NCBI RefSeq assembly: GCF_004168285.1
Contig: NZ_SEWF01000033.1
Span: forward strand, 1 to 64,000
Source: Emticicia agri
GTDB taxonomy: Bacteria; Bacteroidota; Bacteroidia; Cytophagales; Spirosomataceae
DNA: 64,000 nucleotides
Reading direction: 5' to 3'
The notes under the pieces are model-generated. The model was not told the origin of the DNA, did no database searches, and saw only the letters and a list, made by a program, of their open reading frames with translations. A program made the position numbers and the translations under genes. Positions 1 to 64,000 of this stretch are shown here, in pieces. How positions within the stretch are numbered: position 1 is the stretch's first letter; each line of letters begins with the position of its first letter.

Positions 1-1
1 A

Positions 2-289
2 AAAGAACTGTCAGCTTATGTAGGACTGATTCCTAATAGTCATGACAGTGGAGAAACCAAAAGAGTGGGAAGAATTACTAAAAGAGGGAATGTATATTTG
101 AAATATATCCTTGTGGAGGTCAGTTGGATGTGTATCAGATATGATGCCTCCTTGTTATTGGCTTATAAGGCTGCCATCAAAAAGATGGAACCTAATAAAG
201 CTATCGTCAAGGTAGCCAGAAAATTACTGAACAGAATTCGATTTGTACTAAAGAATAAAGAACCCTATCGAATCAATCAGGGTCTGTAG
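2..289 (+). CDS. IS110-family transposase, C-terminal part (5' end outside the window)
   Basis: The open frame enters from the left edge and encodes the last 95 residues of an IS110/IS116/IS902-type transposase (the Transposase_20 region). The visible signature is YVGLIP, then a DSG serine motif, then GRITKRGN and LVEVSW. In IS110 enzymes this domain supplies the catalytic serine that works with an N-terminal RuvC-like DEDD domain; that half lies outside the window. An internal GTG at 65 is not a believable start because homology continues upstream of it. The end ..INQGL is a normal-looking C-terminus, so the fragment is cut by the window edge and not visibly broken. Whether the element belongs to the IS110 or IS1111 subgroup cannot be decided from this part. 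Confidence 0.85.
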   Translation, partial: KELSAYVGLIPNSHDSGETKRVGRITKRGNVYLKYILVEVSWMCIRYDASLLLAYKAAIKKMEPNKAIVKVARKLLNRIRFVLKNKEPYRINQGL

Positions 290-316
290 AGAACATATAT
301 CTATTAAACCATTATC

Positions 317-392
317 AGGTGGGGTAACGCTTGAGGCCGTCTGTGACCTCTAATAAAGAGTGTTCACTATTTTGAGTTTGCGTCCCACACCT
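317..392 (+). ncRNA. Structured region after IS110 transposase; candidate bridge-RNA segment
   Basis: Downstream of the transposase stop, 317-330 (AGGTG, GGG, TA, ACGC) can pair with 380-392 (GCGT, CCC, A, CACCT). This gives about 12 base pairs with small bulges around a 49-nt internal region. That region contains a short GAGG/CCTC hairpin (333-336 with 347-350). IS110-family elements are known to encode a bridge RNA in a non-coding end, on the 3' side in the IS1111 subgroup. The fold is seen in the sequence; its role as a bridge RNA is inference. The whole 290-627 gap holds no ORF I would support, only this region and the terminator at 462-519. Confidence 0.25.
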
Positions 393-461
393 ATATAACA
401 TAATAGCTAACTTGTGACTCTCCATTGGAGATGTTCACTCATAGAAGATTGGTTTATAGTT

Positions 462-519
462 AAAAAAAGTTCTGTTGAAATATGGATAAGCTTGCAGCTT
501 ACCCACATTCCAACAGAAC
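462..519 (-). terminator. Long-stem intrinsic terminator of the ELWxxDGT gene
   Basis: Arms 469-491 and 497-519 form a 23-bp stem with a 5-nt loop, followed on the minus strand by seven Ts (462-468). All three non-Watson-Crick positions are G-U in the minus-strand transcript but A-C in the plus strand. This fixes the direction of transcription. It lies about 110 bp after the stop at 628. Confidence 0.8.
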
Positions 520-627
520 AATAACAACTATTGCCTATTATTTAAATAAACCAAAAAAAATCAACTCGAAGCTTGTTTTTCAACATAGAAGACAGCCTCA
601 TTGGATTTAATATTTGAAGTCCAGACC

Positions 628-3330
628 TCATTTACACTGCTTGATATTGGCATAAAAAGAGGAACCGTTTTTTGCTTCAAAGCCTGGGAGTAAGGTAATA
701 TTCTTTGCCGAAAACAGACTAATAGCTGTAGGTATTACGACTTTTTCTCTGCTTGTTACGGCATCAGTATGATAATAAGAGCCTGTCAGTGAAACATTGT
801 TGCGGATATTGGTATCTTCACATAGCCCAGCAATAAACATTTCCTCGCCGTATTTATAATCATCTCTTCGGTAAACTACTGAATTATGAAAGGGTATGAT
901 ACTATTTTCATGAGCACGTGGAGGAGGCGAATGCGCTATTAATTTAGGTTGGCTGATACGTTTACTGTGTCCGGTCTCTAAATTTAATACATGAATAAAG
1001 TATCTGGCATCCGGCATTGATTCTACCATTGGAATCCAGAGTGTATTTCCTAAACAAACAGGATTTTGATAATATCCCTGTTCTGGAAAATCGGCTGCTT
1101 TTGTTAAAGTTGAAGTAGCTACATCATATTTCCAGAGTTGTGTAGGATAGATAGTAAAGAAATAAATACTATTTGCACAGCTACAAAAATTCTCGGCCGG
1201 ATTAATGTTAGGAGCAGATGCCAGATAATCTATTCCGGTCAGGGCATTGTTAGTTCGGTACAAGCCAACATCTGATGTCTCATTGATTACCTTATAGATA
1301 GAAAAATATAGGTTTTTCCCGTCAGAAATCATTCCCATCGGAGAATTTTTATAATACATATCAGGGTCTGAGGGCAACTCCGCAATCAGCAAAGTACCGG
1401 CATCGGTTCCATCGGTTTTCCATAGTGAATATATTGTGTCAAGTATTATATGAAAAACAAGCTTATTATTTACTATATAAAATTTTAAGACGTCATTGAA
1501 ACCATATTCAGTTTTGGTAAAAGTTTTCACTAATCTGGTGCCAATACTTGTCCCATCACTTATCCATAGTTCAAAGGCATTGGGCGACTCTGCAAAGAAA
1601 TATAGTCTATCTTGATAAACTATGTGTGCATAATAATCAATATCAGTATATTCAGGGAAGCTCTTTATGACAGTTAAGGAATTGCTAATCGGCTTATATT
1701 CAACTAATTCATCCTGATAAATCGACACCAGATGCTGATTTATTTTGACTGTTTCCCAGGCAGAAAAGTTACTTATATATGGGGTTTTAGTAGTATAGGT
1801 TCTTGCTTTTATATTTATTTCTCCAATTTCCCGGTTATTGAAATTATAGAAAACGCTATCGTTTTTCATGATATAATCGCCACTAACACCGGCTGACAGA
1901 TTAACGGGTATAATAGTGGTATTTTCGGGTACACCCTGCGTTACAGCAAGACTTGCACCGCCCAAACGTCTTGATAATCCATAAAACAGGTATTTATCCA
2001 CCACTTTTATTAAGCCAATATTATCACCCTGTGTATTAGTATTGAGATATTTATAAACCGAAAATGCATTGTTTTTATAGATATACAATTGCGTAGCCTC
2101 AGTCGAATTTTTTAATTCTCCATGCACAAATAAATCATTCCCGATAAATTTCAGTCGGTTAATGGCAAAAAAATCTACATTGAGTTTAGTAAAAGCCAAG
2201 GTATTTTTATTGTATTGCCATATTTTCTCTGTGTTACTGGCAAAATACACGGTATTGCTATCCGGTGAAACCGCAAAATTTTTTACAGACAACGAATCAT
2301 GCAGTTTGATATGAGTTGTGCCATTGGTTTTCCATAATTGGGGATAAGAGCTGTATTTACCTTTGGTATAAAAGGCATCGTCACCAGAACTTAATGTTAG
2401 TATCTCCTCAGCACCATTGGCGCTATTTTGCGTATTGGCCGCCGTGCCATCTGTTACGAAAAATTTTCCATAAGCCGTAAAAAACAATTTGCTTTTTACC
2501 AGATGGGCTGTTAACTGACAACAAACAGTAGCCGGAGAAGAATAAAGAGAGGTTGTACCGACAGCTGTGCCATCAGTTGCAAATATCCCCCTTCCTGCAT
2601 AGATAAATTTACTATTTACTTCGCCAATTGCATAGATAGAGCTCTCGGGGAACGTATGACAAGCCACAATATTACCGTCGGTGTCCAGTGATTTTATTGT
2701 TAAATCCGTATCGCCATCAAAGGTATAAGTAGCAAAGTATATTTTATCTTTACCTGCATAAGCAAATGTCTCATTGATATATTGCTCCGTCGCTACTACT
2801 ACGGGTGTGCTATTAGCTGTTATCTTTCGTATTTCAAAATTTAATTCGTCATCAACTCTTTTGAAAAAGTAACAATTGTTTTTTAATACACCTACTATCC
2901 CTGCCACCGGTTCAAAGCTTGTTTTCTTCTGGGTATTTGCATTTGTGCCGTCGCTATACCACACGTCAGTGATGAAATAGTTGCGTGTGGTAAAATAAAA
3001 ATAATTACTATTAGTCGGATAGAATTTCCCTTCTATAGTCTGATCAGGAAGCGTAATCCTTTCTTCTTTGATGATGGTAAACTGATTGGTAGTATGGTCG
3101 ATAGTGGCCAGTTGTAGCTTTTTATAACTTCTGTATTCTACTGGCACCTCTTCTGTAACATCAGCAATAAGCAGATAGGTTTTACCATTAAAATCCATCA
3201 TGTCTAATATATTGGCACTTGCCGGATTAGTATTAGCATCTATAATGATATTGTTTCGGATATTCTGTGAAAAACAGTCAAAACATATTACGAGTATTAA
3301 AGCAAGAGCGATAGTACGATGAGAGAGCAT
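628..3330 (-). CDS. Secreted ELWxxDGT-repeat protein with C-terminal coat-hanger-like domain
   Basis: This 900-residue protein starts with a signal peptide (about residues 1-21, ending CFSQ). The body carries scattered, degenerate copies of the ELWxxDGTxxGT motif, for example LWISDGTSIGT, LWKTDGTDAGT, IFATDGTAVGT and VWYSDGTNANT. These are hallmarks of the ELWxxDGT repeat family, which probably folds as beta-propeller blades. The last 60 residues (ITLLPGFEAKNGSSFYA, ending in Cys-Lys) resemble the C-terminal stack domain common on exported Cytophagales proteins. That suggests secretion or surface attachment, perhaps by the type IX route. No catalytic residues are recognisable and the substrate is unknown. 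It stands alone with its own terminator downstream. Confidence 0.75.
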   Translation of the reverse strand: MLSHRTIALALILVICFDCFSQNIRNNIIIDANTNPASANILDMMDFNGKTYLLIADVTEEVPVEYRSYKKLQLATIDHTTNQFTIIKEERITLPDQTIEGKFYPTNSNYFYFTTRNYFITDVWYSDGTNANTQKKTSFEPVAGIVGVLKNNCYFFKRVDDELNFEIRKITANSTPVVVATEQYINETFAYAGKDKIYFATYTFDGDTDLTIKSLDTDGNIVACHTFPESSIYAIGEVNSKFIYAGRGIFATDGTAVGTTSLYSSPATVCCQLTAHLVKSKLFFTAYGKFFVTDGTAANTQNSANGAEEILTLSSGDDAFYTKGKYSSYPQLWKTNGTTHIKLHDSLSVKNFAVSPDSNTVYFASNTEKIWQYNKNTLAFTKLNVDFFAINRLKFIGNDLFVHGELKNSTEATQLYIYKNNAFSVYKYLNTNTQGDNIGLIKVVDKYLFYGLSRRLGGASLAVTQGVPENTTIIPVNLSAGVSGDYIMKNDSVFYNFNNREIGEINIKARTYTTKTPYISNFSAWETVKINQHLVSIYQDELVEYKPISNSLTVIKSFPEYTDIDYYAHIVYQDRLYFFAESPNAFELWISDGTSIGTRLVKTFTKTEYGFNDVLKFYIVNNKLVFHIILDTIYSLWKTDGTDAGTLLIAELPSDPDMYYKNSPMGMISDGKNLYFSIYKVINETSDVGLYRTNNALTGIDYLASAPNINPAENFCSCANSIYFFTIYPTQLWKYDVATSTLTKAADFPEQGYYQNPVCLGNTLWIPMVESMPDARYFIHVLNLETGHSKRISQPKLIAHSPPPRAHENSIIPFHNSVVYRRDDYKYGEEMFIAGLCEDTNIRNNVSLTGSYYHTDAVTSREKVVIPTAISLFSAKNITLLPGFEAKNGSSFYANIKQCK

Positions 3331-3433
3331 ACAAGAGATAGATTGATAAGCGTCCTTACAATAGCCACAAATAATTAAATGGACTTTCTTCTAAATGGCT
3401 GATATATGAAATATACTTTACTTTTTATACGCA

Positions 3434-3601
3434 ATGCTAATAAAAATAATCAATAATAACAATGATATAGAAGAAGACATTCTTATTAAAAAAATACCAC
3501 CTAAGCCCGCTGATTATTTGCCTGCAGAATCTAGGATTAAGTTTGATGCAGCCTATGATAGTAATCCAGAGCAGAGTATAGTTTTCAAAGCTTTAATTTA
3601 A
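3434..3601 (+). CDS. Small ORF, 55 aa, unknown; possibly a gene remnant
   Basis: An ATG-initiated frame of 55 codons lies in the 351-bp gap between two minus-strand genes. It begins MLIKIINNN, continues with an acidic stretch (DIEED) and a KIPPKPADYLPAES segment, and ends FKALI. The middle has protein-like composition, but there is no clear ribosome-binding site or Bacteroidota promoter. I do not recognise a family. The frame is open only back to a stop at 3407, so no longer gene is hidden. It could be a short real gene or the tail of a decayed one. Confidence 0.25.
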   Translation: MLIKIINNNNDIEEDILIKKIPPKPADYLPAESRIKFDAAYDSNPEQSIVFKALI

Positions 3602-3620
3602 CTATTATTTGATCATAACA

Positions 3621-3677
3621 GTGTGGCACGCCTATACTCGTCAGGCTCTTTCTCGGACGAGTATAAGCATGGCACAC
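3621..3677 (-). terminator. 22-bp hairpin after the esterase/SMP-30 gene
   Basis: Arms 3621-3642 and 3656-3677 pair over 22 positions with three exceptions. Two exceptions are G-U on the minus strand and one is a true mismatch; the loop is 13 nt. It starts 4 bp after the minus-strand stop at 3682. The following bases are not a clean T run, so it may act as a 3'-end stabiliser or be a repeat element and not a classic intrinsic terminator. Confidence 0.55.
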
Positions 3678-3681
3678 TTGG

Positions 3682-5439
3682 TTAAAGCCGAGGCGCTGCG
3701 GGTTTATTCGGTGTATCAAAAGTATTGGCTCCTTTTACTTTCACTTTCCGGCGATACACTTTATCTACACAGGTAATATACATTACATCAAAATTGGGTC
3801 CACCAAAACATAGGTTTGACACCTGCCCTCTGGTTTTAGGTACTGGTATAATTGCATTTACTCGTCCGGTCTGGTCAAGTACCTGAATCCCACTTAAAGT
3901 AGTAACATATATCCGTCCGTCTCTATCGCATTTTAATCCGTCTGACCATGCGTTTTCATCAGTATCTCTTACATGTAGCCAGCCATACTTTTGTTTATGT
4001 GATAATTTGCCATCTGCCTGAATCTGATACACCCAAACCCAGTGAGAGGCCGATTCGGTTACATACAATTGCGTCTGGTCGGGCGAAAGCGTTAAACCAT
4101 TGGCAAACTTTAATCCTTCGTCTATTTCTACCTTTTCACCATTTGGTCTAATCAGATACAATTTACTTGGATTACTTACACCGTTCGGAGCTGTAAAATA
4201 GATATTCCCGTTTTTAGCTACTACAATATCATTACCTGTCTGATTATCGGCTACTACGGTTTCTTTGCCTGTTGAATCATAACTGATTATTTGCTTTGCC
4301 CCTCCGGCTACTACATAGCGTTTACCATCCGGGCTGAAAGCCGTACCACTTGATTTCTTGGCATCTATATCAAGTGTAGTTAATTTGCCATCCAAATCTA
4401 CTTTATAGGTTTTTGAGTTTGGAATATCCTGATAAAAGACTTCTCCTGCGGCATTAGCCGCCGTACCCTCTGTAAAAGTGTAACCTTCACCTACTAACTC
4501 CCACCTTTCGTTATCAAGCAGAATATCACTTAAAAACGGGTTCTTTGTTTTGCCTGCTGTTACAGGTTTCGGATAATCTTTCCAAAGCCATCGCATAGCG
4601 TCGGGGAAAACGGCTGTTCCATGTTTACCGTTGTGTCCTCCCTCTCCCCATACATGGTTAACTTCATACCCCGAAAAAATTAAGGCTCTTTCCATCAACT
4701 CGTTTGATTTCCACCAATCCCCTGCATAGATATTCAAATCATTTGTGCCATCCTGCAAATACACACGAATAGGTTTAGGTTCATATTTACGGATAAGTGT
4801 AGGATACTCATTGGCTCCTCTTAAACCGACATACGTACCAATGGCACTAAAAACTCTTGAAAAGGCATCAGGGCGCTCCCATGCGGCTGTAAAAGCACAA
4901 ACAGCTCCGCTACTTGCCCCACCAATAGCCCTGTCGTTTCCGCTTTTAGATAAACGAATGGCACGGCCATCACTTGTTTTCTTCTTTTCTACTTCGGGCA
5001 GAATTTCATCTAAAATAAATCTTGCATAATTATCTCCCAAACCGTCATATTCATAGCTACGGTTAAAGCGGTCAAGGGCCGTTTCACCATTAGCGGCTTT
5101 TACTCGTCCGTGCATCACAAAAACGCCTATGGTTACAGGCATTTCTTTTTTATGAATCAGATTGTCAAATACCGTTGGTGCTTTCCATTGGATACCATCC
5201 TGATTGACATACACACAAGCAGGTTTATCAGGCGTATATTGTGCCGGAATATACACCCAATATTCACGCCAAGTGCCGGGAAAAATTTTTGAATCGGCAA
5301 ATTCAAATTTTAATACTTCTCCTTTAGGCACGCCTGCCTGTTCTATTGAAGCAGGGTCTTCTGTATATTTTTCTTCAGGTGTCTGGGCAAAAGCATTTAA
5401 CTGCCAGAGCGCAAGTAGAGCAAAGCGTAATTTTTTCAT
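3682..5439 (-). CDS. Secreted esterase fused to SMP-30/gluconolactonase-like propeller
   Basis: The 585-residue protein has a signal peptide (residues 1-19, ending AFAQ). An alpha/beta-hydrolase esterase domain of the putative-esterase (esterase D/enterochelin esterase) type spans about 40-290. Its nucleophile motif is GASSG (Ser176), a likely acid lies near Asp230/Asp234, and the histidine is in GGHNGKHG (269-273). Residues about 305-580 form an SMP-30/gluconolactonase/LRE-like propeller (AFSPDGKRYVV, NGLTLSPDQTQLYVTES, WSDGLKCDRDGRIYV, SNLCFGG). The parts are clear; the substrate is not, though such proteins are usually linked to extracellular sugar ester or lactone breakdown. It is transcribed alone, with a promoter-like CAAATATA (read on the minus strand as TATATTTG) at 5475-5482. 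Confidence 0.85.
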   Translation of the reverse strand: MKKLRFALLALWQLNAFAQTPEEKYTEDPASIEQAGVPKGEVLKFEFADSKIFPGTWREYWVYIPAQYTPDKPACVYVNQDGIQWKAPTVFDNLIHKKEMPVTIGVFVMHGRVKAANGETALDRFNRSYEYDGLGDNYARFILDEILPEVEKKKTSDGRAIRLSKSGNDRAIGGASSGAVCAFTAAWERPDAFSRVFSAIGTYVGLRGANEYPTLIRKYEPKPIRVYLQDGTNDLNIYAGDWWKSNELMERALIFSGYEVNHVWGEGGHNGKHGTAVFPDAMRWLWKDYPKPVTAGKTKNPFLSDILLDNERWELVGEGYTFTEGTAANAAGEVFYQDIPNSKTYKVDLDGKLTTLDIDAKKSSGTAFSPDGKRYVVAGGAKQIISYDSTGKETVVADNQTGNDIVVAKNGNIYFTAPNGVSNPSKLYLIRPNGEKVEIDEGLKFANGLTLSPDQTQLYVTESASHWVWVYQIQADGKLSHKQKYGWLHVRDTDENAWSDGLKCDRDGRIYVTTLSGIQVLDQTGRVNAIIPVPKTRGQVSNLCFGGPNFDVMYITCVDKVYRRKVKVKGANTFDTPNKPAAPRL

Positions 5440-5474
5440 AGATAAGGCTTAGACAAATAGGTGAAATAGATAAC

Positions 5475-5482
5475 CAAATATA
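5475..5482 (-). promoter_or_regulatory. Promoter -7 element of the esterase/SMP-30 gene
   Basis: On the minus strand this reads TATATTTG, an exact match to the Bacteroidota TAnnTTTG element, 36 bp before the ATG at 5439. No good -33 TTTG is seen at the expected distance. Confidence 0.5.
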
Positions 5483-5566
5483 GTGAAATCAACAGATAAA
5501 TCTTTGCTCTTTAATCTTAAGGGCTGATTTTTATTCTTAAGCTTTTCCAATTATTGATTCAAACCT

Positions 5567-5678
5567 GCACATGGTTAAACCAAACATGATAAATATTACA
5601 TGTGCTTTAACCGAAAATAAATACTTCCGACCTTTCAGTAAATTTTAGAGGCTAATGTTCGGTAAAAATTTAGAGACT
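5567..5678. promoter_or_regulatory. Dyad and direct repeats in a divergent intergenic region
   Basis: The 319-bp gap between the divergent genes at 5439 and 5759 holds an interrupted palindrome and a direct repeat. The palindrome has GCACATG at 5567-5573 facing CATGTGC at 5599-5605, and GGTTAAA at 5573-5579 facing TTTAACC at 5606-5612. The direct repeat is imperfect: GTAAATTTTAGAGGCT at 5638 and GTAAAAATTTAGAGACT at 5662, period 24. These look like regulator-binding sites, but the regulator is unknown. Confidence 0.35.
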
Positions 5679-5758
5679 CTATAAAGGATAGCGTTATTAG
5701 TATGATTTTTCAGGGTATAGTTACCCATTATTATCTAATAAACTTAATCAATAAAGAC

Positions 5759-6418
5759 ATGAAAACCTCTTATGCCTGCATTATTCTGCTTTTTGTTGTT
5801 GCCAATAGTTTTGCTCAGACATCAAATGAGAATACCATGAGTGTTATGGTTAATGGTACTGAATATAAAACACAGCCTCGTCAGATTAAAATTGGCAACT
5901 ACGGGTACTTTACAGGTAATGCTAATAAACCCGATAGAATGCTCAGAATCTGGTTAGGTGATTTTTACGGTCGCTCCGCAGTTGAGTCAGGCACTTATCT
6001 GATTGTGAATGCCGACAACCCTGATACCAAAGAAAATATTAAAAAGGCACAGGATTTAGGTAAATATAAAGGTATTGCGGCTATCAGATACGTAGAAGAA
6101 ATTAAAGAACCTCGCATGGAATACCATATGGGCGAGTCGCAGAATAATGATGAAACACTTGAAGTAAAAAACAATGGTGATGGATTTATTGATATTACCT
6201 TTAGCAGCAAACTGACTGGTACTTACTGGAAAGAAAAAACATCAGCTACGGTATTCGGAGGTTTAGGGCGTATCAGAGATAAAATGGAAAGTAAAGTAAT
6301 CACCCAGGCTACCGGATTTGATTCCAACATTGACCCTGAAGGAAACGGCTACAAGAAACAAGACAAAAAAGACGAGATTATTCTGACCGACGGGAAGATG
6401 CGCCTGAAAAACAATTAA
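5759..6418 (+). CDS. Secreted protein of unknown function
   Basis: This 219-residue protein starts at ATG 5759, which gives a clean signal peptide (MKTSYACIILLFVVANSFAQ). An upstream in-frame start at 5702 would bury that peptide and is rejected. The mature part has beta-rich character (TEYKTQPRQIKIGNYGYF) and ends in a charged, lysine-rich tail (KKQDKKDEII). No conserved catalytic motif is visible and I do not recognise the family. It is probably periplasmic or loosely attached to the envelope. It is monocistronic, bounded by the hairpin at 6439-6473. Confidence 0.7.
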   Translation: MKTSYACIILLFVVANSFAQTSNENTMSVMVNGTEYKTQPRQIKIGNYGYFTGNANKPDRMLRIWLGDFYGRSAVESGTYLIVNADNPDTKENIKKAQDLGKYKGIAAIRYVEEIKEPRMEYHMGESQNNDETLEVKNNGDGFIDITFSSKLTGTYWKEKTSATVFGGLGRIRDKMESKVITQATGFDSNIDPEGNGYKKQDKKDEIILTDGKMRLKNN

Positions 6419-6438
6419 TTAAAACTCAAAAAATACTC

Positions 6439-6473
6439 ATAGCAGGGTAGTGAAATCAATTCTACCCTGCTAT
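6439..6473 (+). terminator. Hairpin terminator after the secreted protein gene
   Basis: A perfect 12-bp stem (6439-6450 with 6462-6473) has an 11-nt loop and starts 21 bp after the stop at 6418. The tail is only weakly T-rich (TCTC). Confidence 0.6.
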
Positions 6474-6614
6474 TCTCATGACTAACAGGTTTAATGTATT
6501 ATCATTAAGAGCCTTGATACAGCGTTTCCTGCCCGTTTCAATAAAAATCTTCCGGCTATTATATACACTAAATAAAATTATCCAAATAAAATTTATATTC
6601 ACAACAATTTATCT

Positions 6615-6622
6615 TAATTTTG
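6615..6622 (+). promoter_or_regulatory. Promoter -7 element of ahcY
   Basis: TAATTTTG fits TAnnTTTG and lies 63 bp upstream of the ahcY ATG. This implies a 5' leader of about 55-60 nt. I see no SAH- or SAM-riboswitch fold in that leader. Confidence 0.5.
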
Positions 6623-6685
6623 TATAAAATTTAGAAAAACCAACTAAATTAATAATTTATTAAGGATAAATTAACTTAAAAGATA

Positions 6686-8002
6686 ATGTCAACAGTAACA
6701 AAAAATTACATTCCTTACAAAGTAAAAGACATAGCCCTTGCCGATTGGGGTCGTAAAGAAATCAAATTAGCTGAAGCAGAAATGCCGGGTTTGATGTCTA
6801 TCCGTAAAGAATATGGTCCATCAAAACCATTAGCAGGTGCACGTGTAGCAGGTTGTTTACACATGACTATCCAGACTGCGGTTCTGATTGAAACATTGGT
6901 AGAGTTAGGTGCTGAAGTTACTTGGTCGTCATGTAATATCTTCTCAACACAAGACCACGCTGCGGCTGCTATTGCTGCTGCCGGTATTCAGGTATATGCC
7001 TGGAAAGGTCAAACAGCAGAAGAGTTTGACTGGTGTATTGAGCAAACTTTGTTTTTTGGTGAAGGACAACAACCATTAAACATGATTCTTGATGATGGTG
7101 GTGATTTAACAAATATGGTGTTTGACAAATATCCTGAGTTAATTGGTAATATTAAAGGCTTATCAGAAGAAACAACTACAGGTGTTCACCGTCTGTACGA
7201 ACGTCAGAGAAACGGTACATTACACTTACCGGCTATTAACGTAAACGACTCTGTAACAAAATCGAAATTCGATAATAAATATGGTTGTCGTGAGTCATTG
7301 GTTGATGCAATCCGTCGTGCAACTGATTTGATGTTGGCAGGTAAAGTAGCGGTAGTTGCTGGCTATGGCGATGTAGGTAAAGGTTCGGCAGATTCATTAC
7401 GTGGCGCAGGTTGTAGAGTATTGGTAACTGAAATCGATCCGATATGTGCATTACAGGCTGCAATGGACGGTTATGAAGTAGTAACTATGGACGAAGCCGC
7501 TACCCGTGCAAATATCTTTGTAACAGCTACCGGAAACATCGACATTATCCGTGACCGTCACTTCAAAGCCATGCGTGATAAAGCGGTTGTGTGTAACATC
7601 GGTCACTTCGATAACGAAATTGACATGGCCTGGTTAAACAACAACTATGGACACGCTAAAACTACTATCAAACCACAGGTAGATATGTACGAAATAGATG
7701 GCAAAGAAATCATTATTCTTGCCGAAGGTCGTTTAGTAAACTTGGGTTGTGCAATGGGTCACCCATCTTTCGTCATGTCATGTTCGTTCTCAAACCAGAC
7801 ATTGGCACAAATCGAATTGTGGACGAATAGTGATAAATACGAGAAGAAAGTATATGTATTGCCTAAGCAATTAGACGAGAAAGTAGCTGCCTTCCATTTA
7901 TCTCACGTAGGTGCTAAATTAGATACCTTGAATGCTGACCAGGCCGCTTACATTGGCGTATCAACAGAAGGCCCGTTCAAATCAGAAATGTATCGTTATT
8001 AA
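6686..8002 (+). CDS. ahcY: Adenosylhomocysteinase
   Basis: AhcY reversibly hydrolyses S-adenosylhomocysteine to homocysteine and adenosine. It removes the product inhibitor of methyltransferases and feeds the methyl cycle in the cytoplasm. The 438-residue length is normal for bacterial SAH hydrolase. Visible motifs are [15 protein letters not shown] near residue 57, [17 protein letters not shown], the substrate loop DDGGDLTN, the NAD-binding [27 protein letters not shown], the cofactor-contact GHFDNEID, and the C-terminal KMYRY-like tail (EMYRY). The protein is full length with no defects. It is transcribed alone from the promoter near 6615 and ends at a strong terminator (8026-8056). Confidence 0.97.
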
Positions 8003-8025
8003 TATTGTTGAGATTTTCAACGCAG

Positions 8026-8057
8026 AGAGAGGAATTCGCAAGAGTTCCTCTCTTTTG
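8026..8057 (+). terminator. Intrinsic terminator of ahcY
   Basis: A 9-bp stem (8026-8034 with 8045-8053) with a 10-nt loop is followed by TTTTGTTTT. It separates ahcY from the convergent pbpC, whose stop is at 8060. Confidence 0.8.
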
Positions 8058-8059
8058 TT

Positions 8060-10384
8060 TTACTCAGGCTTAATAGTCACCGAAATCGTACTACTTCTAC
8101 CTTTATCATCAGTACATGAAATCCTCAACTTTCCTGCTGTTGGCACAAAAAAGACAGGCTGATTGGCTTTTGCTTTTTTGAGTAATCTATCGTTCAAATA
8201 CCAATATACCTCCTTTACGTCGTTAGCCGCCTGACAAGCCAGTTGCATTTGTTGCGGGTCTTTGGCATTGATATAATACTCACTGCCGTCATTAGGGTTT
8301 GTAATCAAAGGCGCATTAGTAGTAGTACCAAAAACTCTTGTACAAGCAGGATTATGCGGCGGAATCCGCTCATAGAGAATATGCTTTAACTCATAAAAGC
8401 TAATGAGTTCCGGTGCATAATTTATATAGCTTTTTTCCTTATAGTTGCCATCAATAGGTAAACACTGTGTACAATAGCTGATACTCTCGGCATAATTGAC
8501 GAAGAATTGCTTGATATGGCTACACTTATGTGTATGCGATACATTGCGGATAGAATAATCAAGAATTTTATTGCTACAATAATCGTTCGGCAAATCGCCT
8601 GATTCGGCACAGACCTGACGGGAGACTACATTTTTAGGTTGCTGAAACCATTCATTATTTGAATTATAGTCAATGCTGTTAAATAGCTGGAACAATAGTG
8701 GTGTAGCTATTTCAGCACCACTTAGTTCGGGAACACCTTCGCCCGAAAAATTTCCTACCCAAACGCCAATCGTATATTTTTTATTATACCCAATGCTCCA
8801 CGCATCACGTTTACCAAAAGATGTTCCTGTTTTCCACGCAATTTTGGGTAACCGATAGGTATAGTCAAAATTATTAGGCAAATCAGGTCGTTTAATCTGG
8901 GATAAAATCTGCGTAGTCAGAAAACAGGATTCCGGTGATATGAGCAGCGACGCACTTCTATTTTCTTTCTCTTCCTTTTTGAGTTTAAATCTCTCCCATT
9001 TTCCCTGATTGGCAAATACTGCATACAATTGTGTCATTTCTTCTAAAGTTACGCCACAGCCACCAAGCACTATTGATAAACCTAAATCCTTTTCCTGTTT
9101 CTTTACTGTCTGAAAATTAGCTTTTTTCAATACTTCTATTAGTTCTTTCTTTCCTAAGTCTTTTACCACTTTTACAGCAGGAACATTCAGCGAATTGGCC
9201 AGAGCAAATTCCACAGTTACTTTACCGTTAAATTTCTTGTCAAAGTTTTCAGGCTCAAAACCGCTGAAATTAGTAGGCACATCATTAATGATGTTTTTGG
9301 GAGTAATAATGCCTTTATCAAAAGCTGTCGCATACAATACAGGCTTCAATGCGCTTCCCGGCGAACGAATGGCTTGTATCCCATCTACTTGTCCTCCATC
9401 AGTCTTATTATTAAAATCTGCCGAACCTACGTAGCTTTCTACCTGCATGGTTTCGTTGTTGATAATCAGCACTGCGGCATTATGGATATTCATGGCCCGA
9501 ACCCGATTGGCATAATTCCCGACAATCTGCTCTACTTTAGCTTGCACAGGTTGCTTAATATAGGTTCGGATAGTAGGCTCGTAGGGGTATTGCTTTTTTA
9601 GCCTTAATGCCAGATGTGGTACCATTTTAGGGGCTTCATGTCGGCTTACGCTTAGAGGCTCTTTGATTGCGTCATTAATCGCCTGATTTTCAAAGGCTTT
9701 TTCATTTCTGAATCGCTCCAACCATTTATTCCGCTCTCGTACAATCAGGGGGTTTTTAGTACCTAATTGCAAGCTTGTCGGACGGTTAGGAATAATTGCC
9801 AATGTTGTTACTTCTGCCAGACTCAGTCTATCAGGCGATTTCTGAAAATACAGATAAGAAGCCGACTTGATACCCTCAATATTAGAGCCGTATGGCACCA
9901 GATTCAAATACATTTGCAGAATCTCCTCTTTCGAGTAGAATATCTCTAATTGTACAGCTCTGCCAATCTCTGAAATCTTGTTCCAGTAGGTTCTTTTATT
10001 GGGATAGAGCAATCTTACTACCTGCATGGTAATAGTACTCGCACCGGAGGTACGTCTGCCTTTGGTAACATTATTATATAAGGCTCTGACAATGGCAACG
10101 GGATTTACCCCAAAATGATAATAGAAGTACTTATCTTCTTTGGCAATAATAGCTTTACGAAGCGTGGGTGTAATTTCTTTTAACTCTACGTACATCCGCC
10201 ATTTATCATCGGGACTCAGAAAAGCGTGTAGCAACGTGCCGTCAGAGGAGGTAATGAGAGTGGAGTATTTTACGGAAGTGTTAATCGGAAATATAATCAA
10301 TAGACTTATAAAAATCACGAAAGAAACTATTACTGTTTTCCCCCAAAGACTTCTGATAAACCTAATGAAACGCTTCTTAAGCAT
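8060..10384 (-). CDS. pbpC: Penicillin-binding protein 1C (bifunctional transglycosylase/transpeptidase)
   Basis: The 774-residue inner-membrane protein polymerises glycan strands and may cross-link peptidoglycan. It has an N-terminal anchor (about 18-35) and a family-51 transglycosylase domain (about 55-220). The catalytic glutamate lies in KEDKYFYYHFG (Glu83), with SGASTITMQ (113-121) next. The transpeptidase domain follows with SALK (Ser344-Lys347), SLN (398-400) and KTGT (518-521). A C-terminal BiPBP_C domain (about 680-774) is typical of PBP1C. All active-site motifs are intact. It is usually paired with an alpha-2-macroglobulin gene, but none is adjacent here. The gene runs divergently from the lipoprotein gene at 10454. 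Confidence 0.93.
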   Translation of the reverse strand: MLKKRFIRFIRSLWGKTVIVSFVIFISLLIIFPINTSVKYSTLITSSDGTLLHAFLSPDDKWRMYVELKEITPTLRKAIIAKEDKYFYYHFGVNPVAIVRALYNNVTKGRRTSGASTITMQVVRLLYPNKRTYWNKISEIGRAVQLEIFYSKEEILQMYLNLVPYGSNIEGIKSASYLYFQKSPDRLSLAEVTTLAIIPNRPTSLQLGTKNPLIVRERNKWLERFRNEKAFENQAINDAIKEPLSVSRHEAPKMVPHLALRLKKQYPYEPTIRTYIKQPVQAKVEQIVGNYANRVRAMNIHNAAVLIINNETMQVESYVGSADFNNKTDGGQVDGIQAIRSPGSALKPVLYATAFDKGIITPKNIINDVPTNFSGFEPENFDKKFNGKVTVEFALANSLNVPAVKVVKDLGKKELIEVLKKANFQTVKKQEKDLGLSIVLGGCGVTLEEMTQLYAVFANQGKWERFKLKKEEKENRSASLLISPESCFLTTQILSQIKRPDLPNNFDYTYRLPKIAWKTGTSFGKRDAWSIGYNKKYTIGVWVGNFSGEGVPELSGAEIATPLLFQLFNSIDYNSNNEWFQQPKNVVSRQVCAESGDLPNDYCSNKILDYSIRNVSHTHKCSHIKQFFVNYAESISYCTQCLPIDGNYKEKSYINYAPELISFYELKHILYERIPPHNPACTRVFGTTTNAPLITNPNDGSEYYINAKDPQQMQLACQAANDVKEVYWYLNDRLLKKAKANQPVFFVPTAGKLRISCTDDKGRSSTISVTIKPE

Positions 10385-10453
10385 AAATAATCTTGATGAG
10401 TAATGCGAATAAATAATTTTAAGTCCGATTTTTACAGCAAATTAGTTTTTATA

Positions 10454-10921
10454 ATGAAAAAAGCCTGTGGCAATAACAAAGTTTTTCTCCTTTTTCTTAT
10501 TCTGGTATGTAATGCCTGCTTAAAAGGTAACGAACTCTACTATCAACAATATTTTATTGAGAATATAACCGACGAACGATTTCAGTTTAAAGCTTTTCTG
10601 AACAAAGAATTAAAGCATGAATTTATTGTAAATCCTAACAGAAGAGTTTTTATTGATGGTTTCGTTACAACAGGAGAATTTACTTCTGTTCCCATTGGTG
10701 TTTCTTCTTTTCGGGCAGACTCTATTGTTATTATACTACAAAACGGTAAAAAATGGATTGACGTATGCTATCCCCATACAAACCGATGGCCTATGCCTTG
10801 TTACAGCACAAGAGGGCTTTTCAACAATCAATCTTATGTTCGGACTCAGGATAAGGGAAGAATTTCCTACTACAATCATACATTCAGGTTCGATGAAAAC
10901 GATGCTGAATCTGCTAAATAA
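10454..10921 (+). CDS. Putative lipoprotein, unknown function
   Basis: The start at ATG 10454 gives a lipoprotein signal peptide (KVFLLFLILVCNAC) with the lipidated cysteine at residue 22. A longer reading from 10403 would place 17 extra residues ahead of it and is rejected. The mature protein has about 134 residues with a beta-rich pattern (FIENITDERFQFKAFL) and a CYPHTNRWPMPC segment whose two cysteines may form a disulfide. No family is recognised. The next gene starts 6 bp later, so the two are probably co-transcribed and both act in the envelope. Confidence 0.65.
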   Translation: MKKACGNNKVFLLFLILVCNACLKGNELYYQQYFIENITDERFQFKAFLNKELKHEFIVNPNRRVFIDGFVTTGEFTSVPIGVSSFRADSIVIILQNGKKWIDVCYPHTNRWPMPCYSTRGLFNNQSYVRTQDKGRISYYNHTFRFDENDAESAK

Positions 10922-10927
10922 TCGGTT

Positions 10928-11431
10928 ATGAGAAAGATATTATTTTTTATTTTAGTATCATTGCAAGCGTTTTCACAGACCGATAACAAGTATGCGCAGC
11001 ATTATATCAATTTAAGTGTCCATTCTAAGTATTTATTCAATCATAACGACCGAAGTCTTATTGTTCCATTAAGTTATGAGTATTTACCTGCATTTTTTAA
11101 TAGAATGTACGGCGTAGGAGTCGGATTAAACTATAATGCTATTAAAATCAATAACCAGAAAGAGTTTTCTTTGGGTGTCAGAAACACTTTGTATTTAACC
11201 AGAAAAGAGCATTTCAGGCCTTATATCGGCGCAGGTATCCAATACGGCTATTTACAAATTCTGGATACATGGAAACGCCATGGCGGAGAGTGGCAACTCC
11301 GGTATTATGCCGGATGCAGAGTAAAAGTTACCCGAAACTGGATGGTCTTTTCTGAAATCGGTAACTACCGGATAGGCTCTTATAAATTAAACATTGGTTT
11401 AGGCATCACCAAAACATTTACTCCTAAATAA
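10928..11431 (+). CDS. Probable outer-membrane beta-barrel protein
   Basis: The 167-residue product has a signal peptide (about 1-17, ending AFSQ). The mature chain consists of alternating aromatic/glycine strands (VGVGLNYNAIKI, YIGAGIQYGYLQI, LRYYAGCRVKV, LNIGLGITKTF), typical of a small outer-membrane barrel. There is no enzymatic motif. It follows the lipoprotein gene by 6 bp and precedes kdsC by 18 bp, so it probably belongs to one transcript. The lipoprotein and barrel could be partners, but this is only suggested by position. Confidence 0.6.
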   Translation: MRKILFFILVSLQAFSQTDNKYAQHYINLSVHSKYLFNHNDRSLIVPLSYEYLPAFFNRMYGVGVGLNYNAIKINNQKEFSLGVRNTLYLTRKEHFRPYIGAGIQYGYLQILDTWKRHGGEWQLRYYAGCRVKVTRNWMVFSEIGNYRIGSYKLNIGLGITKTFTPK

Positions 11432-11449
11432 CTAACACTTATACTATTC

Positions 11450-11971
11450 ATGAACCTAAAGTTAAAAGCTAAACTTCGTAAAATCACTACTTTTATTTTT
11501 GATATAGATGGCGTATTAACCGATTCTACCGTAATTGCCTTGAGAGGTGGAGAGTTAGCCCGCACATTTAATGTAAAAGACGGTTATGCAATGGGAAAAG
11601 CCGTAAGGTCAGGCTATAACATCGCTATTATTTCGGGAGGGAAAGAAGAGAGTGTGAGAGAAAGGCTTTCACCTTTGGGGGTAAAAGATATTTTCTTGGG
11701 CGTAAAAACCGACCAGAAACTATCTGTTTTCGACCAGTATTTAATTGACAACAATCTAACAGCCGAACAAACAGTGTATATGGGAGACGATTTGCCCGAT
11801 TGGGAGATAATGAAACATAGAAATGTGCTTTCGGTATGCCCTGCTGATGCTGTAGATGAAATTCAGGGAGTAGCTTTATACCGTACTGAAAAAGATGGAG
11901 GAAAGGGGGCAGTAAGAGAGGTGATAGAAATGGTAATGAAAGAGCAAGGGAAATGGATGAAGATATTTTAA
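11450..11971 (+). CDS. kdsC: KDO-8-phosphate phosphatase, KdsC family (HAD)
   Basis: KdsC removes phosphate from 3-deoxy-D-manno-octulosonate 8-phosphate, giving KDO for lipopolysaccharide inner core. The 173-residue length fits this short HAD subfamily, which has no cap domain and works as a tetramer. The catalytic motif I is FDIDGVLTD (Asp18 nucleophile, Asp20 acid/base). Motif II is the serine in IISGG, motif III a lysine in GVKTDQK, and motif IV is MGDDLPD. KDGYAMGKAVRSGY is also typical. All residues are intact. It sits in a plus-strand run with two envelope-protein genes. A related HAD phosphatase acting on another acylneuraminate-like sugar is possible but less likely. Confidence 0.85.
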   Translation: MNLKLKAKLRKITTFIFDIDGVLTDSTVIALRGGELARTFNVKDGYAMGKAVRSGYNIAIISGGKEESVRERLSPLGVKDIFLGVKTDQKLSVFDQYLIDNNLTAEQTVYMGDDLPDWEIMKHRNVLSVCPADAVDEIQGVALYRTEKDGGKGAVREVIEMVMKEQGKWMKIF

Positions 11972-11980
11972 GATTTAAAT

Positions 11981-12310
11981 GTGAAAATTATAGAAGAAAT
12001 AGAACCAATTATAGCAAAAATTGAAAGCCTTCACCTGAATGACCTGAAAGTCTATGAATATTGGGACCAATTAATAGAAATATTAGGTCGTGATGAAGAA
12101 GAAACTATCCGGTTTTTTAAGGAGATTCGTAACGAGAATATCATCAGTCATTTATGTGGGCAATTTCCCGAGATTTCTGGAAAACTTCAAAGTGATAGAC
12201 TAATAGTTACATTAGAAGAATTGGATAAACGTTTCCCTCATTTAAAAATTGCTCCTTTTATTCAAGGAGCAATCGAATGGCTTTCACATGATTATCCATC
12301 TAAAGAGTAA
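11981..12310 (+). CDS. Small acidic helical protein, unknown
   Basis: The 109-residue frame starts with GTG at 11981, 9 bp after kdsC; the nearby ATG at 11979 is out of frame and stops at once. The product is acidic and largely helical by appearance (IEEIEPIIAKIESL, EEETIRFFKEIRNE, VTLEELDKRFP, IQGAIEWLSHDYP). It has no signal peptide or membrane segment, so it is cytoplasmic. I do not recognise the family. Its position at the end of the lipoprotein-barrel-kdsC run suggests co-transcription, without saying what it does. Confidence 0.55.
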   Translation: MKIIEEIEPIIAKIESLHLNDLKVYEYWDQLIEILGRDEEETIRFFKEIRNENIISHLCGQFPEISGKLQSDRLIVTLEELDKRFPHLKIAPFIQGAIEWLSHDYPSKE

Positions 12311-12340
12311 TTTATAGAAAGAAAAGCTAGAAGAATCTAT

Positions 12341-13309
12341 TTAAAACCCACCCGGCTTCAATTTCAATCCCGCAGTCTCTTCCAATCCAAAAATCAGATT
12401 CATATTCTGTACTGCCTGTCCTGATGCACCTTTGGTGAGGTTATCAATGACACTGCTTATTAATAGATTATCACCGTGTTTTTCAAGGTGAAGAATACAC
12501 TTGTTGGTATTTACTACCTGTTTTAAATCTATTTCTGCTTCATCGCTGATATGCGTGAAAGGATGAGTTGCATAATAGTTTTTGTATAATTCCTGTGCCT
12601 CTTCTATGGTGCCATCAAATTTTGTATAAAGATTTGCCATAATTCCTCTCGTAAAGTTTCCACGATAAGGAATAAAATTAATGGCTTTTCCGAAATCTGA
12701 CTGTAGAGATTTGATACTCTGGGTAATTTCTTTCAGGTGCTGATGAGTAAATGCTTTGTAGATGGAGATATTATTGTTTCTCCAGCTAAAATGCGTAGTG
12801 GCTGATAATGATTGCCCTGCGCCTGTGCTACCAGTAATGGCACTTACGTGTATATCTTCTTTTATAAACCCAGCCTTGGCTAAAGGTAATACTGCTAGCT
12901 CAATACTTGTAGCAAAACAACCCGGGTTAGCGATTTTAGATGCGATTTTGATTTTTTCTCTTTGTAGTTCCGGTAAACCATAAGTGAAACCCTGGCTTTC
13001 ATCACGGAAATCAGTGCTGAGGTCGACAATTTTTATGCTTTCAGGAATAGCGTTTTCGGCTAAAAATTTCTTCGATTCATTATGTCCAGAACAAAGAAAC
13101 AGTACATCTGCTTTGCTGAAATCCTGTTCATCGGCAAATCTCAAATCTGTTTCACCCAATAAATCGCCGTGCGTAGCATAAACTGGTTTGCCTGCCTGGC
13201 TTTTAGAATTGACAAAAACGATGTTTGCATTGGGATGATTTAACAAAATTCTTAATAATTCTCCGCCTGTATAGCCTGCCCCTCCGATGATGCCGATATT
13301 TATTTTCAT
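12341..13309 (-). CDS. argC: N-acetyl-gamma-glutamyl-phosphate reductase
   Basis: ArgC reduces N-acetyl-glutamyl phosphate to the semialdehyde with NADPH, the third step of arginine synthesis. In Bacteroidetes the substrate may be the N-succinyl form. The 322-residue protein begins with the nucleotide-binding motif GIIGGAGYTGGELLRIL (residues 6-22). The catalytic cysteine lies in ANPGCFATS (Cys131), and SAITGSTGAGQS and the HQHLKEI region follow. The ends look complete. No other arginine genes are adjacent. It converges on the unknown gene at 12310 and diverges from lgt. Confidence 0.95.
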   Translation of the reverse strand: MKINIGIIGGAGYTGGELLRILLNHPNANIVFVNSKSQAGKPVYATHGDLLGETDLRFADEQDFSKADVLFLCSGHNESKKFLAENAIPESIKIVDLSTDFRDESQGFTYGLPELQREKIKIASKIANPGCFATSIELAVLPLAKAGFIKEDIHVSAITGSTGAGQSLSATTHFSWRNNNISIYKAFTHQHLKEITQSIKSLQSDFGKAINFIPYRGNFTRGIMANLYTKFDGTIEEAQELYKNYYATHPFTHISDEAEIDLKQVVNTNKCILHLEKHGDNLLISSVIDNLTKGASGQAVQNMNLIFGLEETAGLKLKPGGF

Positions 13310-13609
13310 AAACGAGTAAAAATTTAAAGCCTTACCAGTCTTTTGACTGATAGCTGATTGCCAATAGAGTAATGTTTTTATTAAAATATTGTTAGTACCA
13401 GAGTATTTTGCCCGATTAATGGGTTATGTAGTATAACAACAGATAGTTTGTAGAAGTTTCTGCCGCAATTTACGAATTTTAGAAACCGTTTAAGTTAAAT
13501 TTTTTGCGGAAAAGAATTATTTTGAACAAAATAAGATTAACTAAATAGTTTCTTCATCTATGTATCGGATAAAACTTATAATTTTGAGAAAAAATCAAAC
13601 ACCTACAAC
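13310..13609. promoter_or_regulatory. Divergent argC-lgt intergenic region with lgt promoter
   Basis: This 300-bp gap contains no ORF of note. TAATTTTG at 13579-13586 matches TAnnTTTG and lies 23 bp before the lgt ATG. An interrupted dyad CCGCAA (13463-13468) with TTGCGG (13504-13509), extended inward by TTTA/TAAA, and a short CAGTC-TTTT-GACTG hairpin are visible; their role is unknown. Confidence 0.4.
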
Positions 13610-14506
13610 ATGATATTTTTAGAAATTCCCTGGAATGTCAATCCCATTATTGCAAAACTCGGTGGATTTGAACTGCGCTGGTACGGATTATTATTTGCTT
13701 CGGGCTTCCTGATTGGCTACCAGATTATGTCTCACATTTTCAAGAAAGAACATAAACCTGAAAAAGACCTTGATGCGCTGCTCTTTGTGATGATTATCGC
13801 TACCGTTATCGGCGCTCGTTTTGGTCATTATTTCTTCTACGAATTTGATAGTTTCCTTCAAAATCCGGGTAAATTTCTGATAGATATGATTGTGCCGCCT
13901 TATAATGGGCTTGCCAGTCATGGAGCTACCATTGGTATCCTTACGGCTTTATTTTTATATGGCCGCAGGCATAAAGACCAGCCGTTTTTATGGGTTACCG
14001 ATAGAGTGGTAATCACAGTAGCTTTAGGTGGTGCATTTATCCGTTTAGGAAACCTGATGAATCACGAGATTTTAGGAAAACAAAGTAATGTACCCTGGGC
14101 TTTTCGTTTCAACACTTTCAGCATGAATACCGATGGCTCTTTAAAAATGACTCCTGAAGCATTTACAAGGCACCCTGCCCAATTATATGAAGCCCTTTCG
14201 TGTCTGATTCTTTGTGGGCTATTATTTTATCTGTGGAACCGTATGAAAGAAAAAATGCCTCATGGGCTATTGTTAGGTATATTCCTTATCTGGGTATTTA
14301 CCTTGCGTTTCTTCTATGAATTTCTGAAAGAGAATCAGGAAGAATTTGAAAACAGTATGACTTATAACATGGGGCAAATCCTGAGTATTCCGGCTGTTCT
14401 TTTGGGAATCGGGATTCTTTATTATGCCTTTACCAAAGGCAAAAAAGATGCTGAGTATTACTCAACCCATACTTTTGACACAGGCAAAGCAGTTAAATCT
14501 AAATAA
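13610..14506 (+). CDS. lgt: Prolipoprotein diacylglyceryl transferase
   Basis: Lgt transfers diacylglycerol from phosphatidylglycerol to the lipobox cysteine of prolipoproteins in the inner membrane. It therefore serves the many lipoproteins coded in this window. The 298-residue protein has about seven membrane segments. The family motifs are visible: LRWYGLLFASGF near residue 22 (with the conserved Tyr), the NGLASHG region, RLGNLMNHEILGK (the Lgt signature, about 144-156), and ARHPAQLYE-like TRHPAQLYEAL. The C-terminal RFFYEFLKENQ segment is also typical. It is complete and has its own promoter. It ends at the terminator shared with prfB. Confidence 0.95.
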   Translation: MIFLEIPWNVNPIIAKLGGFELRWYGLLFASGFLIGYQIMSHIFKKEHKPEKDLDALLFVMIIATVIGARFGHYFFYEFDSFLQNPGKFLIDMIVPPYNGLASHGATIGILTALFLYGRRHKDQPFLWVTDRVVITVALGGAFIRLGNLMNHEILGKQSNVPWAFRFNTFSMNTDGSLKMTPEAFTRHPAQLYEALSCLILCGLLFYLWNRMKEKMPHGLLLGIFLIWVFTLRFFYEFLKENQEEFENSMTYNMGQILSIPAVLLGIGILYYAFTKGKKDAEYYSTHTFDTGKAVKSK

Positions 14507-14509
14507 AAT

Positions 14510-14570
14510 AAAAAACCATCGGGCCTTCGACCGTGCGACGTCCGCTTCGCTCAGGCACCGATGGTTTTTT
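14510..14570. terminator. Bidirectional terminator between lgt and prfB
   Basis: A-run plus CCATCGG (14510-14522) pairs with CCGATGG plus T-run (14558-14570), a 13-bp stem usable in both directions. The enclosed 35 bases are markedly GC-rich (CCGTGCGACGTCCGC region) compared with the flanks. Confidence 0.85.
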
Positions 14571-14587
14571 GATTACAAATATCTCTA

Positions 14588-15662
14588 TCAGTTTGCCATT
14601 AAATAACCTTTGATAAAATCATCAATTTCACCATTTAAAACGGCTTCGGTATTTGAAGTCTGAATATTGGTGCGATGGTCTTTTACCCGACGGTCGTCTA
14701 ATACATAACTACGAATCTGTGAACCCCACTCAATTTTCATCTTGCCTGCTTCGGTTTCTGCTTTGGCCGCATTGCGTTTTTCAACCTCTATCTGATACAA
14801 TTTCGATTTCAGCATCTGCATGGCATGTTCACGGTTAGCGTGCTGGCTACGCTCAATCTGGCAGGTAATCATAATACCCGTAGGCTTGTGGGTCAACTGT
14901 ACTTTGGTTTCTACCTTGTTTACATTCTGTCCACCTGCCCCACCAGAACGTGAGGTCTGGATTTCAATATCAGCATCTTTTATTTCTATCTCAATCGAAT
15001 CATCAACCAAAGGATACGCATACACCGATGCAAATGAGGTATGCCGACGGGCGTTGGAGTCAAAAGGAGAGACCCTCACCAAACGGTGCACACCGTTTTC
15101 AGACTTTAAGAAACCATAAGCCATCGGGCCTTCAATCTGTAAAGAAACCGATTTTACCCCTGCGGTATCGCCGTCCTGATAATCTAATTCAGATACTTTA
15201 TAGCCTTTCTTATTGGCCCACATCATATACATACGCATGAGCATACTCGTCCAGTCCTGGCTTTCTGTTCCACCTGCTCCGGCATTTATCTCTAATACTG
15301 CGCTAAACTGGTCTTCCTCGTTTGAAAGCATTTTTTTCAATTCCAATTCTTCCAGTATTTCGTTAAATTTCACGCCTTCTTCATCTACTTCTTCTTCAGT
15401 AGCCTCTCCTGCCGTATAGAACTCAAACAAAGTTTCTAGGTCTCCTATCGCACTTTCTGCCTTTTCGTAACCGGTTGTCCAGCCTTTCAGGGCACGTACC
15501 TGTTTCATTACGCTTTCAGCCTTTTCGGCATTCGTCCAGAACTCCGGTTGAGCCGTCTGGTTTTCGAGGTCATCTAATTGTTCTTTCTTGCTATCGTAGT
15601 CAAAGATACCCCCTTAAAGCCGCTACTCTGGCTTTTAACTCCTTCAATTGTTCGGTAGTCAT
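14588..15662 (-). CDS. prfB: Peptide chain release factor 2, with programmed +1 frameshift
   Basis: RF2 reads UGA and UAA stops and triggers peptide release. The gene is split into a 20-codon 5' frame (ATG at 15662, [20 protein letters not shown]) ending at an in-frame TGA (15600-15602), and the main frame. A +1 slip at CTT-T continues as [14 protein letters not shown] and joins the long frame, giving about 357 residues, the usual RF2 length. Key motifs are SPF ([12 protein letters not shown]), which specifies RF2 recognition, and the catalytic GGQ in [13 protein letters not shown]. An apparent start at 15508 is only an internal Met. It is autoregulated by its own product through the frameshift, as is known for prfB. 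Confidence 0.96.
15600..15614 (-). promoter_or_regulatory. RF2 programmed frameshift signal
   Basis: On the minus strand the bases read AGGGGG-TAT-CTT-TGA-C. The Shine-Dalgarno-like AGGGGG, the slippery CTT and the TGA followed by C match the classic E. coli prfB site. When RF2 is scarce the ribosome slips +1 past TGA; when abundant it terminates. Confidence 0.95.
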
Positions 15663-16097
15663 AGTATTGTTTTAAAATTATTTATCAATCAACGGGACTA
15701 TCGCCCCATTCAAAATCAGGGTGCAAAATTAGTTAAATTTATTCATTTTATTTGATAACGTTTAAACATTAAACCTAAATGCTGATTTTTTAAACAACTT
15801 TCGCTCTTAGTTGTTATATAAATACTTTGGGCCTGTTTAACTTCTTTCTTTTGCCTGAAAAATGATGAAGGTTATCTGGTACTATTCGATTATATTTCAG
15901 AGAAAATTTCTTAAATAGTTCTACTAAACCATTTAAATTGGACACTGAACTTTTTCCTGATTTAATCAAAAACCCTGAATTTTGGTTATTTAATCATAAT
16001 TTTAAACAGACTCTTTAGTAAATGGTGTATTCAAGGTATATAAAAGCGTTACCTTTTTTATACGCTTCCTTTCAATAGAAAAACCCTGCATAAAATA
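15663..16097. promoter_or_regulatory. Divergent prfB-merR intergenic region
   Basis: This AT-rich 435-bp gap holds no supportable ORF. CAAAATTA at 15724-15731 reads TAATTTTG on the minus strand, a good -7 element for prfB about 62 bp before its ATG. No exact TAnnTTTG is seen for the MerR-type gene; TATAAATACTTTG (about 15817-15829) is one base short. Small AT-rich dyads such as GTTTAAAC occur, but none is a clear MerR operator. Confidence 0.35.
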
Positions 16098-16982
16098 ATG
16101 AGCAACTACTCGATTCGAGATTTGGAGCATCTATCCGGTATTAAGGCACACACCCTCAGAATATGGGAGCAACGTTATAATATTATTACGCCTAAGAGAA
16201 CAGATACTAATATACGTATTTATGACGACCAGGACTTAAAACTGGTATTGAATATTGCTTTGCTGAAAGAGCACGAATACAAAATTTCTGATATAGCCAA
16301 ACTCTCTGCCGAAAAATTATCAAAGGAAGTAATCAGTATTTCTGAAAAAAGACATTCCTATCATGACCAGATTCATGCGTTGAGTATTGCCATGATTGAC
16401 CTCGACGAAGAGAAGTTTGAGAAAATCGTGGCTACTAATATCCTGAAATTCGGGTTCGAAAATATGATGATAAATATCATTTATCCGTTTTTGAGCCGAA
16501 TAGGTATTTTATGGGTAACAGGTTCTATTGGCCCTGCACAGGAACATTTTATATCGAACCTGATTCGTCAGAAATTAATTGTAGCTATTGACGGGCAAGT
16601 TATAAGACCGAATCCTAACTCCAAGAAGTTTGTTTTGTACCTGCCGGAAGGCGAGTTGCATGAACTTTCTTTATTATTTGCCAACTATATTTTAAGAGCA
16701 AGGCACAATAAAGTATTCTATTTGGGTCAGACTTTGCCTTTTGATGAATTAGCTTTTGTATGTGACCTCCATAAACCTGATTATATCTTTACTGCTATTA
16801 CTTCTACCCCTGCGCAGGACGAAGTACAGAAGTACGTTAGTAAACTGGAAAAAAGATTCCCTGATATTCAGCTTCTTTTGACGGGCTATCAGGTAATCGG
16901 GCAAGGGATAGAAACCAGACCGGATACCAAGATTATCACACAGATTAACCAACTGATAGAGATTGCTGAAAATAATGGATGA
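16098..16982 (+). CDS. MerR-family regulator with degenerate cobalamin-binding (CarH/LitR-like) domain
   Basis: The 294-residue cytoplasmic protein has an N-terminal MerR winged-helix (SIRDLEHLSGIKAHTLRIWEQRY, where the key HTLRIWEQRY is intact; about 1-70). A helical cap and a Rossmann-like B12-binding domain (about 90-290) follow. The cap carries W139-x9-E149-H150, matching the W-x9-EH signature of CarH-type photoreceptors. The B12 domain has E186-L-H188-E-L-S, so His188 could be the lower axial ligand. But the usual final Gly is Ser, the later GG is TGY, and the residue after the cap Trp is Val (CarH has His). It may bind B12 without CarH photochemistry, or sense something else. It has its own terminator at 17010. 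Confidence 0.85.
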   Translation: MSNYSIRDLEHLSGIKAHTLRIWEQRYNIITPKRTDTNIRIYDDQDLKLVLNIALLKEHEYKISDIAKLSAEKLSKEVISISEKRHSYHDQIHALSIAMIDLDEEKFEKIVATNILKFGFENMMINIIYPFLSRIGILWVTGSIGPAQEHFISNLIRQKLIVAIDGQVIRPNPNSKKFVLYLPEGELHELSLLFANYILRARHNKVFYLGQTLPFDELAFVCDLHKPDYIFTAITSTPAQDEVQKYVSKLEKRFPDIQLLLTGYQVIGQGIETRPDTKIITQINQLIEIAENNG

Positions 16983-17009
16983 GTTTTTCATAAACTCTCT
17001 TATAAATAC

Positions 17010-17039
17010 AAAGCCCCGACCTTTGCAAGTCAGGGCTTT
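17010..17039. terminator. Bidirectional terminator between merR and secDF
   Basis: Arms 17010-17020 and 17029-17039 form an 11-bp stem with one C-A position that is G-U on the minus strand. It is followed by TATATTT on the plus side and TGTATTTAT on the minus side. Confidence 0.75.
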
Positions 17040-17060
17040 ATATTTATAAAAAACGCTTTA

Positions 17061-20060
17061 TTAAGACTTTTTAGTTTTTTTGGTTTCAACTACTACCGGA
17101 GCAGCTGCCAGTTTTTCTTCTTCTTTCTTCATATCACGTTGCATACCGTCAACTACGATAGGTGTTGCTACGAATAACGATGAGTAAGTACCTACAATTA
17201 CCCCGATAAACATAGCGAATACGAAACCACGGATGGTCTCACCACCAAAAATCAATAATACCAAAAGTACCAATAGGGTGGAGAAACCTGTTACAGCTGT
17301 TCTACTCAGCGTACTGTTCAAGGCATTGTTAATAACCGTTGGAATATCTTCCTTTACCCCACGTTTTTCAGCCAGGTACTCACGCACACGGTCAAATACA
17401 ACGACCGTATCGTTCATCGAATAGCCCATAATAGTCAATACCGCACCTACAAAAGCCTGATCAACATCTAAAGAGAATGGTAAGAAACCACGCAGGATAG
17501 AGAATACTCCAAGGATAATCAATACGTCGTGAGACAAAGCTACCAATGCCCCATAACCAAAAGCGAGCTTACGGAACCGAATATAGATATAGGCAAATAC
17601 CAATACAATTGATAGCAATACCGCCTTTACAGCACCCCAGATGGCATCGTTGGCAATAGTTGGCCCTACTTTAGACGAACTTACCACTTTACCTGAATTA
17701 CCATTAACATTAGTCAGTGCCTTGTTTACATTGGCTTGTAATTCTTGCTCAACCTCTGTGTTGGTATTTTCGATTTTATAAGGAGTAGTGATTTTCACCT
17801 GATCGAAACCACCAAAAGTTTTTACCTCTATTGCCTGACCTTCGAAAGTTGGCTTCAAAGCATTTTCAATTTCTTCTGTATTAACTGATTTCTCAAACTT
17901 GGCAATGTAAGTACGTCCACCTAAGAAGTCAACCCCTAAACCAAAGCCTTTTATCGCAATAGATATAACTCCTGCAATGATAATGGCACTTGAAATAGTA
18001 TAGTAAAGTTTACGTTTCGAAACGAAATCGAATTTTGAATCTTTAAATAGTTTCTCTGACCATTTGGTAACAAATGAAACGGTTTTGCCTTTGCTGATAT
18101 AATATTCGAACAATAATCTTGAAACGAAAATAGCCGAGAACAATGAGGTAAAAATACCAATCAAAAGCGTAGTTGCGAAACCAAGAATCAGACCAGTACC
18201 GAAAGCAAATAAGACAACCCCAGTAATCAAGGTAGTTACGTTTGAGTCAATAATAGACGACATCGCATTTTTGAAACCATCTCTTACAGCTTCTTTAAAA
18301 GGTTTACCCAATGCCAGCTCTTCTTTGATACGCTCATAGATTAGTACGTTAGCATCGACAGACACCCCTACCGATAATACCATACCTGCAATACCCGGAA
18401 GTGTTAATGTAGCACCAAAAGACGCCATAACCCCTAATAACAGGAATAGGTTGACAATAAGGGCAATGTCGGCAATTACACCCGCTTTATTGTAGTAAAT
18501 CAATACAAACCCTAATACTATCAACAAACCTACCAATGATGAAATAATACCCGCCTGCGCAGCTTCTGAACCTACGGTTGCCCCTACTACGTCTTCAGAG
18601 ATAATATTGGTTGGGGCAGGTAGTTTACCGGCCTTCAATACGTTGGCTAAATCCTGTGCTTCTTCTATTGTAAAGTTACCTGCAATACTTGAGCGACCAC
18701 CAGCAATCTCACCATTTACGTTTGGTGCCGAGTACACGTAGTTATCAAGAATAATAGCAATCGGGCGGCCGATGTTAGCACCTGTCAGGGCTTTCCATTT
18801 TCTTGCACCTTCGGCATTCATCTGCATTTCTACGGCTGGTTTTCCACGCTCGTCATAATCCTGATTAGCGTTCGTTACCACATCACCTTCCAGAGGAGCT
18901 TTACCTAAATCTTTTACAAAATACATATCCACGATTTCTTCGTTCACGTTTGTGCCGTTCGGACGTGGTTTAATGTCGAACACATAGCTTGAATTAGCGG
19001 GGAACAAAGCACGAACATCTGAACGGTTCATTACTTCTTGTACACGGGTTATATCTTTTGTACGAACTGCTACACCATAACCTGTTGGAATGAAAAGGTT
19101 ACTGAAAGCATTGTTCTGACGTTGTGCCAGCGAAGCCGAATCTTTTTTAGTAGAATCTCCTTTAGCACCGCCACCTGCCAACTGCGCACTCAGGCTGTTT
19201 TTAGAGGTATCTGTGCTTGCCGCTGCCGTAGCTGTTGTATCTTTTTTAACCCCTGCGGTTGTTTTGCTTTTAGCATCAATATCCATTTGTAACAAGATAC
19301 CTGCTAAACCATCGAATGATGGCGCAATTTCCTGCATCGTGTATACTTCACAGAACTCCAATTTGGCTGCACCTGATAATAGTTTTCTTACACGGTCAGG
19401 GTTATCTACGCCCGGTAACTCTACCTGAATACGGTTAGTACCGGATAATCTTTGCAAGTTAGGGTTAGCTACCCCGAATTTATCAACACGGGTCTGAATA
19501 ATTCTGAAAGCACGGTCGAAAGCACCATCTACCTCTTTTTTGATATAACTTACTACCTGAGAGTCTGAAGACTCCAGACTTAAAGTACCACGGTTAGAAC
19601 TATTAGAGAAAACGCTGGCTAATTTTACATCAGAAGCTAATTTCTTAAATTCTTCAGCAAACAAATCAACAAAATTTGAATTGCTTGTAACTGCTCTTTT
19701 TTGCGCATTGGCAATGGCAGTAGCTACTTTAGGGTCTCTTGAGCTTCCGGCCAAAGAACGAACGATTTCGGCAGGAGATACTTCAAGAATCACACTCATA
19801 CCACCTTGTAAGTCAAGACCCAAGCCTAATTCCTGTTTGGTAAGGTCTTCGGTTGTTGTACCTAAAAATACAGGTTGTTTCCACAAAGAGTCAAGATATC
19901 TTTGTTTTTTGGCATAATCTATTTTACCTGTTTTAGCATCTGTTGCAAATGCCTCAGCATCTTTTCTGATGTCGTTTGCTTTCCAGGTACGTAATAAAAA
20001 GTAAACACTAAGCGACAAAAAGGCCACTAAAAGTGCTATAATTCCACCTCTGTTGTTCAT
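17061..20060 (-). CDS. secDF: Protein translocase SecDF (fused SecD and SecF)
   Basis: SecDF uses the proton gradient to pull exported proteins out of the Sec channel. The 999-residue fusion is the normal Bacteroidota form. It has an N-terminal membrane helix (about 8-25) and the SecD periplasmic P1 domain with ELGLGLDLQGGMSV near residue 80. A low-complexity Ala/Thr/Ser/Lys linker lies at about 265-320 (KKDTTATAAASTDTS). The six-helix SecD core carries GVSVDANVLIYERIKEE. SecF starts near residue 685, with GLGVDFLGGRTY and GYSMNDTVVVFDRVRE. The functional Asp in both VDAN and NDTV motifs is present. A lysine-rich tail ends the protein. The linker is variable in this family. Confidence 0.97.
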   Translation of the reverse strand: MNNRGGIIALLVAFLSLSVYFLLRTWKANDIRKDAEAFATDAKTGKIDYAKKQRYLDSLWKQPVFLGTTTEDLTKQELGLGLDLQGGMSVILEVSPAEIVRSLAGSSRDPKVATAIANAQKRAVTSNSNFVDLFAEEFKKLASDVKLASVFSNSSNRGTLSLESSDSQVVSYIKKEVDGAFDRAFRIIQTRVDKFGVANPNLQRLSGTNRIQVELPGVDNPDRVRKLLSGAAKLEFCEVYTMQEIAPSFDGLAGILLQMDIDAKSKTTAGVKKDTTATAAASTDTSKNSLSAQLAGGGAKGDSTKKDSASLAQRQNNAFSNLFIPTGYGVAVRTKDITRVQEVMNRSDVRALFPANSSYVFDIKPRPNGTNVNEEIVDMYFVKDLGKAPLEGDVVTNANQDYDERGKPAVEMQMNAEGARKWKALTGANIGRPIAIILDNYVYSAPNVNGEIAGGRSSIAGNFTIEEAQDLANVLKAGKLPAPTNIISEDVVGATVGSEAAQAGIISSLVGLLIVLGFVLIYYNKAGVIADIALIVNLFLLLGVMASFGATLTLPGIAGMVLSVGVSVDANVLIYERIKEELALGKPFKEAVRDGFKNAMSSIIDSNVTTLITGVVLFAFGTGLILGFATTLLIGIFTSLFSAIFVSRLLFEYYISKGKTVSFVTKWSEKLFKDSKFDFVSKRKLYYTISSAIIIAGVISIAIKGFGLGVDFLGGRTYIAKFEKSVNTEEIENALKPTFEGQAIEVKTFGGFDQVKITTPYKIENTNTEVEQELQANVNKALTNVNGNSGKVVSSSKVGPTIANDAIWGAVKAVLLSIVLVFAYIYIRFRKLAFGYGALVALSHDVLIILGVFSILRGFLPFSLDVDQAFVGAVLTIMGYSMNDTVVVFDRVREYLAEKRGVKEDIPTVINNALNSTLSRTAVTGFSTLLVLLVLLIFGGETIRGFVFAMFIGVIVGTYSSLFVATPIVVDGMQRDMKKEEEKLAAAPVVVETKKTKKS

Positions 20061-20160
20061 TATAGGGAATGTTTTAAAAAAAATAAAATTGAATTGAGTA
20101 AATACTTCATGAAGGACTCATGAATAAAAAGAAGGAGATACCCTTTACAGGGTCAGAAAA

Positions 20161-20535
20161 TTACGGGGCGTTGGGAGCAATATGATGCTCGTACAATTTT
20201 TCGAAATATGATAGCCTATAAAGCGGTTTTGTAAAGGTTTTAACAGATGTTTCAACCATTACATAAATAACTTGCGGAAGAGGTAAAATAATAGCACAAT
20301 GACCAAAATCGAACGCATGACTTGGCACTACTACCTCCAGAGACACTTCACTCACCACAGTCTGTTCTTTAGACTGCTCTTCTTTCCCGGCCTTTTTAGC
20401 TTTTACTTTCTCTGTTGCAACCGGAGCTTCGTTTGAATGTGCGTGGTAAATTTGTTTACCCAACACACTCGTCAGAACCACCATCATAAACATGAGGAGT
20501 CCGAAAGAACGTGATATGTAAGCGTTTTTTCTCAT
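20161..20535 (-). CDS. Small membrane-associated protein, unknown
   Basis: This 124-residue protein has an N-terminal hydrophobic segment (GLLMFMMVVLTSVLG, about 12-26), a charged Lys/Glu-rich linker (KVKAKKAGKEEQSKE), and a hydrophobic second half (HCAIILPLPQVIYVMVE). It ends YEHHIAPNAP, an ending I have seen in Bacteroidota proteins of this layout. Histidines (HAHS near the first segment, EHH at the end) might bind metal, but this is a guess. It lies 100 bp upstream of secDF on the same strand and has its own promoter (20545-20577). The predicted transcription start is only a few bases before the ATG, so the mRNA may be almost leaderless. Confidence 0.6.
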   Translation of the reverse strand: MRKNAYISRSFGLLMFMMVVLTSVLGKQIYHAHSNEAPVATEKVKAKKAGKEEQSKEQTVVSEVSLEVVVPSHAFDFGHCAIILPLPQVIYVMVETSVKTFTKPLYRLSYFEKLYEHHIAPNAP

Positions 20536-20544
20536 TTAGGGTTG

Positions 20545-20577
20545 CAAAGCTACAAGAATTTCCGGAAATAAGTCAAA
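20545..20577 (-). promoter_or_regulatory. Promoter of the small membrane protein gene
   Basis: On the minus strand TTTG (20574-20577), a 21-bp spacer and TAGCTTTG (20545-20552) match the Bacteroidota -33/-7 consensus. The -7 element ends 10 bp before the ATG. Confidence 0.65.
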
Positions 20578-20610
20578 TCTGATGCCAAAATTTCAGCTAT
20601 TTAAACTAAA

Positions 20611-20652
20611 ACGTGCTTTGTTCCGGAAAATTATAACCAGAACAAAGCACGT
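20611..20652 (-). terminator. 13-bp perfect hairpin downstream of the esterase operon
   Basis: Arms 20611-20623 and 20640-20652 are perfectly complementary (ACGTGCTTTGTTC and its complement) with a 16-nt loop. On the minus strand it is followed by TTTTAG. It probably ends the transcript coming from the esterase gene at 20863. Confidence 0.55.
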
Positions 20653-20699
20653 ATATTGCATAAGTAACCCAGTATTTTAACCCTTTGAATGAAATAAAA

Positions 20700-20790
20700 A
20701 ATATACTATCTCTACAGGATACTGGCATCTTGAGGTATTTAATTTTTCTACCGCGCGGCGGCCGCCGATATAGCATCCCTACGGGATATT
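20700..20790. repeat. Interspersed palindromic repeat element
   Basis: Two related 13-mers, ATCTCTACAGGAT (20708-20720) and ATCCCTACGGGAT (20775-20787, a perfect dyad), flank a GC-rich core. The core contains CCGCGCGG (20751-20758) and the 12-bp palindrome CGGCGGCCGCCG (20756-20767). The ATCCCTACGGGAT motif is familiar from intergenic repeats in many Bacteroidota genomes. An 82-codon frame crossing it on the minus strand (20606-20854) is better explained as an open frame of this repeat than as a gene. Confidence 0.6.
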
Positions 20791-20862
20791 CAAATAAAAA
20801 ATTTTCAGTCCAGTAGAAACCATATATGATACCCTTGTATATGATTTTATTCAATTAACATT

Positions 20863-22548
20863 TCATTTAAAAACTACTGCGCCTGATGCTTTCATTTTAT
20901 CTGCTTCTGCACCTGGCAATGTCCAGTCATTATTGAATCTTCCGCCTGAAACTACGTTATTGATAGTCCCTTTAAAAAGTACAAAATCCTGAAATCTACC
21001 TAATACATTCATAGGAGCAGGTGTGTTCTGACGAGTAGGCGCATTCGGATTATCCGAGAGTGCCCACCAGGGCAAGCCTGAATTAACTAATACATAACGA
21101 TTGCCTATCGGAAACACATACGCCAAACCATAGCCCTCAGCCGATGCTTTTAATGAGACAGGAAGTTTATCACTATATTTTTCAATAAGGCTATTGGTTT
21201 CTTTGGTGCCAAATAAAATAAGGTTAGAACTTTCAATATCACTTGGACGAACTTCTTTATCACTCAGTAAACGAGGGAAAACCATGACTCTGCCTATAAA
21301 ATCACCTCTATATACCGACCACTCCATCGCTTTTTGCGCTTCAGCACGTCTTCTGGCTAATTCATCTGCCGATGGGCTACCACCTGTACCATATACATAT
21401 ATATGGCGGCTCGCTATGGCTTCAGACATCGGGCCTTCTGCGCCTGCCTTTTTAGCTGATGCTAACGTATTAAGTGCATTTACTGCCCATACATCGCCAC
21501 TTTGGGTCAGGGTTAATAAAACTCCTGCCTCTGCCCGAATGGTTTGACCATTAATGACTAACTCTAACGGAGATTTAGCTTTAAAACTTGGGTGGTCTGT
21601 CAGATTAAGTGTAAAGGTCTTTAAGCCCTTTGTGCTGATTTCAATATGGTTTTTGGCTGTGAAATTCGCATCAATCCAGGCAGTTTTTCCTGGTGTAAAT
21701 TCGTCAAATGTTACCCAGTAAGCCTTATTGTGTTTATACTGACTGGTAGCAAAACGCACTCGCGCAGGATGAGGATTACGTTTATGTTTGGCAAACCAAT
21801 CGAAAATAAATTCGTCCTTATAGGCATTTACCCAGCTGTCATGTTTTACGCCGGGATATTCCGTATATTCTACCTGCGCTCCTGCATCTTTAAAACGTTG
21901 TACCCATTTGCGGGTAGAATCTACTTTTACAGCCGGGTCGGCATCTCCCTGAAAGAAATAAACCGGAAAATTAGCGGCATTGGGTACTTTCTCAAGTGTT
22001 CCGCCCGGAGGGGCCGGACAAACAGGTGCAATAGCTGCCCACATATCAGGGTAACTTAACCCAATCCACATGGTTCCGCCGCCACCCATTGATAAGCCCG
22101 TCAGGTAAGTACGGTTTTCATCAATATTGAAACGTTTCTTGGCATCAGCTACCATATCCATTACGTCTTTCTCTACTACACCCTGATACCCCATTGTTCC
22201 ACGGGCAAAAGAGCTTACCACAATATAGTCAACATCTTTCCATTCAGGAAAATAGCGACTTGCTTCTACATCTGACTCTCCTTCGGCGTTACTCTTACCA
22301 AAAACCCGACGTAATGCCAGACGATGGTTTGACCCTGCTCCATGCAGCATCACTACAAGTGGGTATTTTTTCTTTGGGTTATAATTTTTTGGCAGATATA
22401 AGCCATAAGGTTGTTCGGTATCGTCAGTATCCGAGTGAAAAGTCAATACCTGTGGGCCAGAAGAGAGCTTCTGCCCGAAAGATACCAGATTGAATGAGAA
22501 AAGAACAACCCCGAGGAGGATTGTTCTGTAAGTTAAGGTTTTTATCAT
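20863..22548 (-). CDS. Secreted alpha/beta-hydrolase esterase with C-terminal extension
   Basis: The 561-residue protein has a signal peptide (about 1-25, ending VSFG). The hydrolase domain (about 30-250) shows the oxyanion segment VVMLHGAGSN, nucleophile GLSMGGG (Ser153), acid at Asp202/Asp204 in GDADPAVKV and His236 in GVKHDSW. This is the phospholipase/carboxylesterase or PHB-depolymerase-like layout. The C-terminal half (about 260-561) contains a beta domain with NLTDHP and a segment about residues and values of sugar-type peptidases (RVMVFPRLLSDKEV, NLILFGTKETN), often seen with secreted esterases. It is the last gene of an apparent operon, 27 bp after the PQQ-type dehydrogenase gene, suggesting joint action on an extracellular carbohydrate or ester. 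The substrate is unknown. Confidence 0.85.
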   Translation of the reverse strand: MIKTLTYRTILLGVVLFSFNLVSFGQKLSSGPQVLTFHSDTDDTEQPYGLYLPKNYNPKKKYPLVVMLHGAGSNHRLALRRVFGKSNAEGESDVEASRYFPEWKDVDYIVVSSFARGTMGYQGVVEKDVMDMVADAKKRFNIDENRTYLTGLSMGGGGTMWIGLSYPDMWAAIAPVCPAPPGGTLEKVPNAANFPVYFFQGDADPAVKVDSTRKWVQRFKDAGAQVEYTEYPGVKHDSWVNAYKDEFIFDWFAKHKRNPHPARVRFATSQYKHNKAYWVTFDEFTPGKTAWIDANFTAKNHIEISTKGLKTFTLNLTDHPSFKAKSPLELVINGQTIRAEAGVLLTLTQSGDVWAVNALNTLASAKKAGAEGPMSEAIASRHIYVYGTGGSPSADELARRRAEAQKAMEWSVYRGDFIGRVMVFPRLLSDKEVRPSDIESSNLILFGTKETNSLIEKYSDKLPVSLKASAEGYGLAYVFPIGNRYVLVNSGLPWWALSDNPNAPTRQNTPAPMNVLGRFQDFVLFKGTINNVVSGGRFNNDWTLPGAEADKMKASGAVVFK

Positions 22549-22575
22549 CTTAATAAGGTTAAATAGTAATTAGGA

Positions 22576-25425
22576 TTACAAGTTAGTGTTACTTTTAAAT
22601 TCTGCGCCTATTACCTGCATTAATATTTGTGTTGGGAGTGCTTTTTCGTTTTTAAACACAAAATATACATCATGAACCCCATTGGCTGATACATTAACAG
22701 TGGCTTTAGTTGCTCCTCTTCTCATCATTGCATTCATATCAGGCATAGCCGGAGCAGGAGTATTAGCTGGTCTTTGTTGTGGCTGGGTTTGGGCATTACC
22801 TTGTGCCGGAGCAGCAGGTGTAGCCGCAGGCGGACGGAAAGGTGCAGGTTCTTTTACCTCAACCATGTCTGTTTTCCCTACCAAAGGCCCTGTTGGGGAA
22901 TCCAGATGAACTTCTATTACCCCTCCGGCAGCACCCACACGGGTAGTAGCCATTACTAAAAAGTCTATCTGGTCTATGTTGGTAAAATCTATTTTATCAT
23001 AGCCAATATAAGCATCGTTACCTACCACAAAGAACGATTTAGAAGGAGTCATTACTTTTTGCGTTCCTTTGGCTTTATTGGCTAATTCAGGGTCAAGGAA
23101 TGGATGTCTTAGTACGATGGTTTGCTCAGAAGACAAAGCAGGCATCAGTTTAGTACCTCTGTCTTTGTAAGAAGCCCTTAGTACAAACGAACCGTTTTCT
23201 TTTTGCCCCGTAGGAATAGCGGTTGTATAGCTGCCTTTTGTCGGATAGGTTTTTATATCTTTTTTCTCGCCGATACTTAAAATGTATTCGACCATTGAAG
23301 TAGCATCGCTTTTTGATAGTTGAGGGTGTGCGCTCATGGCATGTTCGCCCCAAACACCCATACCTCCATTGATAACTTTATTGGCCAGTGTCTCTACTAT
23401 TGCTGCATTACCTCTGTATTTATTGGCAATATCAGTATAGCTTGGACCTACCGATTTTTTGTCAATCACGTGGCAGGCTTTACAATCACTGGCAGCTATC
23501 AGACGTTGTCCTGTTGAGGCAAAAGCGGCGGCATCAGCCCCTCTATGGTTTTGAGAAACCTCAATTTTATCATAACCGATAGGCATATAGTCTATATTCA
23601 CTGCTACCTGCTCCGGCTTGATTTTACCACTGCTCAAACTTCCATCTTCTTTGTCCTCAACTTTTACATCATACTCTATCGGTTTATTCGGAAAGTAGAA
23701 TGTTTTATTGCCTTTCAGAATATCAAAAGCCACCATTGGCGGTTCGTTACCTACTTTTATATCTAACGACTGACTATTTTTAGCCCCCTTGGCATCAGTT
23801 ACAGTCAAAGTAGCTTTGTAAACACCCGCTGTATTGAAACTTACCGTTGGATTGGCTGTTTTAAATACCCTTGTTCCGGCAGTTTTATTACTCACTTTCC
23901 ATTCGTAAGTCAAGGCATCACCATCAGCATCTTTAGTACCTTCTGAAGAAAAGTTTACTTTTAACGGAATTGCCCCACCTGTTTTATCTGAGACAATCTG
24001 CACTTCTGGCTTGCGGTTACCTGCATTGTACTCTACTTTTACCAGTCGGGCATTGTCATTCCCTTTAAACCAGGCCGTACCATACTCCAATACATACAAA
24101 TCTCCGTCAGGAGCAAAATCTATATCAATGGCACTACCAAAGTCGGTATTAGGCATAAAACGCTCCATCGATTTATAGTCGCCGTTTTCATCCATCGTTA
24201 CGCTCATAATCCAGCCACGCATAAACTCAACAATCAACCACTTGCCTTCATAATAGGCAGGAAAGGGACGTTTGGCTATTGGGAAATCAGAACGGTGATA
24301 AACAGGGCCACCTGTGGCACTACGGCCTGAACTACCAACTAACGGAAATTCTTCTGAAATGGCATACGGATACCAGATAAATGCTTTTTGTGCAGGAGGT
24401 AATTCTTTTAAACCCGTATTGTTCGGAGAATCGTTGACAGGTTTGGCAGGGTCAAATTTTGAATCTAATTTGGGTTTGTTGGTGACAAAATCCCAGTCAG
24501 TATAGGCTTTATTATCGCCAATAAAATAAGGCCAGCCAAAAAAGCCGGGACCTTTAGCCTGATTAAACTCATCGTATCCACGAGGCCCACGTTCTGAATC
24601 TTTTGAGGCATCGGGACCTACTTCTCCCCAGTATAAATAACCAGTTTTGCTGTCAATACTTGGTCTCCACGGATTACGGTGTCCCATTGTATAGATTTCA
24701 GGGCGGGTTTTGGCTGTTCCGACCGGAAATAGATTTCCTTTCGGGATAGAATAAGTACCATTTGCTTCCGGTTTAATTCTCAAAATTTTTCCGCGTAAAT
24801 CATTGGTACTGGCAGCTCCGCGTTGGTCGTCCCATGTACTTTGGTCAGGGCGTTCATCAATCGTTGCATACCCGTCTGAATTACTGTTGCTGGTATTATT
24901 GCCGACCGTCAGATACAGATTACCTGCCTTGTCGAAAACCATACCTCCACCAGTGTGGCAGCATTCTTCTCTTTGAGTGGGCACTTCCAGTAAAATTTTC
25001 TTTGATGACTCCACTAATTCTTCACCTTTCAGTTCCCAGCGAGCCAATACGTGTTTTGCTACATCAGTATCGGCATAATACATATAAATCCAGTGATTTT
25101 TCTCAAAATTCGGGTCTTGTATCAAACCCATCAGCCCTTCTTCTGCTTCTCTCTTTACCCCTTGTTTATTGGTATATTTGGTATTAACCGGAATGGTTGC
25201 CAACGTTTTGATTTCTTTGGTAACAGGGCTGTATTGTTTCAGTGCGCCCTTGCGCTCTACAAAAAGTACACGGCCGTCTTTCAGCAAGGCCATTTCCATA
25301 GGTTCGTCTAATTTTTCACCTAATACTACTTTTGTAAAACGATTTTCTTCGGGTACTTGCGCCAGACTTTGCAGGGCAACAAAAAGCCCCCCTACAAAGA
25401 GTTTTGTAAAACTTTTATTCATCAT
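22576..25425 (-). CDS. Secreted PQQ-type sugar dehydrogenase with PKD, cytochrome c and CBM-like domains
   Basis: This 949-residue protein has a signal peptide (about 1-23, ending SLAQ). A six-bladed glucose/sorbosone-dehydrogenase-type propeller (about 30-450) shows MEMALLKDGRVLFVERKG, EEGLMGLIQDPNF, CCHTGGGMVFD and GHRNPWRPSID. A PKD domain (about 475-560) follows. A class I cytochrome c carries CKACH (Cys648-His652), with a distal Met in the HAMSAHP region. Residues about 780-949 are CBM6-like. Residues about 856-905 are a Pro/Ala/Gln-rich low-complexity stretch inside this last domain, an unusual insertion. The likely role is periplasmic or surface oxidation of a sugar, passing electrons to the fused cytochrome. 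Whether PQQ is really bound cannot be told from sequence. It sits 21 bp after the LytTR gene. Confidence 0.88.
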   Translation of the reverse strand: MMNKSFTKLFVGGLFVALQSLAQVPEENRFTKVVLGEKLDEPMEMALLKDGRVLFVERKGALKQYSPVTKEIKTLATIPVNTKYTNKQGVKREAEEGLMGLIQDPNFEKNHWIYMYYADTDVAKHVLARWELKGEELVESSKKILLEVPTQREECCHTGGGMVFDKAGNLYLTVGNNTSNSNSDGYATIDERPDQSTWDDQRGAASTNDLRGKILRIKPEANGTYSIPKGNLFPVGTAKTRPEIYTMGHRNPWRPSIDSKTGYLYWGEVGPDASKDSERGPRGYDEFNQAKGPGFFGWPYFIGDNKAYTDWDFVTNKPKLDSKFDPAKPVNDSPNNTGLKELPPAQKAFIWYPYAISEEFPLVGSSGRSATGGPVYHRSDFPIAKRPFPAYYEGKWLIVEFMRGWIMSVTMDENGDYKSMERFMPNTDFGSAIDIDFAPDGDLYVLEYGTAWFKGNDNARLVKVEYNAGNRKPEVQIVSDKTGGAIPLKVNFSSEGTKDADGDALTYEWKVSNKTAGTRVFKTANPTVSFNTAGVYKATLTVTDAKGAKNSQSLDIKVGNEPPMVAFDILKGNKTFYFPNKPIEYDVKVEDKEDGSLSSGKIKPEQVAVNIDYMPIGYDKIEVSQNHRGADAAAFASTGQRLIAASDCKACHVIDKKSVGPSYTDIANKYRGNAAIVETLANKVINGGMGVWGEHAMSAHPQLSKSDATSMVEYILSIGEKKDIKTYPTKGSYTTAIPTGQKENGSFVLRASYKDRGTKLMPALSSEQTIVLRHPFLDPELANKAKGTQKVMTPSKSFFVVGNDAYIGYDKIDFTNIDQIDFLVMATTRVGAAGGVIEVHLDSPTGPLVGKTDMVEVKEPAPFRPPAATPAAPAQGNAQTQPQQRPANTPAPAMPDMNAMMRRGATKATVNVSANGVHDVYFVFKNEKALPTQILMQVIGAEFKSNTNL

Positions 25426-25446
25426 AGTAAAATTGGTAAACAGGTT

Positions 25447-26193
25447 TTATTTGGAATAATTTAAGAGTTTCAATAATTCGTCGATACTTGATTCACTTAC
25501 CGGAATATCGTGTGTACCTATTTTGATGCGTTGCCCTCTGATTGATTCTATTTTATCAGTATTTACGATAAAAGATTTATGAATACGCATAAACTGTTTA
25601 GGCGGCAATTTTTCTTCAATTGCCTTCATGGTAGATTTGGTCAGAATAGGTTTGGTCTGAGTTGTCAGAAAGATTTTGATATAATCTTTCAGCCCCTCAA
25701 TATGCGTAATATCTTTAATGATAATCTTTACCAGCGAGTATTCAACATTGATAAAGAAAAACTCGGGAAACTCGTCGGCTTTTGTTGCAGGTTCAGCAGA
25801 TGCGTTAGCAGTAGTCGAGGCAACCGTATTATTTTTGGTATATATTTCTAAGGCTTTATAAGTTGCCTTGGTAAAACGCTCTAAACTGACGGGTTTCATC
25901 AGATAATCTACCACATCTAAATCGTAGCTCTCTACCGCATAGTTGGCATAAGCCGTTACAAAGATAACGAGCGGCTTTTCTCTTAAACTCTGCAAAAACT
26001 TGGTTCCTAACATACCAGGCATCTGAATATCCAGAAACATCAGGTCGATTTTCTCTTCTTGTAAAGCCTGCATGGCTTCAAAAGGATTTTTACAGGTACG
26101 AACCAATTCGAGGAAGGGTATCTGTCTGATATTCTCTTCGAGCAGTTTACGACCCATACTTTCGTCATCAACGGCAATACATCTGAGTATCAT
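25447..26193 (-). CDS. LytTR-family response regulator
   Basis: The 248-residue cytoplasmic protein has a receiver domain (1-120) with acidic pocket DDE (9-11), phosphoacceptor Asp55 in MFLDIQMPG, Thr in VTAYANYA and Lys in YLMKPVSLERF. A flexible Ala/Thr linker follows. The C-terminal LytTR DNA-binding domain (about 148-245) shows FFINVEYSLVKI, IEGLKDYIKI, FMRIHKSFIVN and IPVSESS. It overlaps the sensor kinase gene by 4 bp (ATGA), so translation is coupled. The pair precedes two secreted-enzyme genes. LytTR proteins bind pairs of direct repeats about 21 bp apart, and such a pair is present at 27374-27402. Confidence 0.95.
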   Translation of the reverse strand: MILRCIAVDDESMGRKLLEENIRQIPFLELVRTCKNPFEAMQALQEEKIDLMFLDIQMPGMLGTKFLQSLREKPLVIFVTAYANYAVESYDLDVVDYLMKPVSLERFTKATYKALEIYTKNNTVASTTANASAEPATKADEFPEFFFINVEYSLVKIIIKDITHIEGLKDYIKIFLTTQTKPILTKSTMKAIEEKLPPKQFMRIHKSFIVNTDKIESIRGQRIKIGTHDIPVSESSIDELLKLLNYSK

Positions 26194-27245
26194 GAGCCAA
26201 TCGTTTTTAGTTGTAAAAATAGAGAAACAATAAACCAGTTGTCCTCTTTTTTAATCTCTAATTTGTGCTTATCAGCATACAATAGTTCTAATCTACGTTT
26301 CACGTTCTTTAAACCAATACCCGAGCTACTATCTTTGTCTTCCGCCAGTTCGGGTGCTATTTTGTTTCTTACTTCATAAAACAGTTTATTCTCATCACAT
26401 CTTACCAGTACATCTATTATGGGAGTATCTATCATGCCTACTCCATGCTTGAAAGCATTTTCTACAAACGGAATCAATAACATAGGCTCTATAATCTGTG
26501 AGCCGATATTACCTTCTACTTTCATGTTTATTTCTACATCTTCCTCAAACCGTACTCTTTGCAGTTCAATGTAATTATTCAGGTAATTGATTTCTTTGTC
26601 TAAAGATACCTGTACATCGTCGGCTTCGTACAACATATAGCGCATCAATTCTGAAAGCTGAATGGTAACAGGTTCTGCCGCATTTGATTTGGTACGAATC
26701 AGATATACAATGCTATTCAAAACATTAAAAATAAAGTGCGGACTTATTTGTGAGCGCAGAAAAGATAATTCGGCTTGCAGTTTCTCCTGTTTTTCCTCCT
26801 GCTTAAGTTTTTCCTGGTCGGCCATAAAGAGAATAAGCCCATAGACAGTGCTTATGGCACTGACAAACATAATCGGGAACATGGTCTTAAACTCAAATAA
26901 CTTAACCTGATGCCCGTTCATATCAACCCCATTTTCCCACAATCCAAGTTTCAACAGATATTGAATAATGATAAAAACGAAAGTTAGTATAATTACAGAA
27001 AATATATAAGACCCGACCCCTCTTTTACGAAGAAAATAAGGCATCAGCACCAATGTGTTAATAAAAAACTGAGGAACGTGTGTAACAGATAATGGGGCAA
27101 TATGTGCTAAATACCATCTGTCTCTTTCGGTGTCGTTTAAGGAAGCATTGATGATTGGCCATACAACCCATACCCCCCAGAATAATATATGAAACAGCAG
27201 ACGAAAGAGGTATTCAACTGATATTTTTCTATTAAGTATAGTCAT
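26190..27245 (-). CDS. LytS/YehU-type sensor histidine kinase
   Basis: The 351-residue inner-membrane kinase has four hydrophobic segments (about 12-32, 47-70, 79-100, 122-142) with no large periplasmic sensor domain. A coiled-coil linker (EKLKQEEKQEKLQAEL) leads to the His_kinase domain with SQISPHFIFNVLNSI (phospho-acceptor His170). The ATP-binding HATPase domain has PFVENAFKHG (N box) and SGIGLKNVKRRLELLY (G box). It phosphorylates the LytTR regulator encoded next. The ligand is unknown; with so little periplasmic sequence it may sense within the membrane. It is the first gene of the operon, with promoter TAGATTTG at 27335-27342 (minus strand). Confidence 0.93.
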   Translation of the reverse strand: MTILNRKISVEYLFRLLFHILFWGVWVVWPIINASLNDTERDRWYLAHIAPLSVTHVPQFFINTLVLMPYFLRKRGVGSYIFSVIILTFVFIIIQYLLKLGLWENGVDMNGHQVKLFEFKTMFPIMFVSAISTVYGLILFMADQEKLKQEEKQEKLQAELSFLRSQISPHFIFNVLNSIVYLIRTKSNAAEPVTIQLSELMRYMLYEADDVQVSLDKEINYLNNYIELQRVRFEEDVEINMKVEGNIGSQIIEPMLLIPFVENAFKHGVGMIDTPIIDVLVRCDENKLFYEVRNKIAPELAEDKDSSSGIGLKNVKRRLELLYADKHKLEIKKEDNWFIVSLFLQLKTIGS

Positions 27246-27334
27246 TAATTGTTAAATTGTTTTTATAATTTTTTGAACTTTTCCAAGTTCACAGTTTAGT
27301 TCGGTCAGGTTATGCGCTAAATTAAAAACGCAAA

Positions 27335-27342
27335 CAAATCTA
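27335..27342 (-). promoter_or_regulatory. Promoter -7 element of the kinase/LytTR operon
   Basis: On the minus strand this reads TAGATTTG (TAnnTTTG), leaving an 85-nt leader before the kinase ATG at 27245. No canonical -33 TTTG is seen at 19-21 bp, which would suit an activator-dependent promoter. Confidence 0.5.
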
Positions 27343-27373
27343 TACTATTAAAATAATTCAATTATCAGGAAGC

Positions 27374-27402
27374 CGACAAAAGTTCTCAATTTGACGACAA
27401 AA
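27374..27402. promoter_or_regulatory. Candidate LytTR operator: CGACAAAA direct repeat, 21-bp period
   Basis: CGACAAAA occurs at 27374-27381 and 27395-27402, the second 21 bp after the first, on the same helix face. It lies about 45-73 bp upstream of the predicted start of the kinase/regulator operon and also upstream of the divergent TonB-receptor gene. LytTR proteins typically bind two direct repeats with this period. The rest of the 351-bp gap (27246-27596) is AT-rich with no supported ORF. TATTTTG at 27539-27545 is a near-consensus -7 for the receptor gene. Confidence 0.45.
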
Positions 27403-27596
27403 ATCCGTAACACGCAATCAAAATGGCTTTTTTAGCTATTTTGAAGCGTTTTACTCCCTATATAAGCCTCTTTTTGCCTTTCATCTCCTATCTTCTGTAT
27501 TTCATCTATTCTGCGAAAATGTACAAAAAATGCACGCTTATTTTGTGTCGTTAAATCATTAGCACAGAAAAAAACAAAACATATAAAAATAAAACA

Positions 27597-30152
27597 ATGA
27601 AAAAGTTTATCACTATTCTAAGTTTGCTGGCCTTCGTTGGCACTTCTGCAATGGCCCAGTTCCCGGGAGGAGGCCCGGGTGGTCCTGGCGGTAGAGGAGG
27701 TCAGAGAGGAGATGGAAACGGGCGCCCCGGCCAACAACAAACACCAACTCTAAACCTTGAAGGTAATGCACCCAAAGGTAACTCGAAGATTACAGGTTTT
27801 ATCATTGATGAGGCCGTAACTACAGCAGTTGAGTTTGCCAACGTTGCCCTTTACAATAAAGAAAATAAAGTAGTAGATGGCGCAATGGCCGATGAAAAAG
27901 GAAAGTTTACCTTATCAAGAGTGGCGGCAGGCGAATATAAATTAGTGGTAACTTTTATTGGTTATGCAGATAAAACTATTGATAACATTAAAGTTGAAAA
28001 AGGTAAAGACATCGATTTAGGTGTAATTAAATTAGCTACAAGTGCTAAACAATTAGATGAAGTAACGGTTTCGGCAGAAAAATCGATGATTGAAGAGAAA
28101 GTTGACCGTTTGGTTTATAATGCAGAGAAAGATATTACATCAAAAGGTGGCGACGCGGCAGATGTACTGCGCAAAGTACCTTTATTGACTGTTGACTTAG
28201 ATGGTAACGTATCATTACGCGGAACATCAAACATCCGGGTTTTAATCAACAACAAACCTTCTACTATTATTGCCAGCAGCATTGCAGATGCCCTTAAAAT
28301 GATTCCTTCTGAATTAATTAAATCGGTTGAGGTGATTACCTCACCATCGGCTAAATACGATGCAGAGGGTTCTGGTGGTATTATTAACATTATTACCAAG
28401 AAAAGTACGATTCAGGGCTTAACATTAAACGTTGATGCCGGCGCAGGTATCCGTGGGTCTAACTTAGGTTTAAACGGTAGCATCCGTAAAGGCAAATTAG
28501 GTGTAACGATGGGTGGCGGTGGCCGTGCTTTCTACAACAAAGCAGGTGTATCATTAGACCAGAGTACGCTCGTAAATGGCAATACTATATTGACTAAACA
28601 AACTGCTGATGCTTTTGATAACGGTATATTTGGCCGCTACAACTTAGGTTTTGATTATGATATTTCTAAAAATCAGTCGTTAACCGCAGGTGTCAATTTT
28701 GGTACCCGTAATTTTATCAGAACTCAGGACTTTACAACGAATATTTATTCGAACAATGTGCTGAATTCGACCTCGTTCAGAAATGTAGATAGCAAAGACT
28801 TGTCAAACTCTGTTGATGTGAATTTAGATTATATACGCACTTTCAAACCTTCGCAAGAATGGTCAGTTTCAACACAATACAGCAAGAGTAATTTGAAAAA
28901 CAACTTCTTAGCCGAATTACTGGACGAATCAGGAACGTTAGCAAGTCGTCAGAAAAATCTCAATAATAACATCAATCAGGAGGTTACTGTACAAACAGAT
29001 TTCCAGACACCAATTAAAACAAACCAGATGTTTGAAGTAGGTCTGAAAGGTATTTTCCGTCAGGTAAACAGTGATTTCAGCTATCAGGTTGCAGGTGCAA
29101 CAGGCGATTTTGCTTCTGATGTCAGAAACCCGGCAGGTTTATTAGATTACTCACAGAACATTGCTTCGGGTTATCTGTCTTATACTTATTCAACCAAGAA
29201 TAAATATACTTTCAAAGCTGGTGCCCGTTACGAGTATACCACTATTGACGCAAGAGACCAGATAAAAGATATTGATATTCCGGCTTATGGAAACCTTGTA
29301 CCAAGTGTAAATATTTCAAAGACTTTTGGTAATACTACTTTGAAAGCAGGTTACAACAAACGTATTCAACGCCCGGGTTTACAACAATTGAATCCGAACT
29401 TCAATCTGGCTAACCCTCAGAACATTACCATTGGTAACCCAAGCCTTCGCCCTGAAATAACAGATAATTTTGAATTAAGTGTGAGTTCAAGTATTAAAAA
29501 ACTTTATCTGAATGCCTCAGTATTTGGCCGCCAGACCAATAATTCAATCCTTCGTTTAAGTTCTCCATCTGATACGCTGATTGGTGCAGTTATTACTACA
29601 TTCCAGAATATAGGTACACAGCAGGTATTTGGTTCAAATATTTACGGAAACCTGAATATTACACCAAAATGGTCAGTAAACGCAGGAGTCGATGTTTTCT
29701 ATAACTATTTAGAGGGTCAGACCCGAAATGTTGATGGCTCTTCTTCATTATCAAGTAATACAGGTGTGGTAGTTGGTGGCCGTTTGCAAACGCAGATACA
29801 ATTGAAAAATGGATGGGGTATTCAAGGATTCAGTTTCTTCAGAGGCAGACAGGTACAACTACAAGGAACAGAAGGCGGCTTTTATATGTATTCGGTTGGT
29901 TTCAGAAAAGATTTCAAAAACAAAAAAGGAAGTATCGGTTTAGCTACAGATAACTTCTTTGGCGGAATGGTAAGAAGATCAACATTAGAGTCTGCTCAGT
30001 TCAAACAAGTAAGTGTCAACAATATCTATAACCAGAACGTAAAACTGACTTTCAGCTACAAAATTGGCAACATGAGAATGGTTGAACAGAAGAAAACAAA
30101 ATCGGTGAGAAATGATGATGTGAAAGCGGGAGAGAGTAACAACAATAACTAA
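27597..30152 (+). CDS. TonB-receptor-like outer-membrane beta-barrel protein
   Basis: The 851-residue protein begins with a signal peptide (about 1-21, ending AMAQ) and a Gly/Arg-rich stretch (about 22-47, GGGPGGPGG and GGRGGQRG). A carboxypeptidase-regulatory-like beta sandwich (about 65-145, ITGFIIDEAVTTAVEFANV) precedes a plug-like region (VDRLVYNAEKDITSKGG, ADVLRKVPLL, IRVLINNKPS, EVITSPSAKYDAEGSGGIINI). The remainder is a large barrel of the OMP_b-brl_3 type. It likely takes up or exports an unknown ligand across the outer membrane. It runs divergently from the kinase/LytTR operon across a shared regulatory region, so it is a good candidate for control by that system. The acidic/Asn-rich tail is unremarkable. 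Confidence 0.9.
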   Translation: MKKFITILSLLAFVGTSAMAQFPGGGPGGPGGRGGQRGDGNGRPGQQQTPTLNLEGNAPKGNSKITGFIIDEAVTTAVEFANVALYNKENKVVDGAMADEKGKFTLSRVAAGEYKLVVTFIGYADKTIDNIKVEKGKDIDLGVIKLATSAKQLDEVTVSAEKSMIEEKVDRLVYNAEKDITSKGGDAADVLRKVPLLTVDLDGNVSLRGTSNIRVLINNKPSTIIASSIADALKMIPSELIKSVEVITSPSAKYDAEGSGGIINIITKKSTIQGLTLNVDAGAGIRGSNLGLNGSIRKGKLGVTMGGGGRAFYNKAGVSLDQSTLVNGNTILTKQTADAFDNGIFGRYNLGFDYDISKNQSLTAGVNFGTRNFIRTQDFTTNIYSNNVLNSTSFRNVDSKDLSNSVDVNLDYIRTFKPSQEWSVSTQYSKSNLKNNFLAELLDESGTLASRQKNLNNNINQEVTVQTDFQTPIKTNQMFEVGLKGIFRQVNSDFSYQVAGATGDFASDVRNPAGLLDYSQNIASGYLSYTYSTKNKYTFKAGARYEYTTIDARDQIKDIDIPAYGNLVPSVNISKTFGNTTLKAGYNKRIQRPGLQQLNPNFNLANPQNITIGNPSLRPEITDNFELSVSSSIKKLYLNASVFGRQTNNSILRLSSPSDTLIGAVITTFQNIGTQQVFGSNIYGNLNITPKWSVNAGVDVFYNYLEGQTRNVDGSSSLSSNTGVVVGGRLQTQIQLKNGWGIQGFSFFRGRQVQLQGTEGGFYMYSVGFRKDFKNKKGSIGLATDNFFGGMVRRSTLESAQFKQVSVNNIYNQNVKLTFSYKIGNMRMVEQKKTKSVRNDDVKAGESNNNN

Positions 30153-30196
30153 GGATTTTCAAAATTAGGTTTTTTTATAGTTTTGTTTTAGTAAAG

Positions 30197-30230
30197 GAGC
30201 TACCCATCAATGGTAGCTCTCTTTCTTGTT
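30197..30230 (+). terminator. Terminator after the outer-membrane barrel gene
   Basis: GAGCTACC (30197-30204) pairs with GGTAGCTC (30212-30219) around a 7-nt loop and is followed by TCTTTCTTGTT. It separates this gene from the convergent gene ending at 30253. Confidence 0.75.
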
Positions 30231-30252
30231 AGAAACAGTTTCTAAATTAATC

Positions 30253-30825
30253 TTATTTCTTAGGTTTGATACTCTTGATAACTTCCGCCTTATTCAAAAT
30301 GATACTCCAGATAGCAAATCCCGAATCATCACTAAAACACAATTTGCCTACACCTTTATCAGCACCAATAGGAGCAGTATAAACAAAAACTGAATGATCT
30401 ATCTCCTGAATATTATTGCTCAAAGGTAGTTTTCGCATGGCATTATCGGCATAGGCCTCTAATACCTCTTTTTCTTTGGCATATAAACTGTTATTACTTC
30501 CAATATCCGGCTGCCCTAATAAGCGGATTTTCAGGTTATATTTTTTTTCTAAAGAGTCAATTACCTGCATATTTTTCAAAGCGCAGATTTCTTCTGTCCG
30601 GGCTTGCGAAGCCTCTTTCATCTGTTTCTCAAAATCTTTAGTTAGCGTAACGGCTATCTGACTGCCCAGTACCTCTACCTGTTCTATAATCTGGGCAGGG
30701 GAAACACGCTTTATCTTATAGCCGTCCATTTCTTCCTTTACTTCGGTCGTATCCAGCCGCTCTACATTTGAACAGCCGAACTGCGTGAAGAATAAGCCTA
30801 TTATCCAGATTTTATTTTTTTTCAT
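30253..30825 (-). CDS. Tll0287-like (DUF3365) lipoprotein
   Basis: The 190-residue product has a lipoprotein signal (MKKNKIWIIGLFFTQFGC, Cys18). The mature part resembles the DUF3365/Tll0287-like domain: a helix with a lone Cys (EEICALKNM), then the basic/Asn segment KIRLLGQPDIGSNNSLYAKEKEVLEAY, where the family has a conserved R-N-x-x-N-x-P-x-x-x-E pattern. In many members the Cys belongs to a haem-binding CxxCH, but here only the single Cys remains. C-type haem binding is therefore doubtful. It would be an envelope sensor- or redox-type protein of unknown role. It follows manC on the same strand, separated by a large hairpin. Confidence 0.65.
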   Translation of the reverse strand: MKKNKIWIIGLFFTQFGCSNVERLDTTEVKEEMDGYKIKRVSPAQIIEQVEVLGSQIAVTLTKDFEKQMKEASQARTEEICALKNMQVIDSLEKKYNLKIRLLGQPDIGSNNSLYAKEKEVLEAYADNAMRKLPLSNNIQEIDHSVFVYTAPIGADKGVGKLCFSDDSGFAIWSIILNKAEVIKSIKPKK

Positions 30826-30851
30826 ATATCAATCCTTATGTTATTATGCAA

Positions 30852-30929
30852 TTTTGCCACAATGTACACAAGGGTGCGCAATTAACTCAATAGTGTAACA
30901 TTGTGCATTTTGTGTACATTGTGGCAAAA
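30852..30929. repeat. Large hairpin with perfect 20-bp inverted repeat (dispersed element, copy 1)
   Basis: TTTTGCCACAATGTACACAA (30852-30871) is the exact reverse complement of 30910-30929. Nine more pairs, two of them G-U on the plus strand, extend the stem inside (30874-30882 with 30900-30908). The element lies between manC (stop 30950) and the start of the next minus-strand gene (30825), so it probably also ends or stabilises the manC transcript. Its 5' arm shares 17 of 18 bases with the hairpin at 57271-57302. Confidence 0.7.
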
Positions 30930-30949
30930 CTATTAGTAATTTGTAAATT

Positions 30950-32017
30950 TTATACAAACTCCTTTCCTTTATTTCCGGCGGCAGCTACAAACTCTTTTAC
31001 CTTCTGCTCGTCTTCTTTTTTGCAAATCATTAATACATTGTCATATTCGGCTACAATATAGCCGTCTAAACCATTGACAACTACCAGTCTGTCTTGTGGT
31101 GTTTTAATGATGCAGTTCTTTGTATTATACAACAAAGTCTGGGCATCAATTACATTCTGATTTTCGTCTTTATCAGACACATCATACAACGATTTCCAAG
31201 TACCTAAGTCAGACCAGCCAATATCAGAAAGCACCACAAATACATTCTCGGCTTTTTCCATCACGCCATTATCTATTGAAATATTTTTACATTGCGGATA
31301 AGCCCTTTTCAGTGCATCAGCCTCTCTGTCTGAGTAAAAGTCTTTCTTGATTTCTTCAAAGGCTTCGGCCATTTCAGGCAAAAACATTTCAAACGTTTTC
31401 TTAATGGTTTGTACATTCCAGATAAAAATTCCGGCATTCCATACAAATTCACCACTTTCAATAAACTTCACCGCCCATTCTAAATTAGGTTTCTCGGTAA
31501 AAGTCCTTACCCGCTTAATATCTCCTTCCGACTCTGTAAATTGAATATAGCCATAGCCGGTATCAGGCCGGGTAGGTTTAATACCTAAGGTAACCAGTAC
31601 ATCGTTCTTTGCTGAAAAATGCAGTGCTATTTTAATTTTCTCCCGAAACTCCTGTTCTTTCAGAATGATATGGTCGGCAGGTGCTACAACAATATTTGCC
31701 TGAGGGTTTTTAGTCGCAATTTTATAGCAGGCGTATCCGATACAGGGGGCTGTATTCCGGCGGCTTGGCTCCAATAATATCTGGTCGTCTGACAGATACG
31801 GCATCTGTTGCTTGCACAAGTCGTAATACTCTTCGCTCGTAACGATATAGATATTTTCTTTCGGACAAACGCCTTCAAAGCGTTCGACAGTTTGTTGAAT
31901 CATAGTTTTACCTACGCCTAAAACATCATGAAATTGTTTTGGGTTGGTACTACGGCTAAAAGGCCAGAATCGTGTTCCAACGCCTCCTGCCATTATAATC
32001 ACATAATTATCTTTCAT
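30950..32017 (-). CDS. manC: Mannose-1-phosphate guanylyltransferase (monofunctional)
   Basis: The enzyme makes GDP-mannose from GTP and mannose-1-phosphate for polysaccharide and lipopolysaccharide synthesis. The 355-residue protein covers the nucleotidyltransferase domain: signature MAGGVGTRFWPFSRSTNPKQF (residues 10-29 at its core), the VTSEEYYDLC strand, EPSRRNTAPCIGYA, VVAPADHII, the TEKP loop (RTFTEKPNLEWA) and WNAGIFIW. It lacks the C-terminal cupin phosphomannose isomerase domain of bifunctional ManC/AlgA enzymes, so it is monofunctional. The C-terminus has a short left-handed beta-helix-like part. No other sugar-nucleotide genes are adjacent. Confidence 0.93.
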   Translation of the reverse strand: MKDNYVIIMAGGVGTRFWPFSRSTNPKQFHDVLGVGKTMIQQTVERFEGVCPKENIYIVTSEEYYDLCKQQMPYLSDDQILLEPSRRNTAPCIGYACYKIATKNPQANIVVAPADHIILKEQEFREKIKIALHFSAKNDVLVTLGIKPTRPDTGYGYIQFTESEGDIKRVRTFTEKPNLEWAVKFIESGEFVWNAGIFIWNVQTIKKTFEMFLPEMAEAFEEIKKDFYSDREADALKRAYPQCKNISIDNGVMEKAENVFVVLSDIGWSDLGTWKSLYDVSDKDENQNVIDAQTLLYNTKNCIIKTPQDRLVVVNGLDGYIVAEYDNVLMICKKEDEQKVKEFVAAAGNKGKEFV

Positions 32018-32212
32018 TAATAATGCTCTGATGTTAAAAAGTACGTATCACGGATTAGTCTCCGCCGTTTTAGTACTATACGATGAGTCGAATATTTTGT
32101 TTAATGCTAATTATCCAAATAAGCAAATTTTAGTCCTATGTTTAAAAGCTATCAGATAATTTCTGAAATAATACTGAATTAATATTTGTTTTATGAAGTG
32201 AATAAATCGGTT

Positions 32213-33256
32213 TTATGGTTGACTAAAGTATTGTTGTGTACGTAAAGCTACATTTTCTCTGATATTCATCCAAAATAAGTTTATATCAGCTCTGTGCCAT
32301 ATCTTGGTATTCAGAAAAGCCCGCCCTCTTACATAGGGTTTGTTTATCCATAATAGCCCCTCGTGTACCTGTGCATCTGCGGCTTCTTTTATAAAGGTAA
32401 ATTTCAGACCCACACCGCCTTTATTTTCTTTTTTTGAAACAAAATCTTCGTTTAGTTTCCATGAAAGCGGATTGGTACAAACGGCCTTATCCAGACCATC
32501 TTTATAATAGGGTGGAACAAAACCTCGGGCAAAGGTATTCCAGGAAACAAAACCTCCGGTTTCTTCAGCCGACTGACTGGGCTTAATAGTCTCAAAGGTA
32601 TCGGGTGCTGTAGCAATACCTATCAGATAGGCTTCTACCAATTGCTTTTGTAATGGTTTTCCATCAAAAAACTCTTTTAACAGGCGCTTGGCTAAAACAG
32701 TTCCCTGACTATGAGACGCTATAATAATCGGACGACCCTGATTCCAGTGTTGAAGATAATACTCAAATGCCGATTTTACATCAGTATAGGCTAAATCTAA
32801 TGCCTGTTTTTTATCGTCGGCATTTTTTGTCAGAAAACTATAGTAATGCGCCTGTCGGTATCGGGGTGCATATACCTTGCATGAACCATTGAATGCAGTA
32901 GCCTGATTCAGAATAGTTGAGTTATCAACCAGTCCATTCAGTTCTTCATCATGCACATCCGCATTCCAGAGGTATTGATTTTTGGGCGTATAGGTGTAGA
33001 TAGTTGGATGCAGGAAAAAAACATCAACCTTTGCCTCTTTCTGACCATCTTTCAGATTCGATTTCAGAGGTAACTTATCGGCCGCATCTTCCTTGTCCGG
33101 AAGTGCCGCCCAAGTGTCTTTTAAACTATAATCAGGGCTTAGCGGTACGTTGGCAGAATCGAAATGAGAGCCAAGAATTACGTACTTCTGCGCATACAAC
33201 TGAACTTGAAATAAAGTGAAAAACAAAAATAAATATGAAAAAAAACCTTTTCTCAT
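32213..33256 (-). CDS. Secreted DUF3089 lipase-like hydrolase
   Basis: The 347-residue protein has a signal peptide (about 1-22, ending QLYAQ) and a DUF3089 alpha/beta-hydrolase domain. VDVFFLHPTIYTY near residue 76 is typical, as is the DVKSAFEYYLQHWNQGRPIIIASHSQGT segment, whose SHSQG motif holds the nucleophilic serine. A late His (QVHEG) may complete the triad. Members resemble lipases of unknown substrate. It is divergent from the TonB receptor at 33389 and has 195 bp of unassigned AT-rich sequence between it and manC. It is possibly involved in handling a substrate of that receptor, but this rests only on position. Confidence 0.82.
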   Translation of the reverse strand: MRKGFFSYLFLFFTLFQVQLYAQKYVILGSHFDSANVPLSPDYSLKDTWAALPDKEDAADKLPLKSNLKDGQKEAKVDVFFLHPTIYTYTPKNQYLWNADVHDEELNGLVDNSTILNQATAFNGSCKVYAPRYRQAHYYSFLTKNADDKKQALDLAYTDVKSAFEYYLQHWNQGRPIIIASHSQGTVLAKRLLKEFFDGKPLQKQLVEAYLIGIATAPDTFETIKPSQSAEETGGFVSWNTFARGFVPPYYKDGLDKAVCTNPLSWKLNEDFVSKKENKGGVGLKFTFIKEAADAQVHEGLLWINKPYVRGRAFLNTKIWHRADINLFWMNIRENVALRTQQYFSQP

Positions 33257-33316
33257 CTTATATGATTATTTTTTGGTAAAATTGTAAAATTTTTATAAAA
33301 TCTAACAATAGTATGC

Positions 33317-33347
33317 TTGCATATTACTGTTTTCTTTTCTATGTTTG
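33317..33347 (+). promoter_or_regulatory. Promoter of the TonB-dependent receptor gene
   Basis: TTG (33317-33319), a 20-bp spacer and TATGTTTG (33340-33347) match the Bacteroidota consensus. The position inside the longest possible frame rules out an upstream start and supports ATG 33389. Confidence 0.65.
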
Positions 33348-33388
33348 ACACAAAATTACGTTTTGTTAACCCACTAACCAATACCCCC

Positions 33389-36300
33389 ATGTACAAACTT
33401 TCCGCAAAAAATTTGTTGGTCGGAATCTGTTGTTTTTTTATCACGCATATGGTCTTGGCGCAGACCAAAGTTTCCGGTACAATAACAGATGCCGTTACCA
33501 AAGAACCTTTGATTGGGGTAAGTGTGCAAGTGAAAGGAAAAGTAATCGGAACTATTACCGATGTTAAAGGAAATTTCTCTTTCAGCACGTCAACTGCTCC
33601 TCCATTTACATTAGTTATTACCTCGGTGGGTTATGAAAGTCAGGAAGTAAATGTTTCGGGCAGCAATGCTGCGATTAACATTTCTCTGAAAGAACAGGCC
33701 ATTTTAGGACAAGAAGTAGTAGTTGCCGCCTCTCGTGTGGAAGAAACGGTGATGAGATCGCCTGTTGCTGTTGAAAAAATGGACATCCGTGCCATTCGCG
33801 AATCAACCTCTCCTTCCTTTTATGACGCCCTTGCCAACATGAAAGGCGTTGACATGACAACTCAGGGTTTATTGTTTAAATCTATCAATATGCGTGGTTT
33901 CGGAACAACCGGTAACCCTCGTACTGTACAGATGATTGACGGGATGGATAACCAGGCTCCGGGTCTTAATTTCCCGGTTGATAATATTGTAGGTATGCCT
34001 GAATTAGACGTTGAAAGTGTCGAGTTACTACCGGGTGCGGCGTCTGCGCTTTATGGCCCTAACGCCATCAACGGTTTGATATTAATGAACAGTAAAAGCC
34101 CCTTCTTATATCAAGGATTAAGTGCTACGGCTAAGGGTGGCGTCATGCACGCTACTAATCGTGCTACAGCTACTACGCCTTTCTACGATTTATCTTTACG
34201 CTATGCCAAAGCCTTTAACGATAAATTTGCCTTTAAAGTAAACTTTGCCTATATAGCTGCCAAAGACTGGGAAGCTACCAATTATACAAACCTGAACGTA
34301 GGTGGCTTAGAAAACGGCACTCGTGGTGCAGGAGTAAAAACCGACTACGATGGCATGAATATCTATGGCGACGAAATTCAAGCCAATATGACTACTGTAG
34401 CTAATGGCTTGGTTTCTGCCGGTTTATTACCCTCTGCTGCTACTGCACTGATTCCTGCCAATACGAATATCAGCCGTACAGGTTATTTAGAGAAAGATAT
34501 GGTTGACTATAATACCAAGAGTTTCAAAACAAATGTTGCCCTACACTATAGATTGAATGAGAAAGTTGAAGCCATTGCACAAGTTAACTATGGTTATGGA
34601 ACTACTGTTTATACAGGAACAGGTCGTTATTCGTTAAGAAACTTCAACTTGACTCAAGCTAAACTTGAATTAAAAGGAGATAATTTTACTTTAAGAGCCT
34701 ATACTACACAGGAACGTTCAGGACAATCGTATTTCTCTGGATTAACGGCGGTGAATATGCTTAATGAGATTAAACCTCATGCTACCTGGTTTGGCCAGTA
34801 TGTAGGAGCATTTGTTCAAGCCAGAAGTGGTGGAATGGCTGTTGACCAGGCGCATCTGGCAGCTCGTTCCGCAGCCGATCAGGGCATGCCACAACCGGGC
34901 ACAGCGGCTTATGAAACATTGCTTGATAAATACAGAGAGAAACCTATTGTAGAGGGTGGTGGTGCCTTCTTAGATAAAACAAACCTTTATCATGGCGAAG
35001 GTGTCTACAACTTTAAAAATCAGGTTAAATTCATCGACCTTTTAGCTGGAGCCAATTACAGAGTGTATCAGTTACGCTCAGAAGGAACCCTTTTTGCTGA
35101 CCAGAAAGATGGCAGAAATGGCACGATTAATATTAACGAATATGGTGCTTTTGTGCAGGCAAGTAAGAGTTTGTTTAAAGACCATTTCAAATTAAGTGCT
35201 TCAATCAGATATGATAAAAACCAGAACTTTGAGGGGCAGTTTACACCACGTGTTTCAGGTGTAGCTACTTTCGGCGACCATAACATTCGTCTATCGTATC
35301 AGTCAGGCTTTAGAATTCCTACTACACAAAACCAATACATTGACCTGAGAACACCTGCGGGCACTTTAATTGGTGGTTTACCGGAGTTTAACTCAAGATA
35401 TAACTTAACCAGTGGTATTTCCTTGGCTGTTATCAACGATTTTCAGGCAAATCCGTTAAAATATATTACTGCCGATGTGATAGCTAAAGCACAGGCTTAT
35501 GCCACACAAGCCGTAACAGCACAGGCTACTCCAGCCCTTACTGCTGCTATTACAGCCGCTATTACACAACAAGTTACAGCAGCTGTTACCAATGTTATTA
35601 CCCAAAATGTTACGACAGCTGTTACTGCACAGGTAAATGCAGCTGTTCAGGCAGGTCAGATTCCGGCAGCGGCGGCTCCAGCAGCTATTCAGGCAGGTGT
35701 TGCTCAGGCTTTACCGGGTGCATTGGCACAAAACCTGCAACCGGGTGTTGATGCCGCCTTACCGGGTGCACTTGCTGCCAATTTCCAACCTGCGTTCAAT
35801 GCCGAATTACAGAAAATATTAGTGGCCAATGTTCCGGGTGTAACCCAACAGGTTGCTCCAGCATTTGCTTTGGCTACCTTACCTAAATATTCAGCAAAAA
35901 CACTTCAACCAGAGCGTATCCAGTCTATTGAAGTTGGCTATAAAGGTTTGATTGCTAAAAAGCTATTTGTAGATGCTTATTATTATACCAGTACTTACCG
36001 TAATTTCATTGGTGGTGTTTCTGTAGTAGTACCAACAGCACCTGCGGCACCGGGCTTACCAATCGAATCAGGCGTATCAAGTGCAACTACTCGTTTAGGG
36101 TATTCAAGACCTGCCAATACTTCAGAAGAAATAAAAGTAAATGGCTGGGCTATTGGTCTGAACTGGTCTTTAGTTAAAGGTTTCTTTATCAATGGTAATA
36201 TTGCCAATAATGTTCTGAAAAGATTTGTGCCAAGTGCCGAACAACAATATGCAGGTTTCAATACACCTGAATACCGTTACAATCTTGGCTTCGGTAAAAG

Positions 36301-36601
36301 AATTGGTAGTGGTGAGAAGTTTGGTTTCAATATCAATTTTAAACATCAGAATGCTTTCTTATGGCAGGGCAGCTTCAACCAGCCTACTACTACCGGCACA
36401 GTATTCTTCTCTAATACAACTGTACCAGCCATCAATAACCTTGATGCGCAGGTGAGTATGAAGATTCCAAGCATGAAATCAATCATTAAATTAGGAGGTA
36501 CAAATATTGGTGGAAAACCTTATATGCAGGCGTATGGTAGTGCATTTGTAGGCTCAATGTACTATGTTTCATTATCATTCGACGAACTTCTGAACAAATA
36601 A
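33389..36601 (+). CDS. TonB-dependent receptor with an Ala-rich repeat insertion
   Basis: This 1,070-residue outer-membrane receptor starts at ATG 33389, giving a signal peptide that ends VLAQ; the extended frame from 33317 overlaps the promoter. A carboxypeptidase-regulatory-like domain (about 25-105, VSGTITDAVTKEPLIGVSVQV) precedes the plug (VVAASRVEETVMRSPV, NMRGFGTTGNPRTVQMIDGMDNQAPG, VELLPGAASALYGPNAINGLI). The barrel follows, ending in a C-terminal aromatic-rich strand (MYYVSLSFDELLNK). Residues about 696-832 are an Ala/Gln/Thr/Val-rich segment inside the barrel, including nine tandem tetrapeptides, before normal barrel sequence resumes (SIEVGYKG). It probably imports an unknown large substrate with TonB energy. 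It is monocistronic. Confidence 0.93.
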   Translation: MYKLSAKNLLVGICCFFITHMVLAQTKVSGTITDAVTKEPLIGVSVQVKGKVIGTITDVKGNFSFSTSTAPPFTLVITSVGYESQEVNVSGSNAAINISLKEQAILGQEVVVAASRVEETVMRSPVAVEKMDIRAIRESTSPSFYDALANMKGVDMTTQGLLFKSINMRGFGTTGNPRTVQMIDGMDNQAPGLNFPVDNIVGMPELDVESVELLPGAASALYGPNAINGLILMNSKSPFLYQGLSATAKGGVMHATNRATATTPFYDLSLRYAKAFNDKFAFKVNFAYIAAKDWEATNYTNLNVGGLENGTRGAGVKTDYDGMNIYGDEIQANMTTVANGLVSAGLLPSAATALIPANTNISRTGYLEKDMVDYNTKSFKTNVALHYRLNEKVEAIAQVNYGYGTTVYTGTGRYSLRNFNLTQAKLELKGDNFTLRAYTTQERSGQSYFSGLTAVNMLNEIKPHATWFGQYVGAFVQARSGGMAVDQAHLAARSAADQGMPQPGTAAYETLLDKYREKPIVEGGGAFLDKTNLYHGEGVYNFKNQVKFIDLLAGANYRVYQLRSEGTLFADQKDGRNGTININEYGAFVQASKSLFKDHFKLSASIRYDKNQNFEGQFTPRVSGVATFGDHNIRLSYQSGFRIPTTQNQYIDLRTPAGTLIGGLPEFNSRYNLTSGISLAVINDFQANPLKYITADVIAKAQAYATQAVTAQATPALTAAITAAITQQVTAAVTNVITQNVTTAVTAQVNAAVQAGQIPAAAAPAAIQAGVAQALPGALAQNLQPGVDAALPGALAANFQPAFNAELQKILVANVPGVTQQVAPAFALATLPKYSAKTLQPERIQSIEVGYKGLIAKKLFVDAYYYTSTYRNFIGGVSVVVPTAPAAPGLPIESGVSSATTRLGYSRPANTSEEIKVNGWAIGLNWSLVKGFFINGNIANNVLKRFVPSAEQQYAGFNTPEYRYNLGFGKRIGSGEKFGFNINFKHQNAFLWQGSFNQPTTTGTVFFSNTTVPAINNLDAQVSMKIPSMKSIIKLGGTNIGGKPYMQAYGSAFVGSMYYVSLSFDELLNK
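35543..35650 (+). repeat. Nine tandem tetrapeptide repeats (x-x-I/V-T) inside the receptor
   Basis: The coding bases specify AAIT-AAIT-QQVT-AAVT-NVIT, then four more units ending AAVQ, each 12 bp. They are degenerate at DNA level, so they are old or selected at protein level. A Pro/Ala/Gln-rich stretch continues to about 35885. Confidence 0.8.
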
Positions 36602-36640
36602 GATTTTATTAATTTTCATAATTTTCTTTGGTTTAAGTTA

Positions 36641-36671
36641 AAAAGGGCTTCCATTTGGAGGCTCTTTTTTT
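36641..36671 (+). terminator. Intrinsic terminator of the TonB receptor gene
   Basis: AAAAGGGCTTCC pairs with GGAGGCTCTTTT around an ATTT loop (12 bp, with two G-U pairs on the plus strand) and is followed by more Ts. Confidence 0.85.
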
Positions 36672-36763
36672 ATGGTTTTTGACAGAAAAATGGAGATAAA
36701 TTACTATTTTTTCATATTCTGTTTATAACTTTACAACTGCATTTATTAATTAAACAAATAATT

Positions 36764-37993
36764 ATGGATAAGATTAAAGTAGCAAACCCCGTTGTTGAAT
36801 TAGACGGAGACGAGATGACTCGCATCATCTGGCGTTTTATTAAAGATAAATTGATTCTACCATACGTTGATGTAGATATTAAATATTATGACCTTGGCAT
36901 TGAATACCGTGATGAGACAAACGACCAGGTAACTGTTGATTCAGCCAATGCGATTAAACAATACGGCGTGGGTATCAAATGTGCTACTATTACCCCTGAC
37001 GAAGCACGTGTAAAAGAGTTTAACCTGAAACAAATGTGGAAATCACCTAATGGTACTATCCGTAATATCCTTGATGGTACTGTTTTCCGTGAGCCAATCG
37101 TTTGTCAGAATGTGCCTCGTTTAGTTTCTAACTGGACAACTCCTATCATTGTAGGTCGTCATGCTTTTGGTGACCAATACCGTGCAACAGATTTCGTAGT
37201 AGATGGCCCGGGTAAACTAACCATGAAATTTGAAGGTGCTGATGGTACTGTAAAAGAATTTGATGTATATAATTTCAAAGGAGGCGGAGTAGCGATGGGT
37301 ATGTACAACACAGATGAATCAATCCGTGGTTTTGCACACTCTTGTTTCAACGTTGCCCTGAACAAAAAATGGCCTTTGTATTTATCTACCAAAAACACCA
37401 TTCTGAAAAAATACGATGGTCGTTTCAAAGATATTTTTGAAGAAATCTATCAGGCAGATTATAAAGCGAAGTTTGAAGAAGCTGGTATCGTTTACGAACA
37501 CCGCCTGATTGACGACATGGTAGCTTCTGCCTTGAAATGGAATGGCTCGTTTGTATGGGCTTGTAAAAACTACGATGGTGACGTACAATCTGACTCAGTA
37601 GCACAAGGTTTCGGTTCGTTAGGCTTGATGACTTCGGTATTGGTTACACCAGATGGTGAAACAATGGAAGCAGAAGCGGCACACGGAACTGTAACACGCC
37701 ACTACCGTGACCATCAGGCAGGTAAACCAACCTCTACCAACCCGATTGCCTCTATCTTTGCCTGGACCCGTGGCTTAGAATTCCGTGGTAAAAAAGATGG
37801 TAATCAGGAGCTAATCGATTTCTGTCAGGCTTTAGAGCAAGTTTGTGTTGAAACCGTTGAATCTGGCAAAATGACAAAAGATTTAGCAGTTTGTATTCAT
37901 GGCAATAAAGTAAAACATGGCGAACATTACCTATATACCGAAGAGTTTTTGGAAGCATTAGACCAAAACCTGAAAATCAAATTAGGTAAATAA
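36764..37993 (+). CDS. icd: NADP-dependent isocitrate dehydrogenase (eukaryotic-type)
   Basis: The enzyme oxidatively decarboxylates isocitrate to 2-oxoglutarate in the TCA cycle, making NADPH. The 409-residue length and motifs match the homodimeric eukaryotic-like class: [14 protein letters not shown] near residue 9, [31 protein letters not shown] (the isocitrate-binding Ser and Arg), [42 protein letters not shown] in two parts, [11 protein letters not shown] (metal Asp) and [14 protein letters not shown] (NADP-binding). It is full length with no defects. It supplies 2-oxoglutarate for glutamate dehydrogenase, encoded 4 kb away. It ends at the terminator at 38018. Confidence 0.96.
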
Positions 37994-38017
37994 GATTTTC
38001 TGCTTACGGTGCCCTTC

Positions 38018-38049
38018 GCGCCTTGGCTCTTGTAGTCAGGGCGTTTTTT
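38018..38049 (+). terminator. Intrinsic terminator of icd
   Basis: A 7-8-bp stem (38018-38025 with 38037-38044) with an 11-nt loop is followed by TTTTTT (38044-38049). Like the lgt-prfB terminator it sits in a locally GC-rich patch. Confidence 0.75.
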
Positions 38050-38102
38050 GTTTGTATGGTATGATGTTTGCTCAGATTTTGGCATACGTTCGGAATTATC
38101 AG

Positions 38103-39986
38103 ATGAGATTATATGTATCAGGCTTATTTTATTTTTGCTGTTTGCTTTGTTTTAAACAAACCATTGCTCAGACTGCCCTGCAATGGCAGAAAAGTATGGG
38201 GGGTAGAAACAATGAATATGCCTACGCTTCTACTCCTACTTCAGACGGCGGATATATTATTGTAGGTTCTACCCAAAGCAATAATGATGGCGATGTACCT
38301 GCTTCTAAAGCATTTAATGGTTTAAATGGGGCTGATATATGGGTTGTAAAGGTAAATACCTGGGGAGAAATGGTATGGTCGAAAACTTTTGGGGGGACAA
38401 AAGATGATATTGCTACCGATGTATTAGAAACGAAAGATAAAAATATTCTGATTTTAGCTACCACTACCTCTACTGATGGTGATGGCTTAGGAAATGGCAC
38501 TCGTGGGGGTTTAATCTTATTAAAGCTAAAAACTGATGGTACTGTACTCTGGCGAAAAGTATTTGCCGGAGGATATAATGTTGGCGACATAGCCTTTACG
38601 AAAGCAGATGCCTATTCAAAGCCCAGTATTAAAACTACTGCTGATGGCAACTATATTATAAGTGCTAATATTCTGCCGCTTATCAAAACCGATTTGTGGT
38701 TAGCAAAAATTACAGAAAATGCAGAAGTTTTATGGGCAAAAACCTATGGGACGAGCCAGAATGACTGGGTAAATGAAGTAATTGTTTGTGCGGATGGCGG
38801 CTATCTGATGGTAGGCGGAACAGAAGGTAGTAATAGTGAAGTACCTGGAGCAGGCAAAGGTTATATTGATGTTTATCTTATAAAAACAAACGCCACAGGT
38901 ACTCCGGAATGGCAAAAGGGGTTGGGGGGTTCAAATTTAGATGAAGCGTTTTCAGGCATACAATTAGCTGGCGGTTCTTTTCTGATAGTGGGCGAAAGTA
39001 ACTCTACGAACGGTGATTTTGCAGAAAATCTGGGCGAAAAAGATGGTTTTGTTGTAAACCTTTCTACTAACGGCACATTACTGTGGAAAAAACAGGTAGG
39101 CGGTACCTATGCCGACGGACTTTATGTAATCCGACAATCAGCTAATGGAAAAATATACGCTTTCGGGCAGAGTAATTCAACTATCGGTACTATAAAACCT
39201 AAAGGCTCGGTAGGAGATGTCTGGATTACTCATATAGACGAAACAAACGGCAATTTAAAAGAGAACCTTTTATTAGGTGGGGCTGATATTGAAATAGCCC
39301 GGGGGGCTTATGCAACAAGTGATGGCGAATTTATTGTAGCGGCCAATGCTAACTCTGTTGATGGCGACTTAACACATAATAATGGCAATACTGATTTCTG
39401 GCTTATAAAAACAGGTGCTCCATTGCCCGTTACTTTAAGTAGTTTTTCTGCTGCTCTTACCAATGAGCAATACGTAAAACTTTCGTGGACTTCTCTGAAT
39501 GAAGCAAAAGCCAAAAACTTTGTTATTGAAAGAAGTTTTGATTTGATACGATTTACCGCTATCGGGCAGGTAAATGCCACCGGAACTACGACCACTGCAA
39601 AATCTTATACATTAACTGATACAAAACCTGTTTTGGGCAAAAACTATTATCGGTTAAAGTTTTATGACAACATCAATAAAGAGTTTATTTACAAAACAGT
39701 TCTGGCAACTGTTTCTTTACTTTCTACAGAAACAGAAATTACCGAATTGCTTACCGTTTATCCCAATCCTGTTACAGGTTCTTCTTTCTACGTGAAATCA
39801 TCAGAAAAATTAAATGCTGTTCCCTATTTACTTGATGCCTCCGGTAAGTCATTACCTATTGAAATAAGTTCTTCAGATGCTTCACACAGGCTTATTTCTG
39901 TCAATCACACGCTTAAACCGGGCCTTTATTTTCTTGTATGGGATAGTGCCGGGAATAAAATCGTAAAGAAACTTATTGTTCTGTAA
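38103..39986 (+). CDS. Secreted propeller-like protein with type IX secretion sorting domain
   Basis: ATG 38103 gives a signal peptide (MRLYVSGLFYFCCLLC...IAQ); earlier in-frame starts at 38052-38061 overlap the icd terminator and are rejected. The 627-residue protein has repeated blades of about 55 residues with the pattern TxDGGYIIVGxTxSNNDGDV...WVVKVNxxGxxxWxKxxGG, forming a predicted beta-propeller (about 22-440). A spacer domain follows (VTLSSFSAALTNEQYVKLSWT), then a C-terminal T9SS type A sorting domain (LTVYPNPVTG near 555, ending KPGLYFLVWDSAGNKIVKKLIVL in type, about 548-627). It is exported by the Por/type IX system and either surface-attached or released. Its ligand is unknown. 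Confidence 0.88.
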   Translation: MRLYVSGLFYFCCLLCFKQTIAQTALQWQKSMGGRNNEYAYASTPTSDGGYIIVGSTQSNNDGDVPASKAFNGLNGADIWVVKVNTWGEMVWSKTFGGTKDDIATDVLETKDKNILILATTTSTDGDGLGNGTRGGLILLKLKTDGTVLWRKVFAGGYNVGDIAFTKADAYSKPSIKTTADGNYIISANILPLIKTDLWLAKITENAEVLWAKTYGTSQNDWVNEVIVCADGGYLMVGGTEGSNSEVPGAGKGYIDVYLIKTNATGTPEWQKGLGGSNLDEAFSGIQLAGGSFLIVGESNSTNGDFAENLGEKDGFVVNLSTNGTLLWKKQVGGTYADGLYVIRQSANGKIYAFGQSNSTIGTIKPKGSVGDVWITHIDETNGNLKENLLLGGADIEIARGAYATSDGEFIVAANANSVDGDLTHNNGNTDFWLIKTGAPLPVTLSSFSAALTNEQYVKLSWTSLNEAKAKNFVIERSFDLIRFTAIGQVNATGTTTTAKSYTLTDTKPVLGKNYYRLKFYDNINKEFIYKTVLATVSLLSTETEITELLTVYPNPVTGSSFYVKSSEKLNAVPYLLDASGKSLPIEISSSDASHRLISVNHTLKPGLYFLVWDSAGNKIVKKLIVL

Positions 39987-40065
39987 AGGGTTTTATCGCT
40001 ACATTTAAGGATTCTATTCAAATATCAATCAGATACCGAAGGTCTGGTTATATATTCTTATAAAC

Positions 40066-41052
40066 ATGGCGAAACCAATCAAATGGGGTATCATAGGGCT
40101 TGGGAAGATTGCAGATAAATTTGCAACAGACCTCGTGAAAGTAACACACACACAATTACATGCGGTTGCCTCTTCTTCTATAGAAAGAGCCAAAGACTTT
40201 GCACAGAAGTTTGGTGCACCTTATCATTATGACTCATACGAAGATATTTTTAAGACACCGGAATTAGATGTAGTATATATTGCCACGCCACATAGTTCTC
40301 ACGCAGAATATTCGATTCTTTGTCTGAAAAACAAGATGCCTGTGCTTTGCGAAAAACCATTTGCCATGAATCTGAAACAGGTAGAAAAAATGGTAGAAGC
40401 AGCCCGTGAAAACGATACGTTTCTAATGGAAGCGATGTGGACCAGGTTTCTTCCTGTGATTCAGAAAACCCAGGAATTGATTGAAGAAGACAGAATAGGA
40501 AAAATAAAGACCATTCATGCAGATTTTGGGTTTGTAGCCCCTTTTACACCTGAAAGAAGAACTTTAAATCCGGCTTTAGGGGGAGGGGCATTGTTAGACA
40601 TCGGTATATATCCGGCCTATTTAAGTCTTTTATTATTAGGTTATCCTACAGATATTCATGCCATGAGTACATTCGGAAAAACCGGAGTTGACGAAACTAC
40701 CAGCATTGTTTTCAAATATCCGCAAGCAACTGCTTTGCTCAATGCAACGTTTGGTTCTCGCACACGTACCGAAGCACTTATCTATGGTGAAAAGGGGTAT
40801 ATTCATCTGCCCGAGCGTTTTCATGAAAGCAAAACAGTAACCCTCTATGAAACCGATAAAGACCCCCTAACCTTTACATTTGAACGAGAAACTCGGGGGT
40901 ATAATTTTGAAATAGAGGAAGTGAATAATTGCTTGCGAAACAATAAAAAAGAGAGTGTAAAAATGCCCTTATCGATGAGTGTAAAATTGATGAGCCTGTT
41001 AGACGAAATCCGCCAAAAAGCAGGTATTCGTTATGAAGGTATTGATAGCTAA
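40066..41052 (+). CDS. Gfo/Idh/MocA-family oxidoreductase
   Basis: The 328-residue cytoplasmic NAD(P)-dependent dehydrogenase has the Rossmann motif GIIGLGKIADKFA (residues 8-20), ATPHSSHAEYSILCLKNKMPVLCEKPFAMN with the catalytic EKP lysine, and the C-terminal substrate domain with WTRFLPV, GGGALLDIGIYPAYL (conserved Asp and His-position Tyr region) and VDETTSIVFKYP. It groups with the trans-1,2-dihydrobenzene-1,2-diol/xylose dehydrogenase branch. The substrate is probably a sugar or sugar derivative and cannot be assigned. It lies alone, between the T9SS cargo gene and the YHS gene. Confidence 0.88.
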   Translation: MAKPIKWGIIGLGKIADKFATDLVKVTHTQLHAVASSSIERAKDFAQKFGAPYHYDSYEDIFKTPELDVVYIATPHSSHAEYSILCLKNKMPVLCEKPFAMNLKQVEKMVEAARENDTFLMEAMWTRFLPVIQKTQELIEEDRIGKIKTIHADFGFVAPFTPERRTLNPALGGGALLDIGIYPAYLSLLLLGYPTDIHAMSTFGKTGVDETTSIVFKYPQATALLNATFGSRTRTEALIYGEKGYIHLPERFHESKTVTLYETDKDPLTFTFERETRGYNFEIEEVNNCLRNNKKESVKMPLSMSVKLMSLLDEIRQKAGIRYEGIDS

Positions 41053-41152
41053 TTTACTCATGGGTGTTGGTTTCAGTTAAAACTATCAGAAACTGTAAGC
41101 CAGCCGACAAAAAAGCATTTTCATATCCTGCATCTTTGTCAAAAAAAAGTTT

Positions 41153-41596
41153 ATGACAAAGAGATTATTCATTTCATGGGCAATGCTATTTATATCATGG
41201 CAGGTACTTGCCCAGAAAGCAGAGGTTTTCAGTAATGCTGATGGAGCCATCAGAGGCTATGATGCAGTAGCATATTTTACAGAGAGTAAACCAGTAAAAG
41301 GAAAAACAGAGTTCTCGTATGAATGGAACAAGGCAACATGGTATTTTTCTAATGCAGAAAACCTGAATACGTTTAAGGCAGCTCCGGAAAAATATGCCCC
41401 ACAATTTGGCGGTTATTGTGCTTACGGGTTATCAGAAGGGCATAAAGCACCTACACAACCCGATGCCTGGACTATTGTAGATAATAAACTCTACCTGAAT
41501 TATAATACTAAAGTAAAAGAAAGATGGAATGAGAATAAAGAGGAGCGAATCAGAAAAGCAAACGATAAATGGGTTGAGTTGAAAGACCAGGAATAA
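41153..41596 (+). CDS. Secreted YHS-domain protein
   Basis: The 147-residue protein has a signal peptide (about 1-20, ending VLAQ) and a YHS-like domain (about 33-100): IRGYDAVAYFTESKPVKG, TWYFSNAENLNTFKAAPEKYAPQFGGYCAYGLSEG in two parts. YHS domains occur in metal-handling and metal-oxidase contexts. The conserved Cys in GGYCAYG and nearby Tyr residues are present. The C-terminal 35 residues are strongly charged (KERWNENKEERIRKAND). A metal-binding role is likely from family knowledge but unproved. A perfect terminator follows. Confidence 0.85.
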   Translation: MTKRLFISWAMLFISWQVLAQKAEVFSNADGAIRGYDAVAYFTESKPVKGKTEFSYEWNKATWYFSNAENLNTFKAAPEKYAPQFGGYCAYGLSEGHKAPTQPDAWTIVDNKLYLNYNTKVKERWNENKEERIRKANDKWVELKDQE

Positions 41597-41599
41597 ACA

Positions 41600-41634
41600 G
41601 ATAAGCCCTGCTCAGAGTTTGAGCAGGGCTTATC
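41600..41634. terminator. Bidirectional terminator between the YHS gene and ndk
   Basis: A perfect 14-bp stem (41600-41613 with 41621-41634) with a 7-nt loop lies between two convergent stops (41596 and 41652), with TTTAAT on the plus side. Confidence 0.85.
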
Positions 41635-41651
41635 TTTAATAGAAGCATTTA

Positions 41652-42071
41652 TTAATATTGCTCTGTTACGCCAAAAAAGAATGAACCTTCAATAGCAGCA
41701 TTTTCATCTGAATCAGAACCATGAATAGCGTTCTCTCCTACAGACTTAGCATATATTTTACGGATGGTACCTTCTTCTGCATTAGCCGGGTTAGTAGCTC
41801 CGATTAATGTACGGAAATCAGTTACTGCGTTTTCTTTTTCTAAAATCATTGGAACGATTGGTCCTGAAGACATCATTTCACACAATTCGCCATAAAATCC
41901 TCTTTCTTTGTGTACTTCGTAGAACTTACCTGCCAAGGCTGGCGTAAGCTGTGTTTTTTTCATGGCTACAATTCTAAAGCCTGCTGCCTCAATCATAGCT
42001 ATTATTCCACCAATATGATTATCAGCCACCGCATGAGGTTTAATCATTGTGAAAGTTCTGTTACTTGCCAT
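41652..42071 (-). CDS. ndk: Nucleoside diphosphate kinase
   Basis: Ndk balances NTP and dNTP pools by moving the gamma-phosphate through a phospho-histidine. The 139-residue protein starts at ATG 42071 ([15 protein letters not shown]). A longer frame from 42110 would cross the -7 promoter element at 42098 and is rejected. Motifs are TFTMIKP at the N-terminus, [48 protein letters not shown] with the catalytic His in NAIHGSDS. The length is typical. It is transcribed alone. Confidence 0.96.
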
Positions 42072-42097
42072 ATCTTTTAGTTTTTTTGAAATTTCGG

Positions 42098-42105
42098 CAA
42101 AAATA
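42098..42105 (-). promoter_or_regulatory. Promoter -7 element of ndk
   Basis: On the minus strand this reads TATTTTTG (TAnnTTTG), 26 bp before the ATG at 42071. It decides the ndk start. Confidence 0.6.
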
Positions 42106-42165
42106 GGCATTTTACCTTAATCGTATATGCTTTATTAAGAATATGTAAAAAATAAGACCGTATAT

Positions 42166-42205
42166 TAACAAAAACCCATCTGTAAAAATATTTACAAATG
42201 GGTTT
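42166..42205 (-). terminator. Intrinsic terminator of gdhA
   Basis: Arms 42172-42186 and 42191-42205 pair over 15 bp with a 4-nt loop. The only imperfect position is G-U on the minus strand, and TTTTTGTT follows in that direction. Confidence 0.85.
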
Positions 42206-42235
42206 AGTATGCTGACTTTCTTGCTTCAGATTCTA

Positions 42236-43513
42236 TCAACCATAACCACCACGGAATTTATAGGTACTGGCTACTTTATCAATGGCTACAATATAGGCTG
42301 CCAGACGCATAGATACTTTGTGTTTCTGCGATGTTTCAAATACTTTATCAAAAGCATCTTTCATCATACGGTCGCAACGGCGGTTGATTCTATCTAATGC
42401 CCATTTGTATCCGATACGATTTTGTACCCATTCAAAATAAGATACTGTTACCCCACCTGCATTCGCTAAAATATCAGGCACTACCATAATTCCCTTTTCA
42501 TTAATAATATCATCGGCACTGGCAGAAGTTGGGCCATTGGCTCCTTCAACAATCAGTTTAGCCTGTATATTACCTGCATTCTCATGCGTAATTACATCTT
42601 CTTTCGCTGCCGGAACCAATACATCTACATTCAGGGATAATAGCTCTTCGTTGCTTATTAATTCTGCGTCTTTGAATCCCTCTAAACTACCTTTATTGGC
42701 ATTCCGGTAAGCAATGGCTTTTTCAATATCAATTCCTTTTGCATTGTAATAAGCCCCCGAAATATCACTGATACCACAGATTGTTACGCCTTTTTCCTGT
42801 AATAGCTGTGCCGCATAAGATCCTACATTGCCAAAACCCTGTACAGCCGCTGTTGTTCTGTATGGGTTCAGGCGTAGTTTTTCCATACCCGAAAGCGCTG
42901 ATACCATTACACCACGTCCTGTGGCTTCTGTACGTCCCAAAGACCCACCCAATACCAATGGTTTTCCGGTTACAACCGCATTTACTGTCATTCCTTTGGC
43001 TTTTGAGTATTCATCCATCAGCCAGGCCATTTCACGGGGACCTGTGCCCATATCGGGTGCCGGAATATCCTTATCAGGCCCAAATATATCCAACATCGAC
43101 AAAGTATAGGCACGCATCAATCGTTCCATCTCTCCTGCCGACATTTCACGTGGGTTACAAGCTATTCCGCCTTTGGCACCACCATATGGTATATCCACCA
43201 CGGCACATTTCCAGGTCATCCAGGCAGCTAAGGCACGCACCTCATCAATATTCACAGCCGGGTCAAAACGTATTCCTCCTTTACTTGGCCCTAAAATAGT
43301 TGAGTGAATCACTCTGTAGCCCTCAAAGACCTTTATCTGGCCATTATCCATCGTAACAGGCAACCCGACGGTTACCTGACGAGCAGGCACTTTCAGAATA
43401 TAGTACATTTCTTCACTAATGCCTAAAATCTTCACTGCTGCATCAAATCTCGACATCATGGACTCCAAAGGATTTTCTGTATCCTTAATCGGAGCCGGTT
43501 CTATGTAATTCAT
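42236..43513 (-). CDS. gdhA: Glutamate dehydrogenase (Glu/Leu/Phe/Val dehydrogenase family)
   Basis: The enzyme interconverts glutamate with 2-oxoglutarate and ammonia, linking nitrogen assimilation with the TCA cycle. The 425-residue protein has GPSKGGIRFDPAVN and AVVDIPYGGAKGGI (substrate-binding lysines including the catalytic one), PAPDMGTGPREMAWLMDEY (catalytic Asp), then a Rossmann domain with VQGFGNVGSYAAQLL, and PAAKEDVI, EGANGPTSASAD and PDILANAGGVTVSYFEWVQN in two parts. The length fits the hexameric class of about 420 residues. Cofactor preference cannot be read safely. It is expressed from a TAAGTTTG promoter at 43553 and has its own terminator. Confidence 0.94.
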   Translation of the reverse strand: MNYIEPAPIKDTENPLESMMSRFDAAVKILGISEEMYYILKVPARQVTVGLPVTMDNGQIKVFEGYRVIHSTILGPSKGGIRFDPAVNIDEVRALAAWMTWKCAVVDIPYGGAKGGIACNPREMSAGEMERLMRAYTLSMLDIFGPDKDIPAPDMGTGPREMAWLMDEYSKAKGMTVNAVVTGKPLVLGGSLGRTEATGRGVMVSALSGMEKLRLNPYRTTAAVQGFGNVGSYAAQLLQEKGVTICGISDISGAYYNAKGIDIEKAIAYRNANKGSLEGFKDAELISNEELLSLNVDVLVPAAKEDVITHENAGNIQAKLIVEGANGPTSASADDIINEKGIMVVPDILANAGGVTVSYFEWVQNRIGYKWALDRINRRCDRMMKDAFDKVFETSQKHKVSMRLAAYIVAIDKVASTYKFRGGYG

Positions 43514-43824
43514 AAACAGAATTTGCTATTGTTGATGATTATTTTTTGGGTGCAAACTTAGAAAAAAGAAAGTATTTCTTAAAATTGTCAAATTTTACAA
43601 AAATTTAATATTCTCTTCATTTTTGCAGATAGACTTATATCCTGAACTGACAATTTTCTACTTCACCAAATAATTTACTGTTTTTGACTATTTGCCTTTA
43701 AATAAATTTTTTTGCGGGTTGACCAATATTTTCATTAAGCGGTTGTTTAAGCAGGCTAAAAACACTATATTTGCGGTGTTTTTTTGAATATGTACCCCAT
43801 TTAACAATTTATTGCATTACGATT
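43514..43824. promoter_or_regulatory. Divergent gdhA / DksA-like promoter region
   Basis: For gdhA, CAAACTTA at 43553-43560 reads TAAGTTTG on the minus strand. For the plus-strand gene, TTG (43743-43745), a 20-bp spacer and TATATTTG (43766-43773) form a strong promoter about 50 bp before ATG 43825. No other ORF or structure stands out in this 311-bp gap. Confidence 0.65.
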
Positions 43825-44214
43825 ATGGCCGTAGTTGAAGAAAAAACCCGATATTCAGAAGAAGAATTAAGGGAATTTGAGGTAATCATTACCAACAAAT
43901 TGGAAGCAACCAGAAATGAGCTCAACTTTATTAAAGAGACGCTGAGTCGTAAAAATGACAATGGTACTGATTATACATCAAGCAGCACAAAATTATTAGA
44001 AGATGGTGCTGATGTAAGTGAAAAAGAGCAATTAAGTCAATCGGCTGGGCGTTTACAAAAGTTTGCCCAACAATTAGAAGCCGCGTTAATCAGGATTAAA
44101 AATGGCACTTACGGTATTTGTAAAGATACTGGCAAACTGATACCAAAAGAGCGATTAAGAGCAGTGCCTCATACGCAGCAAACCATTGAAGCGAAGTTAA
44201 GAGCCTCTAATTGA
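43825..44214 (+). CDS. DksA/TraR-family protein lacking most zinc-finger cysteines
   Basis: The 129-residue protein starts at ATG 43825; a longer frame from 43771 runs through the promoter. It has a helical N-terminal coiled coil (EEELREFEVIITNKLEATRNEL, about 11-40, split by loop GTDYTSSSTKLLEDGAD) and the DksA C-terminal signature NGTYGICKDTGKLIPKERL and RAVPHT. DksA proteins bind zinc with four cysteines; here only Cys99 remains and the partner is Thr102, with none in the last helix. The coiled-coil tip acidic residues (LEDGADVSE) are kept. It probably binds RNA polymerase's secondary channel and modulates initiation, with a fold that does not need zinc. Confidence 0.85.
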   Translation: MAVVEEKTRYSEEELREFEVIITNKLEATRNELNFIKETLSRKNDNGTDYTSSSTKLLEDGADVSEKEQLSQSAGRLQKFAQQLEAALIRIKNGTYGICKDTGKLIPKERLRAVPHTQQTIEAKLRASN

Positions 44215-44317
44215 TGTTTTTAATATAGCCTATTAATATAGATACCTTGAAAATACAGATAAAGGCACAAATTGTCTTTTTTGACCCAATTTTTAAGGTT
44301 TGTAGATTCTTTGTCTA

Positions 44318-44350
44318 TACAAAAAGCCTCTGTGTCAGAGGCTTTTTGTA
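44318..44350 (+). terminator. Intrinsic terminator of the DksA-like gene
   Basis: A perfect 15-bp stem (44318-44332 with 44336-44350) has a TGT loop and T5 within the 3' arm, then TTTTTA. It lies about 100 bp after the stop at 44214. Confidence 0.85.
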
Positions 44351-44400
44351 TTTTTAAGCAGAAAAATGCTTAATTGCTAAAAAACTACCCCATTGCTCCC

Positions 44401-46932
44401 ATGAAAAAAACACTACTCTTACTCTTCATCATTGCAAATGTTTATACCTATGGGCAAGTAGCCGATAGGTATTATTTACCTCAGGATGTAACTTACGACC
44501 CTAAGATTCCGACACCCAAACAGTTTTTGGGTTATCAGGTAGGCGAACAGCACGTAACACCTTATGAGCAATATGCTTACATGAGAGAACTGACCCGGCT
44601 ATCTGACAGATTTAAAGTAGAAGTATATGGTAAAACCTTTGAAAACCGCGAGCTTTTATTGCTGACCGTAACCTCGCCTAAAAACCATGCCCAGATTGAA
44701 CAGATAAAAGCAGAGCATCAGAAATTAGTCAACCCTTCACAATCAGGAGGATTAGATGTAAAGAAAATGCCTGTTGTAGTGTGGATGGGTTATTCAGTGC
44801 ATGGGAATGAAGCAAGTGGAACCAACTCTAACCTGATGTCGGCCTACTACCTTGCTGCTGCACAAGGCGCAGGCATAGATTCTTTGTTGAACGAAGCTAT
44901 TATCTTGATTGACCCTTGTATTAATGCCGATGGAGGCAACCGTTTTGCAACCTGGGTAGATATCAACAGAAGTACAACGCTGGTAAGTGATATAAACAGC
45001 CGTGAGTTTAGTGAAACCTGGCCGGGCGGACGCACCAATCACTATTGGTTTGATTTGAACCGCGACTGGCTTTACCAACAAATGCCTGAAAGTAAAGGGC
45101 GTCTGGTGAAATTTTATGAGTGGCGACCAAATATCTTAACCGACCACCACGAAATGGGTAGTGCGTCTTCTTTCTTTTTCCAACCCGGTATCCCTGCTCG
45201 TACCCACCCATTGACACCTAAAAGCAATATTGAATTGACGGCCAAAATAGGCAAATTCCATGCAGCAGGTTTAGATAAAATTAATTCGGCTTATTATACC
45301 CAGGAAAACTATGACGATTTCTACTATGGCAAAGGCTCTACCCTGCCCGATGTGAATGGTTCAATCGGTATTTTGTTTGAGCAGGCTTCATCACGTGGGC
45401 ATTTACAAGAAACGGCAAACGGGTTATTGAGTTTTCCGTTCACTATCCGCAATCAGGTATCAGCTACCATGTCAACTTTGAAGGCTGCCAGAGCCATGCG
45501 TGTAGAGTTATTGGAACATATGCGAAATTTCTACAAGGAAAACTCAACTGATGCCGTAAAAACCTACGTTTTTGGTGGAAGTAAAGATGCCGTAAAAACC
45601 TGGGAAATGGTAAATATGCTGAAACGAAATCAGATTGATGTGTATAAATTAGGCAAAGACGAGACTATTGACGGACAATCGTTTGATAAAAATACCTCTT
45701 ATGCCGTGCCGATGAATCAGCCGCAGCATAGATTAATCAAATCTATGTTCGAGAAACGTACGAAGTTTGAGGATAGCCTTTTTTATGATATTTCTGCCTG
45801 GTCTTTACAATATTGTATGAATACCCCAACGGCAGAAGCGAAAGGAAATGTTTCTTTAGGAGAGAAAGTAAGTGTAAACGAATTTCCGAAAGGAAAAGTA
45901 GTGGGTAATAGTACGTATGCTTATTTCTTTGAATGGAATAGCTATTATGCGCCAAGAACAGCTTATGAATTGCTCAAAAAAGGCTATACTTTAAAGGTGG
46001 CCGTTGAGCCTTTAACAGCCATTGTTGTCGGAAAAGAACAGAAGTTTGATTATGGCACTATTCAGATTGTTTGTAATGGCAACGACCCAAGCGAACTACT
46101 AAAAACCCTTGCAGAAAGAGATGGCGTTGATTTTTATGCGACCGCCACAGGATTAACACCAAATGGTATTGACTTAGGCAGTGAAAAATTCCGTCGCTTA
46201 AAACAACCAAAAGTGTTGATGATAGCCGGCCCGGGAGTAAATGCCAACGATGCCGGGGAAATATGGCATTTACTAGACCAAAGAATTAATATTCCGCTTA
46301 CCTTCTCTGATATTGAGACTGTTAACCGTGTCAATCTGGATAAATATACGCATATAGTGATGGCTGGCGGTGGCTATAATAACCTTTCAGACGAAAAAAT
46401 TAAACGCTTTGTGCAAGGTGGAGGTGTATTAGTTGCCATGACAGAAGGTGCAGAATGGGCAGCTAATAAAAAAATAGCTTCAATCTCGGTGAAAACCCGC
46501 CCGAATAATGATGGCAACGAAAAACGACCTTATGTACTCCAAGAGAAATTCAGCGGAGCTATGGAAACGGCAGGTACTATCTTTGAAGCAAAAATAGACC
46601 CGACTCACCCGATCTGTTTTGGCTATACACAAGATAAACTGGCCTTATTTAAGGATAATAATATCTTCTTTGAGGACACAAAAAACCCTTATAATACCCC
46701 GCTTATTTTCACAAACAATCCGTTGATTGCCGGATATGTACATCCTAAAAACGAAGCCTTAATCAAAAACTCACCTGCTGTTATCACTCAGAATTTGGGT
46801 GCAGGCAAGTTGATTTTAATGTCTGAAAATCCGAATTTCAGGGCATTTTGGTATGGCACTAATAAATTGTTTCTGAATAGCCTTTTCTTTGGCCATATCA
46901 TTGGCGGAGGAAGATTTGGTGGAGAAGAGTAA
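44401..46932 (+). CDS. Secreted M14-family zinc carboxypeptidase with C-terminal class I GATase-like domain
   Basis: ATG 44401 gives a signal peptide (MKKTLLLLFIIANVYTYG); the frame start at 44374 adds nine unneeded residues. The 843-residue protein has an M14 peptidase domain (about 50-390) with zinc ligands in SVHGNEASG (His134, Glu137) and a later His in the DHHEMGS segment. IDPCINADGGNRF, WFDLNRDWL and the GILFEQASSRG glutamate are also typical. Residues about 590-700 resemble a flavodoxin/glutaminase-like domain (KVLMIAGPGVNANDAGEIWHLL, HIVMAGGGYNNLSDEKI in parts). This architecture is common in Bacteroidota peptidases of unknown substrate. It likely acts in the periplasm or outside. It ends at a bidirectional terminator. 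Confidence 0.88.
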   Translation: MKKTLLLLFIIANVYTYGQVADRYYLPQDVTYDPKIPTPKQFLGYQVGEQHVTPYEQYAYMRELTRLSDRFKVEVYGKTFENRELLLLTVTSPKNHAQIEQIKAEHQKLVNPSQSGGLDVKKMPVVVWMGYSVHGNEASGTNSNLMSAYYLAAAQGAGIDSLLNEAIILIDPCINADGGNRFATWVDINRSTTLVSDINSREFSETWPGGRTNHYWFDLNRDWLYQQMPESKGRLVKFYEWRPNILTDHHEMGSASSFFFQPGIPARTHPLTPKSNIELTAKIGKFHAAGLDKINSAYYTQENYDDFYYGKGSTLPDVNGSIGILFEQASSRGHLQETANGLLSFPFTIRNQVSATMSTLKAARAMRVELLEHMRNFYKENSTDAVKTYVFGGSKDAVKTWEMVNMLKRNQIDVYKLGKDETIDGQSFDKNTSYAVPMNQPQHRLIKSMFEKRTKFEDSLFYDISAWSLQYCMNTPTAEAKGNVSLGEKVSVNEFPKGKVVGNSTYAYFFEWNSYYAPRTAYELLKKGYTLKVAVEPLTAIVVGKEQKFDYGTIQIVCNGNDPSELLKTLAERDGVDFYATATGLTPNGIDLGSEKFRRLKQPKVLMIAGPGVNANDAGEIWHLLDQRINIPLTFSDIETVNRVNLDKYTHIVMAGGGYNNLSDEKIKRFVQGGGVLVAMTEGAEWAANKKIASISVKTRPNNDGNEKRPYVLQEKFSGAMETAGTIFEAKIDPTHPICFGYTQDKLALFKDNNIFFEDTKNPYNTPLIFTNNPLIAGYVHPKNEALIKNSPAVITQNLGAGKLILMSENPNFRAFWYGTNKLFLNSLFFGHIIGGGRFGGEE

Positions 46933-46947
46933 TTGATTGAATAGTTG

Positions 46948-46979
46948 GAACCCCTTTAAAAATTGCTTTAAAGGGGTTC
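46948..46979. terminator. Bidirectional terminator between the M14 peptidase and LD-carboxypeptidase genes
   Basis: A perfect 13-bp stem (46948-46960 with 46967-46979) has a 6-nt loop and CTATTTTA on the plus side. It lies between the convergent stops at 46932 and 46984. Confidence 0.85.
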
Positions 46980-46983
46980 TATT

Positions 46984-48027
46984 TTACTTACTAACCGCTC
47001 CTTCACTCAAAGTAATACTTCCCTTTCCGGCATCGATAGTCGCTTCCAGGCCTACCGGAACAGTGAATTTATCTTTGATATGTCCAATCATGGCTCCTGA
47101 AAAGGCAGGAATTTTCAGAGGTTTGATATGGTCATCATAAATGTCTTCCATTGTTAAAGAACCATAGCCACCTTTCGATGGTGGGCAGTCGGTACATTTG
47201 CCAAATACAAAGCCGGAAATCTGGTTCAGGATACCTGCCAGTTTTAGCTGGGTAATCATGCGGTCGATGCGATAAAGGTCTTCGCCTACGTCTTCTAAGA
47301 ACAAAATATTACCTTTAAAATCGGGCATATAAGGCGAACCAACAATATGGCTTAATACGGTAAGGTTTCCGCCAATTAATTTGCCCGTAGCCTTTCCGGC
47401 ATTAATGGTGTAGATTCTGTCTTCGGTTTGCACCAGGTTATCACCCTTCTTCGTTGGGTTAATCATTTGTACGGCATTGCCCTCTATAAGCATCTGCTTA
47501 AAGTTTTCAACCGAAAAATTATTCCATGAAGATGAACCAACAGGGCCATGAAAAGTAACAAGGCCTGTTTTGGCATAAATACCTAACAGAAGCGCTGTAA
47601 TATCGCTGTAACCCATAAAAACCTTTGGGTTCTGCTGAATGGTTTTATAATCTAACAGCGGTAATATTCTGGCACAGCCCCAACCACCGTGCATAGCCAT
47701 AATGCCGTTAATGCTTTTATCGGCAAACATTTTGTTTATATCAGCCGCACGGTCTTCATCACTCCCTGCCAGATACCCGTATCTATCAAAGATATGGTCG
47801 CCCTTTTTTACTTTAAAACCCAGCACTTCCATACTCTCAATGGCTATCTGTACATCTTCTTTAATAAAAGCCGAGTAGGCAGGACAAACCAGACCAATCG
47901 TGTCGCCTTGTTTCAAAGCCGCAGGTTTTAAAACTTTAGCTTTTGTGTCAAAAGAAGTAAAATTTATATTAGCCAAGCCTATACTTGCCAATAGAGTAGA
48001 ATGAAGAAAATTTCGACGGTCAGGCAT
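46984..48027 (-). CDS. LD-carboxypeptidase (S66 family), probably Tat-exported
   Basis: S66 peptidases cleave the L,D-bond of muropeptide tetrapeptides during wall recycling. ATG 48027 gives MPDRRNFLHSTLLASIGLA, a twin-arginine-type signal (RRNFL) followed by a hydrophobic stretch. The longer frame to 48111 would overlap the leuA terminator and is rejected. The 347-residue protein shows GDTIGLVCPA, the nucleophile in FMGYSDITALL (Ser141), MHGGWGCARIL, a catalytic Glu in LFLEDVGEDLYRID, and a late His in IGHIKDKFTVPVG. The triad is complete. Most characterised LdcA proteins are cytoplasmic, so the Tat-like leader suggests periplasmic action here. Confidence 0.87.
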   Translation of the reverse strand: MPDRRNFLHSTLLASIGLANINFTSFDTKAKVLKPAALKQGDTIGLVCPAYSAFIKEDVQIAIESMEVLGFKVKKGDHIFDRYGYLAGSDEDRAADINKMFADKSINGIMAMHGGWGCARILPLLDYKTIQQNPKVFMGYSDITALLLGIYAKTGLVTFHGPVGSSSWNNFSVENFKQMLIEGNAVQMINPTKKGDNLVQTEDRIYTINAGKATGKLIGGNLTVLSHIVGSPYMPDFKGNILFLEDVGEDLYRIDRMITQLKLAGILNQISGFVFGKCTDCPPSKGGYGSLTMEDIYDDHIKPLKIPAFSGAMIGHIKDKFTVPVGLEATIDAGKGSITLSEGAVSK

Positions 48028-48066
48028 ATTGAGGAAGTAGATTTGAAGTTTACAAGCGCAAAGTAC

Positions 48067-48105
48067 AAAAAAAAAGGGTTTGATGAGCGATTCACCAAAC
48101 CCTTT
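48067..48105 (-). terminator. Intrinsic terminator of leuA
   Basis: Arms 48073-48082 and 48096-48105 form a 10-bp stem with a 13-nt loop. On the minus strand nine Ts follow (48067-48075 as As on the plus strand). It starts 21 bp after the leuA stop. Confidence 0.88.
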
Positions 48106-48125
48106 CATCATGTATGTTATAGGAA

Positions 48126-49277
48126 TTATACAGAAACCGCTTCTTTCATCAAGATTACTAAATCTTTATCATTCACTTCTTTAATTCTATCAGCCAAATC
48201 AAGGAATCGGTTATAAATATAGTCTAATTCGGGTTTTTCCAGTTTGAAGCCCAATATTTCAAGGCGATGTTTCAAGGCATGGCGGCCACTTCTTGCAGTT
48301 AATACAATAGATGATTTATCAACACCCACTTCCTGCGGGCTCATAATTTCATAATTTTCGGTATGCTTTAAGAATCCATCCTGATGGATACCTGAAGAGT
48401 GTGCAAAAGCATTGCGCCCTACAATGGCTTTATTAGCTTGTACAGGCATTCTCATAGTCTGAGAAACCAAAAGACTTAAAGGAGACAGCAATGTACTTTC
48501 GATATTGGTATGATACCCCAATTTATGCACTTTCAGGATCATCGCAATTTCTTCAAGAGAAGTATTTCCGGCACGCTCACCTATACCATTGATAGTTACC
48601 TCTACCTGTCTTGCCCCTGCCTGTATCCCAGCAATGGTATTAGCCGTAGCTAAACCTAAATCGTTGTGATTATGCATCGAGATAATTGCCTTATCAATAT
48701 TTGGTACGTTGTTCATAATGTATGAAATACGCTCAAACATTTCGTTAGGCAATACATAACCGGTTGTATCAGGCAAGTTTACTACTGTAGCACCAGCTTT
48801 AATTACCTCGTCAGTCAGTTTTGCTAAAAACTCCAGATTAGCACGACCAGAGTCTTCTGCATAAAACTCTACATCTTCTACAAACTTTTTAGCGTGTTTT
48901 ACTGCGCTAACGGCCTGTTCGATAATCTGTTCACGAGTACTGTTGAATTTATGTTTAATGTGGATGTCTGATGCACCGATTCCGGTATGAATACGTGGAC
49001 GCTTGGCAAATTTCAGGGCTTCTGCAGCGGCTTCAATATCGCCTTTTACGGCTCTTGATAGCGCACAAACAGTTGGCTCTGTTACGGCTTTTGATACTTC
49101 CATAACTGATTTAAAATCACCCGGGCTCGAAATAGGAAATCCTGCTTCAATAATATCGACACCCAGTTTTTCGAGTTGTTTGGCAATCATTACCTTTTCA
49201 TCGGTTGTTAACTGACAACCGGGGACTTGTTCTCCATCTCGCAAGGTGGTGTCGAAAACATAAATCTTTTGGCTCAT
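48126..49277 (-). CDS. leuA: 2-isopropylmalate synthase, short form without regulatory domain
   Basis: LeuA condenses acetyl-CoA with 2-oxoisovalerate, the committed step of leucine synthesis. The 383-residue protein is a TIM-barrel of the HMGL-like family: [14 protein letters not shown] (metal and substrate Asp-Arg), [24 protein letters not shown] (the HxH metal ligands), [14 protein letters not shown], and [10 protein letters not shown] of subdomain I. The C-terminal LeuA dimer domain that gives leucine feedback in the 510-residue enzymes is absent, as in other short Bacteroidota forms. Homocitrate or citramalate synthase activity is conceivable. But the upstream leader peptide with five Leu codons strongly supports a leucine role. 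Control therefore seems to lie in transcription attenuation. Confidence 0.92.
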
Positions 49278-49347
49278 CGCTGAATGAGGTGTTTAGTTAT
49301 TTTTACTACTTCTTGTTTAGAGCATATTTAAACCTGCTCTTTCTCGC

Positions 49348-49387
49348 AAAAAAAGCCCTTTCTCACCGAGTGCAAGAAAGGGCTTTT
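49348..49387 (-). terminator. Attenuator terminator upstream of leuA
   Basis: On the minus strand AAAAGCCCTTTCT-type arms (49351-49363 with 49375-49387) make a perfect 13-bp stem with an 11-nt loop, followed by TTTTTTT. It lies between the leuA promoter and the leuA start, so it can stop transcription before the gene. Its 5' half overlaps the antiterminator strand 49370-49379. Confidence 0.9.
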
Positions 49388-49406
49388 GATTTATACAAAG
49401 TCTCCG

Positions 49407-49416
49407 TTTCTCACAC
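49407..49416 (-). promoter_or_regulatory. Antiterminator 5' strand of the leuA attenuator
   Basis: On the minus strand GUGUGAGAAA (49407-49416) pairs at all ten positions, two as G-U, with UUUCUUGCAC (49370-49379), the 5' part of the terminator. It overlaps the leader stop codon (49411-49413). A ribosome reaching the stop hides it, and a ribosome stalled at the Leu codons leaves it free. Confidence 0.75.
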
Positions 49417-49467
49417 TGTAAAGTTGAGTAGAAGGAGAAGTGAAATTGCGAATGCGGTTTGTTTCAA
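49411..49467 (-). CDS. leuA leader peptide, 18 codons with five consecutive Leu codons
   Basis: From TTG at 49465-49467 the frame reads (M)KQTAFAISLLLLLNFTV and stops at TGA 49411-49413. The five Leu codons CTT CTC CTT CTA CTC lie at 49426-49440. The size, position between promoter and attenuator, and run of Leu codons fit an amino-acid attenuation leader controlling leucine synthesis. The start codon is the least certain point: TTG is the best-placed initiator, and there is no ATG in frame. It is far too short for ordinary gene finders. Confidence 0.8.
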   Translation of the reverse strand: MKQTAFAISLLLLLNFTV

Positions 49468-49491
49468 TTGTTTTTGAATTTTCCAAGGACA

Positions 49492-49522
49492 CAAATTTAG
49501 TAGAATATTTTTTTTTGGCAAA
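49492..49522 (-). promoter_or_regulatory. Promoter of leuA and its leader
   Basis: On the minus strand TTTG (49519-49522), a 19-bp spacer and TAAATTTG (49492-49499) match the Bacteroidota consensus exactly. Transcription would begin near 49486, about 20 nt before the leader start and 210 nt before leuA. The rest of the 564-bp leuA-pyk gap (to 49841) is AT-rich with only the pyk promoter visible. Confidence 0.8.
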
Positions 49523-49796
49523 GAATCTGTACATTTTTTTCAATGGCAATTTCTTAATAAAATACAATTAGCATAAAAAGAATCATTAGTCGGTTTTTCT
49601 CATGTATTATTACGAATAATGGGTTACGAAAGACTATTTTTATGATTTAATCACTATTCAAGCCTTTCTTTATTATAATTTAATAAAGCTCTAAATAACT
49701 GACTATAAATTACTTACACCATCTGTTTTTTATTTTTTTCAACTATTAATCAGAGATTTCAAAATAGTTTATTCGGTAATTCTCATAAATAGTTAT

Positions 49797-49804
49797 TATT
49801 TTTG
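49797..49804 (+). promoter_or_regulatory. Promoter -7 element of pyk
   Basis: TATTTTTG matches TAnnTTTG and lies 37 bp before the pyk ATG. The -33 region is not clear. Confidence 0.5.
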
Positions 49805-49841
49805 CGAGATTCTCAAGGCGAAGAAATATTTTATTTTAAAT

Positions 49842-51293
49842 ATGCATAGAAAAACCAAAATTGTAGCTACCGTAGGCCCTGCTTCTGAAAGTGAAGAAAT
49901 GCTGTTGGCATTGGCTAAAGCCGGCGTAAATGTTTTCCGTTTAAATTTTTCACATGGCACACACCAGGACCATCAGATGCGCATCGACCGCATTCGCAAA
50001 CTCAATGCCGAGCATGGTTTTAAATGTGCCATCTTACAGGATTTACAAGGGCCGAAAATCAGAATTGGTTTGATGGAGAAAGGAAATGAAGGGGTTGAGA
50101 TTTTTGCAGGAGATAAATTGGTTTTTACCAACGAAGAAATAGTAGGAAACGCCCAACGTGTTAGCACACCTTATAAAGGTATGTACAGAGATGTACAATT
50201 GGGTGAAAGAATTTTGATGGACGACGGTAAATTAGAAGTAAAGGTAACTGGTGTTGACGGCATGGATGTGATTACCGAAGTAGTATATGGCGGCTTGTTG
50301 AAACAAAAGAAAGGGGTAAATCTACCAAATACCAATATTTCTCAACCATCGGTTACTGAAAAAGATTGGGAAGATTTGAAGTTCGGCTTAGCAAACGATG
50401 TGGACTGGATAGCTTTATCGTTTGTAAGAACGGCTGAAGAGATACAGGAAATCCAAAAATATATTAAAGAGCAAGGCAGAGAAGCGAAGGTAATTGCTAA
50501 AATGGAAAAACCGGAAGCGGTTACCAATATGGATTCGATTATTGAGGCAACTGATGGTATAATGGTAGCTCGTGGCGATTTGGGTGTTGAGGTTCCGTCA
50601 GAAGATGTACCGATGATTCAGAAACAGCTGGTAGAAAAATCAAATTTAGCCGGAAAGCCTGTGATTGTTGCGACACAAATGCTTGAAAGCATGATAGACA
50701 GCCCTCGCCCGACACGTGCAGAGGTAGGAGACGTAGCTAATGCCGTATTAGATGGTGCTGATGCCGTGATGCTAAGTGCAGAAAGCGCTTCGGGTAAATA
50801 CCCTATATTAGCCGTACAAACGATGGTTAACACCATTCTGAAAGTTGAGGCTGAGGCTGACCCGAAAAAACTCTATTATCGCCACCATACACGTGTAACA
50901 GAGCCAGACTATGAATCAGAAGAAAAAGAAAATGATAATGTAGTAATGACTGCGTGTAGATTAGCCCGTGACTTACATGTAAAAGCCATTATTGGTATTA
51001 CCACCTCAGGTTATACTGCTGTTCGTCTATCGCACCACAGACCCAAAGCTAATACCTTTATTTTTACAGGTAACGAGAAACTCTTAACACAATTAAGCCT
51101 TTATTCGGGTATCAATGCTTTTAAATATAATCATCTGAAAGACCGCACGGTGGAAGAAGTAGTAGCTAATATCCGTGATTTTCTGGTAGAAAAAGGGGAA
51201 TTAAAAGCTGGTGATTTGTTTATTAATACCTTAAGCATGCCTTTACAGGAAAACAATCGTACCAATACTGTAAAGCTAAGTAAAGTGGAATAG
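49842..51293 (+). CDS. pyk: Pyruvate kinase
   Basis: The enzyme makes pyruvate and ATP from phosphoenolpyruvate and ADP in glycolysis. The 483-residue protein shows TKIVATVGPASES at the N-terminus, VFRLNFSHGTHQDH, ILQDLQGPKIRIG, then the B domain, VNLPNTNIS, DWIALSFVRTAEEI, IAKMEKPEAV (catalytic Lys), MVARGDLGVEVPSEDVP, KPVIVATQMLESMI, TRAEVGDVANAVLDGADAVMLSAESASGKYP in two parts, and a C-terminal allosteric-type domain (about 365-483). The active-site Lys and metal ligands are present. The length is typical of a tetrameric bacterial enzyme. It has its own promoter and terminator. Confidence 0.96.
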   Translation: MHRKTKIVATVGPASESEEMLLALAKAGVNVFRLNFSHGTHQDHQMRIDRIRKLNAEHGFKCAILQDLQGPKIRIGLMEKGNEGVEIFAGDKLVFTNEEIVGNAQRVSTPYKGMYRDVQLGERILMDDGKLEVKVTGVDGMDVITEVVYGGLLKQKKGVNLPNTNISQPSVTEKDWEDLKFGLANDVDWIALSFVRTAEEIQEIQKYIKEQGREAKVIAKMEKPEAVTNMDSIIEATDGIMVARGDLGVEVPSEDVPMIQKQLVEKSNLAGKPVIVATQMLESMIDSPRPTRAEVGDVANAVLDGADAVMLSAESASGKYPILAVQTMVNTILKVEAEADPKKLYYRHHTRVTEPDYESEEKENDNVVMTACRLARDLHVKAIIGITTSGYTAVRLSHHRPKANTFIFTGNEKLLTQLSLYSGINAFKYNHLKDRTVEEVVANIRDFLVEKGELKAGDLFINTLSMPLQENNRTNTVKLSKVE

Positions 51294-51320
51294 TACTAAT
51301 CTGAATCAATTCATATAAGG

Positions 51321-51348
51321 GGGCTCATCTTAACCGATGGGCTTTTTT
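51321..51348 (+). terminator. Intrinsic terminator of pyk
   Basis: A 7-9-bp stem (51321-51329 with 51336-51344, including G-U pairs on the plus strand) with a 6-nt loop runs into TTTTTT (51343-51348). It precedes the convergent dinB stop at 51362. Confidence 0.75.
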
Positions 51349-51361
51349 ATTGCCTGAGTTT

Positions 51362-52453
51362 TTAGAAATTAAGCGTAAGTTGTCTGCCTAACATTTCATC
51401 TTCAAATTCAAGGTTAGACAGGTAAATGCCCAGCAGACGTACCCCTTTAGGCATAGGTAACAAAGCGTGAAGCATTTCGTAAGAGATTTTTGCCAGCAAT
51501 TTTTCTTCAAGAACAGGTAATTGAGACGTGCGGCTACGGGTGATACTCTCGAAATCGGCAAATTTTATTTTTAAGGTAATTGTTTTACCATAGGCTTTTA
51601 TTCTTGACATCCGTCGCCAGAGCTGTTCTATAATATCATCTATTTCTCTGTATAAATCATCAGGTTCGGTAAAATCTCTGTCAAATGTATTTTCTACGCC
51701 TATGGACTTCCTGATTCTATCAGGACTTACCTGTCGGTTATCTAATCCCTGTGCAATCTCGAAATAGTATCGGCCTACTTTACCAAAATGATTAGTCAGA
51801 AAATCTATACTTTTGGCTTTCAGGTCGCGTCCTGTAAAAATCCCCATTTTGTGCATTTTTTCTGCCGTTACTCTGCCAATGCCATGAAATTGGTTGATTT
51901 CCAGTTCTTCTACAAATTTTTCAGCCTGTGAGGGTTTTATCACAAATAGTCCATCGGGTTTCTTATAATCCGAAGCTATTTTGGCTAAAAACTTATTGAC
52001 AGATACTCCTGCCGAGGCTGTTAAGCCTGTTTTTTCTTTGATACGTGCTTTTATTTCCTGCGCAATCTCGGTAGCTGTTTCAATGCCTTTCAGGTTTTCA
52101 GTTACGTCCAGATAGGCTTCGTCTAAAGAAAGCGGCTCCACCAAAGGGGTATATTCCAGAAAAATCTCTCTGATTTCATTAGATACCTGTTTATAGACTT
52201 CAAAACGTGGTTTCACAAAAATCAATTGCGGACATTTCTGTTTGGCAATACGGGAAGACATAGCTGAACGAACTCCAAACTTGCGGGCTTCGTAACTGGC
52301 GGCTGCTACTACGCCGCGTTCACTACTTCCGCCTACGGCAATAGGTTTGCCTCGCAAATCGGCAAAATCTCTTTGCTCTACCGAAGCATAGAAAGCATCC
52401 ATATCAATATGTATGATTTTGCGGGACAAATTGGAAAATTGCAGGTTAAACAT
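51362..52453 (-). CDS. dinB: DNA polymerase IV (Y-family)
   Basis: Pol IV performs error-prone translesion synthesis. The 363-residue protein shows the palm motifs IIHIDMDAFYASVEQRD (metal Asp and steric-gate Phe/Tyr) and PLSLDEAYLDVT (metal Asp-Glu), plus GVVAAASYEARKFGVRSAM in the fingers. TASAGVSVNKFLAKIASDYKKP and the helix-hairpin-helix thumb (FHGIGRVTAEKMHKMGI) follow, and the little-finger domain (RKSIGVENTFDRDF) ends near LRLLGI-type VRLLGIYLSNLE. There is no obvious beta-clamp-binding QLxLF tail; the end is RQLTLNF, which is close to it and may serve. It is divergent from a lipoprotein gene across a palindrome that could be a damage-response operator. Confidence 0.95.
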   Translation of the reverse strand: MFNLQFSNLSRKIIHIDMDAFYASVEQRDFADLRGKPIAVGGSSERGVVAAASYEARKFGVRSAMSSRIAKQKCPQLIFVKPRFEVYKQVSNEIREIFLEYTPLVEPLSLDEAYLDVTENLKGIETATEIAQEIKARIKEKTGLTASAGVSVNKFLAKIASDYKKPDGLFVIKPSQAEKFVEELEINQFHGIGRVTAEKMHKMGIFTGRDLKAKSIDFLTNHFGKVGRYYFEIAQGLDNRQVSPDRIRKSIGVENTFDRDFTEPDDLYREIDDIIEQLWRRMSRIKAYGKTITLKIKFADFESITRSRTSQLPVLEEKLLAKISYEMLHALLPMPKGVRLLGIYLSNLEFEDEMLGRQLTLNF

Positions 52454-52458
52454 TTATA

Positions 52459-52498
52459 AAAAAATATACCGTAGAATAATTTTTTCGGTATGTTTTTT
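52459..52498. promoter_or_regulatory. Palindrome between dinB and the lipoprotein gene
   Basis: AAAAAATATACCG (52459-52471) faces CGGTATGTTTTTT (52486-52498), 12 of 13 positions pairing and one T-G. It starts 6 bp upstream of the dinB ATG. The position suggests an operator or dinB leader hairpin; no LexA consensus for this group can be applied from memory. Confidence 0.35.
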
Positions 52499-52588
52499 GT
52501 ATACTTTGAATCGTTTGTGAATATTTGTTCAAAAAATAAATATACTAAATTTTGCCCTTATATTATACAATTTAAACACAATCCTTTC

Positions 52589-53275
52589 ATGAAAAACACG
52601 CTGTTTGCTGTTGCTGTGATAACTATTTCCCTCCTGCAATTTAGTTGTGGTACAACTGTTCCACAATTATCAAATCGTAAACCTTATGAAATTGATACAG
52701 CCTATGTGTATCATTTGCCAAGTCAGATTACCTCAATAGCAAAGGGTAATCGTCAGGAATTTAACGAACTTTATTCAGATTCTACCTTAAAGACCAGAAG
52801 CCGCATTTTTAATCAGCATCTTCCTGTGTACATGACACCAATATCTTTTGACTTTACGGATTCATATGAAGAACAGGAAATTAATAAAAGTTTTTTTGAG
52901 GTATTAACCGCAGTTGAGAACAAAAGGAAAATTAAGGGAATAACGCTGAATAATAGCCTTGTCAGCTATCTGGAAGCTAATAAAATGAGATATGTTATTC
53001 TTACTTTCCATGCCGGATTCACTCGTCTGCAAGGTAACTATGGCGGGCAAATTGCTAAAGGCGTTGGAATTGGGATTCTTACCCTGGGAATTTTCGTGCC
53101 TGTACCTGTAAAATCTAACTCCACAATTATTTGTTGCGTATTAGATACCAAAAATAAAAACGTTGCTTTTTACAGGAAAAGAACCGCAGAAGTTGAACCC
53201 CTTGAAGAGAAAGTAATCAGTCGTCAGATAAAGATTATCCTTGATAGCTGGCTGATAGCCGCAGCAGGTCGGTAA
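52589..53275 (+). CDS. Putative lipoprotein, unknown function
   Basis: ATG 52589 gives a lipoprotein signal (MKNTLFAVAVITISLLQFSC, Cys20). An in-frame start at 52490 would precede it with 33 implausible residues and overlap the dinB palindrome. The mature 209 residues begin GTTVPQLSNRKPYEID and include a glycine-rich hydrophobic segment (GGQIAKGVGIGILTLGIFVPVP, about 150-171) that may insert in a membrane. The end is basic (SRQIKIILDSWLIAAAGR). No family is recognised. It is probably an outer-membrane or periplasmic lipoprotein. The 205 bp to the next gene show nothing firm. Confidence 0.65.
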   Translation: MKNTLFAVAVITISLLQFSCGTTVPQLSNRKPYEIDTAYVYHLPSQITSIAKGNRQEFNELYSDSTLKTRSRIFNQHLPVYMTPISFDFTDSYEEQEINKSFFEVLTAVENKRKIKGITLNNSLVSYLEANKMRYVILTFHAGFTRLQGNYGGQIAKGVGIGILTLGIFVPVPVKSNSTIICCVLDTKNKNVAFYRKRTAEVEPLEEKVISRQIKIILDSWLIAAAGR

Positions 53276-53480
53276 TTATTTTCTTTACTTTAAATTCTTA
53301 GCAATGGTAAAATATACTTTAGCATTAATATTCATATAGATTCTTTATGGTTACCTTGTCCCATTTTGATTTTACCCTTAGTTTTCAGACATTTGCGTTT
53401 TATTTAATAATAAACGAACCATATCCTACGTCGCTTACCTGTTAGAGATACCGGCTCATTTTATATCCAAAGAGAAAATA

Positions 53481-54215
53481 ATGAAACTAAGCGTTGTTAT
53501 TCCTGCTTATAACGAACAAGAAAGTATTCCTGAAACACTTCGCACTTTATACGCTACGCTCAAAAAATACGATATTCCGCACGAAATCTGGGTTACAAAC
53601 GATAACTCCAAAGACCAGACGCTGAATGTTTTGTATGAGCTTTCAAGGGAAATACCCACCTTAGTTTTTGAAACCAACAAAGGGCCTAATGGGTTTGGCT
53701 ATGCCGTTCGCTATGGCTTGGAACGCTTTTCCGGTGATTGTGTAGCCGTTTTTATGGCCGATATGTCTGACGACCCAGAAGATTTAGTGAAATATTACAA
53801 AACTATGCTCAGCGAAAATGTGGACGCTGTTTATGGGAGTCGTTGGGTAAAAGGAGGTAAGGTAATTGACTACCCGCCATTGAAGAAATTCATTAACCGT
53901 ATTGCCAATTTCATTATTAAAAACATGATGGGTATCAAGTACAACGATACCACCAATGCTTTTAAACTCTATAAAAGAGAAACCATTGAAGGCATTAAAC
54001 CTTTTTTGTCTCCTCACTTCAATTTAACTGTTGAGCTTCCGCTAAAAGCCATTGTAAGAGGTTATACCTACGCAGTTGTACCTAATAGCTGGACAAACCG
54101 TAAATACGGAGAATCTAAATTGAAGATTAAAGAAATGGGCAGTCGTTATTTCTTTATCCTGATGTATTGCTGGATTGAGAAACACTTCTCTCGTGGAGAT
54201 TATATGAAGAAATAA
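53481..54215 (+). CDS. Family 2 glycosyltransferase (dolichol-phosphate mannosyltransferase-like)
   Basis: The 244-residue cytoplasmic enzyme has a GT-A fold: N-terminal LSVVIPAYNEQESIPETL, VTNDNSKDQT (nucleotide-binding Asp), VFETNKGPNGFGYAVRYGLE, the MADMSDDPEDL metal-binding Asp cluster, AVYGSRWVKGG and FKLYKRETIEGIKPF. It lacks C-terminal membrane helices, so it resembles soluble DPM1-type enzymes that move a sugar to a polyprenyl phosphate. The donor may be GDP-mannose, which manC in this window can supply, but this is inference. A strong hairpin terminator follows 3 bp after the stop. Confidence 0.88.
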   Translation: MKLSVVIPAYNEQESIPETLRTLYATLKKYDIPHEIWVTNDNSKDQTLNVLYELSREIPTLVFETNKGPNGFGYAVRYGLERFSGDCVAVFMADMSDDPEDLVKYYKTMLSENVDAVYGSRWVKGGKVIDYPPLKKFINRIANFIIKNMMGIKYNDTTNAFKLYKRETIEGIKPFLSPHFNLTVELPLKAIVRGYTYAVVPNSWTNRKYGESKLKIKEMGSRYFFILMYCWIEKHFSRGDYMKK

Positions 54216-54217
54216 AT

Positions 54218-54255
54218 TAAAGAGGGCTTTCAGATTTCGCTGAAAGCCCTCTTTA
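54218..54255. terminator. Bidirectional terminator between the glycosyltransferase and amidohydrolase genes
   Basis: A 16-bp stem (54218-54233 with 54240-54255) with a 6-nt loop sits between convergent stops at 54215 and 54259, with TTTTATT on the plus side. Confidence 0.88.
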
Positions 54256-54258
54256 GTT

Positions 54259-55875
54259 TTATTGGTTTTTATCTGACCCCTGAATTTTTGAAGCCCCTTT
54301 TTGCGGAATGCCCGGCTGTGTAATTTCAAAACCTTCTTTGGCTTTGGTATCTGCTACAATTTTGCGTACATCGGCCAATAGTTTTTTGGCATCATATACT
54401 ACTCCATCTTTTACCGTATATTTTACACCACCTACTCTTATGACCTCGTTTTTATCGTTTACTCTGATAGCCCCAGTACCATACAGGGTTTTCAGATTCG
54501 CTAACGGATTTTCCTCTGTGATTACGAAATCGGCAAACTTCCCTACTTCTACCGAGCCAATCTGGTCGGCCATTCCTAATGCTTCTGCACCTTTCAAAGT
54601 TGCGGCTCTGATTACCTCTAATGGATGAAATCCGGCCTCACGTAGTAATTCTAATTCTCTGATATAGGCAAACCCATAGAGTTGATAAATAAACCCTGAA
54701 TCTGAACCTGTGGTTACTCTTCCCCCTTTGTTTTTGTATTCATTTACAAATCTCATCCAGATACGATAATTTTCTTTCCAGGCTACTTCTTGTTCTGTTC
54801 CCCAATTGAGCCAGTAAGAGCCATGTGAAATGCGGCTCGGGCCATAAAAACGCCATACCGAAGGTAAAGTGTATTCATCGTGCCACTCGGCACGACGGGC
54901 CAGCATCAATTCACGGTTGGCTTCATAGATATTAAAGGTGGGGTCAAGAGTAAAATCTATTTTCAACAATTCGTCCATTACCTGATACCATTTGGCCGAA
55001 CCCGGTTCTGCGGCTTGTTTCCATAGTTTTCCGGCCTCCTCAAAACGATTCTGCTCATTATTGTAATTATAATCGGCCGGATAATTCTGCAAGGTTCTTT
55101 CATCAAACAAGGCTTCCGGTAAGCCATACCAGTGTTCCATCGTAGTTAAACCTGCTTTGGCAGTAGCCAGTACATTCATACGACCCACTTCCAACTGCGC
55201 ATGATGACAAGCCGAACGCAAACCTATTTTTTTGTTTTCTTCCAAGGCTGCTCTGAATATATCAGGCGATGCACCGAAGAACTTAATCCCGTCTGCTCCC
55301 TTAGCGGCATTGTCTCTTACCCATTGTCGGGCCTCTTCGGGAGTGGTGATGGGTTTATCTGCTCCCATACCAAAAGCTGTGTAGGCTTTGATACGGGGGG
55401 CTGTTATTTCGTTCTTTTCGCTTTTCTTTTTCTGGTCGAGTGTCCAGTCTAAACCATTTCCGGCAGATGGGTCACGGATAGTCGTAATTCCATGCCCTAA
55501 CCATAGTTTAAACACATATTCAGCCGGAGTACCCTGTGATTTACCACCAATATGGCCGTGCATATCTACAAAACCCGGCATCAGATACATACCTGTACAA
55601 TCTAATTCTTTATCTCCCTCGTTGAACTTCGGGCGACTTTTAGGCTCTATCGGCACGCCCGGATACCCTACCTGACGAATCTGTGCAATTTTATTTTTTT
55701 CTACCACAATATCAACAGGACCCACAGGAGGTGCGCCTGTGCTGTTAATAAGGGTAACGCCTCTGATAATTAAACGATTGGCATATTCGCCTTCGGCTCT
55801 TGGTGGAGCTTTTTCAATCTGGGCTACTAAAGTGGTGGTAACAAAGCTGAGAAGAAGTGTAATTTTCTTATACAT
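54259..55875 (-). CDS. Secreted amidohydrolase-family metal hydrolase
   Basis: The 538-residue protein has a signal peptide (about 1-19, ending LVAQ). It shows the amidohydrolase HxH motif in MPGFVDMHGHIGG, then GITTIRDPSAG, a possible carbamylated-Lys position in GADGIKFFG, His ligands in CHHAQLEVGR and TMEHWYG, and the metal Asp in TTGSDSGF. The small beta-sandwich end (GSVEVGKFADFVI) is typical. It is close to exported imidazolonepropionase-like/prolidase-like enzymes of Bacteroidota. The substrate is unknown, probably an amide or peptide in the periplasm. It is transcribed alone, divergent from the TauE/SafE gene. Confidence 0.88.
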   Translation of the reverse strand: MYKKITLLLSFVTTTLVAQIEKAPPRAEGEYANRLIIRGVTLINSTGAPPVGPVDIVVEKNKIAQIRQVGYPGVPIEPKSRPKFNEGDKELDCTGMYLMPGFVDMHGHIGGKSQGTPAEYVFKLWLGHGITTIRDPSAGNGLDWTLDQKKKSEKNEITAPRIKAYTAFGMGADKPITTPEEARQWVRDNAAKGADGIKFFGASPDIFRAALEENKKIGLRSACHHAQLEVGRMNVLATAKAGLTTMEHWYGLPEALFDERTLQNYPADYNYNNEQNRFEEAGKLWKQAAEPGSAKWYQVMDELLKIDFTLDPTFNIYEANRELMLARRAEWHDEYTLPSVWRFYGPSRISHGSYWLNWGTEQEVAWKENYRIWMRFVNEYKNKGGRVTTGSDSGFIYQLYGFAYIRELELLREAGFHPLEVIRAATLKGAEALGMADQIGSVEVGKFADFVITEENPLANLKTLYGTGAIRVNDKNEVIRVGGVKYTVKDGVVYDAKKLLADVRKIVADTKAKEGFEITQPGIPQKGASKIQGSDKNQ

Positions 55876-56072
55876 AGTAAGTTCAGGTTTTTAACAAAAA
55901 TAATCAGGTTTCAGCATAATTCTACAGGAATCTGAAAAATAATCAGTCTAAGTGTAGTAGATATTTGAAAAATACAATCTTATTTCTGCGATTTCATTCC
56001 ATTTCCTTAAATTGCACCATTTTTTCATCAACTGAATCTTTGAAAAAGACAAAGATTCTCCCGTTAAATTCT

Positions 56073-56867
56073 ATGGAAATTATAGGCTTTGGCTTGGCTT
56101 TTCTGATTGGTATTACGCTTGGGTTGATTGGTGCCGGAGGCTCTATTCTTACCGTAACTGTATTGGTCTATATCATGGGAATCACCCCTACTACGGCTAC
56201 TACCTACTCGCTTTTTATTGTAGGCATCAGTTCATTAGTAGGCTCTGTTGATTATTTTAGAAAGGGATTAATAGATATTCGTAAGGGATTATATTTTTCT
56301 TTTCCTGCGTTTATTATGGTATTTGTGATGCGAAAGTTTGTGATGCAGCGCATACCGGATATTATCTATCAGGCCGAGAATTTTACTTTTACCAAAAACC
56401 TGCTGGTGATGTTGCTTTTTGGTTTGCTGATGATTGGGGCATCTTACTCTGTTATCAAAACCCGCAAGGAAGCCAATGAATTAATCAAGGCTGATGTGAG
56501 TTATTGGTTGATATTTTTAGAGGGTATTTTAGTAGGGACATTAACCGGATTTGTAGGCGCAGGTGGGGGCTTTATGATTATTCCGGCGCTGGTTATTTTT
56601 GCCAAACTGCCTATGAAAGAAGCTGTGGGCACCTCATTAATGATTATTACTATTAATTCGCTATTCGGAGCTATCGGCGATTTTTCGGCGGGAGTACTGT
56701 TAGACTGGGTTTTTCTGCTGAAATTTGTTTTCTGTACTATCAGTGGCGTATTGTTTGGAGGGTATTTGTCAAAAAGAGTAGATGGCGAGAAACTAAAACC
56801 AGCTTTTGGTTGGTTTATCTTAGTAATGGGTTGTTGGATTATTATTAAAGAAACAGTATTAAAGTAA
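56073..56867 (+). CDS. TauE/SafE-family membrane permease
   Basis: ATG 56073 begins MEIIGFGLAFLIGI; a longer frame from 55965 adds 36 unlikely residues. The 264-residue protein has about eight membrane helices and the repeated family motif: GLIGAGGSILTVTVLVY near residue 19 and FVGAGGGFMIIPALVIF near 155, with GTSLMIITINS after it. Members export sulfite, sulfonates or related anions by proton coupling; the substrate cannot be given. It is followed 7 bp later by the DUF983 gene, so both are probably co-transcribed. Confidence 0.9.
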   Translation: MEIIGFGLAFLIGITLGLIGAGGSILTVTVLVYIMGITPTTATTYSLFIVGISSLVGSVDYFRKGLIDIRKGLYFSFPAFIMVFVMRKFVMQRIPDIIYQAENFTFTKNLLVMLLFGLLMIGASYSVIKTRKEANELIKADVSYWLIFLEGILVGTLTGFVGAGGGFMIIPALVIFAKLPMKEAVGTSLMIITINSLFGAIGDFSAGVLLDWVFLLKFVFCTISGVLFGGYLSKRVDGEKLKPAFGWFILVMGCWIIIKETVLK

Positions 56868-56874
56868 AACTCAA

Positions 56875-57252
56875 ATGAATAAAGTAGAAGCTGCTGTACA
56901 GATGAAATGCCCTCGTTGCCACGAAGGAGAGATTTTTGAAACCAAAAACCCTTATAACCTGGGCAAAATGACTGCTATGTATAAACATTGCCCAAAGTGT
57001 GGATTAAGGTATGAGCGAGAAAGCGGTTTCTTCTATGGTGCTATGTATGTAAGTTATATATTTAATATTGGTCTATTTGTCATTGCCACTGTAGCTTACT
57101 ATTTATTCTTCGAAGAACGGGTGTACTGGTTATGGTATATTTTAGGATATGTGGCGCTTACTTTTTTGTTGTTTCCTCTTCTTTATCGCTTATCCCGTTC
57201 TATCTGGTTGCAGGTTTTTATTGATTATGACCCCGATAAGGCTACCTCTTGA
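56875..57252 (+). CDS. DUF983 zinc-ribbon membrane protein
   Basis: The 125-residue protein has an N-terminal double zinc-ribbon (MKCPRCHEGEIF and YKHCPKCGLRYERESG, two CPxC pairs) and two membrane helices (about 58-78 and 82-105). This is the DUF983 layout. Its function is unknown; in other bacteria it occurs near oxidase or envelope genes. Metal binding by the four cysteines is likely. It ends before the dispersed hairpin at 57271, which may serve as its terminator. Confidence 0.88.
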   Translation: MNKVEAAVQMKCPRCHEGEIFETKNPYNLGKMTAMYKHCPKCGLRYERESGFFYGAMYVSYIFNIGLFVIATVAYYLFFEERVYWLWYILGYVALTFLLFPLLYRLSRSIWLQVFIDYDPDKATS

Positions 57253-57270
57253 ATACTAAAGAAACATGAA

Positions 57271-57302
57271 TTGCCACAATATACACAATTCCTTTGTGGC
57301 AA
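57271..57302. repeat. Dispersed hairpin element, copy 2
   Basis: TTGCCACAA (57271-57279) pairs with 57294-57302 across a 14-nt loop. The first 18 bases, TTGCCACAATATACACAA, match 30854-30871 at 17 positions. It lies between the convergent stops at 57252 and 57313, so it may act as a bidirectional terminator. Confidence 0.65.
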
Positions 57303-57312
57303 GATAGCAGTA

Positions 57313-58458
57313 TCATAACCAAAGATTTATCAAAGCCGATTTACCGATATGAGGAGTAGCTCGTGCGGAATCGCTTAAAACAATGGTTGAGCCGTCGGCA
57401 CCTAAATCCCATAGGTTTCCTTGCAGGAAGACGTTCATACCTTTGTTGACACCTGCTTCTGTTGTTGCACGTGTGCCCATCGCATATTTTACCCATGCTT
57501 CGCCTAACGAGATTTTGCCTACATCAGCTTTCGCTTCATCAGGTGTTTCTGCGCCAGAATAACCGCTCCACGGCTTTGCCCAATAACCAATGCCATTAGA
57601 ATAAGAGGGAGTTATCACGAAGTCAACGGCTTTGGTTTTCAGCGACTGGTAAGCCTCAGAAAACCACGCATCCGCACAAATCAGTACACCCATTCTGCCA
57701 ATAGGCGTCTGGAATACGGGAATGGTTTCAGGCTTCACCGGACAAATAAACCCTAATTCATCAGCAGTCGGGTATGCTTTTTTTATCAGTTTAGAATTGA
57801 TTTGCCCATCAAACTCAAATACGACCGAAGTATTATACAACTGCCCCTTGCCTGTTTTCAGCACACCATATTCAACAATTGGTTCCGGTAACAAGATAGA
57901 CCCACCGACAATGGTTACCTGATATTCTTTAGCTAACTTGGCAAAGGTTTCCTGATAAACTTTAGCAATAGTTGGTGCTTTCATAGCAAAAAAGCTATAT
58001 TTTACCTTATCTTTTACGGAATCCGGGCTGCTTATATAAGTTGTGAAGAATTTACCAATGTTTCTTAGCACCATTGTTTGCAAGCCTTCTTCAATTTTGG
58101 GGGCATGATAAATACTCTCTTTTTCATGCAAAGTTACTAACCACGTGCCGAAGTATTCAGGAAAAACAACCAATGTTTTAGTCGGAATCAGCCAGCCTTT
58201 CTTTTTTGCTCCCTCTAAATAGAAGCGTATTTTTCTACTGAAATTCTCTTCTGAAGCATAGTCAATGGGTTCCATAAATGCTTGCACACCAACTATATTG
58301 CCTTTGCTACTTGAATCTCCATAGGCTTCTGCCACATCTAATTTTAGTGTCTGTGTTGCTTTTGAACCTATACCGGTATTCGCCCAGATGAGATAAGCAA
58401 TCATTACTAAAAACAGGCCTGATGCTATCCAAAGCAATATTTTTTTAGCAGTTTTCAT
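57313..58458 (-). CDS. Membrane-anchored nitrilase-superfamily hydrolase
   Basis: The 381-residue protein begins with a single membrane helix (about 8-27), so the catalytic domain is likely periplasmic. The carbon-nitrogen hydrolase triad is visible: Glu101 in VVFPEYFG, Lys226/227 in LIKKAYPTADE, and Cys261 in VLICADAWF. Residues between 110 and 180 form a longer insertion than in small nitrilases. Such enzymes cleave nitriles or amides or transfer acyl groups; Lnt-like N-acyl transfer is an alternative, but the many Lnt membrane helices are missing. The substrate is unknown. It is divergent from purQ. Confidence 0.85.
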   Translation of the reverse strand: MKTAKKILLWIASGLFLVMIAYLIWANTGIGSKATQTLKLDVAEAYGDSSSKGNIVGVQAFMEPIDYASEENFSRKIRFYLEGAKKKGWLIPTKTLVVFPEYFGTWLVTLHEKESIYHAPKIEEGLQTMVLRNIGKFFTTYISSPDSVKDKVKYSFFAMKAPTIAKVYQETFAKLAKEYQVTIVGGSILLPEPIVEYGVLKTGKGQLYNTSVVFEFDGQINSKLIKKAYPTADELGFICPVKPETIPVFQTPIGRMGVLICADAWFSEAYQSLKTKAVDFVITPSYSNGIGYWAKPWSGYSGAETPDEAKADVGKISLGEAWVKYAMGTRATTEAGVNKGMNVFLQGNLWDLGADGSTIVLSDSARATPHIGKSALINLWL

Positions 58459-58544
58459 TAAGATAGTATTTTTACGAGTTAACAGGTGTGCATATCCGAC
58501 AGCAATTTCTAAAAATTATTAGGCTAAATCCTATAGATTTTTCG

Positions 58545-58552
58545 TAATTTTG
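58545..58552 (+). promoter_or_regulatory. Promoter -7 element of purQ-udk
   Basis: TAATTTTG fits TAnnTTTG, 65 bp before the purQ ATG. No PurR-like or purine-riboswitch structure is evident in the leader. Confidence 0.5.
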
Positions 58553-58617
58553 CCTAAAGTTTCTTTATCATTCAAATTCAAATCAATCCTGTAGATTTTC
58601 TTCGGGATTCGTAGCTT

Positions 58618-59304
58618 ATGAAATTCGGCGTAGTAGTATTTCCTGGTTCTAACTGTGAAGACGATACCGTTTTTGCATTCCGACACAATCTCGGACAAGA
58701 AATAGTTAAACTTTGGCACAAAGACCACGACCTGCAAGGTTGTGATTTTATCATATTACCGGGTGGATTCTCTTATGGAGATTACCTTCGTTCGGGTGCT
58801 ATTGCCCGTTTTTCTCCTATCATGAATGAAGTAATTGCCCATGCCAACAAAGGTGGGTATGTAATGGGTATCTGTAATGGTTTTCAGATTTTAGCTGAAG
58901 CCGGATTGGTGCCAGGTGCCTTATTGAGAAATATTGAGCGTAAATATATCTGTAGCAATATTTATCTGAAACCTCAGAGTAGCTCGGCTATGCTTACCGC
59001 AGGGCTGGAAGACAGAGCTTATAAAATACCTATTGCTCATGGCGATGGTCGTTATTTTGCCGATGAGGATACACTGAAACAAATCAACGACAACGACCAG
59101 GTATTGTTCCGTTATTGCGACCAGTTTGGTAATATTGTTCCTGAGGCTAACCGCAATGGGAGTATCGAAAACATTGCAGGCGTAACTAATGCCGGAAAAA
59201 ATGTATTTGGTATGATGCCACACCCTGAACGTGCCTCTGACGAAGCCCTGGGCAATATTGACGGCCGATTTATACTGGAACAAGTTATACAAGTTTTAGC
59301 GTAA
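58618..59304 (+). CDS. purQ: Phosphoribosylformylglycinamidine synthase, glutaminase subunit
   Basis: PurQ supplies ammonia from glutamine for the fourth step of purine synthesis, working with PurL and PurS. The 228-residue class I amidotransferase starts MKFGVVVFPGSNCEDD, has FIILPGGFSYGDYLR, the nucleophile in VMGICNGFQILAE (Cys86), and the His-Glu pair in MMPHPERAS near 201-203. The catalytic set is complete. The separate PurQ implies small PurL and PurS elsewhere; they are not in the window. udk begins 2 bp after its stop, so the two are co-transcribed. Confidence 0.95.
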   Translation: MKFGVVVFPGSNCEDDTVFAFRHNLGQEIVKLWHKDHDLQGCDFIILPGGFSYGDYLRSGAIARFSPIMNEVIAHANKGGYVMGICNGFQILAEAGLVPGALLRNIERKYICSNIYLKPQSSSAMLTAGLEDRAYKIPIAHGDGRYFADEDTLKQINDNDQVLFRYCDQFGNIVPEANRNGSIENIAGVTNAGKNVFGMMPHPERASDEALGNIDGRFILEQVIQVLA

Positions 59305-59306
59305 GT

Positions 59307-59921
59307 ATGAAACAACCCTATATCGTTGGTATTACAGGCGGGAGTGCGTCAGGAAAAACATACTTTCTCAATCAACTGTTAAGTTCGTTTTCTTCTGAAG
59401 AAACCTGCCTTATTTCTCAGGATAATTATTATCGTCCAAAGCCATTAGTACCTAAAGACTCAAATAATATTGAGAATTACGATTTACCCGAGGCCATAGA
59501 TTTTGAGCTGTATGCACAGCATGTAGAGGATTTGAAAAACGGAAAGGTTGTTCAGCAGAAAGAATATACCTTCAATAACCCGGCAGTGGTTCCTACTATT
59601 CTTACATTTAAGCCTGCCCCTATCATTGTAGTTGAGGGTATCTTTGTTTTTCATTCACCTGAAGTATCCCGTTTGCTTGATTTAAAAGTATTTATTGATG
59701 CCCGTGAACATGTAAAAATCAAGCGCCGCATTATCAGAGATGGCGACGAGAGAGGATATGACCTCAGAGATGTGCTTTATCGTTGGGAAAACCATGTAGC
59801 ACCTACCTACGAGAAATTTATTGAGCCTACCAAATATGATGCCGACATCATCATTAATAACAATACGCACTTTGAAAAAGGTCTGGCTATCTTAACAGCC
59901 TTCTTAAAGACCAAATTATAA
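59307..59921 (+). CDS. udk: Uridine kinase
   Basis: Udk phosphorylates uridine and cytidine for pyrimidine salvage. The 204-residue protein has the Walker A motif GGSASGKT (about 8-15), the DNYYRPK substrate segment, NYDLPEAIDFELY, VVEGIFVF (Walker B-like), and the R-rich lid (KIKRRIIRDGDERGYDL). The length is normal. It overlaps purQ's translation unit, joining purine and pyrimidine genes on one transcript. The start is ATG 59307, immediately after purQ's stop. Confidence 0.93.
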   Translation: MKQPYIVGITGGSASGKTYFLNQLLSSFSSEETCLISQDNYYRPKPLVPKDSNNIENYDLPEAIDFELYAQHVEDLKNGKVVQQKEYTFNNPAVVPTILTFKPAPIIVVEGIFVFHSPEVSRLLDLKVFIDAREHVKIKRRIIRDGDERGYDLRDVLYRWENHVAPTYEKFIEPTKYDADIIINNNTHFEKGLAILTAFLKTKL

Positions 59922-59928
59922 GCCATTT

Positions 59929-59953
59929 AGCCCTCTTTTCTGAGGGCTTTTTT
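59929..59953 (+). terminator. Intrinsic terminator of purQ-udk
   Basis: AGCCCTC pairs with GAGGGCT (7 bp, 6-nt loop) and is followed by TTTTTT, a few bases after the udk stop. Confidence 0.82.
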
Positions 59954-60045
59954 CTACTATTAAAACTTAATTTTCTGCTCAAAACAGGCACGTTTTTTGC
60001 TTGATTCTTTATTGCTATTGAAAAGAATCTTACTATAAAAATTAA

Positions 60046-60858
60046 ATGAAACGTTTTGCCATTATTCTGGCGGTAACCCTTATTGGGTTTATTGCCTCCT
60101 GTACGCGCGTCGAAGACGGCGACATAGACCCCGATGCTTTATCGAAATTAGCCAAATGCCCACTCAGAAGTATCAGTTCTGGAACAGGGGCACCCGTTTT
60201 TTCTTTTGAATATACTTTAGGGCGTATCAAAAGAATTGTTACCCGTGAGTCTGGAGAGGTATCTTCTGTCTTTACTTATAATCTCAAAAACAAAATAGAC
60301 AAAATGGTGATTGAAGCCGGTAATTCATCGGACGCATACACCGTTGTTTTTGAATATGATGCTGCCGGAAAGATTATTAAATCAAAAACCTCTATTAAAG
60401 ATTATCAGTTTATGACCAATGAGTTTACCTATGATGGCGAATTCATTACAGCGGTTAGTACTCAGTTTAATATTTTTGGAGCTACTGCCAAAGGAAAAAC
60501 ACGGGTAGAGTATCTGGGAGAAAATGTATCGAAAGTATATACACAAATAGACGGATACCCCGAACTACTTACTTTTGAAGGCGTAAGTTATGATAACAAA
60601 CCACAGTACCTACCAAGCGGCTATCGTACTATGGCTCTGGGCTTTATAGGTATTGCCAATAACTTCTTTGCTTCTTTGGGTAAAAACAACCCTACAATGG
60701 TAAAGATTTATGACGATAACGGTAAACTGAATGAAACTACCCAAACAAGCTACCAGTATGATAAGAGTGGCATTGTAACCAATGCAGACCAGACCATGAC
60801 CAATGCCGATAATGTGAAAACTACTCGCAAAATTGCTTTTGAGTTTGTGTGTCTGTAA
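60046..60858 (+). CDS. Putative lipoprotein with YD-repeat-like beta structure
   Basis: The 270-residue protein has a lipoprotein signal (MKRFAIILAVTLIGFIASC, Cys19). The mature part alternates strands with short turns: FSFEYTLGRIKRIV, YNLKNKIDKMVI, FEYDAAGKIIKSKT, YDDNGKLNETTQTSY, which is like YD/Rhs-type or DUF4595-type beta repeats of Bacteroidota lipoproteins. The Cys near the start (AKCPLR) and at the end (EFVCL) may form a disulfide. The function is unknown. It is monocistronic, between udk and the cryptochrome gene. Confidence 0.7.
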   Translation: MKRFAIILAVTLIGFIASCTRVEDGDIDPDALSKLAKCPLRSISSGTGAPVFSFEYTLGRIKRIVTRESGEVSSVFTYNLKNKIDKMVIEAGNSSDAYTVVFEYDAAGKIIKSKTSIKDYQFMTNEFTYDGEFITAVSTQFNIFGATAKGKTRVEYLGENVSKVYTQIDGYPELLTFEGVSYDNKPQYLPSGYRTMALGFIGIANNFFASLGKNNPTMVKIYDDNGKLNETTQTSYQYDKSGIVTNADQTMTNADNVKTTRKIAFEFVCL

Positions 60859-60995
60859 ACTATCTACTTTTATTTCTGCTAATTAAGGTTTGAAAAGTGT
60901 TTGTACCGACGGATATTTGCACCGTAAATATTTGTCAGGATTACTGTTGTGTCCGCAGAAAACCACAGACACTATCATTTATCTTAATTACACTC

Positions 60996-62303
60996 ATGCA
61001 AAATATAATTTTCTGGTTTAGAAACGATTTGAGGTTACATGATAATGAGGCTTTTTTAGAGGCTTCAAAAGCAGGTACTGTGATTCCGGTGTATGTGTTT
61101 GATACCCGATATTTTGAAAAGAACTTTCTCGGACTTAAAAGAACCGGAGTATTCAGAACAAAGTTTTTATTAGAGACGGTTGAAGATTTAAGAAAAAACT
61201 TACAGAAGTTAGGCTCAGACCTGATTGTGAGAACAGGCCATGCCGAAGAAATAATCGCTCAGATAGCTACTGACTTAGAGGCTGCTGCCATTTATGCAAG
61301 TAAAGAAGTAACACAAGACGAAACTACCATTGAGGCTCTTCTCTCGAAACAATTAAAGCCACTTAATATTGACATTGACCTGATATGGAGTGCAACGCTT
61401 TTTCATGCCCGTGATTTGCCTTTTCAGATTAATTTTCTGCCTAAAGTTTTTACTGATTTCAGAAAAAAAATAGAAAAATCTACCAAAGTCCGTGAAACCT
61501 TTGATGCTCCGACTCAGCTTGCTAAAGTTGAAGGAATTGACCTGGGCCATATACCTACTTATCAGGAATTGGGCTTTGAGTCAGAACCAGTATCAGACGA
61601 GCGGTCAGCTTTTACTTTTACAGGCGGAGAAACCGAAGGCTTGAAAAGGCTGAATGAATATATCTGGCAAAAAGACTTGCTGAAAAACTACAAAGAAACA
61701 CGCAACGGATTAATCGGAACAGATTATTCGTCTAAACTATCGCCCTGGTTAAGTCTGGGCTGTCTTTCTCCACGGCAGGTATATGAAGAAGTAAAAAAAT
61801 ATGAAGCCGAGGCAGGAGCCAATGAATCGACCTATTGGTTGATTTTTGAATTAATCTGGCGTGACTATTTCTATTTTATGGCTCTGAAACATGGTACACG
61901 TATGTTCAAAGCGAGCGGTATCAAAAACGATTTGATGAAACAATGGAGTCGCCATAAGCCTACATTTGAGTCATGGGTGAAGGGCGAAACAGGCGAACCT
62001 TTTATTGATGCCAATATGCGCGAGATTCAACTGACGGGCTATATGTCTAACCGTGGCAGGCAGAATGTAGCCAGTTATTTAGCCCATAATCTGGGCATTG
62101 ACTGGACCTGGGGAGCGGCCTATTTTGAAAGTGCACTGATTGACTATGATGTATGTATTAACTGGGGAAACTGGAACTATATAGCGGGCGTAGGTAATGA
62201 CCCACAGGAGGGTAGAAAATTTGATATAGCGCAACAAGCCAACTTTTATGACCCCGATCAGGCGTATGTAAAATTGTGGTTAGGCGAAAATATCCATTCA
62301 TAG
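60996..62303 (+). CDS. DASH-family cryptochrome/photolyase
   Basis: ATG 60996 gives MQNIIFWFRNDLRLHDNEA, the classic start of this family; the frame from 60897 adds 33 foreign residues. The 435-residue flavoprotein has an antenna-type alpha/beta domain (1-130) and a FAD-binding helical domain (about 200-435). Motifs include YSSKLSPWLSLGCLSPRQVY, ELIWRDYFYFM, TGEPFIDANMREIQLTGYMSNRGRQNVASYL in parts, DWTWGAAYFESALIDYDVCINWGNWNYIAGVG in parts, and RKFDIAQQANFYDPD near the end. DASH proteins repair single-stranded or looped cyclobutane pyrimidine dimers and sense blue light. It is monocistronic. Confidence 0.93.
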   Translation: MQNIIFWFRNDLRLHDNEAFLEASKAGTVIPVYVFDTRYFEKNFLGLKRTGVFRTKFLLETVEDLRKNLQKLGSDLIVRTGHAEEIIAQIATDLEAAAIYASKEVTQDETTIEALLSKQLKPLNIDIDLIWSATLFHARDLPFQINFLPKVFTDFRKKIEKSTKVRETFDAPTQLAKVEGIDLGHIPTYQELGFESEPVSDERSAFTFTGGETEGLKRLNEYIWQKDLLKNYKETRNGLIGTDYSSKLSPWLSLGCLSPRQVYEEVKKYEAEAGANESTYWLIFELIWRDYFYFMALKHGTRMFKASGIKNDLMKQWSRHKPTFESWVKGETGEPFIDANMREIQLTGYMSNRGRQNVASYLAHNLGIDWTWGAAYFESALIDYDVCINWGNWNYIAGVGNDPQEGRKFDIAQQANFYDPDQAYVKLWLGENIHS

Positions 62304-62333
62304 CGATTTTTACCCATTTATACTTATGTATAT

Positions 62334-62364
62334 CTTGCATATTATTTCCAAATTATTACATTTG
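62334..62364 (+). promoter_or_regulatory. Promoter of lemA
   Basis: TTG (62335-62337), a 19-bp spacer and TACATTTG (62357-62364) match the Bacteroidota consensus. The -7 ends 39 bp before the lemA ATG. Confidence 0.65.
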
Positions 62365-62403
62365 AACAAAATTATTCGTTTAAACACAAAACTCTACTGA
62401 AAA

Positions 62404-62985
62404 ATGAAAAGAAGCACCTTAATTATAATTGGCGTTGTATTGATTTTCTGTGTATATGGTTGTTCGTCTTATAATGGTCTGGTTGAAAAAGAAGAAAATG
62501 TTAAAACCAAATGGGCCAATGTACAAACCCAATACCAACGTCGTGCAGATTTAATTCCTAACTTAGTAAATACCGTAAAAGGAGCAGCAGATTTCGAAAA
62601 AACTACTTTGACTCAGGTAATTGAAGCACGTGCAAAGGCGACTTCGATGCAGGTGAGCCCTGAAAACCTGACACCTGAGAATATTCAGAAATTTCAGGCT
62701 GCTCAAGACCAGTTAAGTGGTTCACTAAGCCGTTTATTAGTTTCGGTAGAACAATACCCCCAATTGAAAGCCAATTCGAACTTCCTCGAATTACAGTCGC
62801 AATTAGAAGGCACAGAAAACAGAATTGGTGTTGCCAGAAATGACTTCAATGGTTCGGTAGAAGTTTATAACACCTCGGCTCGTCGCTTTCCGACTGTAAT
62901 TTTTGCAAAAATACTTGGTTTTGCTGAGAAAGGACGTTTTGAGGCCTCTCAGAGTGCTCAGTCGGCTCCAACGGTTAAATTCTAA
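62404..62985 (+). CDS. lemA: LemA-family protein
   Basis: The 193-residue protein has an N-terminal membrane segment with a Cys (IIIGVVLIFCVYGC, a possible lipobox) and then the LemA four-helix bundle: NGLVEKEENVKTKWANVQTQYQRRADLIPNLVNTVKG in parts, ENLQ-type LEGTENRIGVARNDFNGSVEVYN in parts, and FPTVIFAKILGF. The length and ends are typical. LemA proteins sit in the envelope with most of the chain outside; their role is unknown. It leads a lemA-TPM-TPM gene group common in Bacteroidota. A hairpin follows the gene. Confidence 0.93.
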   Translation: MKRSTLIIIGVVLIFCVYGCSSYNGLVEKEENVKTKWANVQTQYQRRADLIPNLVNTVKGAADFEKTTLTQVIEARAKATSMQVSPENLTPENIQKFQAAQDQLSGSLSRLLVSVEQYPQLKANSNFLELQSQLEGTENRIGVARNDFNGSVEVYNTSARRFPTVIFAKILGFAEKGRFEASQSAQSAPTVKF

Positions 62986-63006
62986 TCTTACCTCGGCAGA
63001 TAGTAT

Positions 63007-63050
63007 GCACTTACAGGGCTTTATAATCCTGTAAGTGCTATTTATTTTTT
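63007..63050 (+). terminator. Hairpin with T-rich tail between lemA and the TPM genes
   Basis: A perfect 11-bp stem (63007-63017 with 63028-63038) with a 10-nt loop is followed by TATTTATTTTTT. It lies inside the lemA-TPM cluster, 22 bp after lemA, so it probably lowers expression of the downstream genes relative to lemA. Confidence 0.75.
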
Positions 63051-63074
63051 CAGAAAATCTTATCTCATATTGCC

Positions 63075-63509
63075 ATGTTTCTGACAGAGACCGCCAAAGA
63101 AAGGATTGTGAAAGCAATCAAAGATGCAGAATTGAATACTTCAGGAGAAGTAAAGGTTCATATTGAAGAAACTTGCCCTACAGAAGACCCTATGGAACGT
63201 GCCAAGCAGGTATTTCATTATCTTTTACTCGACAGAACCGCACAGAGAAACGGAGTTTTATTCTATCTGGCCCATGGTAATCATAAATTTGCCATACTGG
63301 GCGATGAAGGTATAGATAAAGTAGTACCTGTGAATTTCTGGGAAGGCATCAGAGACAGCATGAGACAGTATTTTCTACAGGAAGACTTTGCAGGTGGTTT
63401 ACAGATGGGTATTCGTGAAGCAGGCAATCAGTTAAAGAAATTTTTTCCGTATCATCAGGACGACATCAATGAGATTTCTGACGATATTTCAACAGAACCT
63501 ATACCTTAG
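63075..63509 (+). CDS. TPM-domain protein, short cytoplasmic form
   Basis: The 144-residue protein has no signal peptide and covers a TPM (TLP18.3/Psb32/MOLO-1) domain: LTETAKERIVKAIKDAELNTSGEVKVHI, LDRTAQRNGVLFYLAHGNHKFAILGDEGIDKVVP in parts, and GLQMGIREAGNQLKKFFP. TPM proteins occur next to LemA in many bacteria and are of unknown biochemical role; some are phosphatase-like. The gene follows lemA by 89 bp, with a hairpin between, and precedes the second TPM gene by 8 bp. It is full length for this short form. Confidence 0.9.
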   Translation: MFLTETAKERIVKAIKDAELNTSGEVKVHIEETCPTEDPMERAKQVFHYLLLDRTAQRNGVLFYLAHGNHKFAILGDEGIDKVVPVNFWEGIRDSMRQYFLQEDFAGGLQMGIREAGNQLKKFFPYHQDDINEISDDISTEPIP

Positions 63510-63517
63510 CCTATATA

Positions 63518-64000
63518 ATGTTTAAGAAACTCTTCATATTCCTGTTGCTTTTGCAGAGCATTGCTTTTGCACAGGATATACCCGAAAAACCAAATCCTGC
63601 CCGATTTGTGAATGATTTTGTAGGGGGTCTGTTAAGCCAAAGCGAAACCAGCCAGTTAGAATCTAAGCTAAAGGCCTATTACGACAGTACATCTACTCAA
63701 ATTGTTGTTGTTATTGTTAAAACTGTGCAGCCTTACGACATTAGCGAATATGCCTTTAAATTAGGCCGGAACTGGGGCGTGGGCGAAAAAGGCAAAAACA
63801 ATGGTATTATTATTTTGTGGGCTCCGGGCGACAGAAAGGTATTTATCGCTACCGGATATGGCATGGAAGGCTCTATTACCGATGCCTATAGCAAACGCAT
63901 TATAGAACAGGATATAAAGCCTAATTTCAAAGAACTCAGGTATTATGAGGGACTTGATGCGGCAGTAGATAAAATTATTAACTATGCCAAGGGTGAATTT
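63518..64000 (+). CDS. TPM-domain protein, secreted long form (3' end outside the window)
   Basis: From ATG 63518 the open frame runs 161 codons to the window edge. It begins with a signal peptide (MFKKLFIFLLLLQSIAFAQ) and a TPM domain: VNDFVGGLLSQSETSQLESKL, TQIVVVIVKTVQPYDISEYAFKLGRNWGVGEKGKNNGIIILW in parts, VFIATGYGMEGSITDAYSKRI, and FKELRYYEGLDAAVDKI. The missing C-terminus usually has one or two membrane helices and a glycine-rich tail. It is eight bases after the short TPM gene and completes the lemA-TPM-TPM set. Confidence 0.9.
   Translation, partial: MFKKLFIFLLLLQSIAFAQDIPEKPNPARFVNDFVGGLLSQSETSQLESKLKAYYDSTSTQIVVVIVKTVQPYDISEYAFKLGRNWGVGEKGKNNGIIILWAPGDRKVFIATGYGMEGSITDAYSKRIIEQDIKPNFKELRYYEGLDAAVDKIINYAKGEF

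Follow-up and report, generated by a model that had tools for sequence, protein, structure and literature searches.

A probable ribosome-mediated leucine attenuator upstream of leuA in Emticicia agri, with related leaders at ilvD and trpE in the Spirosomataceae

Leader-peptide attenuation is textbook knowledge in Proteobacteria, and the enteric leuL-leuABCD attenuator likewise has, ahead of leuA, a leader with a run of Leu codons together with an antiterminator and a terminator that exclude each other. In other phyla there are actinobacterial amino-acid leader attenuators (PMC1262725) and a Leu-rich attenuator peptide in Staphylococcus aureus, which also controls branched-chain synthesis and acts alongside the repressor CodY (PMC5794164). 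From the same phylum as the locus described here, in another class, Flavobacterium psychrophilum is reported to show strong clues that leader-peptide attenuators precede amino-acid biosynthesis operons; the section of that paper on conserved 5′ elements names pheA and hisG, and leuA, ilvD and trpE go unnamed in that section (PMC9723704). Leader-peptide-like small open-reading frames receive a passing mention in Bacteroides (PMC7366714), a paper on his genes in the superphylum mentions attenuation in its general section (PMC8305728), and PMC4833913 cites a 2010 comparative study by Lopatovskaya et al. For Spirosomataceae or Cytophagales, the open-licence literature searched yielded no description of a leader at leuA, ilvD or trpE. 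A first-pass annotation of this locus had called such attenuation little studied in the phylum, which agrees with that literature, though the flavobacterial work (PMC9723704) means that it is not unreported.

Here we describe an element upstream of leuA which is very probably a ribosome-mediated leucine attenuator, a reading drawn from its sequence and from comparison with relatives. It lies on the minus strand of the window, by which we mean the whole 64,000-nucleotide stretch of Emticicia agri DNA that was analysed.

Parts of the leuA leader

Promoter, TTG-started leader, Leu codons, antiterminator, terminator and T7 tract were confirmed base by base at the coordinates given by the first-pass annotation (Table 1).

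Table 1. Coordinates of the leuA leader elements in the window
Feature	Position	Strand	Basis
Promoter TTTG-N19-TAAATTTG, presumed Bacteroidota-type	49492..49522	minus	direct sequence reading
TTTG box, followed by a 19-nt spacer	49522-49519	minus	direct reading
TAAATTTG box	49499-49492	minus	direct reading
Leader open-reading frame, 18 codons, (M)KQTAFAISLLLLLNFTV*; TTG start at 49467, TGA stop at 49413-49411	49411..49467	minus	direct reading
Control codons, five consecutive Leu (CTT CTC CTT CTA CTC)	49426..49440	minus	direct reading
Strand 1, Leu-codon region, pairable with strand 2 if the ribosome is absent	49422..49438	minus	RNA folds
Strand 2, 5′ strand of the antiterminator, overlapping the leader stop codon	49407..49417	minus	reading, duplex test, covariation in relatives
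Strand 3, within the terminator 5′ arm and loop, partner of strand 2	49369..49379	minus	reading, duplex test, covariation
Intrinsic terminator hairpin; arms AAAAGCCCTTTCT (49387-49375) and AGAAAGGGCTTTT (49363-49351)	49351..49387	minus	reading, RNA fold, covariation
Terminator T7 tract	49348..49354	minus	direct reading
leuA, short 2-isopropylmalate synthase, 383 aa	48126..49277	minus	NCBIfam NF002086, Pfam

The promoter follows what we take to be the consensus of the phylum, and a looser form of the pattern matched in all ten closest loci with sufficient upstream sequence, this one included. The leader reads TTG AAA CAA ACC GCA TTC GCA ATT TCA CTT CTC CTT CTA CTC AAC TTT ACA GTG TGA, and both sequence and structure place an intrinsic terminator between it and the first structural gene. 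The terminator has 13 bp between its named arms and 16 bp in the RNA fold; this hairpin was missed by a simple terminator scan of the window, perhaps owing to the four of the seven T residues that are also part of the stem. The antiterminator pairs GTGTGAGAAA (49416-49407) with TTTCTTGCAC (49379-49370) at 10 of 10 positions, two of them G.U, and gains one extra pair, A49417-U49369. The competing helix between strands 1 and 2 folds at −9.9 kcal/mol (RNA fold of 49440-49400).

Both the fold and the pairing exceed what shuffled sequence gives. The fold of 49488-49345 has z = −3.9, with none of 200 shuffles as low, and the duplex between the 60 nt ahead of the terminator and the terminator 5′ arm has z = −6.0 (0/200 shuffles). 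Runs of five Leu codons are not rare alone, the window holding 13 in its six frames. The combination is scarcer: among the window's 51 open-reading frames of 120 aa or more, nine have a terminator-like site within 330 nt upstream, four of these nine have a small open-reading frame 15-40 nt ahead of that site, and only the one at leuA carries at least three of one amino acid consecutively.

Conservation, covariation and geometry across the family

Short LeuA is present in 145 of 150 genomes of the family (E ≤ 1e-100), the nearest named LeuA found being that of Emticicia sp. BO119 (97% identical). Upstream regions were usable at 143 of the 145 loci, L007 and L200 having been dropped for too little upstream sequence. 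A terminator lies within 160 nt of leuA in 78 of the 143 regions, spread over 19 of 35 genera, and 66 of these 78 loci, from 17 genera, also have a significant antiterminator duplex (p ≤ 0.05, 200 shuffles); the mean z across all 78 is −3.26, and in the other 12 the duplex falls short of that threshold. No terminator was found within 160 nt of leuA in the remaining 65 loci; among loci of this kind leuA seems to follow directly after leuB in three (by eye), and many others have a promoter-like match about 55 nt before the leuA start.

To avoid choosing leaders by their content, the leader at each terminator-bearing locus was picked by position alone, blind to its residues, as the longest ATG open-reading frame that has 9-30 codons and stops 15-40 nt short of the terminator, or failing that the shortest TTG or GTG frame. 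Such a leader was found at 77 of the 78 loci. Leu makes up 27% of residues in frame, the share falling to 10% in the +1 frame and 7% in the +2 frame, and the mean of genus means is 0.28 (19 genera). Every one of the 77 has at least two Leu besides the start codon, so that the leaders devoid of Leu codons which the first-pass annotation had named as evidence against attenuation did not appear; 51 have at least four Leu and seven have just two (three in genus g5, three in g2 and one in g31). The comparison of related upstream regions which that annotation had proposed thus returned Leu codons, antiterminator and terminator together, and the mutually exclusive helices were borne out by the duplex scores here and in the relatives, and by the covariation of both helices described below. 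L012 and nine loci of the window's genus, this one included, are the ten closest; in each the leader starts with TTG and has four or more Leu in a row, and the leaders picked outside these ten start with ATG. Leaders of genus g5 (L115, L118, L119, L126 and others) share a conserved RLQ-x-L-x-VF ending and have fewer Leu codons than other genera.

The Leu codons themselves are skewed. The 333 in the 77 leaders comprise 109 CTT, 99 CTC, 53 CTA, 38 CTG, 17 TTG and 17 TTA, set here against usage in 43 open-reading frames of the window (TTA 34.4, TTG 20.6, CTG 19.3, CTT 13.8, CTA 6.6 and CTC 5.3%) and not against the usage of each genus. The CTT, CTC and CTA control codons of the Emticicia leader are therefore rarer in the window than TTA, TTG and CTG, and five codons drawn solely from these three have p = 0.001 under window usage. 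Pairing of CTCC with strand 2 may account for part of this bias, and the choice of codons suggests that CUN-reading tRNA-Leu is what the leader senses.

For covariation we aligned 52 leuA leaders drawn from 75 distinct regions: L017, L117 and L120 were excluded beforehand, near-identical leaders were thinned to 53, and L029 was then removed because its positional open-reading frame looked to be in the wrong frame, while being kept in the locus counts. The terminator helix is 90% paired, with changes on both sides at 8 of 14 pairs (reached by 4/500 shuffles) and 52 both-sided-change cells against a shuffled mean of 14 (0/500, and the best among slides), and its covariation score exceeds all 500 shuffles and every slide. 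In the antiterminator helix pairing stands at 81%, and 6 of the 11 pairs show changes on both sides (reached by 91/500 shuffles), with 36 both-sided-change cells against a shuffled mean of 19 (0/500); its covariation score of 0.242 against 0.181 is matched by none of 500 shuffles and is the best among slides.

Measured from the first base of the leader stop codon, the start of strand 2 falls within −9 to +8 nt in all 66 significant loci. From the start of the last Leu codon to strand 2 the median distance is 12 nt, and in at least three loci that codon lies inside the strand. Given the usual size of a ribosome footprint, this spacing roughly fits a ribosome on the Leu codons freeing strand 2 and one at the stop codon covering it. 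Nascent folds point the same way, and together with the spacing they support the stalling and stop geometry predicted by the first-pass annotation: while a ribosome occupies the Leu codons and strand 4 has still to be transcribed, strands 2 and 3 pair at −16.3 kcal/mol, and with a ribosome at the stop the terminator folds at −22.5 kcal/mol. In the full-length RNA with a ribosome on the Leu codons the terminator is still the lowest-energy fold (−23.6), so that antitermination must be kinetic. In the ribosome-free nascent RNA the helix of strands 2 and 3 wins before strand 4 is made, which makes strand 1 a weak protector, and on these folds an untranslated leader might read through.

Leaders at ilvD and trpE, and a shared palindrome

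The same architecture recurs in other pathways of the genome. The Emticicia ilvD leader (L310), MSTNKVIIVPIILLLNK, is rich in Ile, Val and Leu (VIIVPIILLL) and is followed by a terminator 82 nt ahead of the protein match and by a perfect 10-bp antiterminator (z −3.97, 1/500 shuffles), the 5′ strand of which starts right after the leader stop. In relatives we took 30 loci each for ilvD and trpE, these being the best-matching places from 61 genomes each and not a random draw (59 and 60 of the 61 genomes had a match, respectively), and added the Emticicia ilvD region to the 30; at ilvD a terminator up to 220 nt ahead of the match was accepted, against 160 nt at leuA. Of the resulting 31 ilvD loci, 30 were long enough, 17 have a terminator within that distance, and the antiterminator is significant in 14 of these; L252, one of the 17, looks spurious. 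Ile and Val together make up 33% of residues in the 17 ilvD leaders against 13% in the 77 leuA leaders (Mann-Whitney p = 4e-8, computed on rows that are not phylogenetically independent).

The leader of the Emticicia trpE cluster (L312 / L315), MTQQNIIANIWWWRSSDKG, contains WWW, is followed by a terminator and sits ahead of a 136-aa open-reading frame overlapping trpE. A leader with at least two Trp near a terminator was present at 30 of 30 trpE loci, this one included, in a scan run without a chance control; three Trp stand in a row in 28 and two in the other 2. The Emticicia trp antiterminator is weak, being equalled by 263/500 shuffles with the standard target and by 25/1000 with a target widened after inspection. 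By eye, and with a scan for small His-rich or Thr/Ile-rich open-reading frames, no attenuator was seen before hisG or thrA of this genome, nor by eye before leuC (operon leuC-leuD-cimA-like-x-leuB). Leader codons thus change with the pathway while the architecture stays constant, which is the signature that ribosome-mediated attenuation predicts.

This pattern bears on what else the element could be. A riboswitch, T-box or RNA-binding protein might govern the terminator, with the small open-reading frame incidental, and covariation of the terminator and of the helix of strands 2 and 3 would be equally expected of such a device; yet neither the window (at gathering thresholds) nor eight loci (up to E = 1) gave an Rfam match, leader residues track the pathway at leuA, ilvD and trpE, and the antiterminator is located at the leader stop codon in every significant locus, which leaves this explanation very unlikely. 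We give still less weight to the idea that the frame encodes a genuine small hydrophobic peptide, signal-like or membrane-bound, whose own terminator the hairpin merely is: KQTAFAISLLLLLNFTV does resemble a hydrophobic segment, but some leaders from other genera are not hydrophobic (for example MNNSLPNRLQKLYVF) and nevertheless keep the Leu codons and antiterminator, and the trpE leaders carry Trp instead. Chance placement of a Leu-rich frame close to a terminator, for all that five-Leu-codon runs are common, is barely credible given helices that covary, the matching ilvD and trpE devices, and a terminator with positional leader in 19 of 35 genera, 17 of them with a significant antiterminator.

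Beside the attenuators, the palindrome GCGAAATTTCGC or a near variant, often after ACGC-N5, stands just downstream of the promoter at many of these loci (for example L228, L239, L112, L141 and L368). The form GCGAANNTTCGC occurs in 61 of 143 leuA and 19 of 30 ilvD upstream regions, where 0.04 and 0.01 are expected with uniform bases. At leuA it starts 27 nt after the start of a −7-like box in 41 of the 50 cases with a box found before the palindrome; at ilvD only seven −7-like boxes were found, and the distances run from 8 to 250. A longer form, CGC-N4-6-GCGAAAWTTCGC, was matched at 13 sites in ten of 18 genomes searched: each of the ten has one a short way upstream of leuA, two further sites directly precede ilvD and the last lies elsewhere (L227). 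It had no match in the other eight genomes, including all three of the window's genus, Emticicia agri among them. Genome G134 has a second exact palindrome, ahead of ilvD. The palindrome is absent before the Emticicia agri leuA; a variant, GCGAAGATTCGC, precedes its ilvD leader, and one exact copy of the palindrome is found elsewhere in the genome (L364). Enrichment of the bare palindrome GCGAAWNTTCGC was not clear and we set it aside, a reversed control having given more matches in two of seven genomes.

Taken together, we consider it reasonably likely that the Spirosomataceae possess a coordinated set of attenuators for Leu (leuA), Ile/Val/Leu (ilvD) and Trp (trpE), that in many genera leuA and ilvD share GCGAAATTTCGC as an unrelated second control element, at a near-fixed promoter distance at leuA, which would be a putative operator of a branched-chain regulator or a 5′ RNA element, and that transcription and translation are closely coupled in these bacteria. 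These bacteria are not known to use Shine-Dalgarno initiation, and it is in this setting that such an attenuator set would mean close coupling.

The LeuA enzyme, the proposed mechanism and known systems

LeuA scores 594 bits against NCBIfam NF002086 (cut-off 532) and has the Pfam domains HMGL-like and HCS_D2 only, lacking LeuA_dimer. A second homolog in the genome (L240:7995-9512) is long, has the LeuA_dimer domain and lies within a leuC-leuD-x-leuB cluster. This long homolog is closest to the citramalate synthase CimA, though below the cut-off of the CimA model, so that the short LeuA is probably the only isopropylmalate synthase of the genome, and citramalate may be the route to isoleucine. 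A terminator-like hairpin (window 48072-48106, minus strand) lies about 20 nt beyond leuA and overlaps the start of a listed LD-carboxypeptidase open-reading frame; leuA is probably transcribed alone, and the LD-carboxypeptidase frame probably starts further in than listed.

The first-pass annotation had read the attenuator as fitting the missing feedback domain, a link which is plausible and which our comparison does not support: short LeuA is near-universal in the family, whereas an adjacent terminator is not, and a long LeuA gene (L299) also has an attenuator. We therefore rejected it as unproven. Outside the family (20 short and 19 long LeuA genes), leuA mostly lies behind another long open frame, and 2 of the 20 short and 2 of the 19 long genes have a leader with at least three Leu that ends well ahead of a terminator. 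The antiterminator is significant at one short (L276, 12/500 shuffles) and one long (L299, 2/500) gene, and reaches 36/500 at L280 (short) and 71/500 at L297 (long); L279 (short) was left uncounted as its frame runs into the hairpin, and L274 (short) has a terminator with no leader of at least three Leu. A LeuA lacking an allosteric domain could still be regulated by way of the attenuator, although no link between the two features emerges from the comparison.

We propose that transcription would begin a few nucleotides past the −7 box and that a ribosome would initiate the leader at the TTG codon. When charged tRNA-Leu is scarce, the ribosome would stall within the run of five Leu codons, strand 2 would be free to pair with strand 3 before strand 4 exists, the terminator would not form in time and leuA would be transcribed. 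When leucine is ample, the ribosome should reach the stop codon inside strand 2 and cover this strand, whereupon strand 3 would pair with strand 4 and transcription would end near 49348. Put simply, leucine synthesis is very probably switched on only when leucine is short. The conserved leu, ilv and trp set offers ready-made reporters for coupling of RNA polymerase and ribosome without Shine-Dalgarno initiation, and makes for better regulon annotation in a family of environmental bacteria.

The proposed mechanism is a long-established one, described here in a phylum that has been little studied. Compared with the enteric leu attenuator, leuA is here probably transcribed alone, the leader follows a Bacteroidota promoter and starts with TTG, its stop codon is overlapped by strand 2, and the protector formed by strands 1 and 2 is weak.
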